NCBI GenBank assembly: GCA_012797735.1
Contig: JAAZOP010000373.1
Coordinates: 1 to 37,351 of the forward strand
Length of the DNA stretch: 37,351 nt
Direction: 5' to 3'
Source of the DNA: Myxococcales bacterium
GTDB taxonomy: Bacteria; Myxococcota_A; Polyangia; DRWM01; JAAZOP01
The translations under genes were made by a program, and so were the position numbers. Each line of letters begins with the position of its first letter. Position 1 is the stretch's first letter. Below, in pieces: positions 1 through 37,351 of this stretch. Below the pieces are notes generated by a model. The model was not told the origin of the DNA, made no database searches, and saw nothing but the letters and a program-made list of their open reading frames with translations.

Positions 1-1386
1 GTAGTACAGGTCCTCGCGGAAGGCGCCGGCCTTGACCATCGCCCGCAGGTCGCGGTTGGTCGCCGCGATGATCCGGACATCCACCTGGATCGTGCGCTCC
101 CCGCCGACCTTCTCGAACCGCTTCTCCTGGAGCACCCGCAGCAGCTTGACCTGCATCGCCGGGCTCAGCTCGCCGACCTCGTCGAGGAACAGCGTGCCGC
201 CGTGCGCCAGCTCGAAGCGCCCCTTCTTGTCGCGGATCGCCCCGGTGAACGCGCCGCGCACGTGGCCGAACAGCTCGCTCTCGAGAATCGTCTCCGGGAG
301 TGCGCCGCACGAGACGGGCACGAACGGACCGCCCTGCCGCCGGCTCTCGTTGTGGATCGCGTTGGCCACCAGTTCCTTGCCGGTGCCGCTCTCCCCGCCG
401 ATCAACACCGGGAAGTCGGCCGTCGCCGCCTGGCGGATCGTTTCGAAGATCTCCTGCATCGCCCGGGAGACCCCGACCATCCCGTGGAAGCTGCGGGTCG
501 AGTGCAGCCGGTGCCGCAGCTCGGTCACCTCCGTGTCGTCGCGCAGCGAGGCGATGACCCCGCGGGCGCCGGTGTCGTCGAGCCGCACAGGGTTGATCAC
601 CACCCGCAGGCGGCGCTCCGTCCCGTCCGGTCGCGTGAACGTCGTCGAATACTCGCAACGCTCCGCCGGCAACTCGCTCCCCCGGCACGAGGCGCACTGC
701 CGGCCGCACAACCCGTCCGGCGCGAACACCCCGTGGCAGTCCCGTCCCAGCACCGCCTCGCGCGACAACCCGGTGATCCGCTCCGCCGCGCGGTTGAACA
801 GGTAGATCCGCCGGAAGGCGTCGTGGACAAGGATCCCCTCGTCCAGCGAATCGAGCAGCCGGGCCTGTCTCTCCCGCTCCCGCGCCAGCGCTCCGAGATA
901 GCCGTGGCCGAGGAGGGCCGCCACGTGCTCCCGCAGCAGGTCGCGCGTCGTCCGGCACGCCGCCAACAGCTCCGGCCCGCCCTCCACACCGGCCGTCGGG
1001 TCCGGGATCGACCAGTGCAGCCGTAACGGCACCTCTCCGAACAGCGGGTTGCGCAACCGCGGGTCATCCTCCTCCGCCCCCCCGGTTCCTTTCGCGCGGA
1101 TCTCCGCGCACCACTCGCGCGCACGGTCCCCCAGCGTGACGACCAGGTCGAACGTCGCGGTTCCCAGGTCGGCCGTGGTTCGCGAGACATGCCGCGAGAC
1201 ATCGATGTCGACCTCCGACATGACGCGGACCGTTTCCGGCAGGACGGGTCGAGCCTCGATTCCGGAGCTTTCCGCTGTGATCCCGGCGCCTCCGAGACTC
1301 TGGAGGAAACCCTTGGCGATCGGTCCGCGGCAGGCATCGCGGTCGGAAACGAACAGGATGCGCAGGTGGTCTGGAAGTCGAGACAT
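1..1386 (-). CDS. Sigma-54-dependent activator with degenerate ArsC/LMW-phosphatase-like N-terminus (C-terminus cut by window edge)
   Basis: 462 residues are visible and the C-terminus lies beyond the window. Residues 1-135 resemble thioredoxin-linked arsenate reductases and low-molecular-weight phosphatases: [17 protein letters not shown] matches the P-loop region and [10 protein letters not shown] (123-132) matches the family's HWxxxDPA element. The nucleophile position is Ser14 instead of Cys, and the second redox position ([10 protein letters not shown]) is Gly86 instead of Cys, while Cys19, Arg20 and Cys93 remain. A PAS-like domain (~172-290) has a Cys cluster (217, 227, 231, 234, 244). 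The AAA+ domain (from ~300) has Walker A GESGTGKE (331-338), the sigma-54 contact motif GAFTGA (378-383) and Walker B LFLDEV. The expected C-terminal HTH is not visible. Inference: a one-component enhancer-binding activator whose dead enzyme domain senses a ligand or redox state. The ATG at 1386 begins exactly at the LMW-phosphatase-like strand and lacks a Shine-Dalgarno sequence. Confidence 0.85.
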
Positions 1387-1394
1387 CGGCCGGG

Positions 1395-1423
1395 ACGATG
1401 CCAGAAGCCGGGCGACCGGGCAA
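1395..1423 (-). promoter_or_regulatory. Candidate promoter of the sigma-54 activator gene
   Basis: On the minus strand TTGCCC (1423-1418), a 17-bp spacer and CATCGT (1400-1395) lie just upstream; eight bases separate the -10 box from the ATG at 1386. No Shine-Dalgarno sequence is present, so a leaderless mRNA is possible. Identified by eye from partial consensus matches. Confidence 0.35.
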
Positions 1424-1514
1424 GGTCCGGCCGCCCGGGAGTTCCGGTCGGGCACCCGGTCGGCACGGCGCCGCCGGGGGGTCCTGCGCGGGTCCGTTCC
1501 GCCGCCCCGCCGGA

Positions 1515-2501
1515 TCAAGATCCGCTGCGCAGCAATGCGTCGAGCGTCGTGGCGGGGGGAGCGCCGTCGACGAGGATGCTCCGCAGCGCCTCGATCGTCG
1601 GGGCGGGGACTGCGGTGCGCCGCGCGATGGCCCGCAGCCCCTCGAGGGCGCGCAGGGCCTCCGTGCGGGACTCGGCGTCCTCGCGGACCGACCCGACCGG
1701 CTCTCCCGCTCCGACCCGCCGGCCGAACCGGTAGCCGAGCCCCTCGGGGTCGGCCGTCACGACCAGCAGGTCCGCCAGTCCGGCCGGACCGCCGAACGTC
1801 TCGGCCGTCGCGCCGGACGCCACGCCGAGCCGCATCGCCTCCTGCTGGGCGCGTGCCAGCAGCACGGCCCGCGCGCCGCTCCCGAGCCGCAGGCCGGAGC
1901 AGAGGCCGGCGGCGGCGCCGAGCGCCACGACGGCCGCCCCGGCCAGTTCGACGCCCACCACGTCGTGCGTCCGTTCGATGCGGATTCGCTCCGTGGCCAG
2001 GGCGTCGTGCACCGCCTGGTGGACCTCGTCGAAGCGCGAGCCGACCACGAGGGTCGTGGCGTAGCCCGCCAGCACCTCGGCCACGAGGTACGGGCCGCCG
2101 AGGGCTCCGAGGCGCCGGGCGGGAACCTCGGCCGCGAGGATCTCCGTGGGGCGGCGACCGGAGGGGCCTTCGAGCCCCTTGGCGGCATGGACGACGAGCC
2201 GGTCGGGCGACAGCCGTTCGCCGAGGCGTCGGGCGAGGTCGAGCAGGGCGCCGGCGGGGACGGCGAGGAACACGAGCCTGGCGGCGTCGAGCGTTTCTTC
2301 GGGCGCGGCGCAGCGCCGCACCTCCGGCGGGAGGGTGGTGCCGGCGTCCCGCTCGCCGCGCCGCCGCGCGCGGCGTTCGACGAGCGGGGCGTTCTCGCCG
2401 CCCCACCAGGCGACCGGCTGGCCGCCCTGGGCGACGAGGCGGGCGAGGAGCGCGCCGAGCGACCCGGGACCGAGAACCGCGATCGGGGCGGAGGTCGTCA
2501 T
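1515..2501 (-). CDS. GpsA-like NAD(P)-dependent glycerol-3-phosphate dehydrogenase paralogue, catalytic lysine missing
   Basis: 328 aa, close to the GpsA norm. The Rossmann motif [12 protein letters not shown] (9-20), VVHAAKGLE (103-111, retaining the first conserved lysine, K108), [20 protein letters not shown] and the late AGLADLLV segment follow the family order. In active GpsA the segment reads like GALKNV; here the aligned positions are Val191 and Val192 ([10 protein letters not shown]), so the catalytic lysine is replaced, and the later NAR motif reads GAR. It starts 12 bp after the acyltransferase stop, so the pair is co-transcribed, which fits supply of sn-glycerol-3-phosphate for lipid synthesis. 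With the lysine gone it may act on another substrate, be a regulator, or be inactive. The wider 6-phosphogluconate-dehydrogenase-like superfamily is certain; the exact substrate is not. Confidence 0.75.
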
Positions 2502-2513
2502 CGCCGCTCCCGC

Positions 2514-4136
2514 CTACAGCCGCGCCGCCGCAGCCGTCGCCTCGTCGTCCAACCCGTAGCCGGACAGCCGGCCATGGTAGTACAGGACCAGGTTCTTGTT
2601 CCGCACGACCAGGTCGGGTCCCTGCCGCACCGCCACCGGTTCCTGGTGGTAGGTGCCGAAGTGTCGCAGCGCGCCCGCGGTCACCGCGGCGGCGTCCTGC
2701 CGGTCGATCTCCTCGGAGAGCCGCAACTCGCCCCGGGCGGCGCGGCGGCGCACGCCGTCGAGCACCGCCTCGACGACCGGGTAGACCTCCTCCCGCAGCC
2801 GGAACGGCTCGGCGGGACGCATCGCCCGCAGCAGCCGGTAGACGTCGGACTGTCCGGTGCGGGCGCGCAGCAGCCCGAGGGCCGCGGTGGCGAGGACGTT
2901 GGTGCCGAGGGCGGTGTTGTCCCGGCGATAGGTCTCGACCACCGCCCGCCCCAGGTCCTTGGTGTACTCCGCATCGCGCTGCGCGTCGTGCACCGGTTCC
3001 CCGTCGCGCAGCACGAACGAGCGCGGGTCGAGAGTGCGGCCGCGGGCGTCGAGCGACCGGCCCTGGTCGTCGACGGGGTTGCCGAAGGGGTCGAGCGGCC
3101 GGCCGTAGGTGATGAAGATCTTGCTGTCGAGCTGCCACAGGTTGTGGAGGAACTTGAGCCACTTGCGCCAGCTCGACGCCTCGTCGTCCTCGATGATGTA
3201 CCGGCTCTTCCCCTCCTCCTTGAGGTAGTCCTCGATCAGGGTCTCGGCCTCGAGCACCAGGTGGTAGTTCACGGTGCAGGGCACGACGTAGACGTTCGGC
3301 TTGGGCTTGCCCCGCCGCAGGTTGTTGACGTAGGCGGTGAGGCCGGCGCCGAGCAGTCCGAGCTTGAGCCGCCGTTCGATCGCGCCGTTGCGGCTGCGCG
3401 TCCCGCCGGGGAAGAACAGGTTATCGTACCCGCGCTCGAGCGTGACGGTCGCGTACTCCTTGAGCACCCGCTTGTACAGTTCGTGCTTCTTCTTGCGGTC
3501 GACGCGGTACGACCCGAGGTTGTGCATGAAGAACGAGAGCACCGGGTTGGTGAACAGGTTGAGGCCGGCGCCGTAGGTCAGCGGCGGGAGGCCGATGTCG
3601 GCGGCGGACCAGCCGACGGTGACGGAATCGAGATGGCTGGAATGGGTGGGGACGAGCAGGATCGTCCCCAGGTCGTCCACTCGCCGCGCCAGGTCGATCT
3701 CGCCGCGGACGATCAGGTTGTGGCGCACCCGCGGGAGGCGCGGAAGGTCGGCCAACATCCGGCGCGGGGCGGCGGTGTTGAGGCCGACGGTCAGGATCCA
3801 CGGCACGACCTCGATCGTGAAGCGGTAGACCCGGGGGTCGAACCGGCCGACGATCTCGCCGGCGTGCCAGCGGACGATGTCTCCGAGCAGCGCCACCAGC
3901 TCGATCTCGGTCGCATGCTGCAAACGATGCTGCGCCCGCCGCCAGAAGGTGCGCTCGACCTGCGCCTCCCGGCCCCGGCCCCGCTCCCGTCGCAGCCGTT
4001 CGGTTTCGTGGAACACCGCGTCGTTGATCAGGCTCTCCAGCGCCCCGGCCGGGGACGTGCGGCACGACGCCAGCACGTCGGCCTGCACCCGCCGCACCAC
4101 CTCCTCGACGACCTCGCGGCCCTCCTCGGGACGCAT
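2514..4136 (-). CDS. PlsB-family glycerol-3-phosphate (or 1-acyl-G3P) acyltransferase
   Basis: 540 aa, cytoplasmic or membrane-peripheral. Acyltransferase motif I is THSSHLDS with the H165-x4-D170 catalytic pair, motif II is GSYRVDR (208-214), motif III is [11 protein letters not shown] (241-251) and a motif IV-like [10 protein letters not shown] follows. These are the HX4D acyltransferase blocks of the PlsB/GPAT group, which transfer an acyl chain to the sn-1 position of glycerol-3-phosphate. In motif III the usual Glu (FIEGGRSRTG in E. coli PlsB) is Gly244, while Arg247 and Arg249 remain. It is shorter than E. coli PlsB (~800 aa) and resembles the shorter myxococcal/actinobacterial forms. 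The gene begins 4 bp after the small membrane gene and precedes the GpsA-like gene by 12 bp, so the context supports a glycerolipid role. Acyl donor unknown. Confidence 0.85.
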
Positions 4137-4140
4137 CGCC

Positions 4141-4401
4141 TCACCGCCTCCTGCGGCGCATGCCGATCAACAGGACGATCACCGTGACGACCGCGGCCGC
4201 GAAGTAGGCGATGGCGCCCGAGACCCCGGCGCGCTGCAACGCCCAGGCGCTGCCCCAGCCGAGCGCGGCGCCGATGGCGAGGCAGACGGCGAGGCGCACG
4301 ACGCCGAACATCCGGTTGAGCACGGAGAAGGCGAGCAGCACGACGACGACCCAGACGATGATCTGGACCTTGTACGCCGCCCAGAAGGCCGCCACGTCCA
4401 T
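4141..4401 (-). CDS. Small hypothetical membrane protein, three hydrophobic segments
   Basis: 86 aa. Hydrophobic stretches occur at about residues 13-28, 34-53 and 60-80, and the tail is GMRRRRR, giving a positively charged C-terminus expected to face the cytoplasm. An SD-like AGGAGGGG lies just before the ATG. No family recognised. It lies 30 bp downstream of hutI and 4 bp upstream of the acyltransferase, so it is in the same transcription unit and may be a membrane partner of the acyltransferase, but that is only inferred from position. Confidence 0.6.
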   Translation of the reverse strand: MDVAAFWAAYKVQIIVWVVVVLLAFSVLNRMFGVVRLAVCLAIGAALGWGSAWALQRAGVSGAIAYFAAAVVTVIVLLIGMRRRRR

Positions 4402-4431
4402 CCACGCCCCTCCTGCGCCGGCGGACGACGG

Positions 4432-5733
4432 TCAGCGCCGTCGCCGCCGCCGGCCGCGCCGCCCGGAGATCCGCCGGATCGGGTCCCGCGACCAGACGAC
4501 CTCGCCCTCGATCAGCACCATCTCCGCGTGCGGCACGCCGAAGTGCCAGGCCAGCTGCCGCCAGTCCGCGACGTCGAACACCGCCACGTCGGCCTCGGCG
4601 CCGATCGCCAGCGTGCCGACCCGCCCCGAGCGGCCGAGCGCCGCGGCGGCGTGGTCGGTCACCGCGCGCAACGCCTGTGCCGGCGTCAGCTTCTGCTGCG
4701 TCACGCCGATCGTCATCATCAGCAGCAGGTTCTCGGTCATCGAGGTGCCCGGGTTGAGGTCGGTGGCGAGGGCCACCGGCACGCCGGCGCGCAGGAACGG
4801 CCGGGCGTCCGGCGGCTTCATCCCGAGCGACAACGCCGCGCCCGGCAGCAGCACCGCCGTCACCCCCGCCTTCGCCATCGCCCGCAGCCCCGCCGCCGAG
4901 ACGTGCTCGAGGTGGTCGGCCGAGGCCGCATGGAGCCGGGCGGCGAGCTGCGCCCCGCCGAGATCGGAGAACTGCCCGGCATGCAGCCGCGGGCGAAGCC
5001 CGAGCCGCGCCGCCCGTTCGAGGATCCGCCGGGCCTGCTCCAGCGTGAACACGCCCTGGTCGAGGAACACGTCGCAGTACTCCGCCAGGCGCTCCGTCGC
5101 CACCGCCGGCAGGATCTCGTCCACCACGTGACGCACGTACGCCGCCTGGCGTCCCTTGAACTCCGGCGGCACGGCGTGCGCCGCCAGCAGCGTCGGCACG
5201 AGCCGGACCGGATGGATCTGGGCCGCCCGGTCGATCGTGCGCAGGATCCGCAGCTCGTGCTCCAGCGACAACCCGTAGCCGCTCTTGGCCTCGAGCGTCG
5301 TGACGCCGAACGACAGGCAGCGGCTCAGCCGCGCCAGCGCCAGCCGCAGCAGTTCGTCGTCGCTCGCCGCCCGCGTCGCCCGCACCGTGGAAAGGATGCC
5401 CCCGCCGGCCGCGAGGATTTCGAGGTACGGTCGGCCGGCCGCCCGCAGCGCGAACTCGTGCTCGCGCGTCCCCGCGAACACCAGGTGGGTGTGCGGGTCG
5501 ACCAGACCCGGCGTCACCACGCGGCCGTGCAGATGGTAGATCTCGGTGCGCGGCGTGACCTTGACGTGCCGCGCCAGCGCGGCGGTCGGCCCGGCCCACA
5601 ACACGCGCCCCTCGGCAATCGCCAGCGCCCCGTCCTCGATCACCCCCAGCTCGTCGTCCCGCGCCCCCCGGGCCCGCGGCGGGACCGTGACGAGCTGGCC
5701 AGCATGCTTGAGGATGACCTCCGCTTCGAGCAT
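4432..5733 (-). CDS. hutI: Imidazolonepropionase (HutI)
   Basis: 433 aa, cytoplasmic amidohydrolase hydrolysing 4-imidazolone-5-propanoate to N-formimino-L-glutamate, third step of histidine degradation. The signature VTPGLVDPHTHLVFAGTR carries metal ligands H81 and H83; further family landmarks are TTLEAKSGYGL, LHAGQFSDLGG, ADHLEHVS and ALATDLNPGT. The start is set at MLEAEVILKH (ATG 5733) because the family begins there; the open frame runs 22 codons further upstream with low-complexity Arg-rich sequence. It ends in an Arg-rich tail. hutU is 82 bp upstream on the same strand. hutH and hutG are not visible here. Confidence 0.95.
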   Translation of the reverse strand: MLEAEVILKHAGQLVTVPPRARGARDDELGVIEDGALAIAEGRVLWAGPTAALARHVKVTPRTEIYHLHGRVVTPGLVDPHTHLVFAGTREHEFALRAAGRPYLEILAAGGGILSTVRATRAASDDELLRLALARLSRCLSFGVTTLEAKSGYGLSLEHELRILRTIDRAAQIHPVRLVPTLLAAHAVPPEFKGRQAAYVRHVVDEILPAVATERLAEYCDVFLDQGVFTLEQARRILERAARLGLRPRLHAGQFSDLGGAQLAARLHAASADHLEHVSAAGLRAMAKAGVTAVLLPGAALSLGMKPPDARPFLRAGVPVALATDLNPGTSMTENLLLMMTIGVTQQKLTPAQALRAVTDHAAAALGRSGRVGTLAIGAEADVAVFDVADWRQLAWHFGVPHAEMVLIEGEVVWSRDPIRRISGRRGRRRRRR

Positions 5734-5815
5734 CCCTGCGCTCCCCGCGCCCGACGCGCGACGACGCCCGATGCTATCGGGTCGGCCGCAGCGGCGCAAG
5801 GAGGCCGGGACCAGG

Positions 5816-7468
5816 TCAGCGCGGCATCGGCACCCGCACGCCGCGCTCCCCCGCGAACGCGATCGCCTCGTCGTAGCCGGCGTCGTAGTGGCGGTAGACG
5901 CCGAGCAGCGGGTCGGCCGTCAACACCCGCTCCAGGCGTCGCGCGGCCGCGTCCGTGCCGTCCGCCACGACCACCATCCCGGCGTGCAGCGAGTACCCGA
6001 TCCCCACGCCGCCGCCGTGGTGGAACGAGACCCACGTCGCCCCGCAACAGGCGTTCGCAACCAGGTTCAGGATCGGCCAGTCGGCGATCGCGTCGGAACC
6101 GTCCTTCATTCCCTCGGTCTCGCGGTTCGGCGAGGCCACCGAGCCGCAGTCCAGGTGGTCGCGGCCGATCACGATCGGCGCCTTCACGCGACCGCTCCGC
6201 ACCAGCTCGTTGAACGCCAGCCCGGCCTTCGCGCGGTCGCCGAGACCGAGCCAGCAGATGCGCGCGGGCAGCCCCTGGAACGCCACCCGCTCGGCCGCCA
6301 GGTCGAGCCACCGGTGCAAGGCCCGATCGCCCGGCACCGCCCGCTTCACCGCCTCGTCCGTCGCCCGGATGTCCTCCGGATCGCCCGACAACGCCACCCA
6401 CCGGAACGGTCCCTTCCCCTGGCAGAACAGCGGCCGGATGTACAGCGGCACGAAGCCGCCGATCTCGAACGCCCGCGACTCCCCCCCCGCCACCGCCTCG
6501 GCCCGGATGTTGTTGCCGTAGTCGAACGCCTTCGCCCCGCGCCGCTGCATCTCCAGCATCGCGGTCACCTCGGCGGCCATGCTCTCCCGCGCCCGCCGGA
6601 CGTACTCCTGCGGGTCGCTCCGGCGCAACGCCGCCGCCGCGTCGAGCGAGAGGCCGCGGGGGACGTAGCCGTGGAGCGGGTCGTGCGCGCTGGTCTGCTC
6701 GGTCACCAGGTCCGGGATCCGGCCCCGGCGCACCAGCTCGGGATACACGTCGCCCGCGTTGGCCACCAGGCCGATCGACACCGCCTGCCGCTTTTTCAAC
6801 GCCTCGTCCAACAACCCCAGCGCCTCGTCGAGGGTCGCCGCCTTCCGGTCCAGGTACCGGGTCTGGAGCCGCCGCTCCACCCGCGCCGGGTCGACCTCCA
6901 CGCCGAGGAACGCCGCGCGGTTCATCGTCGCCGCCAGCGGCTGCGCCCCGCCCATCCCGCCCAGGCCGGCCGACAGGATCCAGCGGCCCGACAGATCCCC
7001 GCCGAAGTGCCGTTCCGCCGCCGCCGCGAACGTCTCGTAGGTTCCCTGGAGGATCCCCTGCGTGCCGATGTAGATCCACGAGCCGGCCGTCATCTGGCCG
7101 TACATCGTCAACCCGAGCCCCTCGAGGCGCCGGAACTCGTCCCAGGTGGCCCACCGGGGGACCAGGTTCGAGTTGGCGATCATGACGCGCGGCGCATCCG
7201 CGTGCGTCCGCACGACGCCGACCGGCTTGCCCGACTGGACGAGCAGGGTCTCGTCGTCGCCGAGCGTTCGCAGCGACGCGAGCAGCGCGTCGAAACAGGC
7301 CCAGTTGCGCGCCGCCTTCCCGGTCCCGCCGTAGACCACCAGGTCCTGCGGCCGCTCCGCGACGTCGGGGTCGAGGTTGTTCTGGAGCATCCGGAACGGC
7401 GCCTCGGTCAGCCAGCTCCGGCAGGTCAACTGCGTGCCTCGGGGTGCTCGAACGGTCCGTGCGCTCAT
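5816..7468 (-). CDS. hutU: Urocanate hydratase (HutU)
   Basis: 550 aa, the normal urocanase length. Converts urocanate to 4-imidazolone-5-propanoate using tightly bound NAD+, second step of histidine catabolism. Diagnostic segments: [19 protein letters not shown] near the N-terminus, [26 protein letters not shown], the NAD-binding [11 protein letters not shown] (from ~residue 163), [19 protein letters not shown] with the conserved Cys (~350), and [18 protein letters not shown]. The ATG at 7468 is preceded by a good SD (GGGAGGAACCG); the longer open frame upstream is non-homologous. First gene of the minus-strand unit hutU-hutI-small TM-acyltransferase-gpsA-like. No HutC-type operator recognised upstream. 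Confidence 0.97.
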
Positions 7469-7535
7469 CGGTTCCTCCCGGCGGTGCCGAACCATACCAC
7501 AGGACGCGGAAACCGAAGCCGCCCCGGAGAGCGCC

Positions 7536-7557
7536 CGCCGGTTTTTTCCCACCGGCG
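7536..7557. other. Hairpin with T-run in the divergent hutU/lipoprotein spacer
   Basis: A perfect 7-bp inverted repeat (CGCCGGT at 7536-7542, ACCGGCG at 7551-7557) encloses a loop of five T and three C. It is the only T-run of this size in the intergenic DNA. It overlaps a weak candidate promoter for the plus-strand lipoprotein, so it could be an operator or regulatory hairpin. It does not follow any stop codon, so it is unlikely to be a terminator. Confidence 0.35.
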
Positions 7558-7574
7558 CCGCCGCCGGGTACAGT
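7546..7574 (+). promoter_or_regulatory. Weak candidate promoter for the lipoprotein at 7595
   Basis: TTCCCA (7546-7551), 17-bp spacer, TACAGT (7569-7574); each hexamer matches the sigma-70 consensus at four of six positions. The lipoprotein ATG follows 20 bp later behind a strong AGGAGGTG. Confidence 0.25.
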
Positions 7575-7594
7575 CCGGCTCCAGGAGGTGGGCG

Positions 7595-8167
7595 ATGCGG
7601 GTCGGGTGGTTCCTCTCGTGCCTCGTCTTCCCCGCCGGCTGCGGCCTGCTCGGCGACCCCGGCGAGCTGGTCGGCGAGATGACCGTGCGCGCGACGCTCG
7701 AAGAGAACTCCTGCGGCGCAGCCCTCGGGACGATCCCGGACGTCTCCGAACTCGACGTTCGACTCTACGAGCGCTCCGGCCTGCTGACCTGGGTCGGGTC
7801 GCAGGGGACGTTCCAGGCCTCGATCGATGCGGAGGGGAACTTCGTCTTCCAGGCCCGGGCCCGCCAGCTGCTGCGCGGCGAGGAACCCGACGGCCTGGGC
7901 GGCGTCCGGGCCGCCTGCGTCGTGGAATCGACCGAGGAGATCCGGGGGAAACTGGTCCGGCGCGTCCGGCCGGCCGCGGCGGACGGCGGCGCGGGGGATG
8001 CCGGGGAAGCCGAGGAGGCGGTGCCGGCGAGCGTCGCGGCCACCGACACGCTGCGGGTCGGCGCCGCGGCGGGGGCCGACTGCCGCGACTTCATCGGTTT
8101 CGGCGGCACGAGCTTCGAGACCCTGCCGTGCCGCCTGGTCGTCCAGCTCGAGGGAGCCGAGGACTAA
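7595..8167 (+). CDS. Small putative lipoprotein of unknown function
   Basis: 190 aa. The N-terminus [19 protein letters not shown] is a short lipoprotein-like signal with candidate lipid-attached Cys16 (PAGC is an imperfect lipobox). The mature part contains two likely beta-rich segments ([31 protein letters not shown]) and an Asp/Glu/Ala/Gly-rich spacer near residues 130-150, then a C-terminal piece with paired Cys residues ([19 protein letters not shown]) that could form a disulphide. A strong SD AGGAGGTG precedes the ATG. It stands alone, divergent from hutU and convergent with the methyltransferase. No family recognised. Confidence 0.65.
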
Positions 8168-8208
8168 CGAGGTTCCACCTCAGGTCGAAGAGTCCAGCCA
8201 ACGCTCGA

Positions 8209-8272
8209 CGCTGCGCTCGCGCGCGCCCGAACTTGCCCTGTTCGTGAAGAGGACGGGCGCGAGAACGCAGCG
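8209..8272. terminator. Imperfect hairpin, possible bidirectional terminator
   Basis: CGCTGCG plus CTCGCGCGCGCCCG (8209-8229) pairs imperfectly with CGGGCGCGAGAACGCAGCG (8254-8272) around a 24-nt loop. It lies between two convergent stop codons (8167 plus, 8289 minus), where a bidirectional terminator is expected. There is no T-tract, so termination efficiency is uncertain. Confidence 0.4.
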
Positions 8273-8288
8273 GGATCGCGGAACGCGG

Positions 8289-10820
8289 TCAGGGCTTCTC
8301 CGCCAGCAGGATCAGGTTCGGCGAGTCCCCGCCGAAGAACACGCCGGGGGTGGCGTACTGGCCCGAGATCTCGATCACGCGGAACCCCGCGGCGTGGAAC
8401 ATCTTGCCCATCTCGTGCAGGGAGTAGAGGCGAATCGAGTACTCGATCGTCTCCTGGTCGCCCGCGCTGGTCGCCCAGGAGCGCTTCACCGTCAGCCGGC
8501 TCTGGATGAAGTTGAAGTCGGTGTCTTCGAGGTACTGGCGGTCGTCGCCCTGGAACCAGGTCGAGCGGGGCTGGTGCCACAGGACGTGGTCGCGGTTGCA
8601 GACCTGGAGCAGGAAGCGGCCGCCGGGCTTGAGCGCCCGGGCGGCGTTGGCCAGCACCTGCACGTTCGTCTCGTCGTCGAAGTAGCCGAACGTCGTTCCC
8701 ACGCAGTAGGCCGCGTCGAACGCCGACTCGAACCGCAGGTCCCGCATGTCGCCCTGGATGAAGTTGAGCTTGACCGAGCGGGCCTGGGCGAGGTCGCCCG
8801 CGCGGGCCAGCATCGGCAGCGACAGGTCCAACCCCACCACCTCGAACCCGCGTACCGCGAGCTCGACCGCGTGCCGCCCGTCTCCGCAGCCGATGTCCAG
8901 CACCCGGGCGCCGCGGGCGACGCCGAGCGAGCGTTCGATGAACTCGACCTCGCGCCGCGTCTGCTCCGCGGAGTAGCGCGGCAGGGAACGGATGTACTCG
9001 TCGTCGAAAATCTCCTCCCACCACGGCCGGCGCTCGCCGTGCCTTCGCCGCCGGCGGGCGCGGGGGCGGGGCGCCGCCGAGGGCCGGGGCCGCTCCGGCG
9101 CGATCAACGGCGCCGCGCTCGGCTCGGATTCCTCCGTCTCGAGCGACTGGACGTCGGCCTCGCCGATCTCCTCCGCGACCTCCTCCGCCGGCGGGGCCTC
9201 TCCGGCCGCCGGCTTCACCTCGTCCCCCCGGCGGGTCACCGTCGCCGGCGCCATGCCGGGCAGGAATGCCGCCTCCAACTCCGCCAGCTTCTCCTCGGCC
9301 GTGACCGGGGTCCGGGGCACGTCGTCCTCGGGAATCGAGATCACCGAAGGCGGTGCGTCGAAACCCAGGTCCTCCGGCACCTCGACCACCCGCCGTTTCG
9401 CGGCCGGCGCGGCCGTCACCGGCGGCGCGAACGGGTCGTCCGTGTCGGCCTGCGGCGCCGCCGCGCCGAGCGGCGCGAGATCGCCGAGTTCGCGCGCCGC
9501 GCCCTCCTCCATTTCCACGGCCGGCGCGGCCGACGGCTCTTCCTCCGCTTCCGCGACGGCCGCCGCCGCGCCGGGCGAATCCTGCACGACCTGCACGTCG
9601 CTCAGCGAAACCTCTTCCGCATCGCCGGCCTCGCCCTCGCCCGTCGCCGAAGGAGCGCCGTCCGCCGGTTCCGCCACCGGTGTCGTCTCGGGCCCTTCCA
9701 CCGCCGCCGGGGCCGCTTCGGGTGCCGCCAGGGCCGGGTCCGCCGGCGCGGTTTCCGCCACGAACGTCCGTCCTTCCGCCGGCGTCACCTCCTCGTCCGC
9801 CGCTCCTCCTCCCTCCTCCGGGACTGCGGCCTCCTGAAGACCGGCGACCTCGGCCCACGTCTCCTCGCGGTCCGCCATCGCTCTTTCGGTCGAGGCCGGT
9901 TCCGCCGGCACGGGCTGCGACCGCGCGGGCACCTCCGGCACTGCCGCCTCCTCCGGCAACTCCTCTATCTCGGCGGCCGGAAGATCGACCACACCCGCGC
10001 CGGCCGATGCTTCCTCGACGACCGCGTCATCCACCAACTCGACGGGCGGTTCCGACGCCCGCGGGGGCGGCTCCGGGGGCCTGGTGGAAACGGGCCGGGA
10101 CGGGGGCGCGGGTCGAGGAGGCGCTGCCGGAAACGGGACCGGCGACGGGGCCGGCGCGGTGGGAGGCGGCGGCACCTGGGACGGACGGTAGGCCTCCTCG
10201 GAGATGATCACCTTCGGCAATCCGTCCGTGGGCGGCGCCGCCGGCACCGGCATGGACGGTCGGACTCTGGCGGGCGGCGGCACGGGCGCGGGGGGCGCGG
10301 CGGGCGGTGCGGACGGCCTGGAATCCAGCGGTGCGGGCGCCGGGGGCTGGACCGCGGGCCGGTGTGCCGGCACCGCTCCCGGGACTTCCGGAAGGTTCGC
10401 CGGGAACGGCACGAACGGCGGCGGCACCGGAATCACCGAGGACGACGGCTCGGCCCGGAAAGACGCGTGCGGCGGAGGCTCGGACGAACGCTTCGGCGGA
10501 CCCGCCGCGGCTCCGAACGACGGACGCGGCCGCGGCGGAGGAGCCAGCGTCGCTGCGGCGACGGCGGCCTCCAGCAGCTGGCCGGGAACCTCATCCGTCC
10601 GGTCTTCGTGCTCGGGAGCCGCCGGCGCCGGTTCGGTCGACTCCTCGGTCAGGTCGATCGGAACGTCGGCTTCGCCCTCGCCCAACACGACGGCGCGGCT
10701 CATAGCGATCGCCTGCGCGGGCGACAGGCCGTGGGCCGCCTCCGGCGCGACGTCGTCTGGTAGAGCGTCGGCTTCGGACGAGTCCGATCCGCCGGCGCCC
10801 TTCGGGCCCGTTGGCTTCAT
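8289..10820 (-). CDS. SAM-dependent methyltransferase with ~590-residue disordered acidic/Pro-rich N-terminus
   Basis: 843 aa. Residues 1 to ~590 are low-complexity Ala/Pro/Glu-rich sequence with recurring PP, EE and VP motifs and no visible fold, ending in a basic patch (RPRARRRRRHGERR). The C-terminal ~250 residues are a class I methyltransferase: motif I VLDIGCGDGRH (640-650), motif II VVGLDLS, acidic/aromatic FDAAYCVGTTFGYFDDE, and a post-motif LKPGGRFLLQVCNRD. The ATG at 10820 is chosen because it follows the phosphatidylserine decarboxylase stop by 7 bp. Substrate unknown. Coupling to psd allows a phospholipid (PE N-methylation) hypothesis, but the catalytic domain looks like a general methyltransferase-11/25 type. 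The disordered region uses the same codon bias as the rest and is probably real. Confidence 0.75.
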   Translation of the reverse strand: MKPTGPKGAGGSDSSEADALPDDVAPEAAHGLSPAQAIAMSRAVVLGEGEADVPIDLTEESTEPAPAAPEHEDRTDEVPGQLLEAAVAAATLAPPPRPRPSFGAAAGPPKRSSEPPPHASFRAEPSSSVIPVPPPFVPFPANLPEVPGAVPAHRPAVQPPAPAPLDSRPSAPPAAPPAPVPPPARVRPSMPVPAAPPTDGLPKVIISEEAYRPSQVPPPPTAPAPSPVPFPAAPPRPAPPSRPVSTRPPEPPPRASEPPVELVDDAVVEEASAGAGVVDLPAAEIEELPEEAAVPEVPARSQPVPAEPASTERAMADREETWAEVAGLQEAAVPEEGGGAADEEVTPAEGRTFVAETAPADPALAAPEAAPAAVEGPETTPVAEPADGAPSATGEGEAGDAEEVSLSDVQVVQDSPGAAAAVAEAEEEPSAAPAVEMEEGAARELGDLAPLGAAAPQADTDDPFAPPVTAAPAAKRRVVEVPEDLGFDAPPSVISIPEDDVPRTPVTAEEKLAELEAAFLPGMAPATVTRRGDEVKPAAGEAPPAEEVAEEIGEADVQSLETEESEPSAAPLIAPERPRPSAAPRPRARRRRRHGERRPWWEEIFDDEYIRSLPRYSAEQTRREVEFIERSLGVARGARVLDIGCGDGRHAVELAVRGFEVVGLDLSLPMLARAGDLAQARSVKLNFIQGDMRDLRFESAFDAAYCVGTTFGYFDDETNVQVLANAARALKPGGRFLLQVCNRDHVLWHQPRSTWFQGDDRQYLEDTDFNFIQSRLTVKRSWATSAGDQETIEYSIRLYSLHEMGKMFHAAGFRVIEISGQYATPGVFFGGDSPNLILLAEKP

Positions 10821-10827
10821 CCAGTCC

Positions 10828-11703
10828 TCACGCGCCGGCGTCGCCGAATCGGGCCACAGCTTGGCCCACCCGGATCGGCCCGGCACGGCGCACCCATACT
10901 ACCGGATCGCGGCCCGCGGGCCAAATCGCAATTACCGTCGACCCGAGGTTGAAGGCGCCGACCTCGGCTCCACGGTCCAGAGGTCGCGGTGGAGACAGCA
11001 CCACCGGCGGTCCCCCGGCCCGCCGCCGGACCTCCTGGGGTGTCGCGAAGACCAGTTCCGTCCGCGCCACGCCGAACGCCGCCACCAGCACCAGGAACAG
11101 CCGGCCGCCGCCGTCGAGCTCCAGTTCCACCACCGCCCGCTCGTTGCTCGACAGCACATCCGGACAGGCGCGCATTCCCAGCGAGTTCACGGGGAACCGG
11201 GTGCCGGGCACCGACTGCCAGGAGCGGACCAGACCGGAGGCCGGGAGGTGCACCCGGTGATAGTCCCGCGGCGACAGGTAGACGACGAAGAAGTGCCCAC
11301 CGCCGGAAATCGCCTCGCGATTCGGCCCGAGGGCCCGTCCGAGCGCCAGGCGGGAGCCCTTGATCGGCAGCACCGGGTCCGCGCCTGCCTGGAACGAGCC
11401 GCAGGCCTGCAGCGTTCCGTCGGCCGGCGAGACCAGCGTTTGCGGGTCGGGATCGATGGGCCGCGCGCCATCGGCGAGGCGCCGGAGGAAGAAGGCGCCG
11501 AGCGACGGGAACGTCGCCAGCGGCGCCGCCACCTCGCTCAGGTCCATCCCGCCGAGCCGCGCCAGGGCGCGGAACAGCGGCGCGCGCAACGGCCCGGGCA
11601 CGCGCGCATCCGCCAAGCGCTCGAACCACGCATAGCACGCCGGCGACGAGGCCAGCTCGAACGTCTTCGACAACAGGTCCCGACCGGGCGCCGACACCGC
11701 CAT
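10828..11703 (-). CDS. psd: Phosphatidylserine decarboxylase proenzyme
   Basis: 291 aa, membrane-associated pyruvoyl enzyme that decarboxylates phosphatidylserine to phosphatidylethanolamine. FPSLGAFFLRRL and LVSPADGTL near the N-terminus, GHFFVVYLSPRDYHRVHLP (proteolysis/catalytic His region) and FNLGSTVIAIWP match the family; self-cleavage is expected at LG|ST, turning Ser255 into the pyruvoyl group and giving a ~37-residue alpha chain. Length matches the E. coli-type enzyme (~320). The start MAVSAPGRD (ATG 11703) has an upstream GGGAGG; the frame is open much further but without homology. First gene of a two-gene unit with the methyltransferase. Confidence 0.95.
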   Translation of the reverse strand: MAVSAPGRDLLSKTFELASSPACYAWFERLADARVPGPLRAPLFRALARLGGMDLSEVAAPLATFPSLGAFFLRRLADGARPIDPDPQTLVSPADGTLQACGSFQAGADPVLPIKGSRLALGRALGPNREAISGGGHFFVVYLSPRDYHRVHLPASGLVRSWQSVPGTRFPVNSLGMRACPDVLSSNERAVVELELDGGGRLFLVLVAAFGVARTELVFATPQEVRRRAGGPPVVLSPPRPLDRGAEVGAFNLGSTVIAIWPAGRDPVVWVRRAGPIRVGQAVARFGDAGA

Positions 11704-11721
11704 CCCTCCCGCTGCCGTCAG

Positions 11722-11750
11722 ACGATACTCGCCCGGCGCAGCACCGGCAA
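11722..11750 (-). promoter_or_regulatory. Candidate psd promoter
   Basis: On the minus strand TTGCCG (11750-11745), 17-bp spacer, TATCGT (11727-11722). The -35 box is part of one arm of the inverted repeat at 11745-11797. The predicted start site lies about 12 nt upstream of the ATG. Confidence 0.45.
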
Positions 11751-11797
11751 GGACGGGAGGGCCCGCCGGCACGAATTCCCTCGCGTCGTCCTTGCCG
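11745..11797. repeat. 11-bp perfect inverted repeat between divergent genes
   Basis: CGGCAAGGACG (11745-11755) and CGTCCTTGCCG (11787-11797) are perfect reverse complements separated by 31 bp; a nested GAGGG/CCCTC pair (11757-11761, 11778-11782) could extend it as a hairpin. Each arm contains a TTGCCG that fits as the -35 box of one of the two divergent promoters. Possible operator for shared regulation. Confidence 0.6.
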
Positions 11798-11820
11798 CCG
11801 CCGTCGTCCCGCGGTAGGTT
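11792..11820 (+). promoter_or_regulatory. Candidate promoter of the small membrane protein/miaB operon
   Basis: TTGCCG (11792-11797), 17-bp spacer, TAGGTT (11815-11820). An SD-like AGGAGG follows at about 11842 and the GTG start at 11854. The same -10 sequence, TAGGTT, appears before the RHH gene. Confidence 0.45.
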
Positions 11821-11853
11821 CCCGCCCGCGACGAGGGGCGCAGGAGGCGCGCG

Positions 11854-12195
11854 GTGGCGCAACGGGGCGACAAGCGACGGGCGGCCGGTCTGGCGATCGT
11901 CGGCCTGCTGCTGGCGGCCGGCGGGATCGGCGGGTCGCTGGCGGCACGGCACGGCTACCAGAGCACGATCGAACGGCGCGCGGCCGCCGAGGCGGCCGCG
12001 CGCGACGCCGGACGACCCGCGCCGCCGGGAACGCCCGCGGAGGAGTTGCGCAAGGAAGCGGGCGTCATTCCCTACCTCCTGCACCTGTTCACCTTCGCCG
12101 GCGTGGTGCTGCTGCTGATGTCCGTGGCCGAGATCCGCGGCTGGCGGCTGCTCGACCCGATCGCCGAGCAACCCCCGCCGCCCAAGCTCTCCTGA
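11854..12195 (+). CDS. Small hypothetical membrane protein with two TM segments
   Basis: 113 aa from a GTG start that is well placed behind CAGGAGG. Hydrophobic segments at ~11-31 (GLAIVGLLLAAGGIGGSLAA) and ~73-90 (YLLHLFTFAGVVLLLMSVAE) flank a charged, probably helical Ala/Arg/Glu-rich stretch (40-70). Expected hairpin topology in the inner membrane. No family recognised. It lies 28 bp upstream of miaB and is probably co-transcribed with it. Confidence 0.65.
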   Translation: MAQRGDKRRAAGLAIVGLLLAAGGIGGSLAARHGYQSTIERRAAAEAAARDAGRPAPPGTPAEELRKEAGVIPYLLHLFTFAGVVLLLMSVAEIRGWRLLDPIAEQPPPPKLS

Positions 12196-12223
12196 GCCGT
12201 GCGCCTCGACCGGCGGACCGCCG

Positions 12224-13573
12224 ATGTCTGACCCTCGCCGCCCCCGCCGCTTCTGGTTCGTCACGATGGGGTGTCAGATGAACCGCCACGACTCGGTGCG
12301 CATGGCCGAGTCGCTCCGGGCCGCGGGCCTCGAGCCTGCCGCCGGGCCCGCCGATGCGGACGTCTGCATCGTCAACACCTGCTGCGTGCGGGAGAAGGCC
12401 GAACAGAAGGCGCGGTCGGCCGTCGGCCGGCTGGCCGCCTGGAAACGCCGGCGCGCCGGCCGGAGGGTCATCGTCGCCGGGTGCGCCGCGGAACGCCGCC
12501 GTGCCGGATGGCTCGACGACTTCGCGCACATCGATGCCGTGCTGGGCCCGGACCGGCTCGGCGAACTCCCCGGTGTCGCCGCCGTCCCGCCCGCGGCCGA
12601 CCTGCCGCTGGTGGCGGCGGGCTTCACCGCCGGGCGGCCCGAAGACTTCCTGGCCGCCCGTCCCGACCTGTCCGGGCCGGGGCCGACCGCCTTCGTCACG
12701 GTCTCGAAGGGCTGCGGCGAACGCTGCACGTTCTGCATCGTTCCCGCGGTGCGCGGCCCGTTGCGCCTGCGCCCTGCGGAGGACGTGGTCGCCGAGGCGG
12801 CGGGCCTGGCAGCCGCGGGCGTCCGCGAAGTGACGCTGATCGGGCAGGCGGTCAACGACTACCGGCGCGACGGCGTCGCGTTCGGCGAGCTGCTGCGCCG
12901 CGTCGGCGCCGTGGCGGGACTGCTCCGGCTGCGCTACACGAGCCCCCATCCGCGCTTCGTGGACGAGGAAACCGCGCGCGCCCACGCCGAGACGCCGGTG
13001 CTGTGCGAGCACGTCCACCTGCCCGTCCAGTCCGGCTCCGACGAGGTGCTGCGGCGGATGGGCCGCCGCTACCGCCGGGACGACTACCGCCGCGCGATCG
13101 ACCGGCTCCGCGGCGCCCGCGCCGACCTGACCTTCGGGACCGACGTGATCGTGGGCTTCCCCGGCGAGACCGAGGCGCAGTTCGAGGAGACCGTGGCGCT
13201 GGTGCGCGAGGTCGGTTTCACGCAGGTGTTCTCCTTCGCCTACTCCCCGCGCCCCGGCACCGCCGCCGCGCGATGGCCCGACGACGTCCCCGCGGCCGAG
13301 AAGGCGCGCCGGTTGCGGCGGCTGCAACGGGTCGCCGACGAGATCGCCGGCGCGTGGCGCCGCGGGCGCGTCGGCGCCGCGGAGGAGGTGCTGCTGGAGG
13401 GACCGAGCGACCGGGCCGGCGGCACCTGGCAGGGCCGCACGCGACACAACGACGTCGTGCACGTGCGCCCGGCCGCGGGGTTCACCCCGGAACCGGGCGC
13501 GCTGCTGCGCGTGACGATCGAGGAGGCCCGCCCGCATTGCCTGGCGGGAACGCCCGTCGCGGAGGCGTCGTGA
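12224..13573 (+). CDS. miaB: tRNA-2-methylthio-N6-dimethylallyladenosine synthase (MiaB-type methylthiotransferase)
   Basis: 449 aa, cytoplasmic radical-SAM methylthiotransferase that modifies i6A37 in tRNAs. Three N-terminal cysteines for the auxiliary 4Fe-4S cluster are present (TMGCQMN C17, NTCCVRE C53, AGCAAE C87). The radical-SAM CxxxCxxC is KGCGERCTFCIVP (C164, C168, C171). RYTSPHPRF, HVHLPVQSGSDEVLRRMGR and DVIVGFPGETE are classical MiaB blocks, and the C-terminal ~70 residues (EVLLEGPSDR...LLRVTIEEARPHCLAG) form the TRAM RNA-binding domain. The HLPVQSGS and MGRRY features favour MiaB over RimO or MtaB. Its stop overlaps the GTG of the VanZ-like gene. Confidence 0.93.
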   Translation: MSDPRRPRRFWFVTMGCQMNRHDSVRMAESLRAAGLEPAAGPADADVCIVNTCCVREKAEQKARSAVGRLAAWKRRRAGRRVIVAGCAAERRRAGWLDDFAHIDAVLGPDRLGELPGVAAVPPAADLPLVAAGFTAGRPEDFLAARPDLSGPGPTAFVTVSKGCGERCTFCIVPAVRGPLRLRPAEDVVAEAAGLAAAGVREVTLIGQAVNDYRRDGVAFGELLRRVGAVAGLLRLRYTSPHPRFVDEETARAHAETPVLCEHVHLPVQSGSDEVLRRMGRRYRRDDYRRAIDRLRGARADLTFGTDVIVGFPGETEAQFEETVALVREVGFTQVFSFAYSPRPGTAAARWPDDVPAAEKARRLRRLQRVADEIAGAWRRGRVGAAEEVLLEGPSDRAGGTWQGRTRHNDVVHVRPAAGFTPEPGALLRVTIEEARPHCLAGTPVAEAS

Positions 13574-13998
13574 CGGGGGAGACCGGCCGCTCCGACGTCC
13601 GCTGGCGCGCCTGGTGGCCCGCCGTCGCCTGGGCCGCCCTGGTCCTGACGTTGACCTCGATCCCCCACCCGACGCTGCCGCTCGCCGCGTTTTCGTGGAG
13701 CGACAAGCTGGCCCACGCCGTGCTGTACGCCGTGCTGGGCTTCCTGGCGGCGCTCGGCGCGGCCCGCGACGCGCGGCTTCGGCGGCATCCGATCGGCTTC
13801 CTGCTGCTCGCCGTCGTCGGCTGCCTCGCCGCCCTCGGGGCGCTCGACGAAGTGCATCAGGCCTGGATCCCGGGCCGGTCGGCCGACGTCCTCGACTGGG
13901 TCGCCGACCTGGCCGGCGGAACCCTCGGCGCCTTCGCGGGCCTTCCGTGGCTGCGGCGACGCTCCACGGAGCCGGCGGTCGAGTCGGGAAAGGAGTGA
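13570..13998 (+). CDS. VanZ-like integral membrane protein
   Basis: 142 aa starting at GTG 13570, overlapping the miaB TGA (GTGA), so translation is coupled. Four hydrophobic segments: ~14-31, ~46-64, ~76-93 and ~104-120. The loops hold the VanZ-family hallmarks FSWSDKLAHAVLYAVLGFL and LDEVHQAWIPGRSADVLDWVADLAGG (the conserved DEx2Q and R-x-x-D-x-x-D pattern). VanZ proteins are of poorly defined function; the first member gives low-level teicoplanin resistance, but most are simply chromosomal membrane proteins. Confidence 0.85.
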   Translation: MTGETGRSDVRWRAWWPAVAWAALVLTLTSIPHPTLPLAAFSWSDKLAHAVLYAVLGFLAALGAARDARLRRHPIGFLLLAVVGCLAALGALDEVHQAWIPGRSADVLDWVADLAGGTLGAFAGLPWLRRRSTEPAVESGKE

Positions 13999-14002
13999 GA
14001 CG

Positions 14003-14533
14003 ATGGACGAAGCGCGGTCGCGCGGCCTGGTCCTGCCCTTCGACGGGAAGACCCCGGTGCTCCACCCCGGCGTCTTCTTGGCCCCGACCAGTGTCGTCGT
14101 CGGCGACGTGGAGCTCGGCGAGGACGTCTCGGTCTGGTTCCACACCGTCGTGCGGGGCGACGTCCATCGCATCCGTGTCGGCCGGCGGACGAACCTGCAG
14201 GACCTGGTCGTGGTCCACGTGACCTACGGCACCGGGCCGACCACGATCGGGGAGGACGTGACGGTCGGACACGGCGCGGTGGTCCACGCGGCGACGATCG
14301 GGGACCGCTGCCTGGTCGGCATCCGCGCCGTCGTGCTCGACGGCGCGCGCATCGGCGAGGGCTCGATCGTCGGGGCGGGCGCGCTGGTGCCGCCCGGCAT
14401 GGAGGTGCCGGCCGGCAGCGTCGTGATGGGCGTGCCGGCGAAGGTGGTGCGGAAGGCGACCGAGGCCGACCGGAAGATGATCCTGGAGTTGGGCCGCCGC
14501 TACCTGGACGTCACCGTGCCGGGATATCGATAG
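14003..14533 (+). CDS. Gamma-class carbonic anhydrase family protein (left-handed beta-helix)
   Basis: 176 aa. Hexapeptide repeats typical of the left-handed parallel beta-helix run from about residue 30 to 150 (VGDVELGEDVSVWFHTVVRG, TIGEDVTVGHGAVVHAATIG). All three predicted metal-binding histidines are present (H72, H90, H95), as are the R51-G-D53 pair and N64-L-Q-D. These match the YrdA/CaiE/Cam group, trimeric zinc or iron enzymes with proven or suspected CO2 hydration activity. An SD GGAG precedes the ATG, 4 bp after the VanZ-like stop, so it is the last gene of the miaB unit. Confidence 0.9.
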   Translation: MDEARSRGLVLPFDGKTPVLHPGVFLAPTSVVVGDVELGEDVSVWFHTVVRGDVHRIRVGRRTNLQDLVVVHVTYGTGPTTIGEDVTVGHGAVVHAATIGDRCLVGIRAVVLDGARIGEGSIVGAGALVPPGMEVPAGSVVMGVPAKVVRKATEADRKMILELGRRYLDVTVPGYR

Positions 14534-14566
14534 CCCCTCCCTCGCCGGCGTCCGCCCGGCGAACGG

Positions 14567-15016
14567 CTACCCTTCCTCCTCCAGCTCGTCGCGCAGGCGC
14601 TCCAGTCGGCGGCGGTATCGATCGCGAAGCTCCGCGAGCTTCCTCTCGTCGAGACGCGCCCAGCGCCAGGCGAAGACCTGCAGCACCGCGTAGAACAGGA
14701 AGGCGCCGCCGGCGAAGCAGAGCAGGCCGGTCGCGGGATCGATGGCGCGCTGGAGCAGGAAGGCCACGGCGGCGATCGCCGCCAGCAGGAACAACGGGCG
14801 CATCATGCGGAAGCCGAAGCGACGGTACCAGACGTGCTCGGACTTGACGTAGAACGTGCTGCGCCGGAGCTCCTCGCGGAGGTCGAGAAGCCGCAGGGCG
14901 GGTTCGAGGGAGCCGCACGAGTCGAGCAGTTCCTGCCGGAACGCCGCGTCGTCCCGCGGCGACTCCAGCTCGCGCTCGACGAGCGCGAGCAGACGCCGGC
15001 GCTCCTCGGCCGTCAC
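14567..15016 (-). CDS. Hypothetical protein with two TM segments and coiled-coil tail
   Basis: 149 aa from GTG 15016, which overlaps the stop of the upstream 53-aa gene (GTGA). Residues 1-60 are charged and helical (TAEERRRLLALVERELESPR), two hydrophobic segments follow (about residues 72-88 and 96-115, FLLAAIAAVAFLLQ and LLCFAGGAFLFYAVLQVFAW), then a highly charged C-terminal helix ending in LRDELEEEG, a probable coiled coil. No family recognised. Translational coupling to the symporter operon suggests an accessory or assembly role for the transporter, but this is inferred only from context. The frame is open further upstream but overlaps the 53-aa gene. Confidence 0.65.
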   Translation of the reverse strand: MTAEERRRLLALVERELESPRDDAAFRQELLDSCGSLEPALRLLDLREELRRSTFYVKSEHVWYRRFGFRMMRPLFLLAAIAAVAFLLQRAIDPATGLLCFAGGAFLFYAVLQVFAWRWARLDERKLAELRDRYRRRLERLRDELEEEG

Positions 15017-15174
15017 GACGCGGGCGGTCCGCCCGGCGGAGCGGCCGGCGGCGTCGAGTCCGGCGGCGCGGGAGGGGCCTTGCCGCGGCGGAGCCAGAGG
15101 CCGATGCACAGCGCGTTGAGCGCCAGGACGCCGCCCATCGTGAGCAGCATGAAGGCGATCGCCACGCCGCTCAT
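15013..15174 (-). CDS. Small single-TM protein, MetS-like symporter small subunit
   Basis: 53 aa: one TM segment (MSGVAIAFMLLTMGGVLALN, then ALCIGLWLRRG) followed by a Pro-rich tail. Its ATG overlaps the symporter stop (ATGA) and its stop overlaps the next GTG. Known NSS transporters such as the Corynebacterium MetP/MetS pair have a small single-TM subunit encoded directly downstream; size, topology and position here match, but sequence identity to MetS cannot be claimed by eye. Confidence 0.6.
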   Translation of the reverse strand: MSGVAIAFMLLTMGGVLALNALCIGLWLRRGKAPPAPPDSTPPAAPPGGPPAS

Positions 15175-17132
15175 GACGGCACCTCCGCCCCGGCGGGACC
15201 GGCCGCGGCGCCGATCTCCTCCCGCCGCAGCCGGGCCCGCCGCTTCCAGATCGCGTGGGGGATGATCAGGAAGGCGAAGATCACGCCGAGCATCACGATG
15301 CGCACGAGCCAGATGTAGGGCGCGCGGTTCCAAGCCTCGAGCTGCAGGCGAACCGGGCGCGACGCGGCGCCCGCCGGCGCCTGCCGTTCCGCGTCCGAGG
15401 GTTCGTAGTGGAACCCCTCCAGCGCCAGCCAGCGTTCGAGCGCCGCCGCGTCGAGCACCTGGAGCAGGGTCGGGTCGGCGGAGAAGGACCGGATGCGGAG
15501 GCGGCCGTCCGCCGCGATCTCCGCCTCGGCCCAGCCGAACAGGTCGTGCTCCACCGCCTCGACCTGCGCGGCGACCGCGGTCCGGTACTGGTCGGCGCTG
15601 CGGGCGTCGCCGCCGGGAGCCGGCTCGGCGGGGGCGAGCGCCGGTCCGCGGGCGAAGTGTCCGCGAAACGAAGCGACGTCGGCCACCGCGTAGGAGACAC
15701 GGGGCCGCGGGACGAGCAGGTCCTGGGCGATGGCATCGACGAACCACCAGCAGAAGATGACGGCGAGCAGCGCGGGCGTCACGTACTTCATCACGAGCCG
15801 GAAAACGCGCGGCACGCGGATCAGGGCGCCGAGGTGCAGTTCGTCCCAGCCGCGCCGCAGGCCGAAGATCCAGGCGAACAGCACCGACTCGATCAGGGCG
15901 AAGACGACCAGCCCGAGCGTTCCGGCCCAGAAGTCGAGCTCGTCCAGCGCGCCGTAGCGGTAGAAGAAGAGGATCGGGATCGTGCCGAGGATCCACATCA
16001 GGCCGACGATCATCGCGGCGGCCGGGCGCGGCAGCTTGGCCTCGTCCTCGAAGAACGCCATCACCGGCTGGGCCACGCCGACCGACGAGGTGAAGGCGGC
16101 GAAGAACAGCAGGAGGAACCAGATCGTGCCGAAGAACTCCAGCCCAGGGAACGACCGGAGCACCTCGGGCATCGCCACCATGCCGATCGAGAAACTGCCG
16201 CTGGCCGCGATCTCCGGCACCTGGTCGGCGCCGAAGAACAGGGCGCAGGCAGGAATCGCGATCAACGACCCGAAGATCACCTCGACGAACTCGTTGGCCG
16301 CGACCGTCGTCAGCCCCGACAGCGCCACGTCGTCGTTGTCCCGCAGGTAGCTCGCGTAGCACTCGAGCGAGCCGAAGCCGACCGAGAGGGTGAAGAAGAT
16401 CTGCCCGGCGGCGGCCACCCACACCTTGGGCGTGGACAGCATCCCGAAGTCGGGCGTCCAGAGGAACTGCAGGCCGTCCCAGATCGAGCCGCGCCCCTCG
16501 CCGAGCGTGAACATGCGCACGACGAGCACCAGGCAGAACAGGAACAGCGCCGGCATCGCGATCTTCGCCAGCAGCTCGATCCCCTTCGCCACGCCCCGGT
16601 ACAGGATCCAGACGTTGAGCAGCACCGTGATGACCGCGAAGGTGATGGCCGCATTGAAGCCCGGGAAGTACGAAGTGGTCGTCGTGTTGCCGAGGAACTC
16701 GTCCAGGTACGTGCGCAGGTGCACCGCGCGCCCGGCGGTGCTGAGGTAGTCCCCCGATAGCGAGAACCACGCGTATCCGAGGCACCAGCTCTCGATGTAG
16801 GTGTAGTACAGGCAGAACAGGAGCGGGAGCGCGATGCCGATCACCCCGAGGTACTTGGCGGCGGGGTGGCGCCACATCCGGTCGAACATGCCCGGCGTCG
16901 AGCCGTGTCCGAAGCGGCCGCCGAACCGCCCGATCGTCCAGGCGATCCACATCATCGGCAGGCCGAACAGCAGCAGCGAGACGACGTAGGGGATCATGAA
17001 CGCCCCGCCGCCGTTCTGCGCGGCCTGGGCCGGGAAACGCAGCAGGTTGCCGATGCCGACCGCGTTGCCCGCCGCAGCGAGGATCAGGCCCCACCGGCTG
17101 CCCCACGATTCGCGCTGTTCCAGCTCCGCCAT
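15171..17132 (-). CDS. Sodium-dependent (NSS/SNF-type) amino acid transporter with large extra soluble domain
   Basis: 653 aa, inner membrane. TM1 has the Na+/substrate-site signature GNAVGIGNLLRFPAQAAQNG (22-41), followed by the usual series of TM helices (e.g. AFMIPYVVSLLLFGLPMMWI, AGQIFFTLSVGFGSLECYASY, FAAFTSSVGVAQPVMAFFED). Family: Na+-coupled neurotransmitter/amino-acid symporters (LeuT fold). Bacterial members are usually 450-510 aa. Here a hydrophilic ~120-residue stretch (~472-595) with an alpha/beta look lies between the last core helices and a final TM helix (APYIWLVRIVMLGVIFAFLII). Substrate unknown. Followed by two overlapping small membrane genes. Confidence 0.88.
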   Translation of the reverse strand: MAELEQRESWGSRWGLILAAAGNAVGIGNLLRFPAQAAQNGGGAFMIPYVVSLLLFGLPMMWIAWTIGRFGGRFGHGSTPGMFDRMWRHPAAKYLGVIGIALPLLFCLYYTYIESWCLGYAWFSLSGDYLSTAGRAVHLRTYLDEFLGNTTTTSYFPGFNAAITFAVITVLLNVWILYRGVAKGIELLAKIAMPALFLFCLVLVVRMFTLGEGRGSIWDGLQFLWTPDFGMLSTPKVWVAAAGQIFFTLSVGFGSLECYASYLRDNDDVALSGLTTVAANEFVEVIFGSLIAIPACALFFGADQVPEIAASGSFSIGMVAMPEVLRSFPGLEFFGTIWFLLLFFAAFTSSVGVAQPVMAFFEDEAKLPRPAAAMIVGLMWILGTIPILFFYRYGALDELDFWAGTLGLVVFALIESVLFAWIFGLRRGWDELHLGALIRVPRVFRLVMKYVTPALLAVIFCWWFVDAIAQDLLVPRPRVSYAVADVASFRGHFARGPALAPAEPAPGGDARSADQYRTAVAAQVEAVEHDLFGWAEAEIAADGRLRIRSFSADPTLLQVLDAAALERWLALEGFHYEPSDAERQAPAGAASRPVRLQLEAWNRAPYIWLVRIVMLGVIFAFLIIPHAIWKRRARLRREEIGAAAGPAGAEVPS

Positions 17133-17170
17133 GCGGCCGTCCCTCCCGCACCGTCGCGCCGATCGGCCGC

Positions 17171-17200
17171 AGCCTAGGAAGAACCGGTCGTCCGGATCAA
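17171..17200 (-). promoter_or_regulatory. Candidate promoter of the NSS symporter operon
   Basis: On the minus strand TTGATC (17200-17195), 18-bp spacer, TAGGCT (17176-17171). A GGGAGGGACG SD lies near the ATG at 17132. The spacer length and -10 box are very close to those of the RHH/lepB promoter. Confidence 0.5.
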
Positions 17201-17237
17201 GAGCCGCGTGCGGCGGCGCCGCGGGCGAAGGTCGGCC

Positions 17238-18590
17238 CTACGGGGCGTTCGGAACCGGACGGGCCAGATCCTCCAGGCACTGCCGCTGCTGCGGCGTCAG
17301 CCGCTCCGCGTCCGCCTGGACCGCCGCGTGGATGGAAATGCCGATTCGATCGGTCTCCACCGTGCGGCGCGCGTTCGACCACCAGATGAACATCGCCTTG
17401 CCCTTGATGCGGGCGAAGGGGACGGGCCCCCAGAACCGGGAGTCGTTCGAGTTGTCGCGGTTGTCCCCCATCACGAACACGTGTCCCGGCGGGACGACGA
17501 AGCCGCCCCGCGCGGCGTCAGGGGTGCCCCGCCGCGGATACGGCCGGCTGTGCAGGTCCCCCCCGGTGACCAGCAGCAACCCGCCCCCGACGTCCCGGAC
17601 GCCCGGCCGACCGCCGGAGCCGGCCCCGACGCCCGGGTCGTGGATCTGGCGCACCGTGTACCGCACGTCGCCCAGTCGTTCCACGAACAGGTCGAACGTG
17701 GCCTTCGGCGAGCGCGGGTCGTCGCCCTGCGGCGCGCGGATCGAACCCAGGGGGCAGCGGCGCACCGTCTGTCCGTTGATGCGCAACGTCCCGTCCGCCT
17801 CGACCTCGATCCGGTCGCCCTCCACGCCGACGACCCGCTTGATGAACGCGTCGGGGCCCTGCGTCGGCTCGTCGAACACCACGACGTCCCCGCGGTGCGG
17901 CGCGTCGTAGCGCACGGGCAGCCAGTCCGTGAACGGAAAGCGGATCCCGTACTCCAGCTTGTTGACGAAGATGTGGTCGCCGACCTCGAGCGTCGGCAGC
18001 ATCGACCCCGAGGGGATCTTGAACGCCTCGACGACCGACTCCCGCAGCACGAAGGCGGCCAGCACGGCAAGCCCGATCTGGCCGGCGTATTCGACGTAGA
18101 CGCTGTACTTCATGAAGCCGAGGTGCCGGTCGAACAGCGCCTCGAGCCGCTCCAGCGGTCCGTGCAGCTCCTCGGCCGCCAGCCGGTCCTTCATCGCGTC
18201 GCGCAAGGTCCGGACCGCCTCCTCGACCTCCCGCGCCGCCCCCCCGCTCAGCCGGCCGCGGTACCACGGCCGGCGCAGGGCCCGCTGCGCCAGGCGCCGG
18301 AGCTGCGCGGCGTGGCGCCGGATCTGCCGGCGCTTGTACCCCGGTTCGTTCGCCACCCACTTCCACAACGGCAGGTGCTCCCGGATCCCGTAGGCGCCAT
18401 AGGCCAACGCCGCGAAACCCAGCAGCAACTGCCACGGCGCGATCCCCTCCAGATAGCCCCGCTGGACCAGCAGGATATTGATGCCGACGCTGCACAACGC
18501 GGGCAGCAGGCCGATCCAGACCGCGAGCCAGAGCCAGACGCCGGCCGTGCGCAGGCCGCGCCGCCAGCGCGGGTCGTCGCGGGCCGTCAC
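17238..18590 (-). CDS. lepB: Signal peptidase I with N-terminal membrane/cytoplasmic extension
   Basis: 450 aa, longer than most (E. coli 324). GTG start at 18590 overlaps the RHH stop (GTGA). Residues ~18-70 hold two TM segments, ~85-155 form a charged helical cytoplasmic region, and a further TM (~172-182) leads into the S26 catalytic domain: FKIPSGSMLPTLEVGDHIFV with nucleophile Ser196, general base Lys251 in AFIKRVVGVEGD, and the C-terminal box GHVFVMGDNRDNSNDSRFWG. It cleaves signal peptides from exported proteins on the periplasmic face; the many lipoprotein precursors here would use LspA instead. A Gly/Arg-rich loop precedes the GDNRDNSNDSR box. Confidence 0.95.
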   Translation of the reverse strand: MTARDDPRWRRGLRTAGVWLWLAVWIGLLPALCSVGINILLVQRGYLEGIAPWQLLLGFAALAYGAYGIREHLPLWKWVANEPGYKRRQIRRHAAQLRRLAQRALRRPWYRGRLSGGAAREVEEAVRTLRDAMKDRLAAEELHGPLERLEALFDRHLGFMKYSVYVEYAGQIGLAVLAAFVLRESVVEAFKIPSGSMLPTLEVGDHIFVNKLEYGIRFPFTDWLPVRYDAPHRGDVVVFDEPTQGPDAFIKRVVGVEGDRIEVEADGTLRINGQTVRRCPLGSIRAPQGDDPRSPKATFDLFVERLGDVRYTVRQIHDPGVGAGSGGRPGVRDVGGGLLLVTGGDLHSRPYPRRGTPDAARGGFVVPPGHVFVMGDNRDNSNDSRFWGPVPFARIKGKAMFIWWSNARRTVETDRIGISIHAAVQADAERLTPQQRQCLEDLARPVPNAP

Positions 18591-18814
18591 CGGCCGTTCT
18601 CCGCCCCGGCGCGCGTCCGGCGGCGCCCGGGCTCCTCGAAACCCGGGATCGTGACCTGGCCGGGCAGCACGTCCGCATGCCGCTCCAGGATCAGGTCGAT
18701 GCCCTCGCGGACGTACTCGGCCACCGGCACCTTCGTCCGCTCGTGGAGCGACCGGAGCGCCTCCGCCTGCTCCGGCGTGAGATAAACCGTCGTCGGGATC
18801 TTCTTCCTCGCCAT
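18587..18814 (-). CDS. Ribbon-helix-helix DNA-binding protein
   Basis: 75 aa. MARKKIPTTVYLTPEQAEAL gives the DNA-contacting beta strand and first helix, and LHERTKVPVAEYVREGIDLILERH the second helix of a MetJ/Arc/CopG-type fold; residues ~50-75 are a disordered basic tail. I recall near-identical proteins as widespread in Myxococcota. The ATG at 18814 is preferred; an in-frame GTG at 18829 is possible and neither has a clear SD. Its stop overlaps the lepB GTG, so the two are translated together, and it may autoregulate the shared promoter. Confidence 0.85.
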   Translation of the reverse strand: MARKKIPTTVYLTPEQAEALRSLHERTKVPVAEYVREGIDLILERHADVLPGQVTIPGFEEPGRRRTRAGAENGR

Positions 18815-18859
18815 CGTCGAGCCGTCCACCGGAGGTGCTGGCGCCGCCGGCCGCCCGGG

Positions 18860-18889
18860 AACCTAGGAGAACGGTCCAAAGGATGTCAA
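18860..18889 (-). promoter_or_regulatory. Strong candidate promoter of the RHH-lepB operon
   Basis: On the minus strand a perfect TTGACA (18889-18884), 18-bp spacer, TAGGTT (18865-18860), about 46 nt before the RHH ATG. This is the best sigma-70-like match in the window. It overlaps the 5' end of the plus-strand winged-helix remnant. Confidence 0.6.
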
Positions 18890-19029
18890 GGAGTGCCGCG
18901 CACGGCATCCTGCACAAGGTCCCCAAGAGCCACCGCTACCAGGTCAGCCCGAAGGGCCGCGAGATCCTGACCGCCGTTCTCGCCGCCCATCACGGCTCGC
19001 TCCACAAACTCACCCAACTCGCCGCGTGA
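18883..19029 (+). pseudogene. Remnant: C-terminal piece of a winged-helix-like protein
   Basis: 48 codons from ATG 18883: the part HGILHKVPKSHRYQVSPKGR followed by EILTAVLAAHHGSLHKLTQLAA resembles, from memory, the C-terminal end of a MarR/winged-helix-like family common in Myxococcota, Planctomycetes and Acidobacteria, often found as scattered fragments. The N-terminal bulk is absent, and the start lies on top of the RHH promoter, so this is probably a decayed copy rather than an active gene. It could instead be a true 48-aa protein. Confidence 0.45.
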
Positions 19030-19052
19030 GCTCGAACAGGCCGGAAAACCCC

Positions 19053-19073
19053 GGCGCGGCGCCTCGCCGCGCC
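19053..19073. terminator. Strong short hairpin after the remnant
   Basis: GGCGCGGCG (19053-19061) and CGCCGCGCC (19065-19073) form a perfect 9-bp GC stem with a 3-nt loop 24 bp after the remnant stop. No T-tract follows. Terminator or RNA-stability hairpin. Confidence 0.35.
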
Positions 19074-19207
19074 AGGGCATCCGCGCCCGGACCTTCTCCA
19101 CCTCCCCAGCCGACCTCTCCACCTCTCCTCGTCCGGTCCGGAAAAGACCGACGCGTCGTCACGAACCGCGGGATTCGTAGCACAGTACGGCGCGGGAGGT
19201 GTCCGCC

Positions 19208-19657
19208 GTGGTGCAGACGAAGAAGCCGTCCTCTCCGACCGCCTCCGGGCGTGCGCCGAAGCTGCTGGTGCTCGGCCCGGCGACGATCGATCCGGGGATG
19301 CTCGAGACCTTCCCGGACGAGGAGGCCGGGCGCGAGGTGGTCGTCGAGACCGACACCGACGAGTTCACCGCGGTCTGTCCCTGGTCCGGGCTGCCCGACT
19401 TCGGCAGCGTCCGCATCCGCTACGTCCCGCGCCGGCGGATCCTCGAGCTGCGCTCGTTCAAGTACTACCTGCTGACGTACCGCAACGTCGGCATCTACCA
19501 GGAGCACGCCGCGCGGCGGATGCTGCGCGACCTGGTCCGGGCGGTGCGACCGGCCTGGATGGAACTGGAGCTGGAGTACCGCGTGCGCGGGGGCGTCCAC
19601 ACCGTGTGCCGCGCCCGGCACGGGCGCGTTCCGCCGCGCAGGGTCAGGCGCGGCTGA
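19208..19657 (+). CDS. queF: NADPH-dependent 7-cyano-7-deazaguanine reductase (QueF)
   Basis: 149 aa, matches the short unimodular (YkvM-type) QueF that reduces preQ0 to preQ1 in queuosine synthesis. CPWSGLPDFG supplies the thioimide-forming Cys57 and catalytic Asp64, and LELRSFKYYLLTYRNVGIYQEH is the substrate/NADPH-binding block with Glu80. The usual Lys of the ExKS motif is Arg82. An in-frame GTG at 19199 exists, but GTG 19208 is preferred because GGGAGGT sits about 7 bp upstream. Other queuosine genes are not visible here. The 3' end overlaps the converging GH57 gene by 14 bp. Confidence 0.92.
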   Translation: MVQTKKPSSPTASGRAPKLLVLGPATIDPGMLETFPDEEAGREVVVETDTDEFTAVCPWSGLPDFGSVRIRYVPRRRILELRSFKYYLLTYRNVGIYQEHAARRMLRDLVRAVRPAWMELELEYRVRGGVHTVCRARHGRVPPRRVRRG

Positions 19658-22127
19658 CCCTCCCGAGCTCGAATTGCAGGCGGTCGGCCAGCCGCAGCGC
19701 CTCGGACGACATCGCCCGCCGAGTCTCCGCGTCCGGCGGCAGCCGCGACGCCCACGTCGGCTCGGTCAGCACCCGGAAGGCCACGCTCTGCACGCGCCAC
19801 AGGTCGATCTCGACGCCCAGATCGCGCGCCAAGTCGAGCAGGGCGTGGAGCGCGACGAGGGTCTGGGGCCGGGGGGCGTCGCCGAGCCGCCGCAACTGCG
19901 CCAGCAGCGCGTCGTGCAACGCCCGCCGCAGGCGCGGCTCGGCCGCCCGCAGGCGCCAAGTGCGCGCCTGGTTCGCCAGTCGCGCCGCCTCCTCGACCAG
20001 CGTCGCCACGGCCTGCGGCTCCGCCGGCTCCGAGGTCCCCAGCGCCTCCACCAGCCGCTCGGCCTCGGAGGCCAGCCCGAACGCGGCGGCCAGCCGCATC
20101 GTGTCGGGCAGCGGGTAGTTCGACCCGACCAGGTAGGTCAACAGTCGGCCGTGCTCGCGGTAGAACCGCAGGTGGGCCGCGCGCAGGTCGTCCAGCGTCT
20201 CCCGGACCACGCGGTCGAGGATCCGGCGCCGCTCCTCGAGGAAGGCGTCGCGCAGCGTGAACGCACCCTCCTCGCCGAAGCGGCGGTTGAGCGCGGTCAC
20301 GACGTCGGAGAGCGAGCCCCGGTCGTAGACGCCCAGCAGCTCGTCGCGCAGCGCCCGGAACTCCGCGGGGTCCGAGGCCGGCCCCACCGAGCAGCGGAAG
20401 TCGTGCCCGCCGAAGTGCAGCACCGCCACCGTCACCTCCTCGGACTCCTCCGTGTGGCGGGAGGTGACCCGGCAGCGGCCGACCCCCAGACGAGTCCCCG
20501 CGTGCTCGGCGACCGAACGCTCGATCGTCCGCACGGTGTACGCATAGACAGTCCGCTCGGCGGCGCCGTTGGCGTCGAGCGCTCCGGCGATGGCGTGGTG
20601 CGCGGCGACGCGGCGGAGGTCGGTGGCGAGCGGCCGGACGCGCCGCTCGTACAGGTCGGCCCCGGACCACCCGGCCGGGTCGTTGCAGCGGGCCCCGGCC
20701 AGCGCGCGCACCAGCGGCCCCTCCAGGTCCTCGCCGGACAGCTCGGCGGCCAGGCGTGCGGCCCGGCAGGCGTACTTCAGCACCTGCACCGCCTCGAGAC
20801 CCGCCAGGTCGTCGAAGAACCAGCCGCAGCTCGTGAACATCAGCAGGCCGTGGCGCTGCATCTCGAGGGCGCGCAGGGCGGCGGTGCGGCCGGCGGGGTC
20901 GAGCGGTCCGCGGGCATGGCGGGCCAGGAAGGCGTCGACGGTCGCGGGGCTGCGGTCGAGCACGACCTCGATGTAGGCATCACGGGCGGCCCACGGGTCG
21001 GCGAGCACCCGCCCGCCGTGCGTCTCGAACACCGCGTCCAGGCGTTCCTTCAGCGCATCGAGCGCGGAGCGCAGGACGGCGCGCCAGGCCTGGTTCCAAC
21101 CGGGGCCGCCGCCGATGTGGCAGCCGCAGTCCGACCGCCAGCGTTCGACGCCGTGGAAGCACGACCAGCTCGACCGCTCGTGGATCCGCACCCGCAACCG
21201 CGGCGGGGCGATCTCCAGGAAACGGCCGTGATTGATCGGGTGCACGCCGAGGTCCGGGAGCCGGCGCAGGGCGTAGGCCAGCGCCATGTCGCCGAAACGA
21301 TGGTGGTGGCCGTAGCTCTCGCCGTCCGTCGCGACGTGCGCCAGACGCGGACCGGCCGCGCCCTTGGACGGCACGAGCGCGGCGAGGCGGTGGGCGAACG
21401 CCTCGCCGTCGTCCAGCAGCCGCTCGAAGGCGATCCCGTGCGCCACCGGCCCGTCGTAGAAGAAGACGGCGATCGAGCGTCCGGAGGGGAGGTCGCAGCG
21501 GTAGGCCTGGGTCGCGTCGAGCGCGTGTTCATCGACGCGCGTCCACTCGTCGAGGTCGAGCGGCGCGACCTCCTTGGCCTGGCGAGGCGAGAGGATCGTG
21601 AACGCGATGCCGTGCTCGGCCAGCGTCTCCAGGGTCGGGGTATCGACGGCGGTCTCCGGCAGCCACAGCCCCTCGGGGGCGCGGCCGAAGCGCCGGCGGA
21701 AGTCGGCGATGCCCCAGCGCACCTGGGTCGCGCGGTCGCGGGGCGAGGCCAGGGGGAGGATCGCGTGGTTGTAGGCCTGGGCGACGGCGTTGCCATGTCC
21801 GCCGAGCCGCAGGGCGCTCTGCCGGTCGGCCTCGAGGATCTCGCGGTAGGTTTCCGGGTCGTGCCGATCGAGCCACGCCAGCAGGGTGGGGCCGAAGTTG
21901 AAGGAGATGTGGTCGTAGTTGCGGACGATCGCGGTCAGGCGGCCCTCGGCGGTCTGCAGTCGCGCGGCGGCGTTCGCCGCGTAGCACTCGGCCGTGATCC
22001 GCTCGTTCCAGTCGTGGTACGGCGTCGCGGAGTCCTCGACCTCCACGGCATCGAGCCACGGGTTCTCGCGCGGAGGCTGGTAGAAGTGGCCGTGGATGCA
22101 GGCGTAGCGTTCCGTGCGCCGCGTCAT
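19644..22127 (-). CDS. GH57-type glycoside hydrolase with DUF3536 region
   Basis: 827 aa. RYACIHGHFYQPPRENPW (from residue 7) and the GH57 landmarks WNERITAECY, FNFGPTLLAWL, GHGNAVAQAYNHAILP, WLPETAVD (155-162; the Glu corresponds to a conserved GH57 acid) and ATDGESYGHHHRFGD are clear. CFHGVERWRSDCGCHIGG and MFTSCGWFFDDLAGLE are typical of the large DUF3536-bearing subgroup. Likely a cytoplasmic alpha-glucan-acting enzyme; exact substrate not assigned. No signal peptide. The ATG at 22127 starts the homologous region and has no SD; a -10-like TATCCT lies 8 bp before it. Single-gene unit, 14-bp tail overlap with queF. Confidence 0.88.
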   Translation of the reverse strand: MTRRTERYACIHGHFYQPPRENPWLDAVEVEDSATPYHDWNERITAECYAANAAARLQTAEGRLTAIVRNYDHISFNFGPTLLAWLDRHDPETYREILEADRQSALRLGGHGNAVAQAYNHAILPLASPRDRATQVRWGIADFRRRFGRAPEGLWLPETAVDTPTLETLAEHGIAFTILSPRQAKEVAPLDLDEWTRVDEHALDATQAYRCDLPSGRSIAVFFYDGPVAHGIAFERLLDDGEAFAHRLAALVPSKGAAGPRLAHVATDGESYGHHHRFGDMALAYALRRLPDLGVHPINHGRFLEIAPPRLRVRIHERSSWSCFHGVERWRSDCGCHIGGGPGWNQAWRAVLRSALDALKERLDAVFETHGGRVLADPWAARDAYIEVVLDRSPATVDAFLARHARGPLDPAGRTAALRALEMQRHGLLMFTSCGWFFDDLAGLEAVQVLKYACRAARLAAELSGEDLEGPLVRALAGARCNDPAGWSGADLYERRVRPLATDLRRVAAHHAIAGALDANGAAERTVYAYTVRTIERSVAEHAGTRLGVGRCRVTSRHTEESEEVTVAVLHFGGHDFRCSVGPASDPAEFRALRDELLGVYDRGSLSDVVTALNRRFGEEGAFTLRDAFLEERRRILDRVVRETLDDLRAAHLRFYREHGRLLTYLVGSNYPLPDTMRLAAAFGLASEAERLVEALGTSEPAEPQAVATLVEEAARLANQARTWRLRAAEPRLRRALHDALLAQLRRLGDAPRPQTLVALHALLDLARDLGVEIDLWRVQSVAFRVLTEPTWASRLPPDAETRRAMSSEALRLADRLQFELGRVSRA

Positions 22128-22135
22128 GGTCGAGC

Positions 22136-22164
22136 AGGATACCGCGACCCCGACCGGAGGCCAA
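22136..22164 (-). promoter_or_regulatory. Candidate promoter of the GH57 gene
   Basis: On the minus strand TTGGCC (22164-22159), 17-bp spacer, TATCCT (22141-22136), then 8 bp to the ATG at 22127. The geometry predicts transcription starting at or next to the start codon. Confidence 0.4.
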
Positions 22165-22236
22165 CGGCCGGGCGCACCTCCGCCGCTGGCCGGCGATGCG
22201 GACTTCGGCGACACCCTGGGGGATGCGAGGAGCCGC

Positions 22237-22265
22237 TTGAAACGGGGGGCGGTTGGGAGTATGCG
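22237..22265 (+). promoter_or_regulatory. Candidate promoter of the acyl-CoA operon
   Basis: TTGAAA (22237-22242), 17-bp spacer, TATGCG (22260-22265). An AAGGAG SD and the ATG at 22298 follow. Confidence 0.4.
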
Positions 22266-22297
22266 CGAGGAGGGACGGGGAGCGAAGGAGCCTTGGA

Positions 22298-24211
22298 ATG
22301 ACCTCCCGCGCCGCCAATGACTGGAGCGAAGCTCGCATCGAGGCGCTCCGGCGCAGGTATCCCGGCAAGTTCGCCGGCGAGGAGGTGATCTTCGGCCACG
22401 TGCACCCGGGGGATCGGATCTTCGTCGGAACGGCTTGCGGCGAGCCGCAGTACCTGATGCAGGCGCTGATGCGCTACGTGGAGGCGCACCCGAAGGCGTT
22501 TCTCGATGCGGAGGTGATCCACGTCTGGACGTTGGGGGTCGCGCCGTACGCCGACGAGCGGTTCAAGGACAACTTCCGGTTGAACTCGTTCTTCATCGGC
22601 AACAGCACGCGCCAAGCCGTCGGTCGCGGCGCGGCGGACTACACGCCGATCTTCCTCTCGCAGGTGCCCCATCTCCTGCGCAGCGGCCGCGAGCCGGTGG
22701 ACGTGGCGATGATCCAGGTCTCGCCGCCGGACGATCACGGCTACGTCAGCCTGGGCATCAGCGTCGACATCGTGAAGGCGGCCGTCGAGGCGGCGAGTCT
22801 GGTGGTGGCGCAGGTCAATCCGCGGATGCCGCGCGTGCACGGGGACACGTTCCTGCACGTGGAGGAGATCGACTACCTCGTGTTCCACGAGGAACCGCTG
22901 CTCGAGTTCGAGGCGCGGGCGCCGGACGACGTGGTGCAGCGGATCGGCCGGCACGTGGCGCGGCTGGTGGAGGACGGCGATACGATCCAGGTCGGGTACG
23001 GCTCGATCCCGAACGCCGTGCTCACCGCGCTCAAGGACAAGAAGCACCTCGGCGTGCACTCCGAGCTGCTCACCGACGGCATCGTCGAGCTGATCCGGTG
23101 CGGCGCCATCGACAACTCCCGCAAGACGCTCGACCGCGGCAAGACCGTCGCCTCGTTCTGCATGGGCAAGCCGTCGACCTACGAGTTCCTCCACGACAAT
23201 CCGTCGATCGAGTTCCGCACGGTCGACTACACGAACGACCCGCGGATCATCTCCGCGCAGGAACGGATGACGGCGATCAACTCGGCGCTCGAGGTCGATC
23301 TCACGGGGCAGACCACCGCGGAGTCGGTGGGGCACACGTTCTGGAGCGGGATCGGCGGGCACGCCGACTTCATGCGGGGCGCGGTCCTGTCGCGCGGCGG
23401 CAAGACGATCGTCGCGCTGCCCTCGACCGCCGAGAACGGCACGATCTCCCGCATCGCGCCGTTCCTCAAGGAGGGGGCCGGCGCGACGCTGATCCGCGGC
23501 GACGTGCAGTACGTGATCACGGAGTACGGGATCGCGTATCTGCACGGCAAGAACATCCGCGAGCGGGCGATGTCGCTGATCGCGATCGCGCATCCGAAGT
23601 TCCGGCCGGAGCTGGTCGAGGCCGCCCGCCAGCACCGGCTGATCTACCGCGACCAGGCCTTCATCCCCGGCAAGCACGGCGAGTACCCCGAGCACCTCGA
23701 GACGCGCCGCACCACGCGCACGGGCCTGTCGGTGCTGCTGCGCCCGGTCAAGATCTCCGACGAGCCGCTGCTCAAGGACTTCTTCTACTCCCTCTCGCAG
23801 CGCTCGATGCAGCGCCGCTTCATGTCCGAGCGCTGGGACATGCCGCACGAGCGCCTGCAGGACTTCGTCGTGATCGACTACACGAAGGAGATGGTGATCC
23901 TCGCCGTCGTCGGCGACGTCGACCACGAGCAGGTCGTCGGGATGGGACAGTACGCGATCAACGAGGCGTCGCACACCGCGGAGCTCGCCTTCGCGGTGCT
24001 CGACGAGTTCCAGAACAAGGGCATCGGCTGGGAACTGATCAACTTCCTCACCTACCTGGCCAAGCGCGAGGGTCTGCTCGGGTTCACCGCGGAGGTGCTC
24101 GTGGAGAACCGCCCGATGCTGCATCTCCTCGAGAAGATGGGATTCGACATGGAACGGCGGAACGACGGCGGGGTATGGGAGCTGCGCATGTCGTTCGGAG
24201 ATCGGTCGTGA
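22298..24211 (+). CDS. Acetyl-CoA hydrolase/CoA-transferase fused to a GNAT acetyltransferase domain
   Basis: 637 aa. Residues 1-~470 are a class I CoA-transferase/acetyl-CoA hydrolase of the 4-hydroxybutyrate CoA-transferase type: VGYGSIPNAVL, LGVHSELLTDG with the expected catalytic Glu256, and SGIGGHADFMRGA, STAENGTISRI near the C-terminus. Residues ~477-637 are a GNAT domain (LLRPVKISDEPLLKDFFYSL; acetyl-CoA-binding DEFQNKGIGWELINFL). Such fusions are known in deltaproteobacteria; the GNAT part may acetylate the partner enzymes or itself. Acts on short-chain acyl-CoA. Start ATG 22298 behind AAGGAG. GTGA overlap with the next gene. Confidence 0.92.
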   Translation: MTSRAANDWSEARIEALRRRYPGKFAGEEVIFGHVHPGDRIFVGTACGEPQYLMQALMRYVEAHPKAFLDAEVIHVWTLGVAPYADERFKDNFRLNSFFIGNSTRQAVGRGAADYTPIFLSQVPHLLRSGREPVDVAMIQVSPPDDHGYVSLGISVDIVKAAVEAASLVVAQVNPRMPRVHGDTFLHVEEIDYLVFHEEPLLEFEARAPDDVVQRIGRHVARLVEDGDTIQVGYGSIPNAVLTALKDKKHLGVHSELLTDGIVELIRCGAIDNSRKTLDRGKTVASFCMGKPSTYEFLHDNPSIEFRTVDYTNDPRIISAQERMTAINSALEVDLTGQTTAESVGHTFWSGIGGHADFMRGAVLSRGGKTIVALPSTAENGTISRIAPFLKEGAGATLIRGDVQYVITEYGIAYLHGKNIRERAMSLIAIAHPKFRPELVEAARQHRLIYRDQAFIPGKHGEYPEHLETRRTTRTGLSVLLRPVKISDEPLLKDFFYSLSQRSMQRRFMSERWDMPHERLQDFVVIDYTKEMVILAVVGDVDHEQVVGMGQYAINEASHTAELAFAVLDEFQNKGIGWELINFLTYLAKREGLLGFTAEVLVENRPMLHLLEKMGFDMERRNDGGVWELRMSFGDRS

Positions 24212-26343
24212 GTGCGCTGCCGGAGATTTCGTTGTTGTTCGAGCCGCGCGGCGTGGCCGTCGTCGGCGCGTCCCCGCATCCGGACAAGGTCGGGCACAAG
24301 CTGGTCGACCGGATCCTCGACAGCCGGTACCCCGGGCGGATCTACCCGATCAACCCCAAGGGCGGCGAGGTGCTCGGCCTGCCGGCGCTGCGGTCGATCG
24401 ACGAGATCGATGGCCCGGTGGACGTCGCGGCGATCGCGATTCCGGCCGAACGGGTTTTCGAGGCTGTGCAGGCCTGCGCGCGGAAGGGGGTCCGGCACCT
24501 CTTGATCATCACCTCGGGCTTCTCCGAGGTCGGCAACGTCGCCGAGGAGCGCCGGATCGTCTCGTTCGCCCGGGAGCACGGCCTGCGCGTCGTCGGGCCC
24601 AACATCTTCGGGCTGTACTCCGCCGCGGCCAGCCTCAACGTAACCTTCGGCCCGCGCGGTATCCAGCCCGGCGGCGTCGCCATCATCACCCAGAGCGGCG
24701 CGCTCGGCGTCGCGATGATCGGCAAGACCGCCGTCGAACGGATCGGTTTGTCCGCGATCGTCTCGGTCGGCAACAAGGCGGACGTCGACGAGGCGGACCT
24801 GCTGGCGTACTTCCGTGAGCAGGAGCGGACGAAGGTGATCCTGATGTACATCGAGGGGGTGCGGAACGGCGTGCGCCTGGTCGAGGCGTTGCGGGCGACG
24901 ACCTCCCGCAAGCCGGTGATCGTGATCAAGTCCGGCCGCTCGAGCCGCGGCGCCGTCGCCGCCGCCTCGCACACCGGGTCGCTCGCCGGGTCCGACGCGA
25001 TCTTCGACGACGTGATGCGGCAGTGCCACGTCCTGCGCGCCGACACGGTCCGGGACGCCTTCGCCTGGTGCAAGCTCTTCGACGCCGCCCCGCCGCTCCA
25101 GGGCGAGAACGCCGTGATCGTCACCAACGGCGGGGGGGTCGGCGTGATGGCCACCGACGCCTGCGAGCAGTACGGCGTCGCGCTGTACGACGACCAGCAG
25201 GCGCTCCGCGAAACCTTCGCCGCCGCCGTCCCCTCCTTCGGCTCGACCAAGAACCCGATCGACGTCACCGGCCAGGCCGGGGAGAAGGAATACGGCGCCT
25301 GTTTCGCGGCCGCCGCGAAGAATCCGGCGATCCATGCGGTGATCGCCCTGCTCTGCGAGACCGCGATGGTCGACGTCTCGCGGATCGTGCCGATGCTGCA
25401 GGAGGCCGAGCGGGACTTGCGGGCCGCCGGCAAGCCGATGGTCTTCGGCATGTTCGGGGGCGCGACGATCGAGGCGCAGGTCGAGGCGCTCAAGCAGGGC
25501 GGCTCGTCCGCCTTCACCGACCCGTACGAGGCGGTCCAGACGCTGGCCGCCCTCTACCGCTTCCGGCGCTGGTCGCAGCTCGGACTGCGTCCGCCGGACG
25601 AGGTGGCGATCGATGCCGGACGGATCGACGCCGTGGCCGCGGCCGCCCGGGCCGACGGCCGGCGGTTCCTGCTGGCGTCCGAGGCGCAGGCGGTGCTGGA
25701 GGCGGCCGGGATCCCGCGCCCCCAGGTCCGCGTCTGCCGGAGCATGGACGAGGCGGTGCGCGCGGCCGAGGCGATCGGCTATCCGGTGGTGCTGAAGGTC
25801 GTCTCGCGCGACATCCTCCACAAGAGCGACGCCGGCGGCGTCGCCCTCGACCTCGACGACCGCCAGGAGGTCCTCGACGCCTACGAGGCGATCCTGCACA
25901 ACTGCCGGGCGCGGGTCCCCGGGGCGCGCATCGACGGCGTCGAGGTGTGCGAGATGGTGGCCAAGGGCGTCGAGACGATCGTCGGCGCCCGGCGGGACGC
26001 CAGCTTCGGGCCCGTCGTGATGTTCGGCCTGGGCGGCATCTACGTCGAGGTGATGAAGGACGTCGTCTTCCGCGCGCTGCCGCTGGACCGTCGCGAGGCC
26101 GCCGGGATGATCGAACAGATCAAGTCCTACCCGCTGCTGCTCGGCGTGCGCGGCGAGCGGCGCAAGGACACCGGGATCGTCATCGAGACGATCCTGCGCG
26201 TCGGGGCGATCCTCCAGCGTTGCCCCGACGTCTCCGACATCGAGATCAATCCGCTCGTGGTCTACGAGCAGGGCCGCGGCGCGCGCGCCGTCGACGCCCG
26301 CATCCTGCTCGCCGAAGGTCAGGGAGGTGGCGGTCATGGATAG
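24208..26343 (+). CDS. ADP-forming acyl-CoA (acetate-CoA) synthetase, fused alpha-beta
   Basis: 711 aa from GTG 24208, overlapping the previous stop. Order: CoA-binding domain (RGVAVVGASPHPDKVG at ~14), succinyl-CoA-synthetase-like flavodoxin domains with the phosphohistidine in ASHTGSLAGSDA (H255), then an ATP-grasp domain (~485-711) with ILHKSDAGGVALDL (H538), MFGLGGIYVEVMKDVVFR and DIEINPLVV. This is the ACD family, which makes ATP from acyl-CoA + ADP + Pi, or runs in reverse. Upstream CoA-transferase and downstream P-loop/DRTGG protein suggest a dedicated energy-conserving acyl-CoA module. Substrate (acetate, propionate or aryl acids) not predictable. Confidence 0.93.
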   Translation: MSALPEISLLFEPRGVAVVGASPHPDKVGHKLVDRILDSRYPGRIYPINPKGGEVLGLPALRSIDEIDGPVDVAAIAIPAERVFEAVQACARKGVRHLLIITSGFSEVGNVAEERRIVSFAREHGLRVVGPNIFGLYSAAASLNVTFGPRGIQPGGVAIITQSGALGVAMIGKTAVERIGLSAIVSVGNKADVDEADLLAYFREQERTKVILMYIEGVRNGVRLVEALRATTSRKPVIVIKSGRSSRGAVAAASHTGSLAGSDAIFDDVMRQCHVLRADTVRDAFAWCKLFDAAPPLQGENAVIVTNGGGVGVMATDACEQYGVALYDDQQALRETFAAAVPSFGSTKNPIDVTGQAGEKEYGACFAAAAKNPAIHAVIALLCETAMVDVSRIVPMLQEAERDLRAAGKPMVFGMFGGATIEAQVEALKQGGSSAFTDPYEAVQTLAALYRFRRWSQLGLRPPDEVAIDAGRIDAVAAAARADGRRFLLASEAQAVLEAAGIPRPQVRVCRSMDEAVRAAEAIGYPVVLKVVSRDILHKSDAGGVALDLDDRQEVLDAYEAILHNCRARVPGARIDGVEVCEMVAKGVETIVGARRDASFGPVVMFGLGGIYVEVMKDVVFRALPLDRREAAGMIEQIKSYPLLLGVRGERRKDTGIVIETILRVGAILQRCPDVSDIEINPLVVYEQGRGARAVDARILLAEGQGGGGHG

Positions 26344-27400
26344 GCTGGTGGTCGGGTCGACGTCCCGGGGGGCCGGCAAGACGAGCCTGCTGGTCGGGAT
26401 CGCTCGGACGCTGGGCGGCAAGCTGGTCTATCGCAAGCCGTTCGGCGACCGGCTGGTCTACCGCCGCAAGGTCGCCCGCGACCACGACGCCGCGCTGCTC
26501 GCCGCGCTGTTCGGTCTCTCCGACCGCCCCGAGGAGGCGACGCTCGGCTTCGAACACGTGAAGCTGCGCTACATGTACGACGACGAGACGCGGGCGGCGC
26601 GGCTGCGCGCCATGGTCCCGGACGGCGATTCCGGCCCGCTGCTCGTCGAGGCGGGCGCCGACCTGGCCTGCGGCGCCTCGATCGGGCTCGACGCCGTCTC
26701 CCTCGCCCGAGACCTCGACGCCCGGCTGCTCCTCGTCGCCGCCGGCTCGGAGAACCAGGTGCTGGACGATCTGTCCTTCGTCCGCCGTCGCCTCGACCTC
26801 CAGGGTGTCGTCCTGGCCGGCGTCGTGGTGAACAAGATGCGGGACGCCGAGAACTTCCGCAACGCGCACGTCCCGGAACTCGAGCGGCTCGGCCTGCCGG
26901 TGCTCGGCGTCGTGCCGTTCCACGAACCGCTGACCCGCCCGTCGGTCGCGTTCGTCGTCGAGCGGCTGTTCGGGAAGGTGCTGACCGGCGACGAGGCGCT
27001 GGGCCGGCCGGTGCAGAACGTGTTCATCGGCGCGATGTCCGCCGACGTGGCCTTCCGCAGTCCGTTGTTCCGCCACCCGGGCAAGCTGATCCTCACCTCC
27101 GGTGATCGCAGCGACATGATCCTCGCCGCGCTCGAAGGCGACACCGCGTGCGTCGTGCTGACGAACAACGTCATGCCGCCGGCCAACATCGTCTCGCGAG
27201 CGGCCGAGCGGGGCGTGCCGCTGGTGCTCGTGTCCCAGGACACGTTCCAGGCCGCCAAGCAGGTCGATGACCTCGAGCCGCTGCTGACCGCGGCGGAGAC
27301 GGAGAAGGTCGAACTGCTCGGGCGGACCGTGGCGGAGGCGGTGCTCCTCGACCGCCTGCTCCCCGGAACGCCGCTGCCACGCGCGGCGGGGGGGGCGTGA
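26336..27400 (+). CDS. BioD-like P-loop NTPase with DRTGG domain
   Basis: 354 aa from ATG 26336, preceded by GGGAGGTGG and overlapping the synthetase stop by 8 bp; an in-frame GTG at 26327 is less likely. Residues 1-~200 form a dethiobiotin-synthetase/cobyrinate-synthase-like P-loop domain (GSTSRGAGKTSLL, Walker A 7-17; VEAGADLACG; AGVVVNK). Residues ~215-330 are a DRTGG domain (LILTSGDRSDMILAALEGD, VLTNNVMPPANIV, PLVLVSQDTFQAAKQV). This is the N-terminal half of long phosphotransacetylases without the catalytic PTA domain, a form often annotated as phosphotransacetylase family. Probably regulatory: it may sense nucleotides or acyl-CoA. Confidence 0.85.
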   Translation: MDRLVVGSTSRGAGKTSLLVGIARTLGGKLVYRKPFGDRLVYRRKVARDHDAALLAALFGLSDRPEEATLGFEHVKLRYMYDDETRAARLRAMVPDGDSGPLLVEAGADLACGASIGLDAVSLARDLDARLLLVAAGSENQVLDDLSFVRRRLDLQGVVLAGVVVNKMRDAENFRNAHVPELERLGLPVLGVVPFHEPLTRPSVAFVVERLFGKVLTGDEALGRPVQNVFIGAMSADVAFRSPLFRHPGKLILTSGDRSDMILAALEGDTACVVLTNNVMPPANIVSRAAERGVPLVLVSQDTFQAAKQVDDLEPLLTAAETEKVELLGRTVAEAVLLDRLLPGTPLPRAAGGA

Positions 27401-28056
27401 CCGGCGGCGACCCGGCGGGGGACGCGGCGCCGCGCCCGCGCTACGTCGCGGTCGCCGGCAACATGGGCTCGGGCAAGTCGAGCCTGGTCGAATGGCTGCG
27501 GCAGCAGTTCGACATGGTGCCGTTCTTCGAGCCGAACGAGCAGAACCCGTACCTCGCCGACTTCTACGGCGACATGAAGCGCTGGGCCCTCAACTCCCAG
27601 CTGTTCTTCCTGGTGCGCCGCTTCCGCATCCATCGCGAGATGGAACGCAGCGCGGCCCGCGACCCGCGACCGGTCGTCCAGGACCGCACGATCTACGAGG
27701 ACGCCGAGGTGTTCGCGGGACACCTGCATCGCAGCGGCTGCATCGATGACCGCGACTGGGCGATGTACCAGGACCTCTACCGCACCCTGTGCGCGGAGAT
27801 TCGCCCCCCCGACCTGATGATCTACCTGCGCTGTCCCCTCAAGACCCTCGTGCGGCGCATCGCCCAGCGGGGCCGGGAATTCGAGAAGACGATCCCGCGC
27901 AAGTACCTGGCATCGCTCGAGCGGCTCTACGAGGAGTGGTTCGCGCGGTACGACCTCTCGCCCACCGTCGTGATCGAAACCGACCGGCTGGACTACGTCG
28001 AGCGGATGTTCGACCGGCTGGAGGTCGTCGAGGCGATCCGCAAGCACCTGGGGTAG
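27397..28056 (+). CDS. Deoxynucleoside kinase
   Basis: 219 aa from GTG 27397, overlapping the previous stop (GTGA). P-loop AGNMGSGKSSL (20-30), base-recognition segment FFEPNEQNPYLADFY, the catalytic acidic/Arg motif VVQDRTIYEDAEVFA, and a LID segment RRIAQRGREFEKTIP. This is the dCK/dGK/dNK family that phosphorylates deoxynucleosides for dNTP salvage. Which nucleoside is used cannot be told. Its place as last gene in an acyl-CoA operon is unusual. Confidence 0.9.
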   Translation: MTGGDPAGDAAPRPRYVAVAGNMGSGKSSLVEWLRQQFDMVPFFEPNEQNPYLADFYGDMKRWALNSQLFFLVRRFRIHREMERSAARDPRPVVQDRTIYEDAEVFAGHLHRSGCIDDRDWAMYQDLYRTLCAEIRPPDLMIYLRCPLKTLVRRIAQRGREFEKTIPRKYLASLERLYEEWFARYDLSPTVVIETDRLDYVERMFDRLEVVEAIRKHLG

Positions 28057-28095
28057 GTTCCACGAGCCGAGCGTCCGCGAACCGGGTGGGGGAAC

Positions 28096-28111
28096 CGGTC
28101 GGGGCCGACCG
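28096..28111. terminator. GC-rich hairpin after the acyl-CoA operon
   Basis: CGGTCGG (28096-28102) and CCGACCG (28105-28111) are complementary with a very short loop, 40 bp after the deoxynucleoside kinase stop. No T-tract. The 209-bp gap holding it contains no supported gene. Confidence 0.25.
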
Positions 28112-28182
28112 CGCCCCGCGTCCCGGGTCCTTCCAACTGCCGGGAGAAGCACGGCGGCATGCCGCGGGGTCCGCCGGCCGGC

Positions 28183-28211
28183 TTGCGCTCGGCGCGGTTC
28201 CATGCTTGGTT
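28183..28211 (+). promoter_or_regulatory. Weak candidate promoter of the first lipoprotein
   Basis: TTGCGC (28183-28188), 17-bp spacer, TTGGTT (28206-28211). Only the -35 box is convincing. The ATG at 28266 has an SD-like GGAGGG. Confidence 0.25.
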
Positions 28212-28265
28212 TCCGGGGGCGCCGGGCGTTGCGGGAGGGATCCGGCGCACGGAGGGTGCAGCACG

Positions 28266-30848
28266 ATGCTCAGGATCAGGACGAGGCTCGAGGTGGTTCT
28301 GCTGGCGCTGTTCGTGGCGGCGACCGCGGCCTGCGGCGACGACGACACGGGAACGGAGGACGACGGCGGGGGCGACGTTCCGGGCGAGACCGACGGCGCG
28401 GCCGATGCGGACGCCGATGCGGAGCCCGAGACGGACGGGGAGGTCGCGGACCGCACCGAGACCGAGAGCGGGATTCCCGGCTTCTGCGACGAGGAGGACC
28501 GGTGCGACGACGGGATCGAGTGCACGGTCGACACGTGCGACGAGGAACTCGACCGCTGCAACCACACCCCGGACCACTCGGTGTGCCAGGACGGCGTGAT
28601 CTGCAACGGCGAGGAGCAATGCCAGCCGGGGACCGGGTGCGCCACGGGCCCGCGGCCCGATTGCCGGGACACGTCGGCCTGCACGATCGACAACTGCGTC
28701 GAGGAGCGCGGCGGGTGCGTCCACGACCCCCGGGACCTCGACGGCGACACCTACGTGACCAACGCGCGCTTCGGCGACGAGGTCTGCGGCGGGGACGACT
28801 GCAACGATGCCGATCCCACGGTCCATCCGGGCGTCGAGGAGATCTGCGACGACATCCGTGACAACGACTGCGACACCTTCGCGGACTTCGCCGACTCGAC
28901 CTGCCGTCCGGCCAACGATTCCTGCTCGGGCGCTCTGCGCCTCACCGAGGGTGTCCCGGTGAACTCCTCGACCCGCGGGACGGTGCACGACTTCAGCCTG
29001 CCCTGCTCGTGGGACACGAGCGCGGACGTCGTCTTCCAGATCGATCTGGCGGAGTCGCGCGACGTGATCGTCACGGTGACGACCCTGGGCGGCGGCGCGC
29101 CGTACGTCGATTTCGAGACGCGCTGCGGCGACGGCAGCAGCTCGATGCGCTGCGCGAACGGCAACCCGGTGGTCCTCCGCCGCAACTCGCTGGCCCCGGG
29201 CAGCTACTGGGTCGTGGTCCAGGGCAACTCGCTCGACTTCAGCATCGAATACACGACGGACGGCCCGACCCCGATCCCGGCGAACGACGTCTGCAGCGGG
29301 GCGACGGACATCCCCGCGTCCGGCGGGTCCGTGCCGGGCTCGCTGCTCGACACCAGCAACCACTACTCGCCGACCTGCGCCGGCGGTGCCGCGTACGCCG
29401 ACGTGTTCTACCGCCTCGAGCTGACGGAGCCCAAGAAGGTCACGATTGAACTCGACCTGACCCTGACCGACTGGGACAGCTACAGCTACCTCGCGTTGAT
29501 GACGACCTGCGGCGACGCGGCGACGGAATTGGCGTGCGCGAGCGGGGACTACTGGTCCGGGACGCGGCCGTCGATCGCCCGCAATTTCCTCGACGCCGGC
29601 ACTTACTACATCGCGGTCGACTCGAACGTGGAGAGCGACTTCACGCTGCGCGTCCGGCTCGAGCCGCCGATCCTCCCGCCGGGCAACGACCGCTGCGCCG
29701 GGGCGATCGACATCTCCGGGGGCGGCTGGTTCATCGGGTCGGTGGCCGACACGTACCGGGACTACCCGCCGAGTTGCTCGACGGACCCGTTCGCCGACGT
29801 GGTCTACCGGTTCACGACGACCGAGCCGCAGGACGTGACGCTGCGCGTCACGCCGCTGGGCGTCGACGCGCGGTACGTGGTGGCGTTGCGCACCGACTGT
29901 CCGTCCGGCGCCTCCGAGATCGGCTGCCGTTCGGGCAACCCGGCCGAGATGACCCGGCGGTCGCTGCCCGCCGGGACGTACTACGTGATCGTCAGCGGGG
30001 ACGCCGCGAGCCGCAGCGCCCGCTTCCTGCTCGAGGCCGCCTTCGGTCCGCCCACGCCGGTGCCCCCGGGCGACACGTGCCTCGATGCCGCGGACATCTC
30101 GGCCGGCGGCCGCTTTACCGGCACGACGCTGGCCTGCGGCGACGACTTCGAGCCGGGGTGCGGGTCCGGGCTGACGTACGTCGACGCCGTCTATCGGTTC
30201 CACCTCGACGCTCCGCAGTCGGTCGATCTGTCCCTCGGCGGCCTCTCCTCCAGCGACGCCTACCTCGACCTGCGGATGGGCGCCTGCGGCGGCGGCAGTT
30301 CGGTCCGCTGCACGAACGGCCGCAGCCCGGCGCTGCACAACCGCAGCCTGCCGGCCGGCGACTACTGGGTCCTGGTCGACACCTCGTCGGAAACGCCGTT
30401 CACCCTCGACGCCGCGTTCGGGCCGCCGACCAGCGCCTGCGACGGCGCCGGGACGATCACGGTGGACTACACCGCGGGGTCCACCTTCACCGCGACGCGG
30501 ACGGGGACGACCGCGGGCGGCACCGACGACTTCACCCCCGGCTGCCTGTCGTGGAGCACGGCCCCGGACATGGCCTACCAGCTCGTGATCCCGGCGCGCT
30601 CCGAGGTCAGCATCACCGTCGACTTCACCGGCTACGACGGCGCCCTGCACCTGCGCTCGATCTGCGACGTCCCGTCCTCCGAGATCGCCTGCAACGACGA
30701 CTGCGGCACCACCGCGCGCTCGTGCATCCCCGGAGGATCCTGGGAGCCGACGCCGGTGCTCGAGCCGGGCACGTACACGATCATCGTGGACGGGTACTCG
30801 AGCGGCAGCGGCCCGTACACCCTGACCGTCAACGCGACCCGCCTGTAG
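28266..30848 (+). CDS. Large lipoprotein: acidic linker, Cys-rich region, MopE-like metal motif, five PPC-like repeats
   Basis: 860 aa. The signal ends at TAAC, Cys23 lipidated, so it is expected in the outer membrane. Residues 24-70 are Asp/Glu-rich linker. A Cys-rich stretch (CDDGIECTVDTCDEEL, CTIDNCVEERGGC) is followed at ~159-205 by DLDGDTYVTNARFGDEVCGG and DCNDADPTVHPGVEEICDD, the MopE/myxococcal putative metal-binding motif. Five repeats of ~125-135 residues begin near 216, 338, 474, 601 and 725, each opening with NDxCxGA-like text and closing with (A/E)(P/A)G(S/T)Y(W/Y)(V/I)(V/I)V, typical of bacterial pre-peptidase C-terminal beta-sandwiches. No catalytic domain is seen. Likely surface-exposed binding protein, partner unknown. 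Confidence 0.85.
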   Translation: MLRIRTRLEVVLLALFVAATAACGDDDTGTEDDGGGDVPGETDGAADADADAEPETDGEVADRTETESGIPGFCDEEDRCDDGIECTVDTCDEELDRCNHTPDHSVCQDGVICNGEEQCQPGTGCATGPRPDCRDTSACTIDNCVEERGGCVHDPRDLDGDTYVTNARFGDEVCGGDDCNDADPTVHPGVEEICDDIRDNDCDTFADFADSTCRPANDSCSGALRLTEGVPVNSSTRGTVHDFSLPCSWDTSADVVFQIDLAESRDVIVTVTTLGGGAPYVDFETRCGDGSSSMRCANGNPVVLRRNSLAPGSYWVVVQGNSLDFSIEYTTDGPTPIPANDVCSGATDIPASGGSVPGSLLDTSNHYSPTCAGGAAYADVFYRLELTEPKKVTIELDLTLTDWDSYSYLALMTTCGDAATELACASGDYWSGTRPSIARNFLDAGTYYIAVDSNVESDFTLRVRLEPPILPPGNDRCAGAIDISGGGWFIGSVADTYRDYPPSCSTDPFADVVYRFTTTEPQDVTLRVTPLGVDARYVVALRTDCPSGASEIGCRSGNPAEMTRRSLPAGTYYVIVSGDAASRSARFLLEAAFGPPTPVPPGDTCLDAADISAGGRFTGTTLACGDDFEPGCGSGLTYVDAVYRFHLDAPQSVDLSLGGLSSSDAYLDLRMGACGGGSSVRCTNGRSPALHNRSLPAGDYWVLVDTSSETPFTLDAAFGPPTSACDGAGTITVDYTAGSTFTATRTGTTAGGTDDFTPGCLSWSTAPDMAYQLVIPARSEVSITVDFTGYDGALHLRSICDVPSSEIACNDDCGTTARSCIPGGSWEPTPVLEPGTYTIIVDGYSSGSGPYTLTVNATRL

Positions 30849-30860
30849 CCCGGTCTCCGA

Positions 30861-30886
30861 GCGCCGCCGGTCCGGCTGGACGGCGC
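30861..30886 (+). terminator. Hairpin just after the large lipoprotein
   Basis: GCGCCGCCGGTCC (30861-30873), GGCT loop, GGACGGCGC (30878-30886), a stem with one small bulge 13 bp after the stop. No T-tract. Possible terminator or attenuating hairpin before the next lipoprotein. Confidence 0.3.
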
Positions 30887-30912
30887 CTGCGTCCCGTGCA
30901 ACGATCCCTTCC

Positions 30913-32112
30913 ATGGGCGTCCGCCTTCCCTTGTGCCTCTTGTCGATGGCGGTTGTGACGGCCTGCGGCCTCCAGACCGGGGGCGTGGGCCCACCCGACG
31001 CCGGCGAGGTCCGGGAAGAGGGCGTCGAGGACGGCGCGGTCGAAGTCGAGGACGCGCCGGTGGAGCGCGAGGACGTCCCGGCGGAGGACGCTCCCGTCGA
31101 GGTCGAGGACGTCGTCGACGTGCCGGAGGGGTCGGAGTTCGAGGAGGCCGATGTGGGGCCGGACGCGGCGGACGACGCCGGTCCCGGGGACGCTCTCGAC
31201 GAGGGCCCCGACGATGCGCCGCCGTCGTGCCCTGACGGGCAGACGTGGTGCGGCGACGGCTGCGTCGACACGAGCAGCGACCCGGCGCACTGTGGAGGGT
31301 GCGGGCTGGCCTGTCCGGTTCCGCCGCACACGATCGCGTTCTGCGCCGCGGCGACGTGCGGGGTGGTCTGCGAGGTCGGCTGGGCCGACTGCAACGCCGC
31401 GCGCGACGACGGGTGCGAGGCCGACTTGGCGAGTTCGACGGACCATTGCGGCGAGTGCGATCGGGCCTGCAGCGCGCCGCCGAACGCCGACCCGCGCTGC
31501 GCGGACGGCGCCTGCGATTTCGCCTGTCGCCCGGGCTTCGCGGCGCTGGGGCCGCGTTGCGCCGCGTTCGGCGGCGCCTACCTCGATGCCGAGTGCGGGG
31601 GCGGCGTCTGCCGGAACCCCAATCCGTTCACCGGCGGCTGCTCCTGTCCGCCCGGGTTCACCACGCGGACCACCTTCCGCATCGTCAGCGACTGCACGTC
31701 GCCCACCTACGTCTGGGCCAACCTGAACGTCTGCTCGGCCCCGGCCCTCGGCGCCGGCTCCGACTGGGGCGGCGCCTACCAGCTCCACGACTCGGGCGTC
31801 TGCGCCGTCGGCAACCCGTTCACCGGCCGCTGCATCTGCCCCGCCGGCTTCGTGCCGATTTCGTGGCGCGTGGAGACGACCGACTTCCGCTGGTCCTCGG
31901 TGGGGCTGTGCTGGTCGTCCTCGGCGACCGAGGTCACGTTCGCGGGGGCGTTCGAGGTCGGGGATGTGGGCTCGGTGTGTCTCGTGACGAACCCGGAGAC
32001 CGGCGGCTGCTCCTGCCCGGCGGGGACGATGCGGGCCGACTATCGCGGAGTGTTCGCGCACGGCTCGCCGTGGGGCAACTGGGGCACCCAGATGGCGATC
32101 TGCTACCGCTGA
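30913..32112 (+). CDS. Cys-rich lipoprotein with three C-terminal NPxTGxCxCPxG repeats
   Basis: 399 aa. Signal ends at VTAC (Cys18). Residues 19-105 are an Asp/Glu/Val-rich linker (EVEDAPVEREDVPAEDAPVE). Residues 106-210 hold the widespread myxococcal Cys pattern (CGGCGLACPVPP, GWADCNAARDDGCEADL, CGECDRACSAPP). The C-terminal ~180 residues are three tandem units of 55-66 aa starting near 220, 286 and 345, each with GGAY/AGAF, then C-x3-NPxTGxCxCPxG (NPNPFTGGCSCPPGF, GNPFTGRCICPAGF, TNPETGGCSCPAGT) and an aromatic end with Cys. Likely disulphide-rich outer-surface protein. The ATG lacks an SD. Function unknown. Confidence 0.85.
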   Translation: MGVRLPLCLLSMAVVTACGLQTGGVGPPDAGEVREEGVEDGAVEVEDAPVEREDVPAEDAPVEVEDVVDVPEGSEFEEADVGPDAADDAGPGDALDEGPDDAPPSCPDGQTWCGDGCVDTSSDPAHCGGCGLACPVPPHTIAFCAAATCGVVCEVGWADCNAARDDGCEADLASSTDHCGECDRACSAPPNADPRCADGACDFACRPGFAALGPRCAAFGGAYLDAECGGGVCRNPNPFTGGCSCPPGFTTRTTFRIVSDCTSPTYVWANLNVCSAPALGAGSDWGGAYQLHDSGVCAVGNPFTGRCICPAGFVPISWRVETTDFRWSSVGLCWSSSATEVTFAGAFEVGDVGSVCLVTNPETGGCSCPAGTMRADYRGVFAHGSPWGNWGTQMAICYR

Positions 32113-32135
32113 ACGCGGTGTCGCGCGGCCGCGGC

Positions 32136-32165
32136 TTGACGTTCGCCGGCCGCGGTGGCCGAATC
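32136..32165 (+). promoter_or_regulatory. Possible promoter of the third lipoprotein
   Basis: TTGACG (32136-32141), 18-bp spacer, weak -10 CGAATC (32160-32165), only 5 bp before the ATG at 32171, with no SD. Two CCGCGG hexamers flank it. Tentative. Confidence 0.25.
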
Positions 32166-32170
32166 GGGCC

Positions 32171-32902
32171 ATGACGGATCCAGATCGCGCGGGGTTCCGG
32201 GTGACGGGGCTGGTGGCGTGGTCGTGCCTGGCGCTGGCGGCCGGTGGCTGCGACCCCAAGCGTCCGGCCGGGCGGTACGACGGCCGGGGCGATGAGCCGC
32301 GCGCGGCGCCGTCGGGGCCGCCGCCTCCCGTGTTCGCGGCCGGCACCGTCGTGTTCGCCGACGACTTCTCCGCGGGACGGCTCGACCCGGCGGTCTGGAC
32401 CGCCACGGGTCCGTTCTACGAGGTGCGCGACGGGGCGTTGCACGTGCGGGAGGCGAAGAACCACCCGCTGTGGCTGGCGACGCCCCTGCCGTGCAACGTG
32501 CAGGTCGAGTTCTCCGCGCGATCGGACTCGCCCGACGGCGACATCAAGTTCGAGCTGTTCGGCGACGGCCGCTCGTTCGCGCACCAGGCCAGCTACACGG
32601 CGACCGGGTACGTGTTCATCTTCGGCGGCTGGCGGAACAGCGTGAGCACGATCGTCCGGCAGGACGAGCACCGGGCGCGGATGGTGACCGACGAGACGCG
32701 CCGGGTGGAGCCGGGGCGCACCTACCGATTCTCGGTCCGCATCCGCGGCGGGGTGATCGACTGGTCGGTCGATGGGGAGCCGTTCCTGCACGCGGAGGAC
32801 CCGGTGCCGCTCTGCGGGCCGGGCCGGACGCACTTCGCGTTCAACGACTGGTCGGTGCCGGTGACGTTCGACGACCTCGCGATCACCGCGCTGGGGGAGT
32901 AG
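32171..32902 (+). CDS. Lipoprotein with concanavalin-A-like (jelly-roll) domain
   Basis: 243 aa. Signal segment GLVAWSCLALAAGGC with lipid-attached Cys27, then a Pro-rich spacer. Residues ~55-243 begin TVVFADDFSAGRLDPAVWTA and end PVTFDDLAI, the usual frame of lectin/glucanase-like jelly-roll domains (LamG, GH16-like, DUF1080-type), with YRFSVRIRGGVIDWSVDGEP as the typical penultimate strands. No clear catalytic acid pair is visible, so a carbohydrate-binding role is more likely than hydrolysis. The ATG at 32171 has no SD; a GTG at 32201 (start of VTGLVAW) is an alternative. Third lipoprotein in a row; convergent with pepA, 14 bp apart. Confidence 0.75.
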   Translation: MTDPDRAGFRVTGLVAWSCLALAAGGCDPKRPAGRYDGRGDEPRAAPSGPPPPVFAAGTVVFADDFSAGRLDPAVWTATGPFYEVRDGALHVREAKNHPLWLATPLPCNVQVEFSARSDSPDGDIKFELFGDGRSFAHQASYTATGYVFIFGGWRNSVSTIVRQDEHRARMVTDETRRVEPGRTYRFSVRIRGGVIDWSVDGEPFLHAEDPVPLCGPGRTHFAFNDWSVPVTFDDLAITALGE

Positions 32903-32916
32903 CCGGCGGTTCCGGC

Positions 32917-34413
32917 TCAGGACTCGAGGAAGCGGAGCAGGGTCGGGATGCCGAAGCCGGTGCCGCCCCGCGGCGCGTAGCTCGTCGCCTTCTCGGCCCA
33001 GGCCGGTCCCGCGATGTCGACGTGGATCCACGGCACGGAGCCGACGAAGTTACGGAGGAAGAGGGCGGCGGTGATCGCCCCGCCGTACTGCTCGCCGACG
33101 TTGCGCAGATCCGCCACCTCGCTGCGCAGCAGTTCCTTGAGGTCCTCGGCGAGCGGCAGCCGCCAGTACTGCTCGCCGGTGAACTGCGCGGCCCGCAACA
33201 GCCGGCCGGCCTCGGCGTCGTCGTTGGAGAACAGCCCGGCGGCGTTCGGGCCGAGGGCCACCATGCAGGCGCCGGTGAGGGTGGCGTGGTCGATGAGCAC
33301 GGAGGGTTTGAGGTCGAGGGCGTAGGCGAGGGCGTCGGCGAGGATCAGGCGGCCTTCGGCGTCGGTGTTGAGGATCTCGACGGTCTTGCCCGAGTAGGAG
33401 CGGACGACGTCGCCGGTGCGCATCGCGCCGCCCCCCGGCATGTTCTCGGTGCAGGGGATCAAGGCGATCACCTCGACCTTCGGCTTGCGGAGGGCGCAGG
33501 CCAGCATCGTCGCCAAGACCAGCGCGCCGCCGGACATGTCGCACTTCATGTCCTGCATGCTCTTCGGCGGTTTGAGGCACAGTCCGCCCGAGTCGAACGT
33601 CAGTCCCTTGCCCACCAGGACCACCCGCCGCCGGCTCGGTTTGGGCGGGCGGTAATCGATGCGGATGAAGCGGGCGGGGTTCTCCGCGCCGCGCTGGACG
33701 GCGCACAGCAGGTGGAGCCCGCGTTTGGCGATCTCCGGGCCGTCCCAGACCTCGATCTTGAGCCCGACCCGCTTGGCGGTGGCCTGCGCCCGGCGCGCCA
33801 GCTCGGCGGGAGTCAGGACGTTGGGCGGTTCGTTCACGAGATCCCGGGCGAGTTGCAGCGCCTCGGCCAGGGCCCCGGCCCGCGCCAACGCCTCGTCCAC
33901 CCGCGCGGGCGGCGGAGGCCGCCGGCCCGGCGGCGTGCAGAGCACGACCGACGTCACGCCGTTCTTCGGCCGTCGATCTTCCGTCAGGTACTCGATGAAA
34001 CGGTACGCGCCGGTCTCGGCGCCGACCACCGCCGCTTCGATCCAGGCCGCGGTCTCCAGCCCCCACAGGTCGGACCAGGCCAGCGCCACGCGGCGCAGGT
34101 TCAAGGCCAGCGCGTGGCGCACCGCCGCCACGGCGAACGTGCGGGCGCGCAGGTAGGCCGGCGTCGTCGGGTCGATTCCGACCAGCAGGATCCGGCGCGC
34201 CGGCAGGCGGTCCCGCCCGCTGAGCGCCAGCTGCTGGTCCGCCTTGCCCTCGAACAGCTCCTCGTCCGCCAAGGTTCCGAGGTCCACGCCGAGGGTCTTG
34301 GCCAGGGGTCCGAGCACCGGGTCGCGGGAGTTCGGGCGGCCGGACACCGCCACGGCGAGCAGGTCGGCCGAGCCGTCGAGCAGCGGACCGTGCACCACCT
34401 CGAACTTCAGCAT
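32917..34413 (-). CDS. pepA: Leucyl aminopeptidase (M17, PepA)
   Basis: 498 aa, usual length. Cytosolic hexameric metallo-aminopeptidase that removes N-terminal residues from peptides. VVLVGKGLTFDSGGLCLK with metal/catalytic Lys269, MSGGALVLATM, the M17 signature NTDAEGRLILADAL (349-362) with metal ligands D351 and E353 and catalytic Arg355, LTGACMVALG and HVDIAGPAWAEKATSYAPRG are all present. N-terminal ~150 residues form the macro-like domain. SD GGAGGTG precedes the ATG at 34413. The nth stop lies 59 bp upstream on the same strand. Confidence 0.97.
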   Translation of the reverse strand: MLKFEVVHGPLLDGSADLLAVAVSGRPNSRDPVLGPLAKTLGVDLGTLADEELFEGKADQQLALSGRDRLPARRILLVGIDPTTPAYLRARTFAVAAVRHALALNLRRVALAWSDLWGLETAAWIEAAVVGAETGAYRFIEYLTEDRRPKNGVTSVVLCTPPGRRPPPPARVDEALARAGALAEALQLARDLVNEPPNVLTPAELARRAQATAKRVGLKIEVWDGPEIAKRGLHLLCAVQRGAENPARFIRIDYRPPKPSRRRVVLVGKGLTFDSGGLCLKPPKSMQDMKCDMSGGALVLATMLACALRKPKVEVIALIPCTENMPGGGAMRTGDVVRSYSGKTVEILNTDAEGRLILADALAYALDLKPSVLIDHATLTGACMVALGPNAAGLFSNDDAEAGRLLRAAQFTGEQYWRLPLAEDLKELLRSEVADLRNVGEQYGGAITAALFLRNFVGSVPWIHVDIAGPAWAEKATSYAPRGGTGFGIPTLLRFLES

Positions 34414-34472
34414 GCCTCACACCTCCACCGGGCCGCGGAACCCGCGCAATCTCCCACGGACGCCGCCGGTCG

Positions 34473-35120
34473 TCAACGGTGTCGCCCCACGCCGACCCGG
34501 TCGCAGCGCGACGCCACGGGGCACGTCGAGCAACGCGGGGAAACGGGCTGGCACACCGACTTGCCGAACAGCACCAGCAGGCGGTTGATCGTCGCCCAAT
34601 GGCGTGCCGGCAGCTTGCCCCGCAGGACCAGCTCCGTCTCGTCCGGATGGCGCGTCGAGACGTAGCCCCAGCGGTTCGTGATGCGATGGACGTGGGTGTC
34701 CACGCAGATGCCCGGCAGGCCGAATCCGGCGGAGAGCACGAGGTTCGCCGTCTTGCGGCCCACTCCCGGCAGGGCCAGCAGGGCCTCGAGGTCGCCGGGC
34801 ACGCGCCCGTCGTGACGCTCCAGCAGTCGCCGGGACACCTCCCGCAACTGCCCCGCCTTCCGCCGGTAGAACCCGACGGGGTAGATCAGGCGGGCGATGC
34901 GCGCCGCGGGGAGCCGGAGCAGCGCGGCCGGGTCGGGCGCCTCCGCCAGCAGGCGCGCCGCCGCGGGCTCCGTCGTCTCATCCTTCGTCCGGAGGGACAA
35001 CAGGGTCGTGACGAGCACCTCCCAGGGGTTCCGGGATACCCGCTCGACCATCCCCCGCGCGCCGGCGCCCAGGCACCGACGCACGCGTCCGAGCATCCAG
35101 CCGATGTCACGGTCCTGCAT
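34473..35120 (-). CDS. nth: Endonuclease III (DNA glycosylase/AP lyase)
   Basis: 215 aa. Base-excision repair of oxidised pyrimidines. Helix-hairpin-helix LPGVGRKTANLVLSAGFG with catalytic Lys123, the catalytic Asp141 in CVDTHVHRITNRWG, and a C-terminal 4Fe-4S loop C190-x6-C197-x2-C200-x5-C206 (CQPVSPRCSTCPVASRC). VTTLLSLRTKDETT replaces the more usual LLSxQTxD, a small variation. ATG 35120 chosen by homology; it overlaps the end of the small Cys-rich gene by 14 bp, so translation is probably coupled. Confidence 0.95.
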   Translation of the reverse strand: MQDRDIGWMLGRVRRCLGAGARGMVERVSRNPWEVLVTTLLSLRTKDETTEPAAARLLAEAPDPAALLRLPAARIARLIYPVGFYRRKAGQLREVSRRLLERHDGRVPGDLEALLALPGVGRKTANLVLSAGFGLPGICVDTHVHRITNRWGYVSTRHPDETELVLRGKLPARHWATINRLLVLFGKSVCQPVSPRCSTCPVASRCDRVGVGRHR

Positions 35121-35514
35121 CGTCTCGTTCGCCTCCGCGCGAAGCCCGTTCCCGCTGCGCGTGGTCGCAGCCGCAGCCGAGGCACGGGCGCCCCGACCGC
35201 TCCGGATGCTCGCGACACGGCAGCACCCGTCCCCCGGGGTCGCAGCGCCGGCCGAACCCGAGCGACTCGTTCGGGAGCAGGATCTCGTCGTCGCCCCCCG
35301 CATAATGCCAGTTCGTGAGCATGCATCCGCCGTCCGCTTCGGGGCCGGGGCAGGAGCAGACGGCGTACGGCAGGCCGGCCGCCTCCCTGTGCGCGAACAC
35401 GGCAGCGCGTCCGAAATGAACGTGCAGGCGCCGGGGGTCCAGCCGTCCGCGCGCCCGGCGGGCCGGGCGCTTCTTCGGCCGGGCCTCGCGATCGCCGTCC
35501 TCGTCGCGTTGCAT
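35107..35514 (-). CDS. Small Cys-rich hypothetical protein
   Basis: 135 aa. Basic Arg-rich N-terminus (ARPKKRPARRARGR), then clustered Cys residues: YAVCSCPGPEADGGC, RRCDPGG, LPCREH and RPCLGCGCDH, a pattern suggesting metal binding, perhaps zinc. No signal peptide and no family recognised. It lies 15 bp after the lipoprotein stop and overlaps nth by 14 bp, so it is in the same transcription unit. A nucleic-acid-related role is only suggested by the neighbour and the basic N-terminus. Confidence 0.55.
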   Translation of the reverse strand: MQRDEDGDREARPKKRPARRARGRLDPRRLHVHFGRAAVFAHREAAGLPYAVCSCPGPEADGGCMLTNWHYAGGDDEILLPNESLGFGRRCDPGGRVLPCREHPERSGRPCLGCGCDHAQRERASRGGERDDAGP

Positions 35515-35529
35515 CGCCGGGCCCCGTCC

Positions 35530-36594
35530 CTACGGCACCGTGCAGCGCGCCGCGTGACCGGATGGCAGGACGACGCACGGTCCCAGCCCCAGGGCCGCGC
35601 AGGACAGCGATTCGATCCAGCCGTCGAGGCACGTCACGACCGCCTCTCCGTCGCACGACTCATCGATGTCGCTGCCGAACAGCGGCAGCGCGCTGCATTC
35701 GGCGCCCGGCGCCACGCAGCCCGCCGCGCCCCCGGCGTCGCCGCAGGTCCAGCGAGGCACGACGGTGTTGCAGTCGACGTCCGCGGAAGAGCCGGCGATG
35801 CACCCGCGAATGTGGGAGCCCTCGCAGCGGCGCGGGTCCGAGTCGTCGGTGCAGGGTGCGCCACCACCGGCGCAGCGCCCACCGGCCTCGTCCTCCACGC
35901 AATGCAACCCGGCGACGTCGCACTGCGCCAGGGTGATCACCCCCAGGTCGCACGCGACGACGGTGTCGCCGCGGCAGGTCCAGCGGAACGTGTCGGGGTT
36001 GCAGGTGCCGAGGCCGCACACCGCCGTACCCTCCGCGTCCAGGTAGCAGCCCAGGCCGATGCGGGCGCAGTCGAAGACGAAGTCGAGCGAGCTGGCGCGG
36101 GAGCACTGGCGCAGCACGGTGCCCTCGCACCGGTCCGGCGTGGAGAGCGGCACGCACGCCGCGGGAGGCTCGCCGTTGGTCAGGCAGGCGCGGACGGCCT
36201 CGCAGTCGGCTCCGGCGGCGTTGACGCACCGGGCCACCTCGGCCAGCGTGTAGCCGACCTCCCGTCCGCTGACGTGGGCGAACGCGGATGTGCAGGTGGC
36301 GAGCTGCTGCGGGTTCTCCGGGAAGCAGGCGCGCGTGCGCATGCACGACGCGATGTGCTCGGCCTTGTCCAGTCGTGGAAGCTCCGGAACGTCCCCCTCC
36401 CAGGTCGTCGTCTCGGGCGTCCCGTCGTCCCCGGCCGTCTCGCCGGACGTTTCCCCGTCGTCCTCCGTTTCCTCGGCGGCGTCCGGAGCGGCCTCCGCGG
36501 CGTCCCCGTCGTCCGAGCCGCCGTCGGCGGAGCGGGAGGCGCCGCCGCAGGCGGCGGCGAGCCACAGGATCGCGAGCGGAGCCGCGTGCCGCAT
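35530..36594 (-). CDS. Cys-rich lipoprotein of myxococcal type
   Basis: 354 aa. Signal ends at LAAAC (Cys16). Residues 17-70 are an Asp/Glu/Thr/Gly linker (DDGETSGETAGDDGTPETT). The rest has ~28 Cys in short repeating modules with CxGxxLxxC-type text (RCEGTVLRQCSRAS, RCEGSHIRGCIAG, SCDGEAVVTCLDG), a disulphide-rich repeat seen in many Myxococcota lipoproteins. Periplasmic or surface role, no enzyme motif. The ATG at 36594 has no SD; a TATGCT -10-like box and an 8-bp inverted repeat sit directly upstream. Confidence 0.85.
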   Translation of the reverse strand: MRHAAPLAILWLAAACGGASRSADGGSDDGDAAEAAPDAAEETEDDGETSGETAGDDGTPETTTWEGDVPELPRLDKAEHIASCMRTRACFPENPQQLATCTSAFAHVSGREVGYTLAEVARCVNAAGADCEAVRACLTNGEPPAACVPLSTPDRCEGTVLRQCSRASSLDFVFDCARIGLGCYLDAEGTAVCGLGTCNPDTFRWTCRGDTVVACDLGVITLAQCDVAGLHCVEDEAGGRCAGGGAPCTDDSDPRRCEGSHIRGCIAGSSADVDCNTVVPRWTCGDAGGAAGCVAPGAECSALPLFGSDIDESCDGEAVVTCLDGWIESLSCAALGLGPCVVLPSGHAARCTVP

Positions 36595-36623
36595 CGCCGG
36601 GCAGCATACCGTGGAGCCCGGCG
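36595..36623. promoter_or_regulatory. 8-bp inverted repeat and -10-like box directly before the Cys-rich lipoprotein
   Basis: CGCCGGGC (36595-36602) and GCCCGGCG (36616-36623) form a perfect 8-bp inverted repeat that touches the start codon and encloses TATGCT on the minus strand (36608-36603), 8 bp from the ATG. No convincing -35 box. Operator-like, or a 5' RNA hairpin if transcription starts further upstream. Confidence 0.4.
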
Positions 36624-36684
36624 GGCGGCCAGGGCCGGTTCGTGCGACGCCTCCCGGACCCGGTTCGGTCCGAATCGCGGCAGG

Positions 36685-37351
36685 TCAGGTCGTGGTCGGA
36701 CCGGGCGGCAACCCCCGCTCGGTATCCTCGACTTCGGTGGCGGCCTCCCCGGGTCCGGCGCGCCGCCGGCGACGGACCAGCTCGCCGAGCCGGGTGCCGG
36801 CGGCCCAGGCCAGATGGAACAGGTCGCGCACGCTGTCGAAGGACGTCGCCGCGTCGCGATTGTCGCCGTACAGCACCGCGACGACCCGCGGCCCGACGGT
36901 GATCGGGAGGAACAGGCCGTTGACGGGCACCTCGCCGAACAGCTCCCACAGCAGCTGCGCCATCGCGCCGTCGGGCTCCACCGGCGCCAGCAACGGCTGG
37001 GCCGCGTTCCGCACGGGCGACGGGATCACCTCCTCCGGCAACTCGCGCCCGCGGTACCCCTCGGCTCCCGTCCGGACGCCGAACGCGTCGCGCAGCCGCG
37101 GGCGGCGCGTCGTCGTGTCGAACAGCACGCCGACGCGGAACGCGCCGGAGAAGAGCTGGAAGGCGTAGCGCAGCACCTCGGTCGGCGTGCCGAGCGCGTC
37201 GAGCTTCTGGATCCGGCCGACGAGGTCGCCGCGAGGCCCGGGCGCGACGGGGGCGGACTGCAGGATCGCCTCGACCGCCGGCGGGATCGTGCCCGGCCTG
37301 GACGGCCGTTCGGCCGGCGGCTCCTCCTCCGCGGTGCCGAGCATCACCGAC
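36685..37351 (-). CDS. GAF-like domain protein (N-terminus beyond window edge)
   Basis: At least 221 residues; the frame is open to the window edge, so the true N-terminus is missing, although GTG and ATG codons lie close to the edge. The visible part has a Pro-rich lead (EEEPPAERPSRPGT) and then an alpha/beta region (VLRYAFQLFSGAFRVGVLFD, VNGLFLPITVGPRVVAVLYGD) that looks like a GAF-type sensor domain, as in many myxococcal regulators. The C-terminus is basic then acidic and disordered. Domain assignment is tentative and no catalytic motif is seen. Confidence 0.45.
   Translation of the reverse strand, partial: SVMLGTAEEEPPAERPSRPGTIPPAVEAILQSAPVAPGPRGDLVGRIQKLDALGTPTEVLRYAFQLFSGAFRVGVLFDTTTRRPRLRDAFGVRTGAEGYRGRELPEEVIPSPVRNAAQPLLAPVEPDGAMAQLLWELFGEVPVNGLFLPITVGPRVVAVLYGDNRDAATSFDSVRDLFHLAWAAGTRLGELVRRRRRAGPGEAATEVEDTERGLPPGPTTT

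Follow-up and report, generated by a model that had tools for sequence, protein, structure and literature searches.

Genes and predicted promoter boxes around the gap between psd and miaB

We analysed a stretch of 37,351 nucleotides from the genome of a Myxococcales bacterium (hereafter the window). Within it, psd on the minus strand and a predicted operon of a 113-aa frame, miaB and a VanZ-family gene on the plus strand diverge from a gap of 150 bp. This gap was compared across four genomes of the genus, namely the bacterium's own genome (G000) and three relatives (G001, G002 and G003), two of which are close to each other. The features of the locus are as follows.

10828..11697, minus strand: psd, phosphatidylserine decarboxylase (PF02666, E 7.9e-43, and TIGR00163 above cut-off, both on 10828-11703)
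11722..11727, minus strand: -10 box of the predicted psd promoter, TATCGT (TATCGT in G000, G001 and G002, TATGTT in G003; 17 bp from the -35 in all four)
11745..11752, minus strand: -35 region of the predicted psd promoter, CCTTGCCG (all 8 letters, on which the comparison was anchored, identical in the four genus genomes)
11745..11755, plus strand: left arm of an 11-bp inverted repeat, CGGCAAGGACG (inner 3 bp not conserved)
11787..11797, plus strand: right arm of the 11-bp inverted repeat, CGTCCTTGCCG (conserved only as CTTGC)
11791..11797, plus strand: -35 region of the predicted right-hand promoter, CTTGCCG (CTTGC invariant in the four genus genomes)
11815..11820, plus strand: -10 box of the predicted right-hand promoter, TAGGTT (TAG(G/C)TT with a 17-bp spacer in the four genus genomes)
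11854..12195, plus strand: 113-aa frame, first gene of the right-hand operon (no family match in Pfam or NCBIfam; AGGAGG 6 nt 5' of its GTG at 11854)
12224..13573, plus strand: miaB, tRNA methylthiotransferase (TIGR01574, 362.9 bits against a cut-off of 355.3)
13570..13998, plus strand: VanZ-family gene overlapping the end of miaB (PF04892, NF037970)

The names psd, miaB and VanZ had been assigned from the letters alone and were upheld by Pfam and NCBIfam. The start of psd is likely the GTG at 11697-11695, which we favour over the ATG at 11703; this GTG aligns with a V of the G002 protein and has GGGAGG 7 nt upstream. The 113-aa frame, which sits between the right-hand promoter and miaB, had no match in Pfam or NCBIfam. 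A search of G001 to G004, the last a genome of the same order, found a counterpart in G002 only (1 of 4, 81% identical), likewise placed between promoter and miaB, and none in G001, G003 or G004. In G001 and G003 the promoter is followed directly by miaB.

Two neighbouring genes were also noted. Following the VanZ gene, at 14003-14533 on the plus strand, lies a frame for a hexapeptide-repeat protein resembling gamma carbonic anhydrases, scoring 176.6 bits with NF050158, under the cut-off of 250. Such a gene likewise follows VanZ in G001 and G003. Downstream of psd, at 8289-10886 on the minus strand, lies a methyltransferase frame with a long N-terminal part rich in Pro, Ala and Glu. G003 has a matching frame close to psd, and the N-terminal part also matches L051, a psd locus from a metagenome assembly.

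The original prediction placed a TTGCCG box 17 bp from a -10-like box on each side of the gap, and both coordinates and spacings proved correct. On the psd side TTGCCG occupies 11750-11745, followed on the minus strand by a 17-bp spacer (11744-11728) and TATCGT (11727-11722). On the right side TTGCCG at 11792-11797 is followed on the plus strand by a 17-bp spacer and TAGGTT at 11815-11820. The spacing of sigma-70-type promoters, 16-18 bp between hexamers, was thus found on both sides, at 17 bp in all four genus genomes.

A generic sigma-70 scan returned 0 hits and found neither promoter, as it requires 9 of 12 letters of the E. coli consensus. Both promoters fail this test, which is the yardstick of one scan. 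In GC-rich bacteria, sigma-70-type promoters need not resemble the E. coli consensus closely.

Conservation of the predicted promoters in the genus

The psd protein of the window is 65%, 81% and 64% identical to those of G001, G002 and G003, respectively, and psd and miaB diverge in all four genomes. Both promoters were found in each of them, with a CTTGC -35 and a TA(T/G)nnT -10 exactly 17 bp apart. Toward psd the shared form is CCTTGCCG-N17-TA(TCGT/TGTT), whilst toward miaB it is CTTGCnn-N17-TAG(G/C)TT. The psd side kept 10 of 12 box letters invariant in the four genomes, 1 of 17 spacer letters and 7 of 53 non-box letters; the right side kept 9 of 12, 6 of 17 and 11 of 66, respectively, all of these counts being biased toward the boxes by locating the promoters with the motifs CGGCAAGG (psd) and CTTGC-N19-TAGNTT (right). 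An unguided alignment of the four genomes recovered GGCAAGG, CTTGC and TAGnTT as invariant blocks and offset the psd -10 of G001 and G003 by two columns from that of G000 and G002.

The whole arrangement could in principle be fortuitous, with promoter-like hexamers and a repeat arising by chance in a GC-rich gap. TAGGTT and TTGCCG are indeed poor against the E. coli consensus, and the generic scan found nothing. Against this, the box pairs and their 17-bp spacing are exactly kept in four genomes despite diverged spacers (1 of 17 and 6 of 17 letters invariant), and we regard a chance origin as very unlikely. Both promoters are very probably real, judging from this conservation. A divergent promoter pair with the predicted boxes at 17-bp spacing is therefore supported in 4 of 4 genus genomes, the bacterium's own included.

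A search of 59 genomes gave a psd match in 57. When miaB was searched for at 150 psd loci, only those of G000, G001, G002 and G003 gave matches, with L051 grouped with G002. None of the 26 loci L013-L038 and none of the 79 loci L052-L130 matched miaB within their flanks of 1.5-3 kb, which were often cut. G004 yielded a psd fragment, and its contig of 3,962 bases lacks miaB. The nearest named psd record was L051, from a Deltaproteobacteria metagenome assembly (80% identity), and many of the next matches were Myxococcota assemblies, which points to a probable myxobacterium-like lineage.

The inverted repeat and the case for a shared regulator

As predicted, a perfect 11-bp inverted repeat is present, with arms at 11745-11755 and 11787-11797 that lie 31 bp apart. 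Perfect inverted repeats of at least 11 bp with a loop of 3-60 bp occurred 23 times in 208,104 bases of the same genome (0.11 per kb) and twice in the window. The other repeat in the window, at 11976-12003, falls inside the 113-aa frame and has perfect 12-bp arms around a loop of 4 bases. Such a repeat appeared in 8 of 1000 simulated 150-bp sequences whose composition resembled that of the window. Given two CCTTGCCG -35 regions, an arm of at least 11 bp arose by chance in 8.45% of 2000 trials, and given a shared CTTGC alone in 0.375% of 4000 trials. Taken alone the repeat is mildly unlikely, and its extension to 11 bp on a shared box is a mild coincidence.

An RNA element was considered and rejected. 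No Rfam family reached its gathering score within the window, no terminator-like sites were found near the repeat, and neither transcript would carry the repeat, since it lies upstream of both predicted starts.

The original prediction proposed that a protein bound to the repeat could control both promoters at once. Such a dimeric or paired regulator on both arms would couple phospholipid synthesis to the tRNA-modification operon. The perfect 11-bp repeat covers both -35 boxes, and its rarity in random 150-bp stretches (8 in 1000) also speaks for a dedicated site. The relatives speak against it. The repeat around the two -35s is 11 bp long in G000, 6 bp in G002 and 5 bp in both G001 and G003, so conservation of both arms, which had been proposed as a check, is lost beyond the -35 core in three congeners. 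What they still share is CCTTGC or CTTGC, which is the -35 core itself. The gap between the -35 hexamers measures 41 bp in G000, 47 bp in G002, 34 bp in G001 and 12 bp in G003, and a range as wide as 12 to 47 bp leaves no constant geometry for an operator. The stretch between the boxes is conserved neither in length nor in letters across the four genomes, and thus shows no sign of a common operator. By eye, CCGGCTTGC is present twice in G001, with G instead of T before the inner copy, and once in G003; this difference would fit a repeat-mediated change in length.

Pattern searches pointed the same way. The 7-bp version of the pair, GGCAAGG-N20-50-CCTTGCC, was found at the locus in one of five genomes of the order, the bacterium's own, with a spacing range that misses the 12-bp arrangement of G003, whose letters differ anyway. 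A genome search for the 11-mer, also proposed as a check, returned 34 sites in the same genome against 36 for the reversed control, which is chance frequency and gives no sign of enrichment. Eight of these 34 sites were read, and a TAnnnT at 14-20 bp was found behind only the two described here; the other six lacked a -10 and showed no recurrence at other promoters.

The operator model was rejected after tests of the conservation of the arms and of their spacing, of the 11-mer counts and of the 7-bp paired pattern in five genomes. We consider a protein that switches both promoters through the repeat highly improbable. Loss in close relatives, which the original prediction had named as evidence against itself, was observed for the repeat and not for the promoters. 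A narrower version assumes a regulator of this species only, which recently gained its site as the CTTGC core grew to an 11-bp arm, and which would jointly control psd and the miaB operon here and not in the congeners. This we hold to be extremely unlikely. A regulator that overlaps the -35 boxes themselves would be compatible with the sequence, but nothing calls for one.

Two probable ordinary promoters back to back and comparison with known systems

The form of both promoters recurs across the genome. CTTG-N17..23-TATNNT had 79 sites and its reversed control 27; spacers of 14 to 20 bp were represented by 2, 2, 21, 34, 15, 5 and 0 sites, respectively, with the peak at 17 bp (34 of 79). In the congeners the pattern likewise exceeded its control (96 against 35 in G001, 97 against 41 in G002, 120 against 58 in G003). 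The base after CTTG was C in 22 of the 34 sites with a 17-bp spacer, counted by eye, compared with 38% in a 208-kb sample (binomial P 0.0015).

For CTTG-N-TAGNTT the spacers in the same genome also peaked at 17 bp (15 of 30). Its total fell under that of the reversed control (30 against 88), as did that of CTTGC-N-TAGNTT (12 against 24), in both cases with a reversed pattern whose dinucleotide make-up differs from that of the tested one. For the TAGNTT patterns, only the spacer peak supports promoters. Of the 12 CTTGC-N-TAGNTT sites, 7 (the present locus included) had an open frame 6-57 nt downstream with third-position GC of at least 0.89, 2 had one at 110-160 nt (third-position GC 0.88-0.93) and 3 had none; as counts without a computed background, these give only a hint of a promoter role. 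The usual promoter form of this lineage seems to be CTTG(C)-N17-TAtnnT, and both promoters of the gap fit it.

Taken together, our results make it very likely that two separate and ordinary promoters of the sigma-70 type stand back to back in the gap, and that the repeat is no dedicated operator. From the minus-strand promoter, CCTTGCCG-N17-TATCGT, a transcript would run leftward into psd. From the plus-strand promoter, CTTGCCG-N17-TAGGTT, a transcript would run into the 113-aa gene, miaB and VanZ, if the three form one operon. Housekeeping RNA polymerase carrying the main sigma factor would presumably read each promoter independently, with no common regulator. The boxes would be mirror images because both promoters use one CTTGC-type -35 in opposite directions, and in the bacterium's own genome a few neighbouring letters match too, which would extend the symmetry to a perfect 11-bp repeat.

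Two separate promoters might still influence each other through supercoiling between predicted starts about 110 bp apart, or in G003 through polymerase exclusion. That supercoiling can couple divergent promoters lying near each other is generally established, and the back-to-back geometry is found in all four genus genomes. Against such coupling, the gap varies fourfold and no particular distance is kept. It is possible, at a rather low probability, and would be an addition to two independently read promoters, not an alternative to them.

The locus is ordinary and matters little in itself. It does illustrate how a single -35 box, used twice, can account for an inverted repeat between divergent genes. 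CTTGC-N17-TA(T/G)nnT may also serve as a usable promoter form for an uncultured, myxobacterium-like lineage, in which a scan of the E. coli style missed both promoters; a limited literature search on promoters of this lineage found no paper. If the coupling model held, a single switch would control the synthesis of membrane lipids and the modification of tRNA, which would be surprising, and the relatives speak against it.

Divergent promoters under one operator, with a repressor palindrome between divergent genes, are a known arrangement. The present locus resembles them in that an inverted repeat lies between genes that diverge. It differs in that neither the repeat nor its spacing is conserved, and none of the flanking genes matched to a family encodes a regulator. 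Divergent sigma-70-type promoters placed back to back between divergent genes are common in bacteria, and the likeness here is close: two full sets of -35 and -10 boxes, each with a 17-bp spacer, face away from each other within one gap. The difference, a -35 of CTTGC in place of TTGACA, is nothing essential. A third comparison is with the bidirectional promoters of E. coli, in which, according to Warman et al. (PMC12825309), divergent starts flank or fall within one shared, pseudo-symmetrical -10. A bidirectional promoter with a shared -10 was rejected for the present gap, where the -10 boxes are separate (11722-11727 and 11815-11820). Like this locus, the E. coli promoters combine symmetry of sequence with divergent transcription over a short distance, whilst here 87 bp separate the -10s and it is the -35 boxes that are symmetric.
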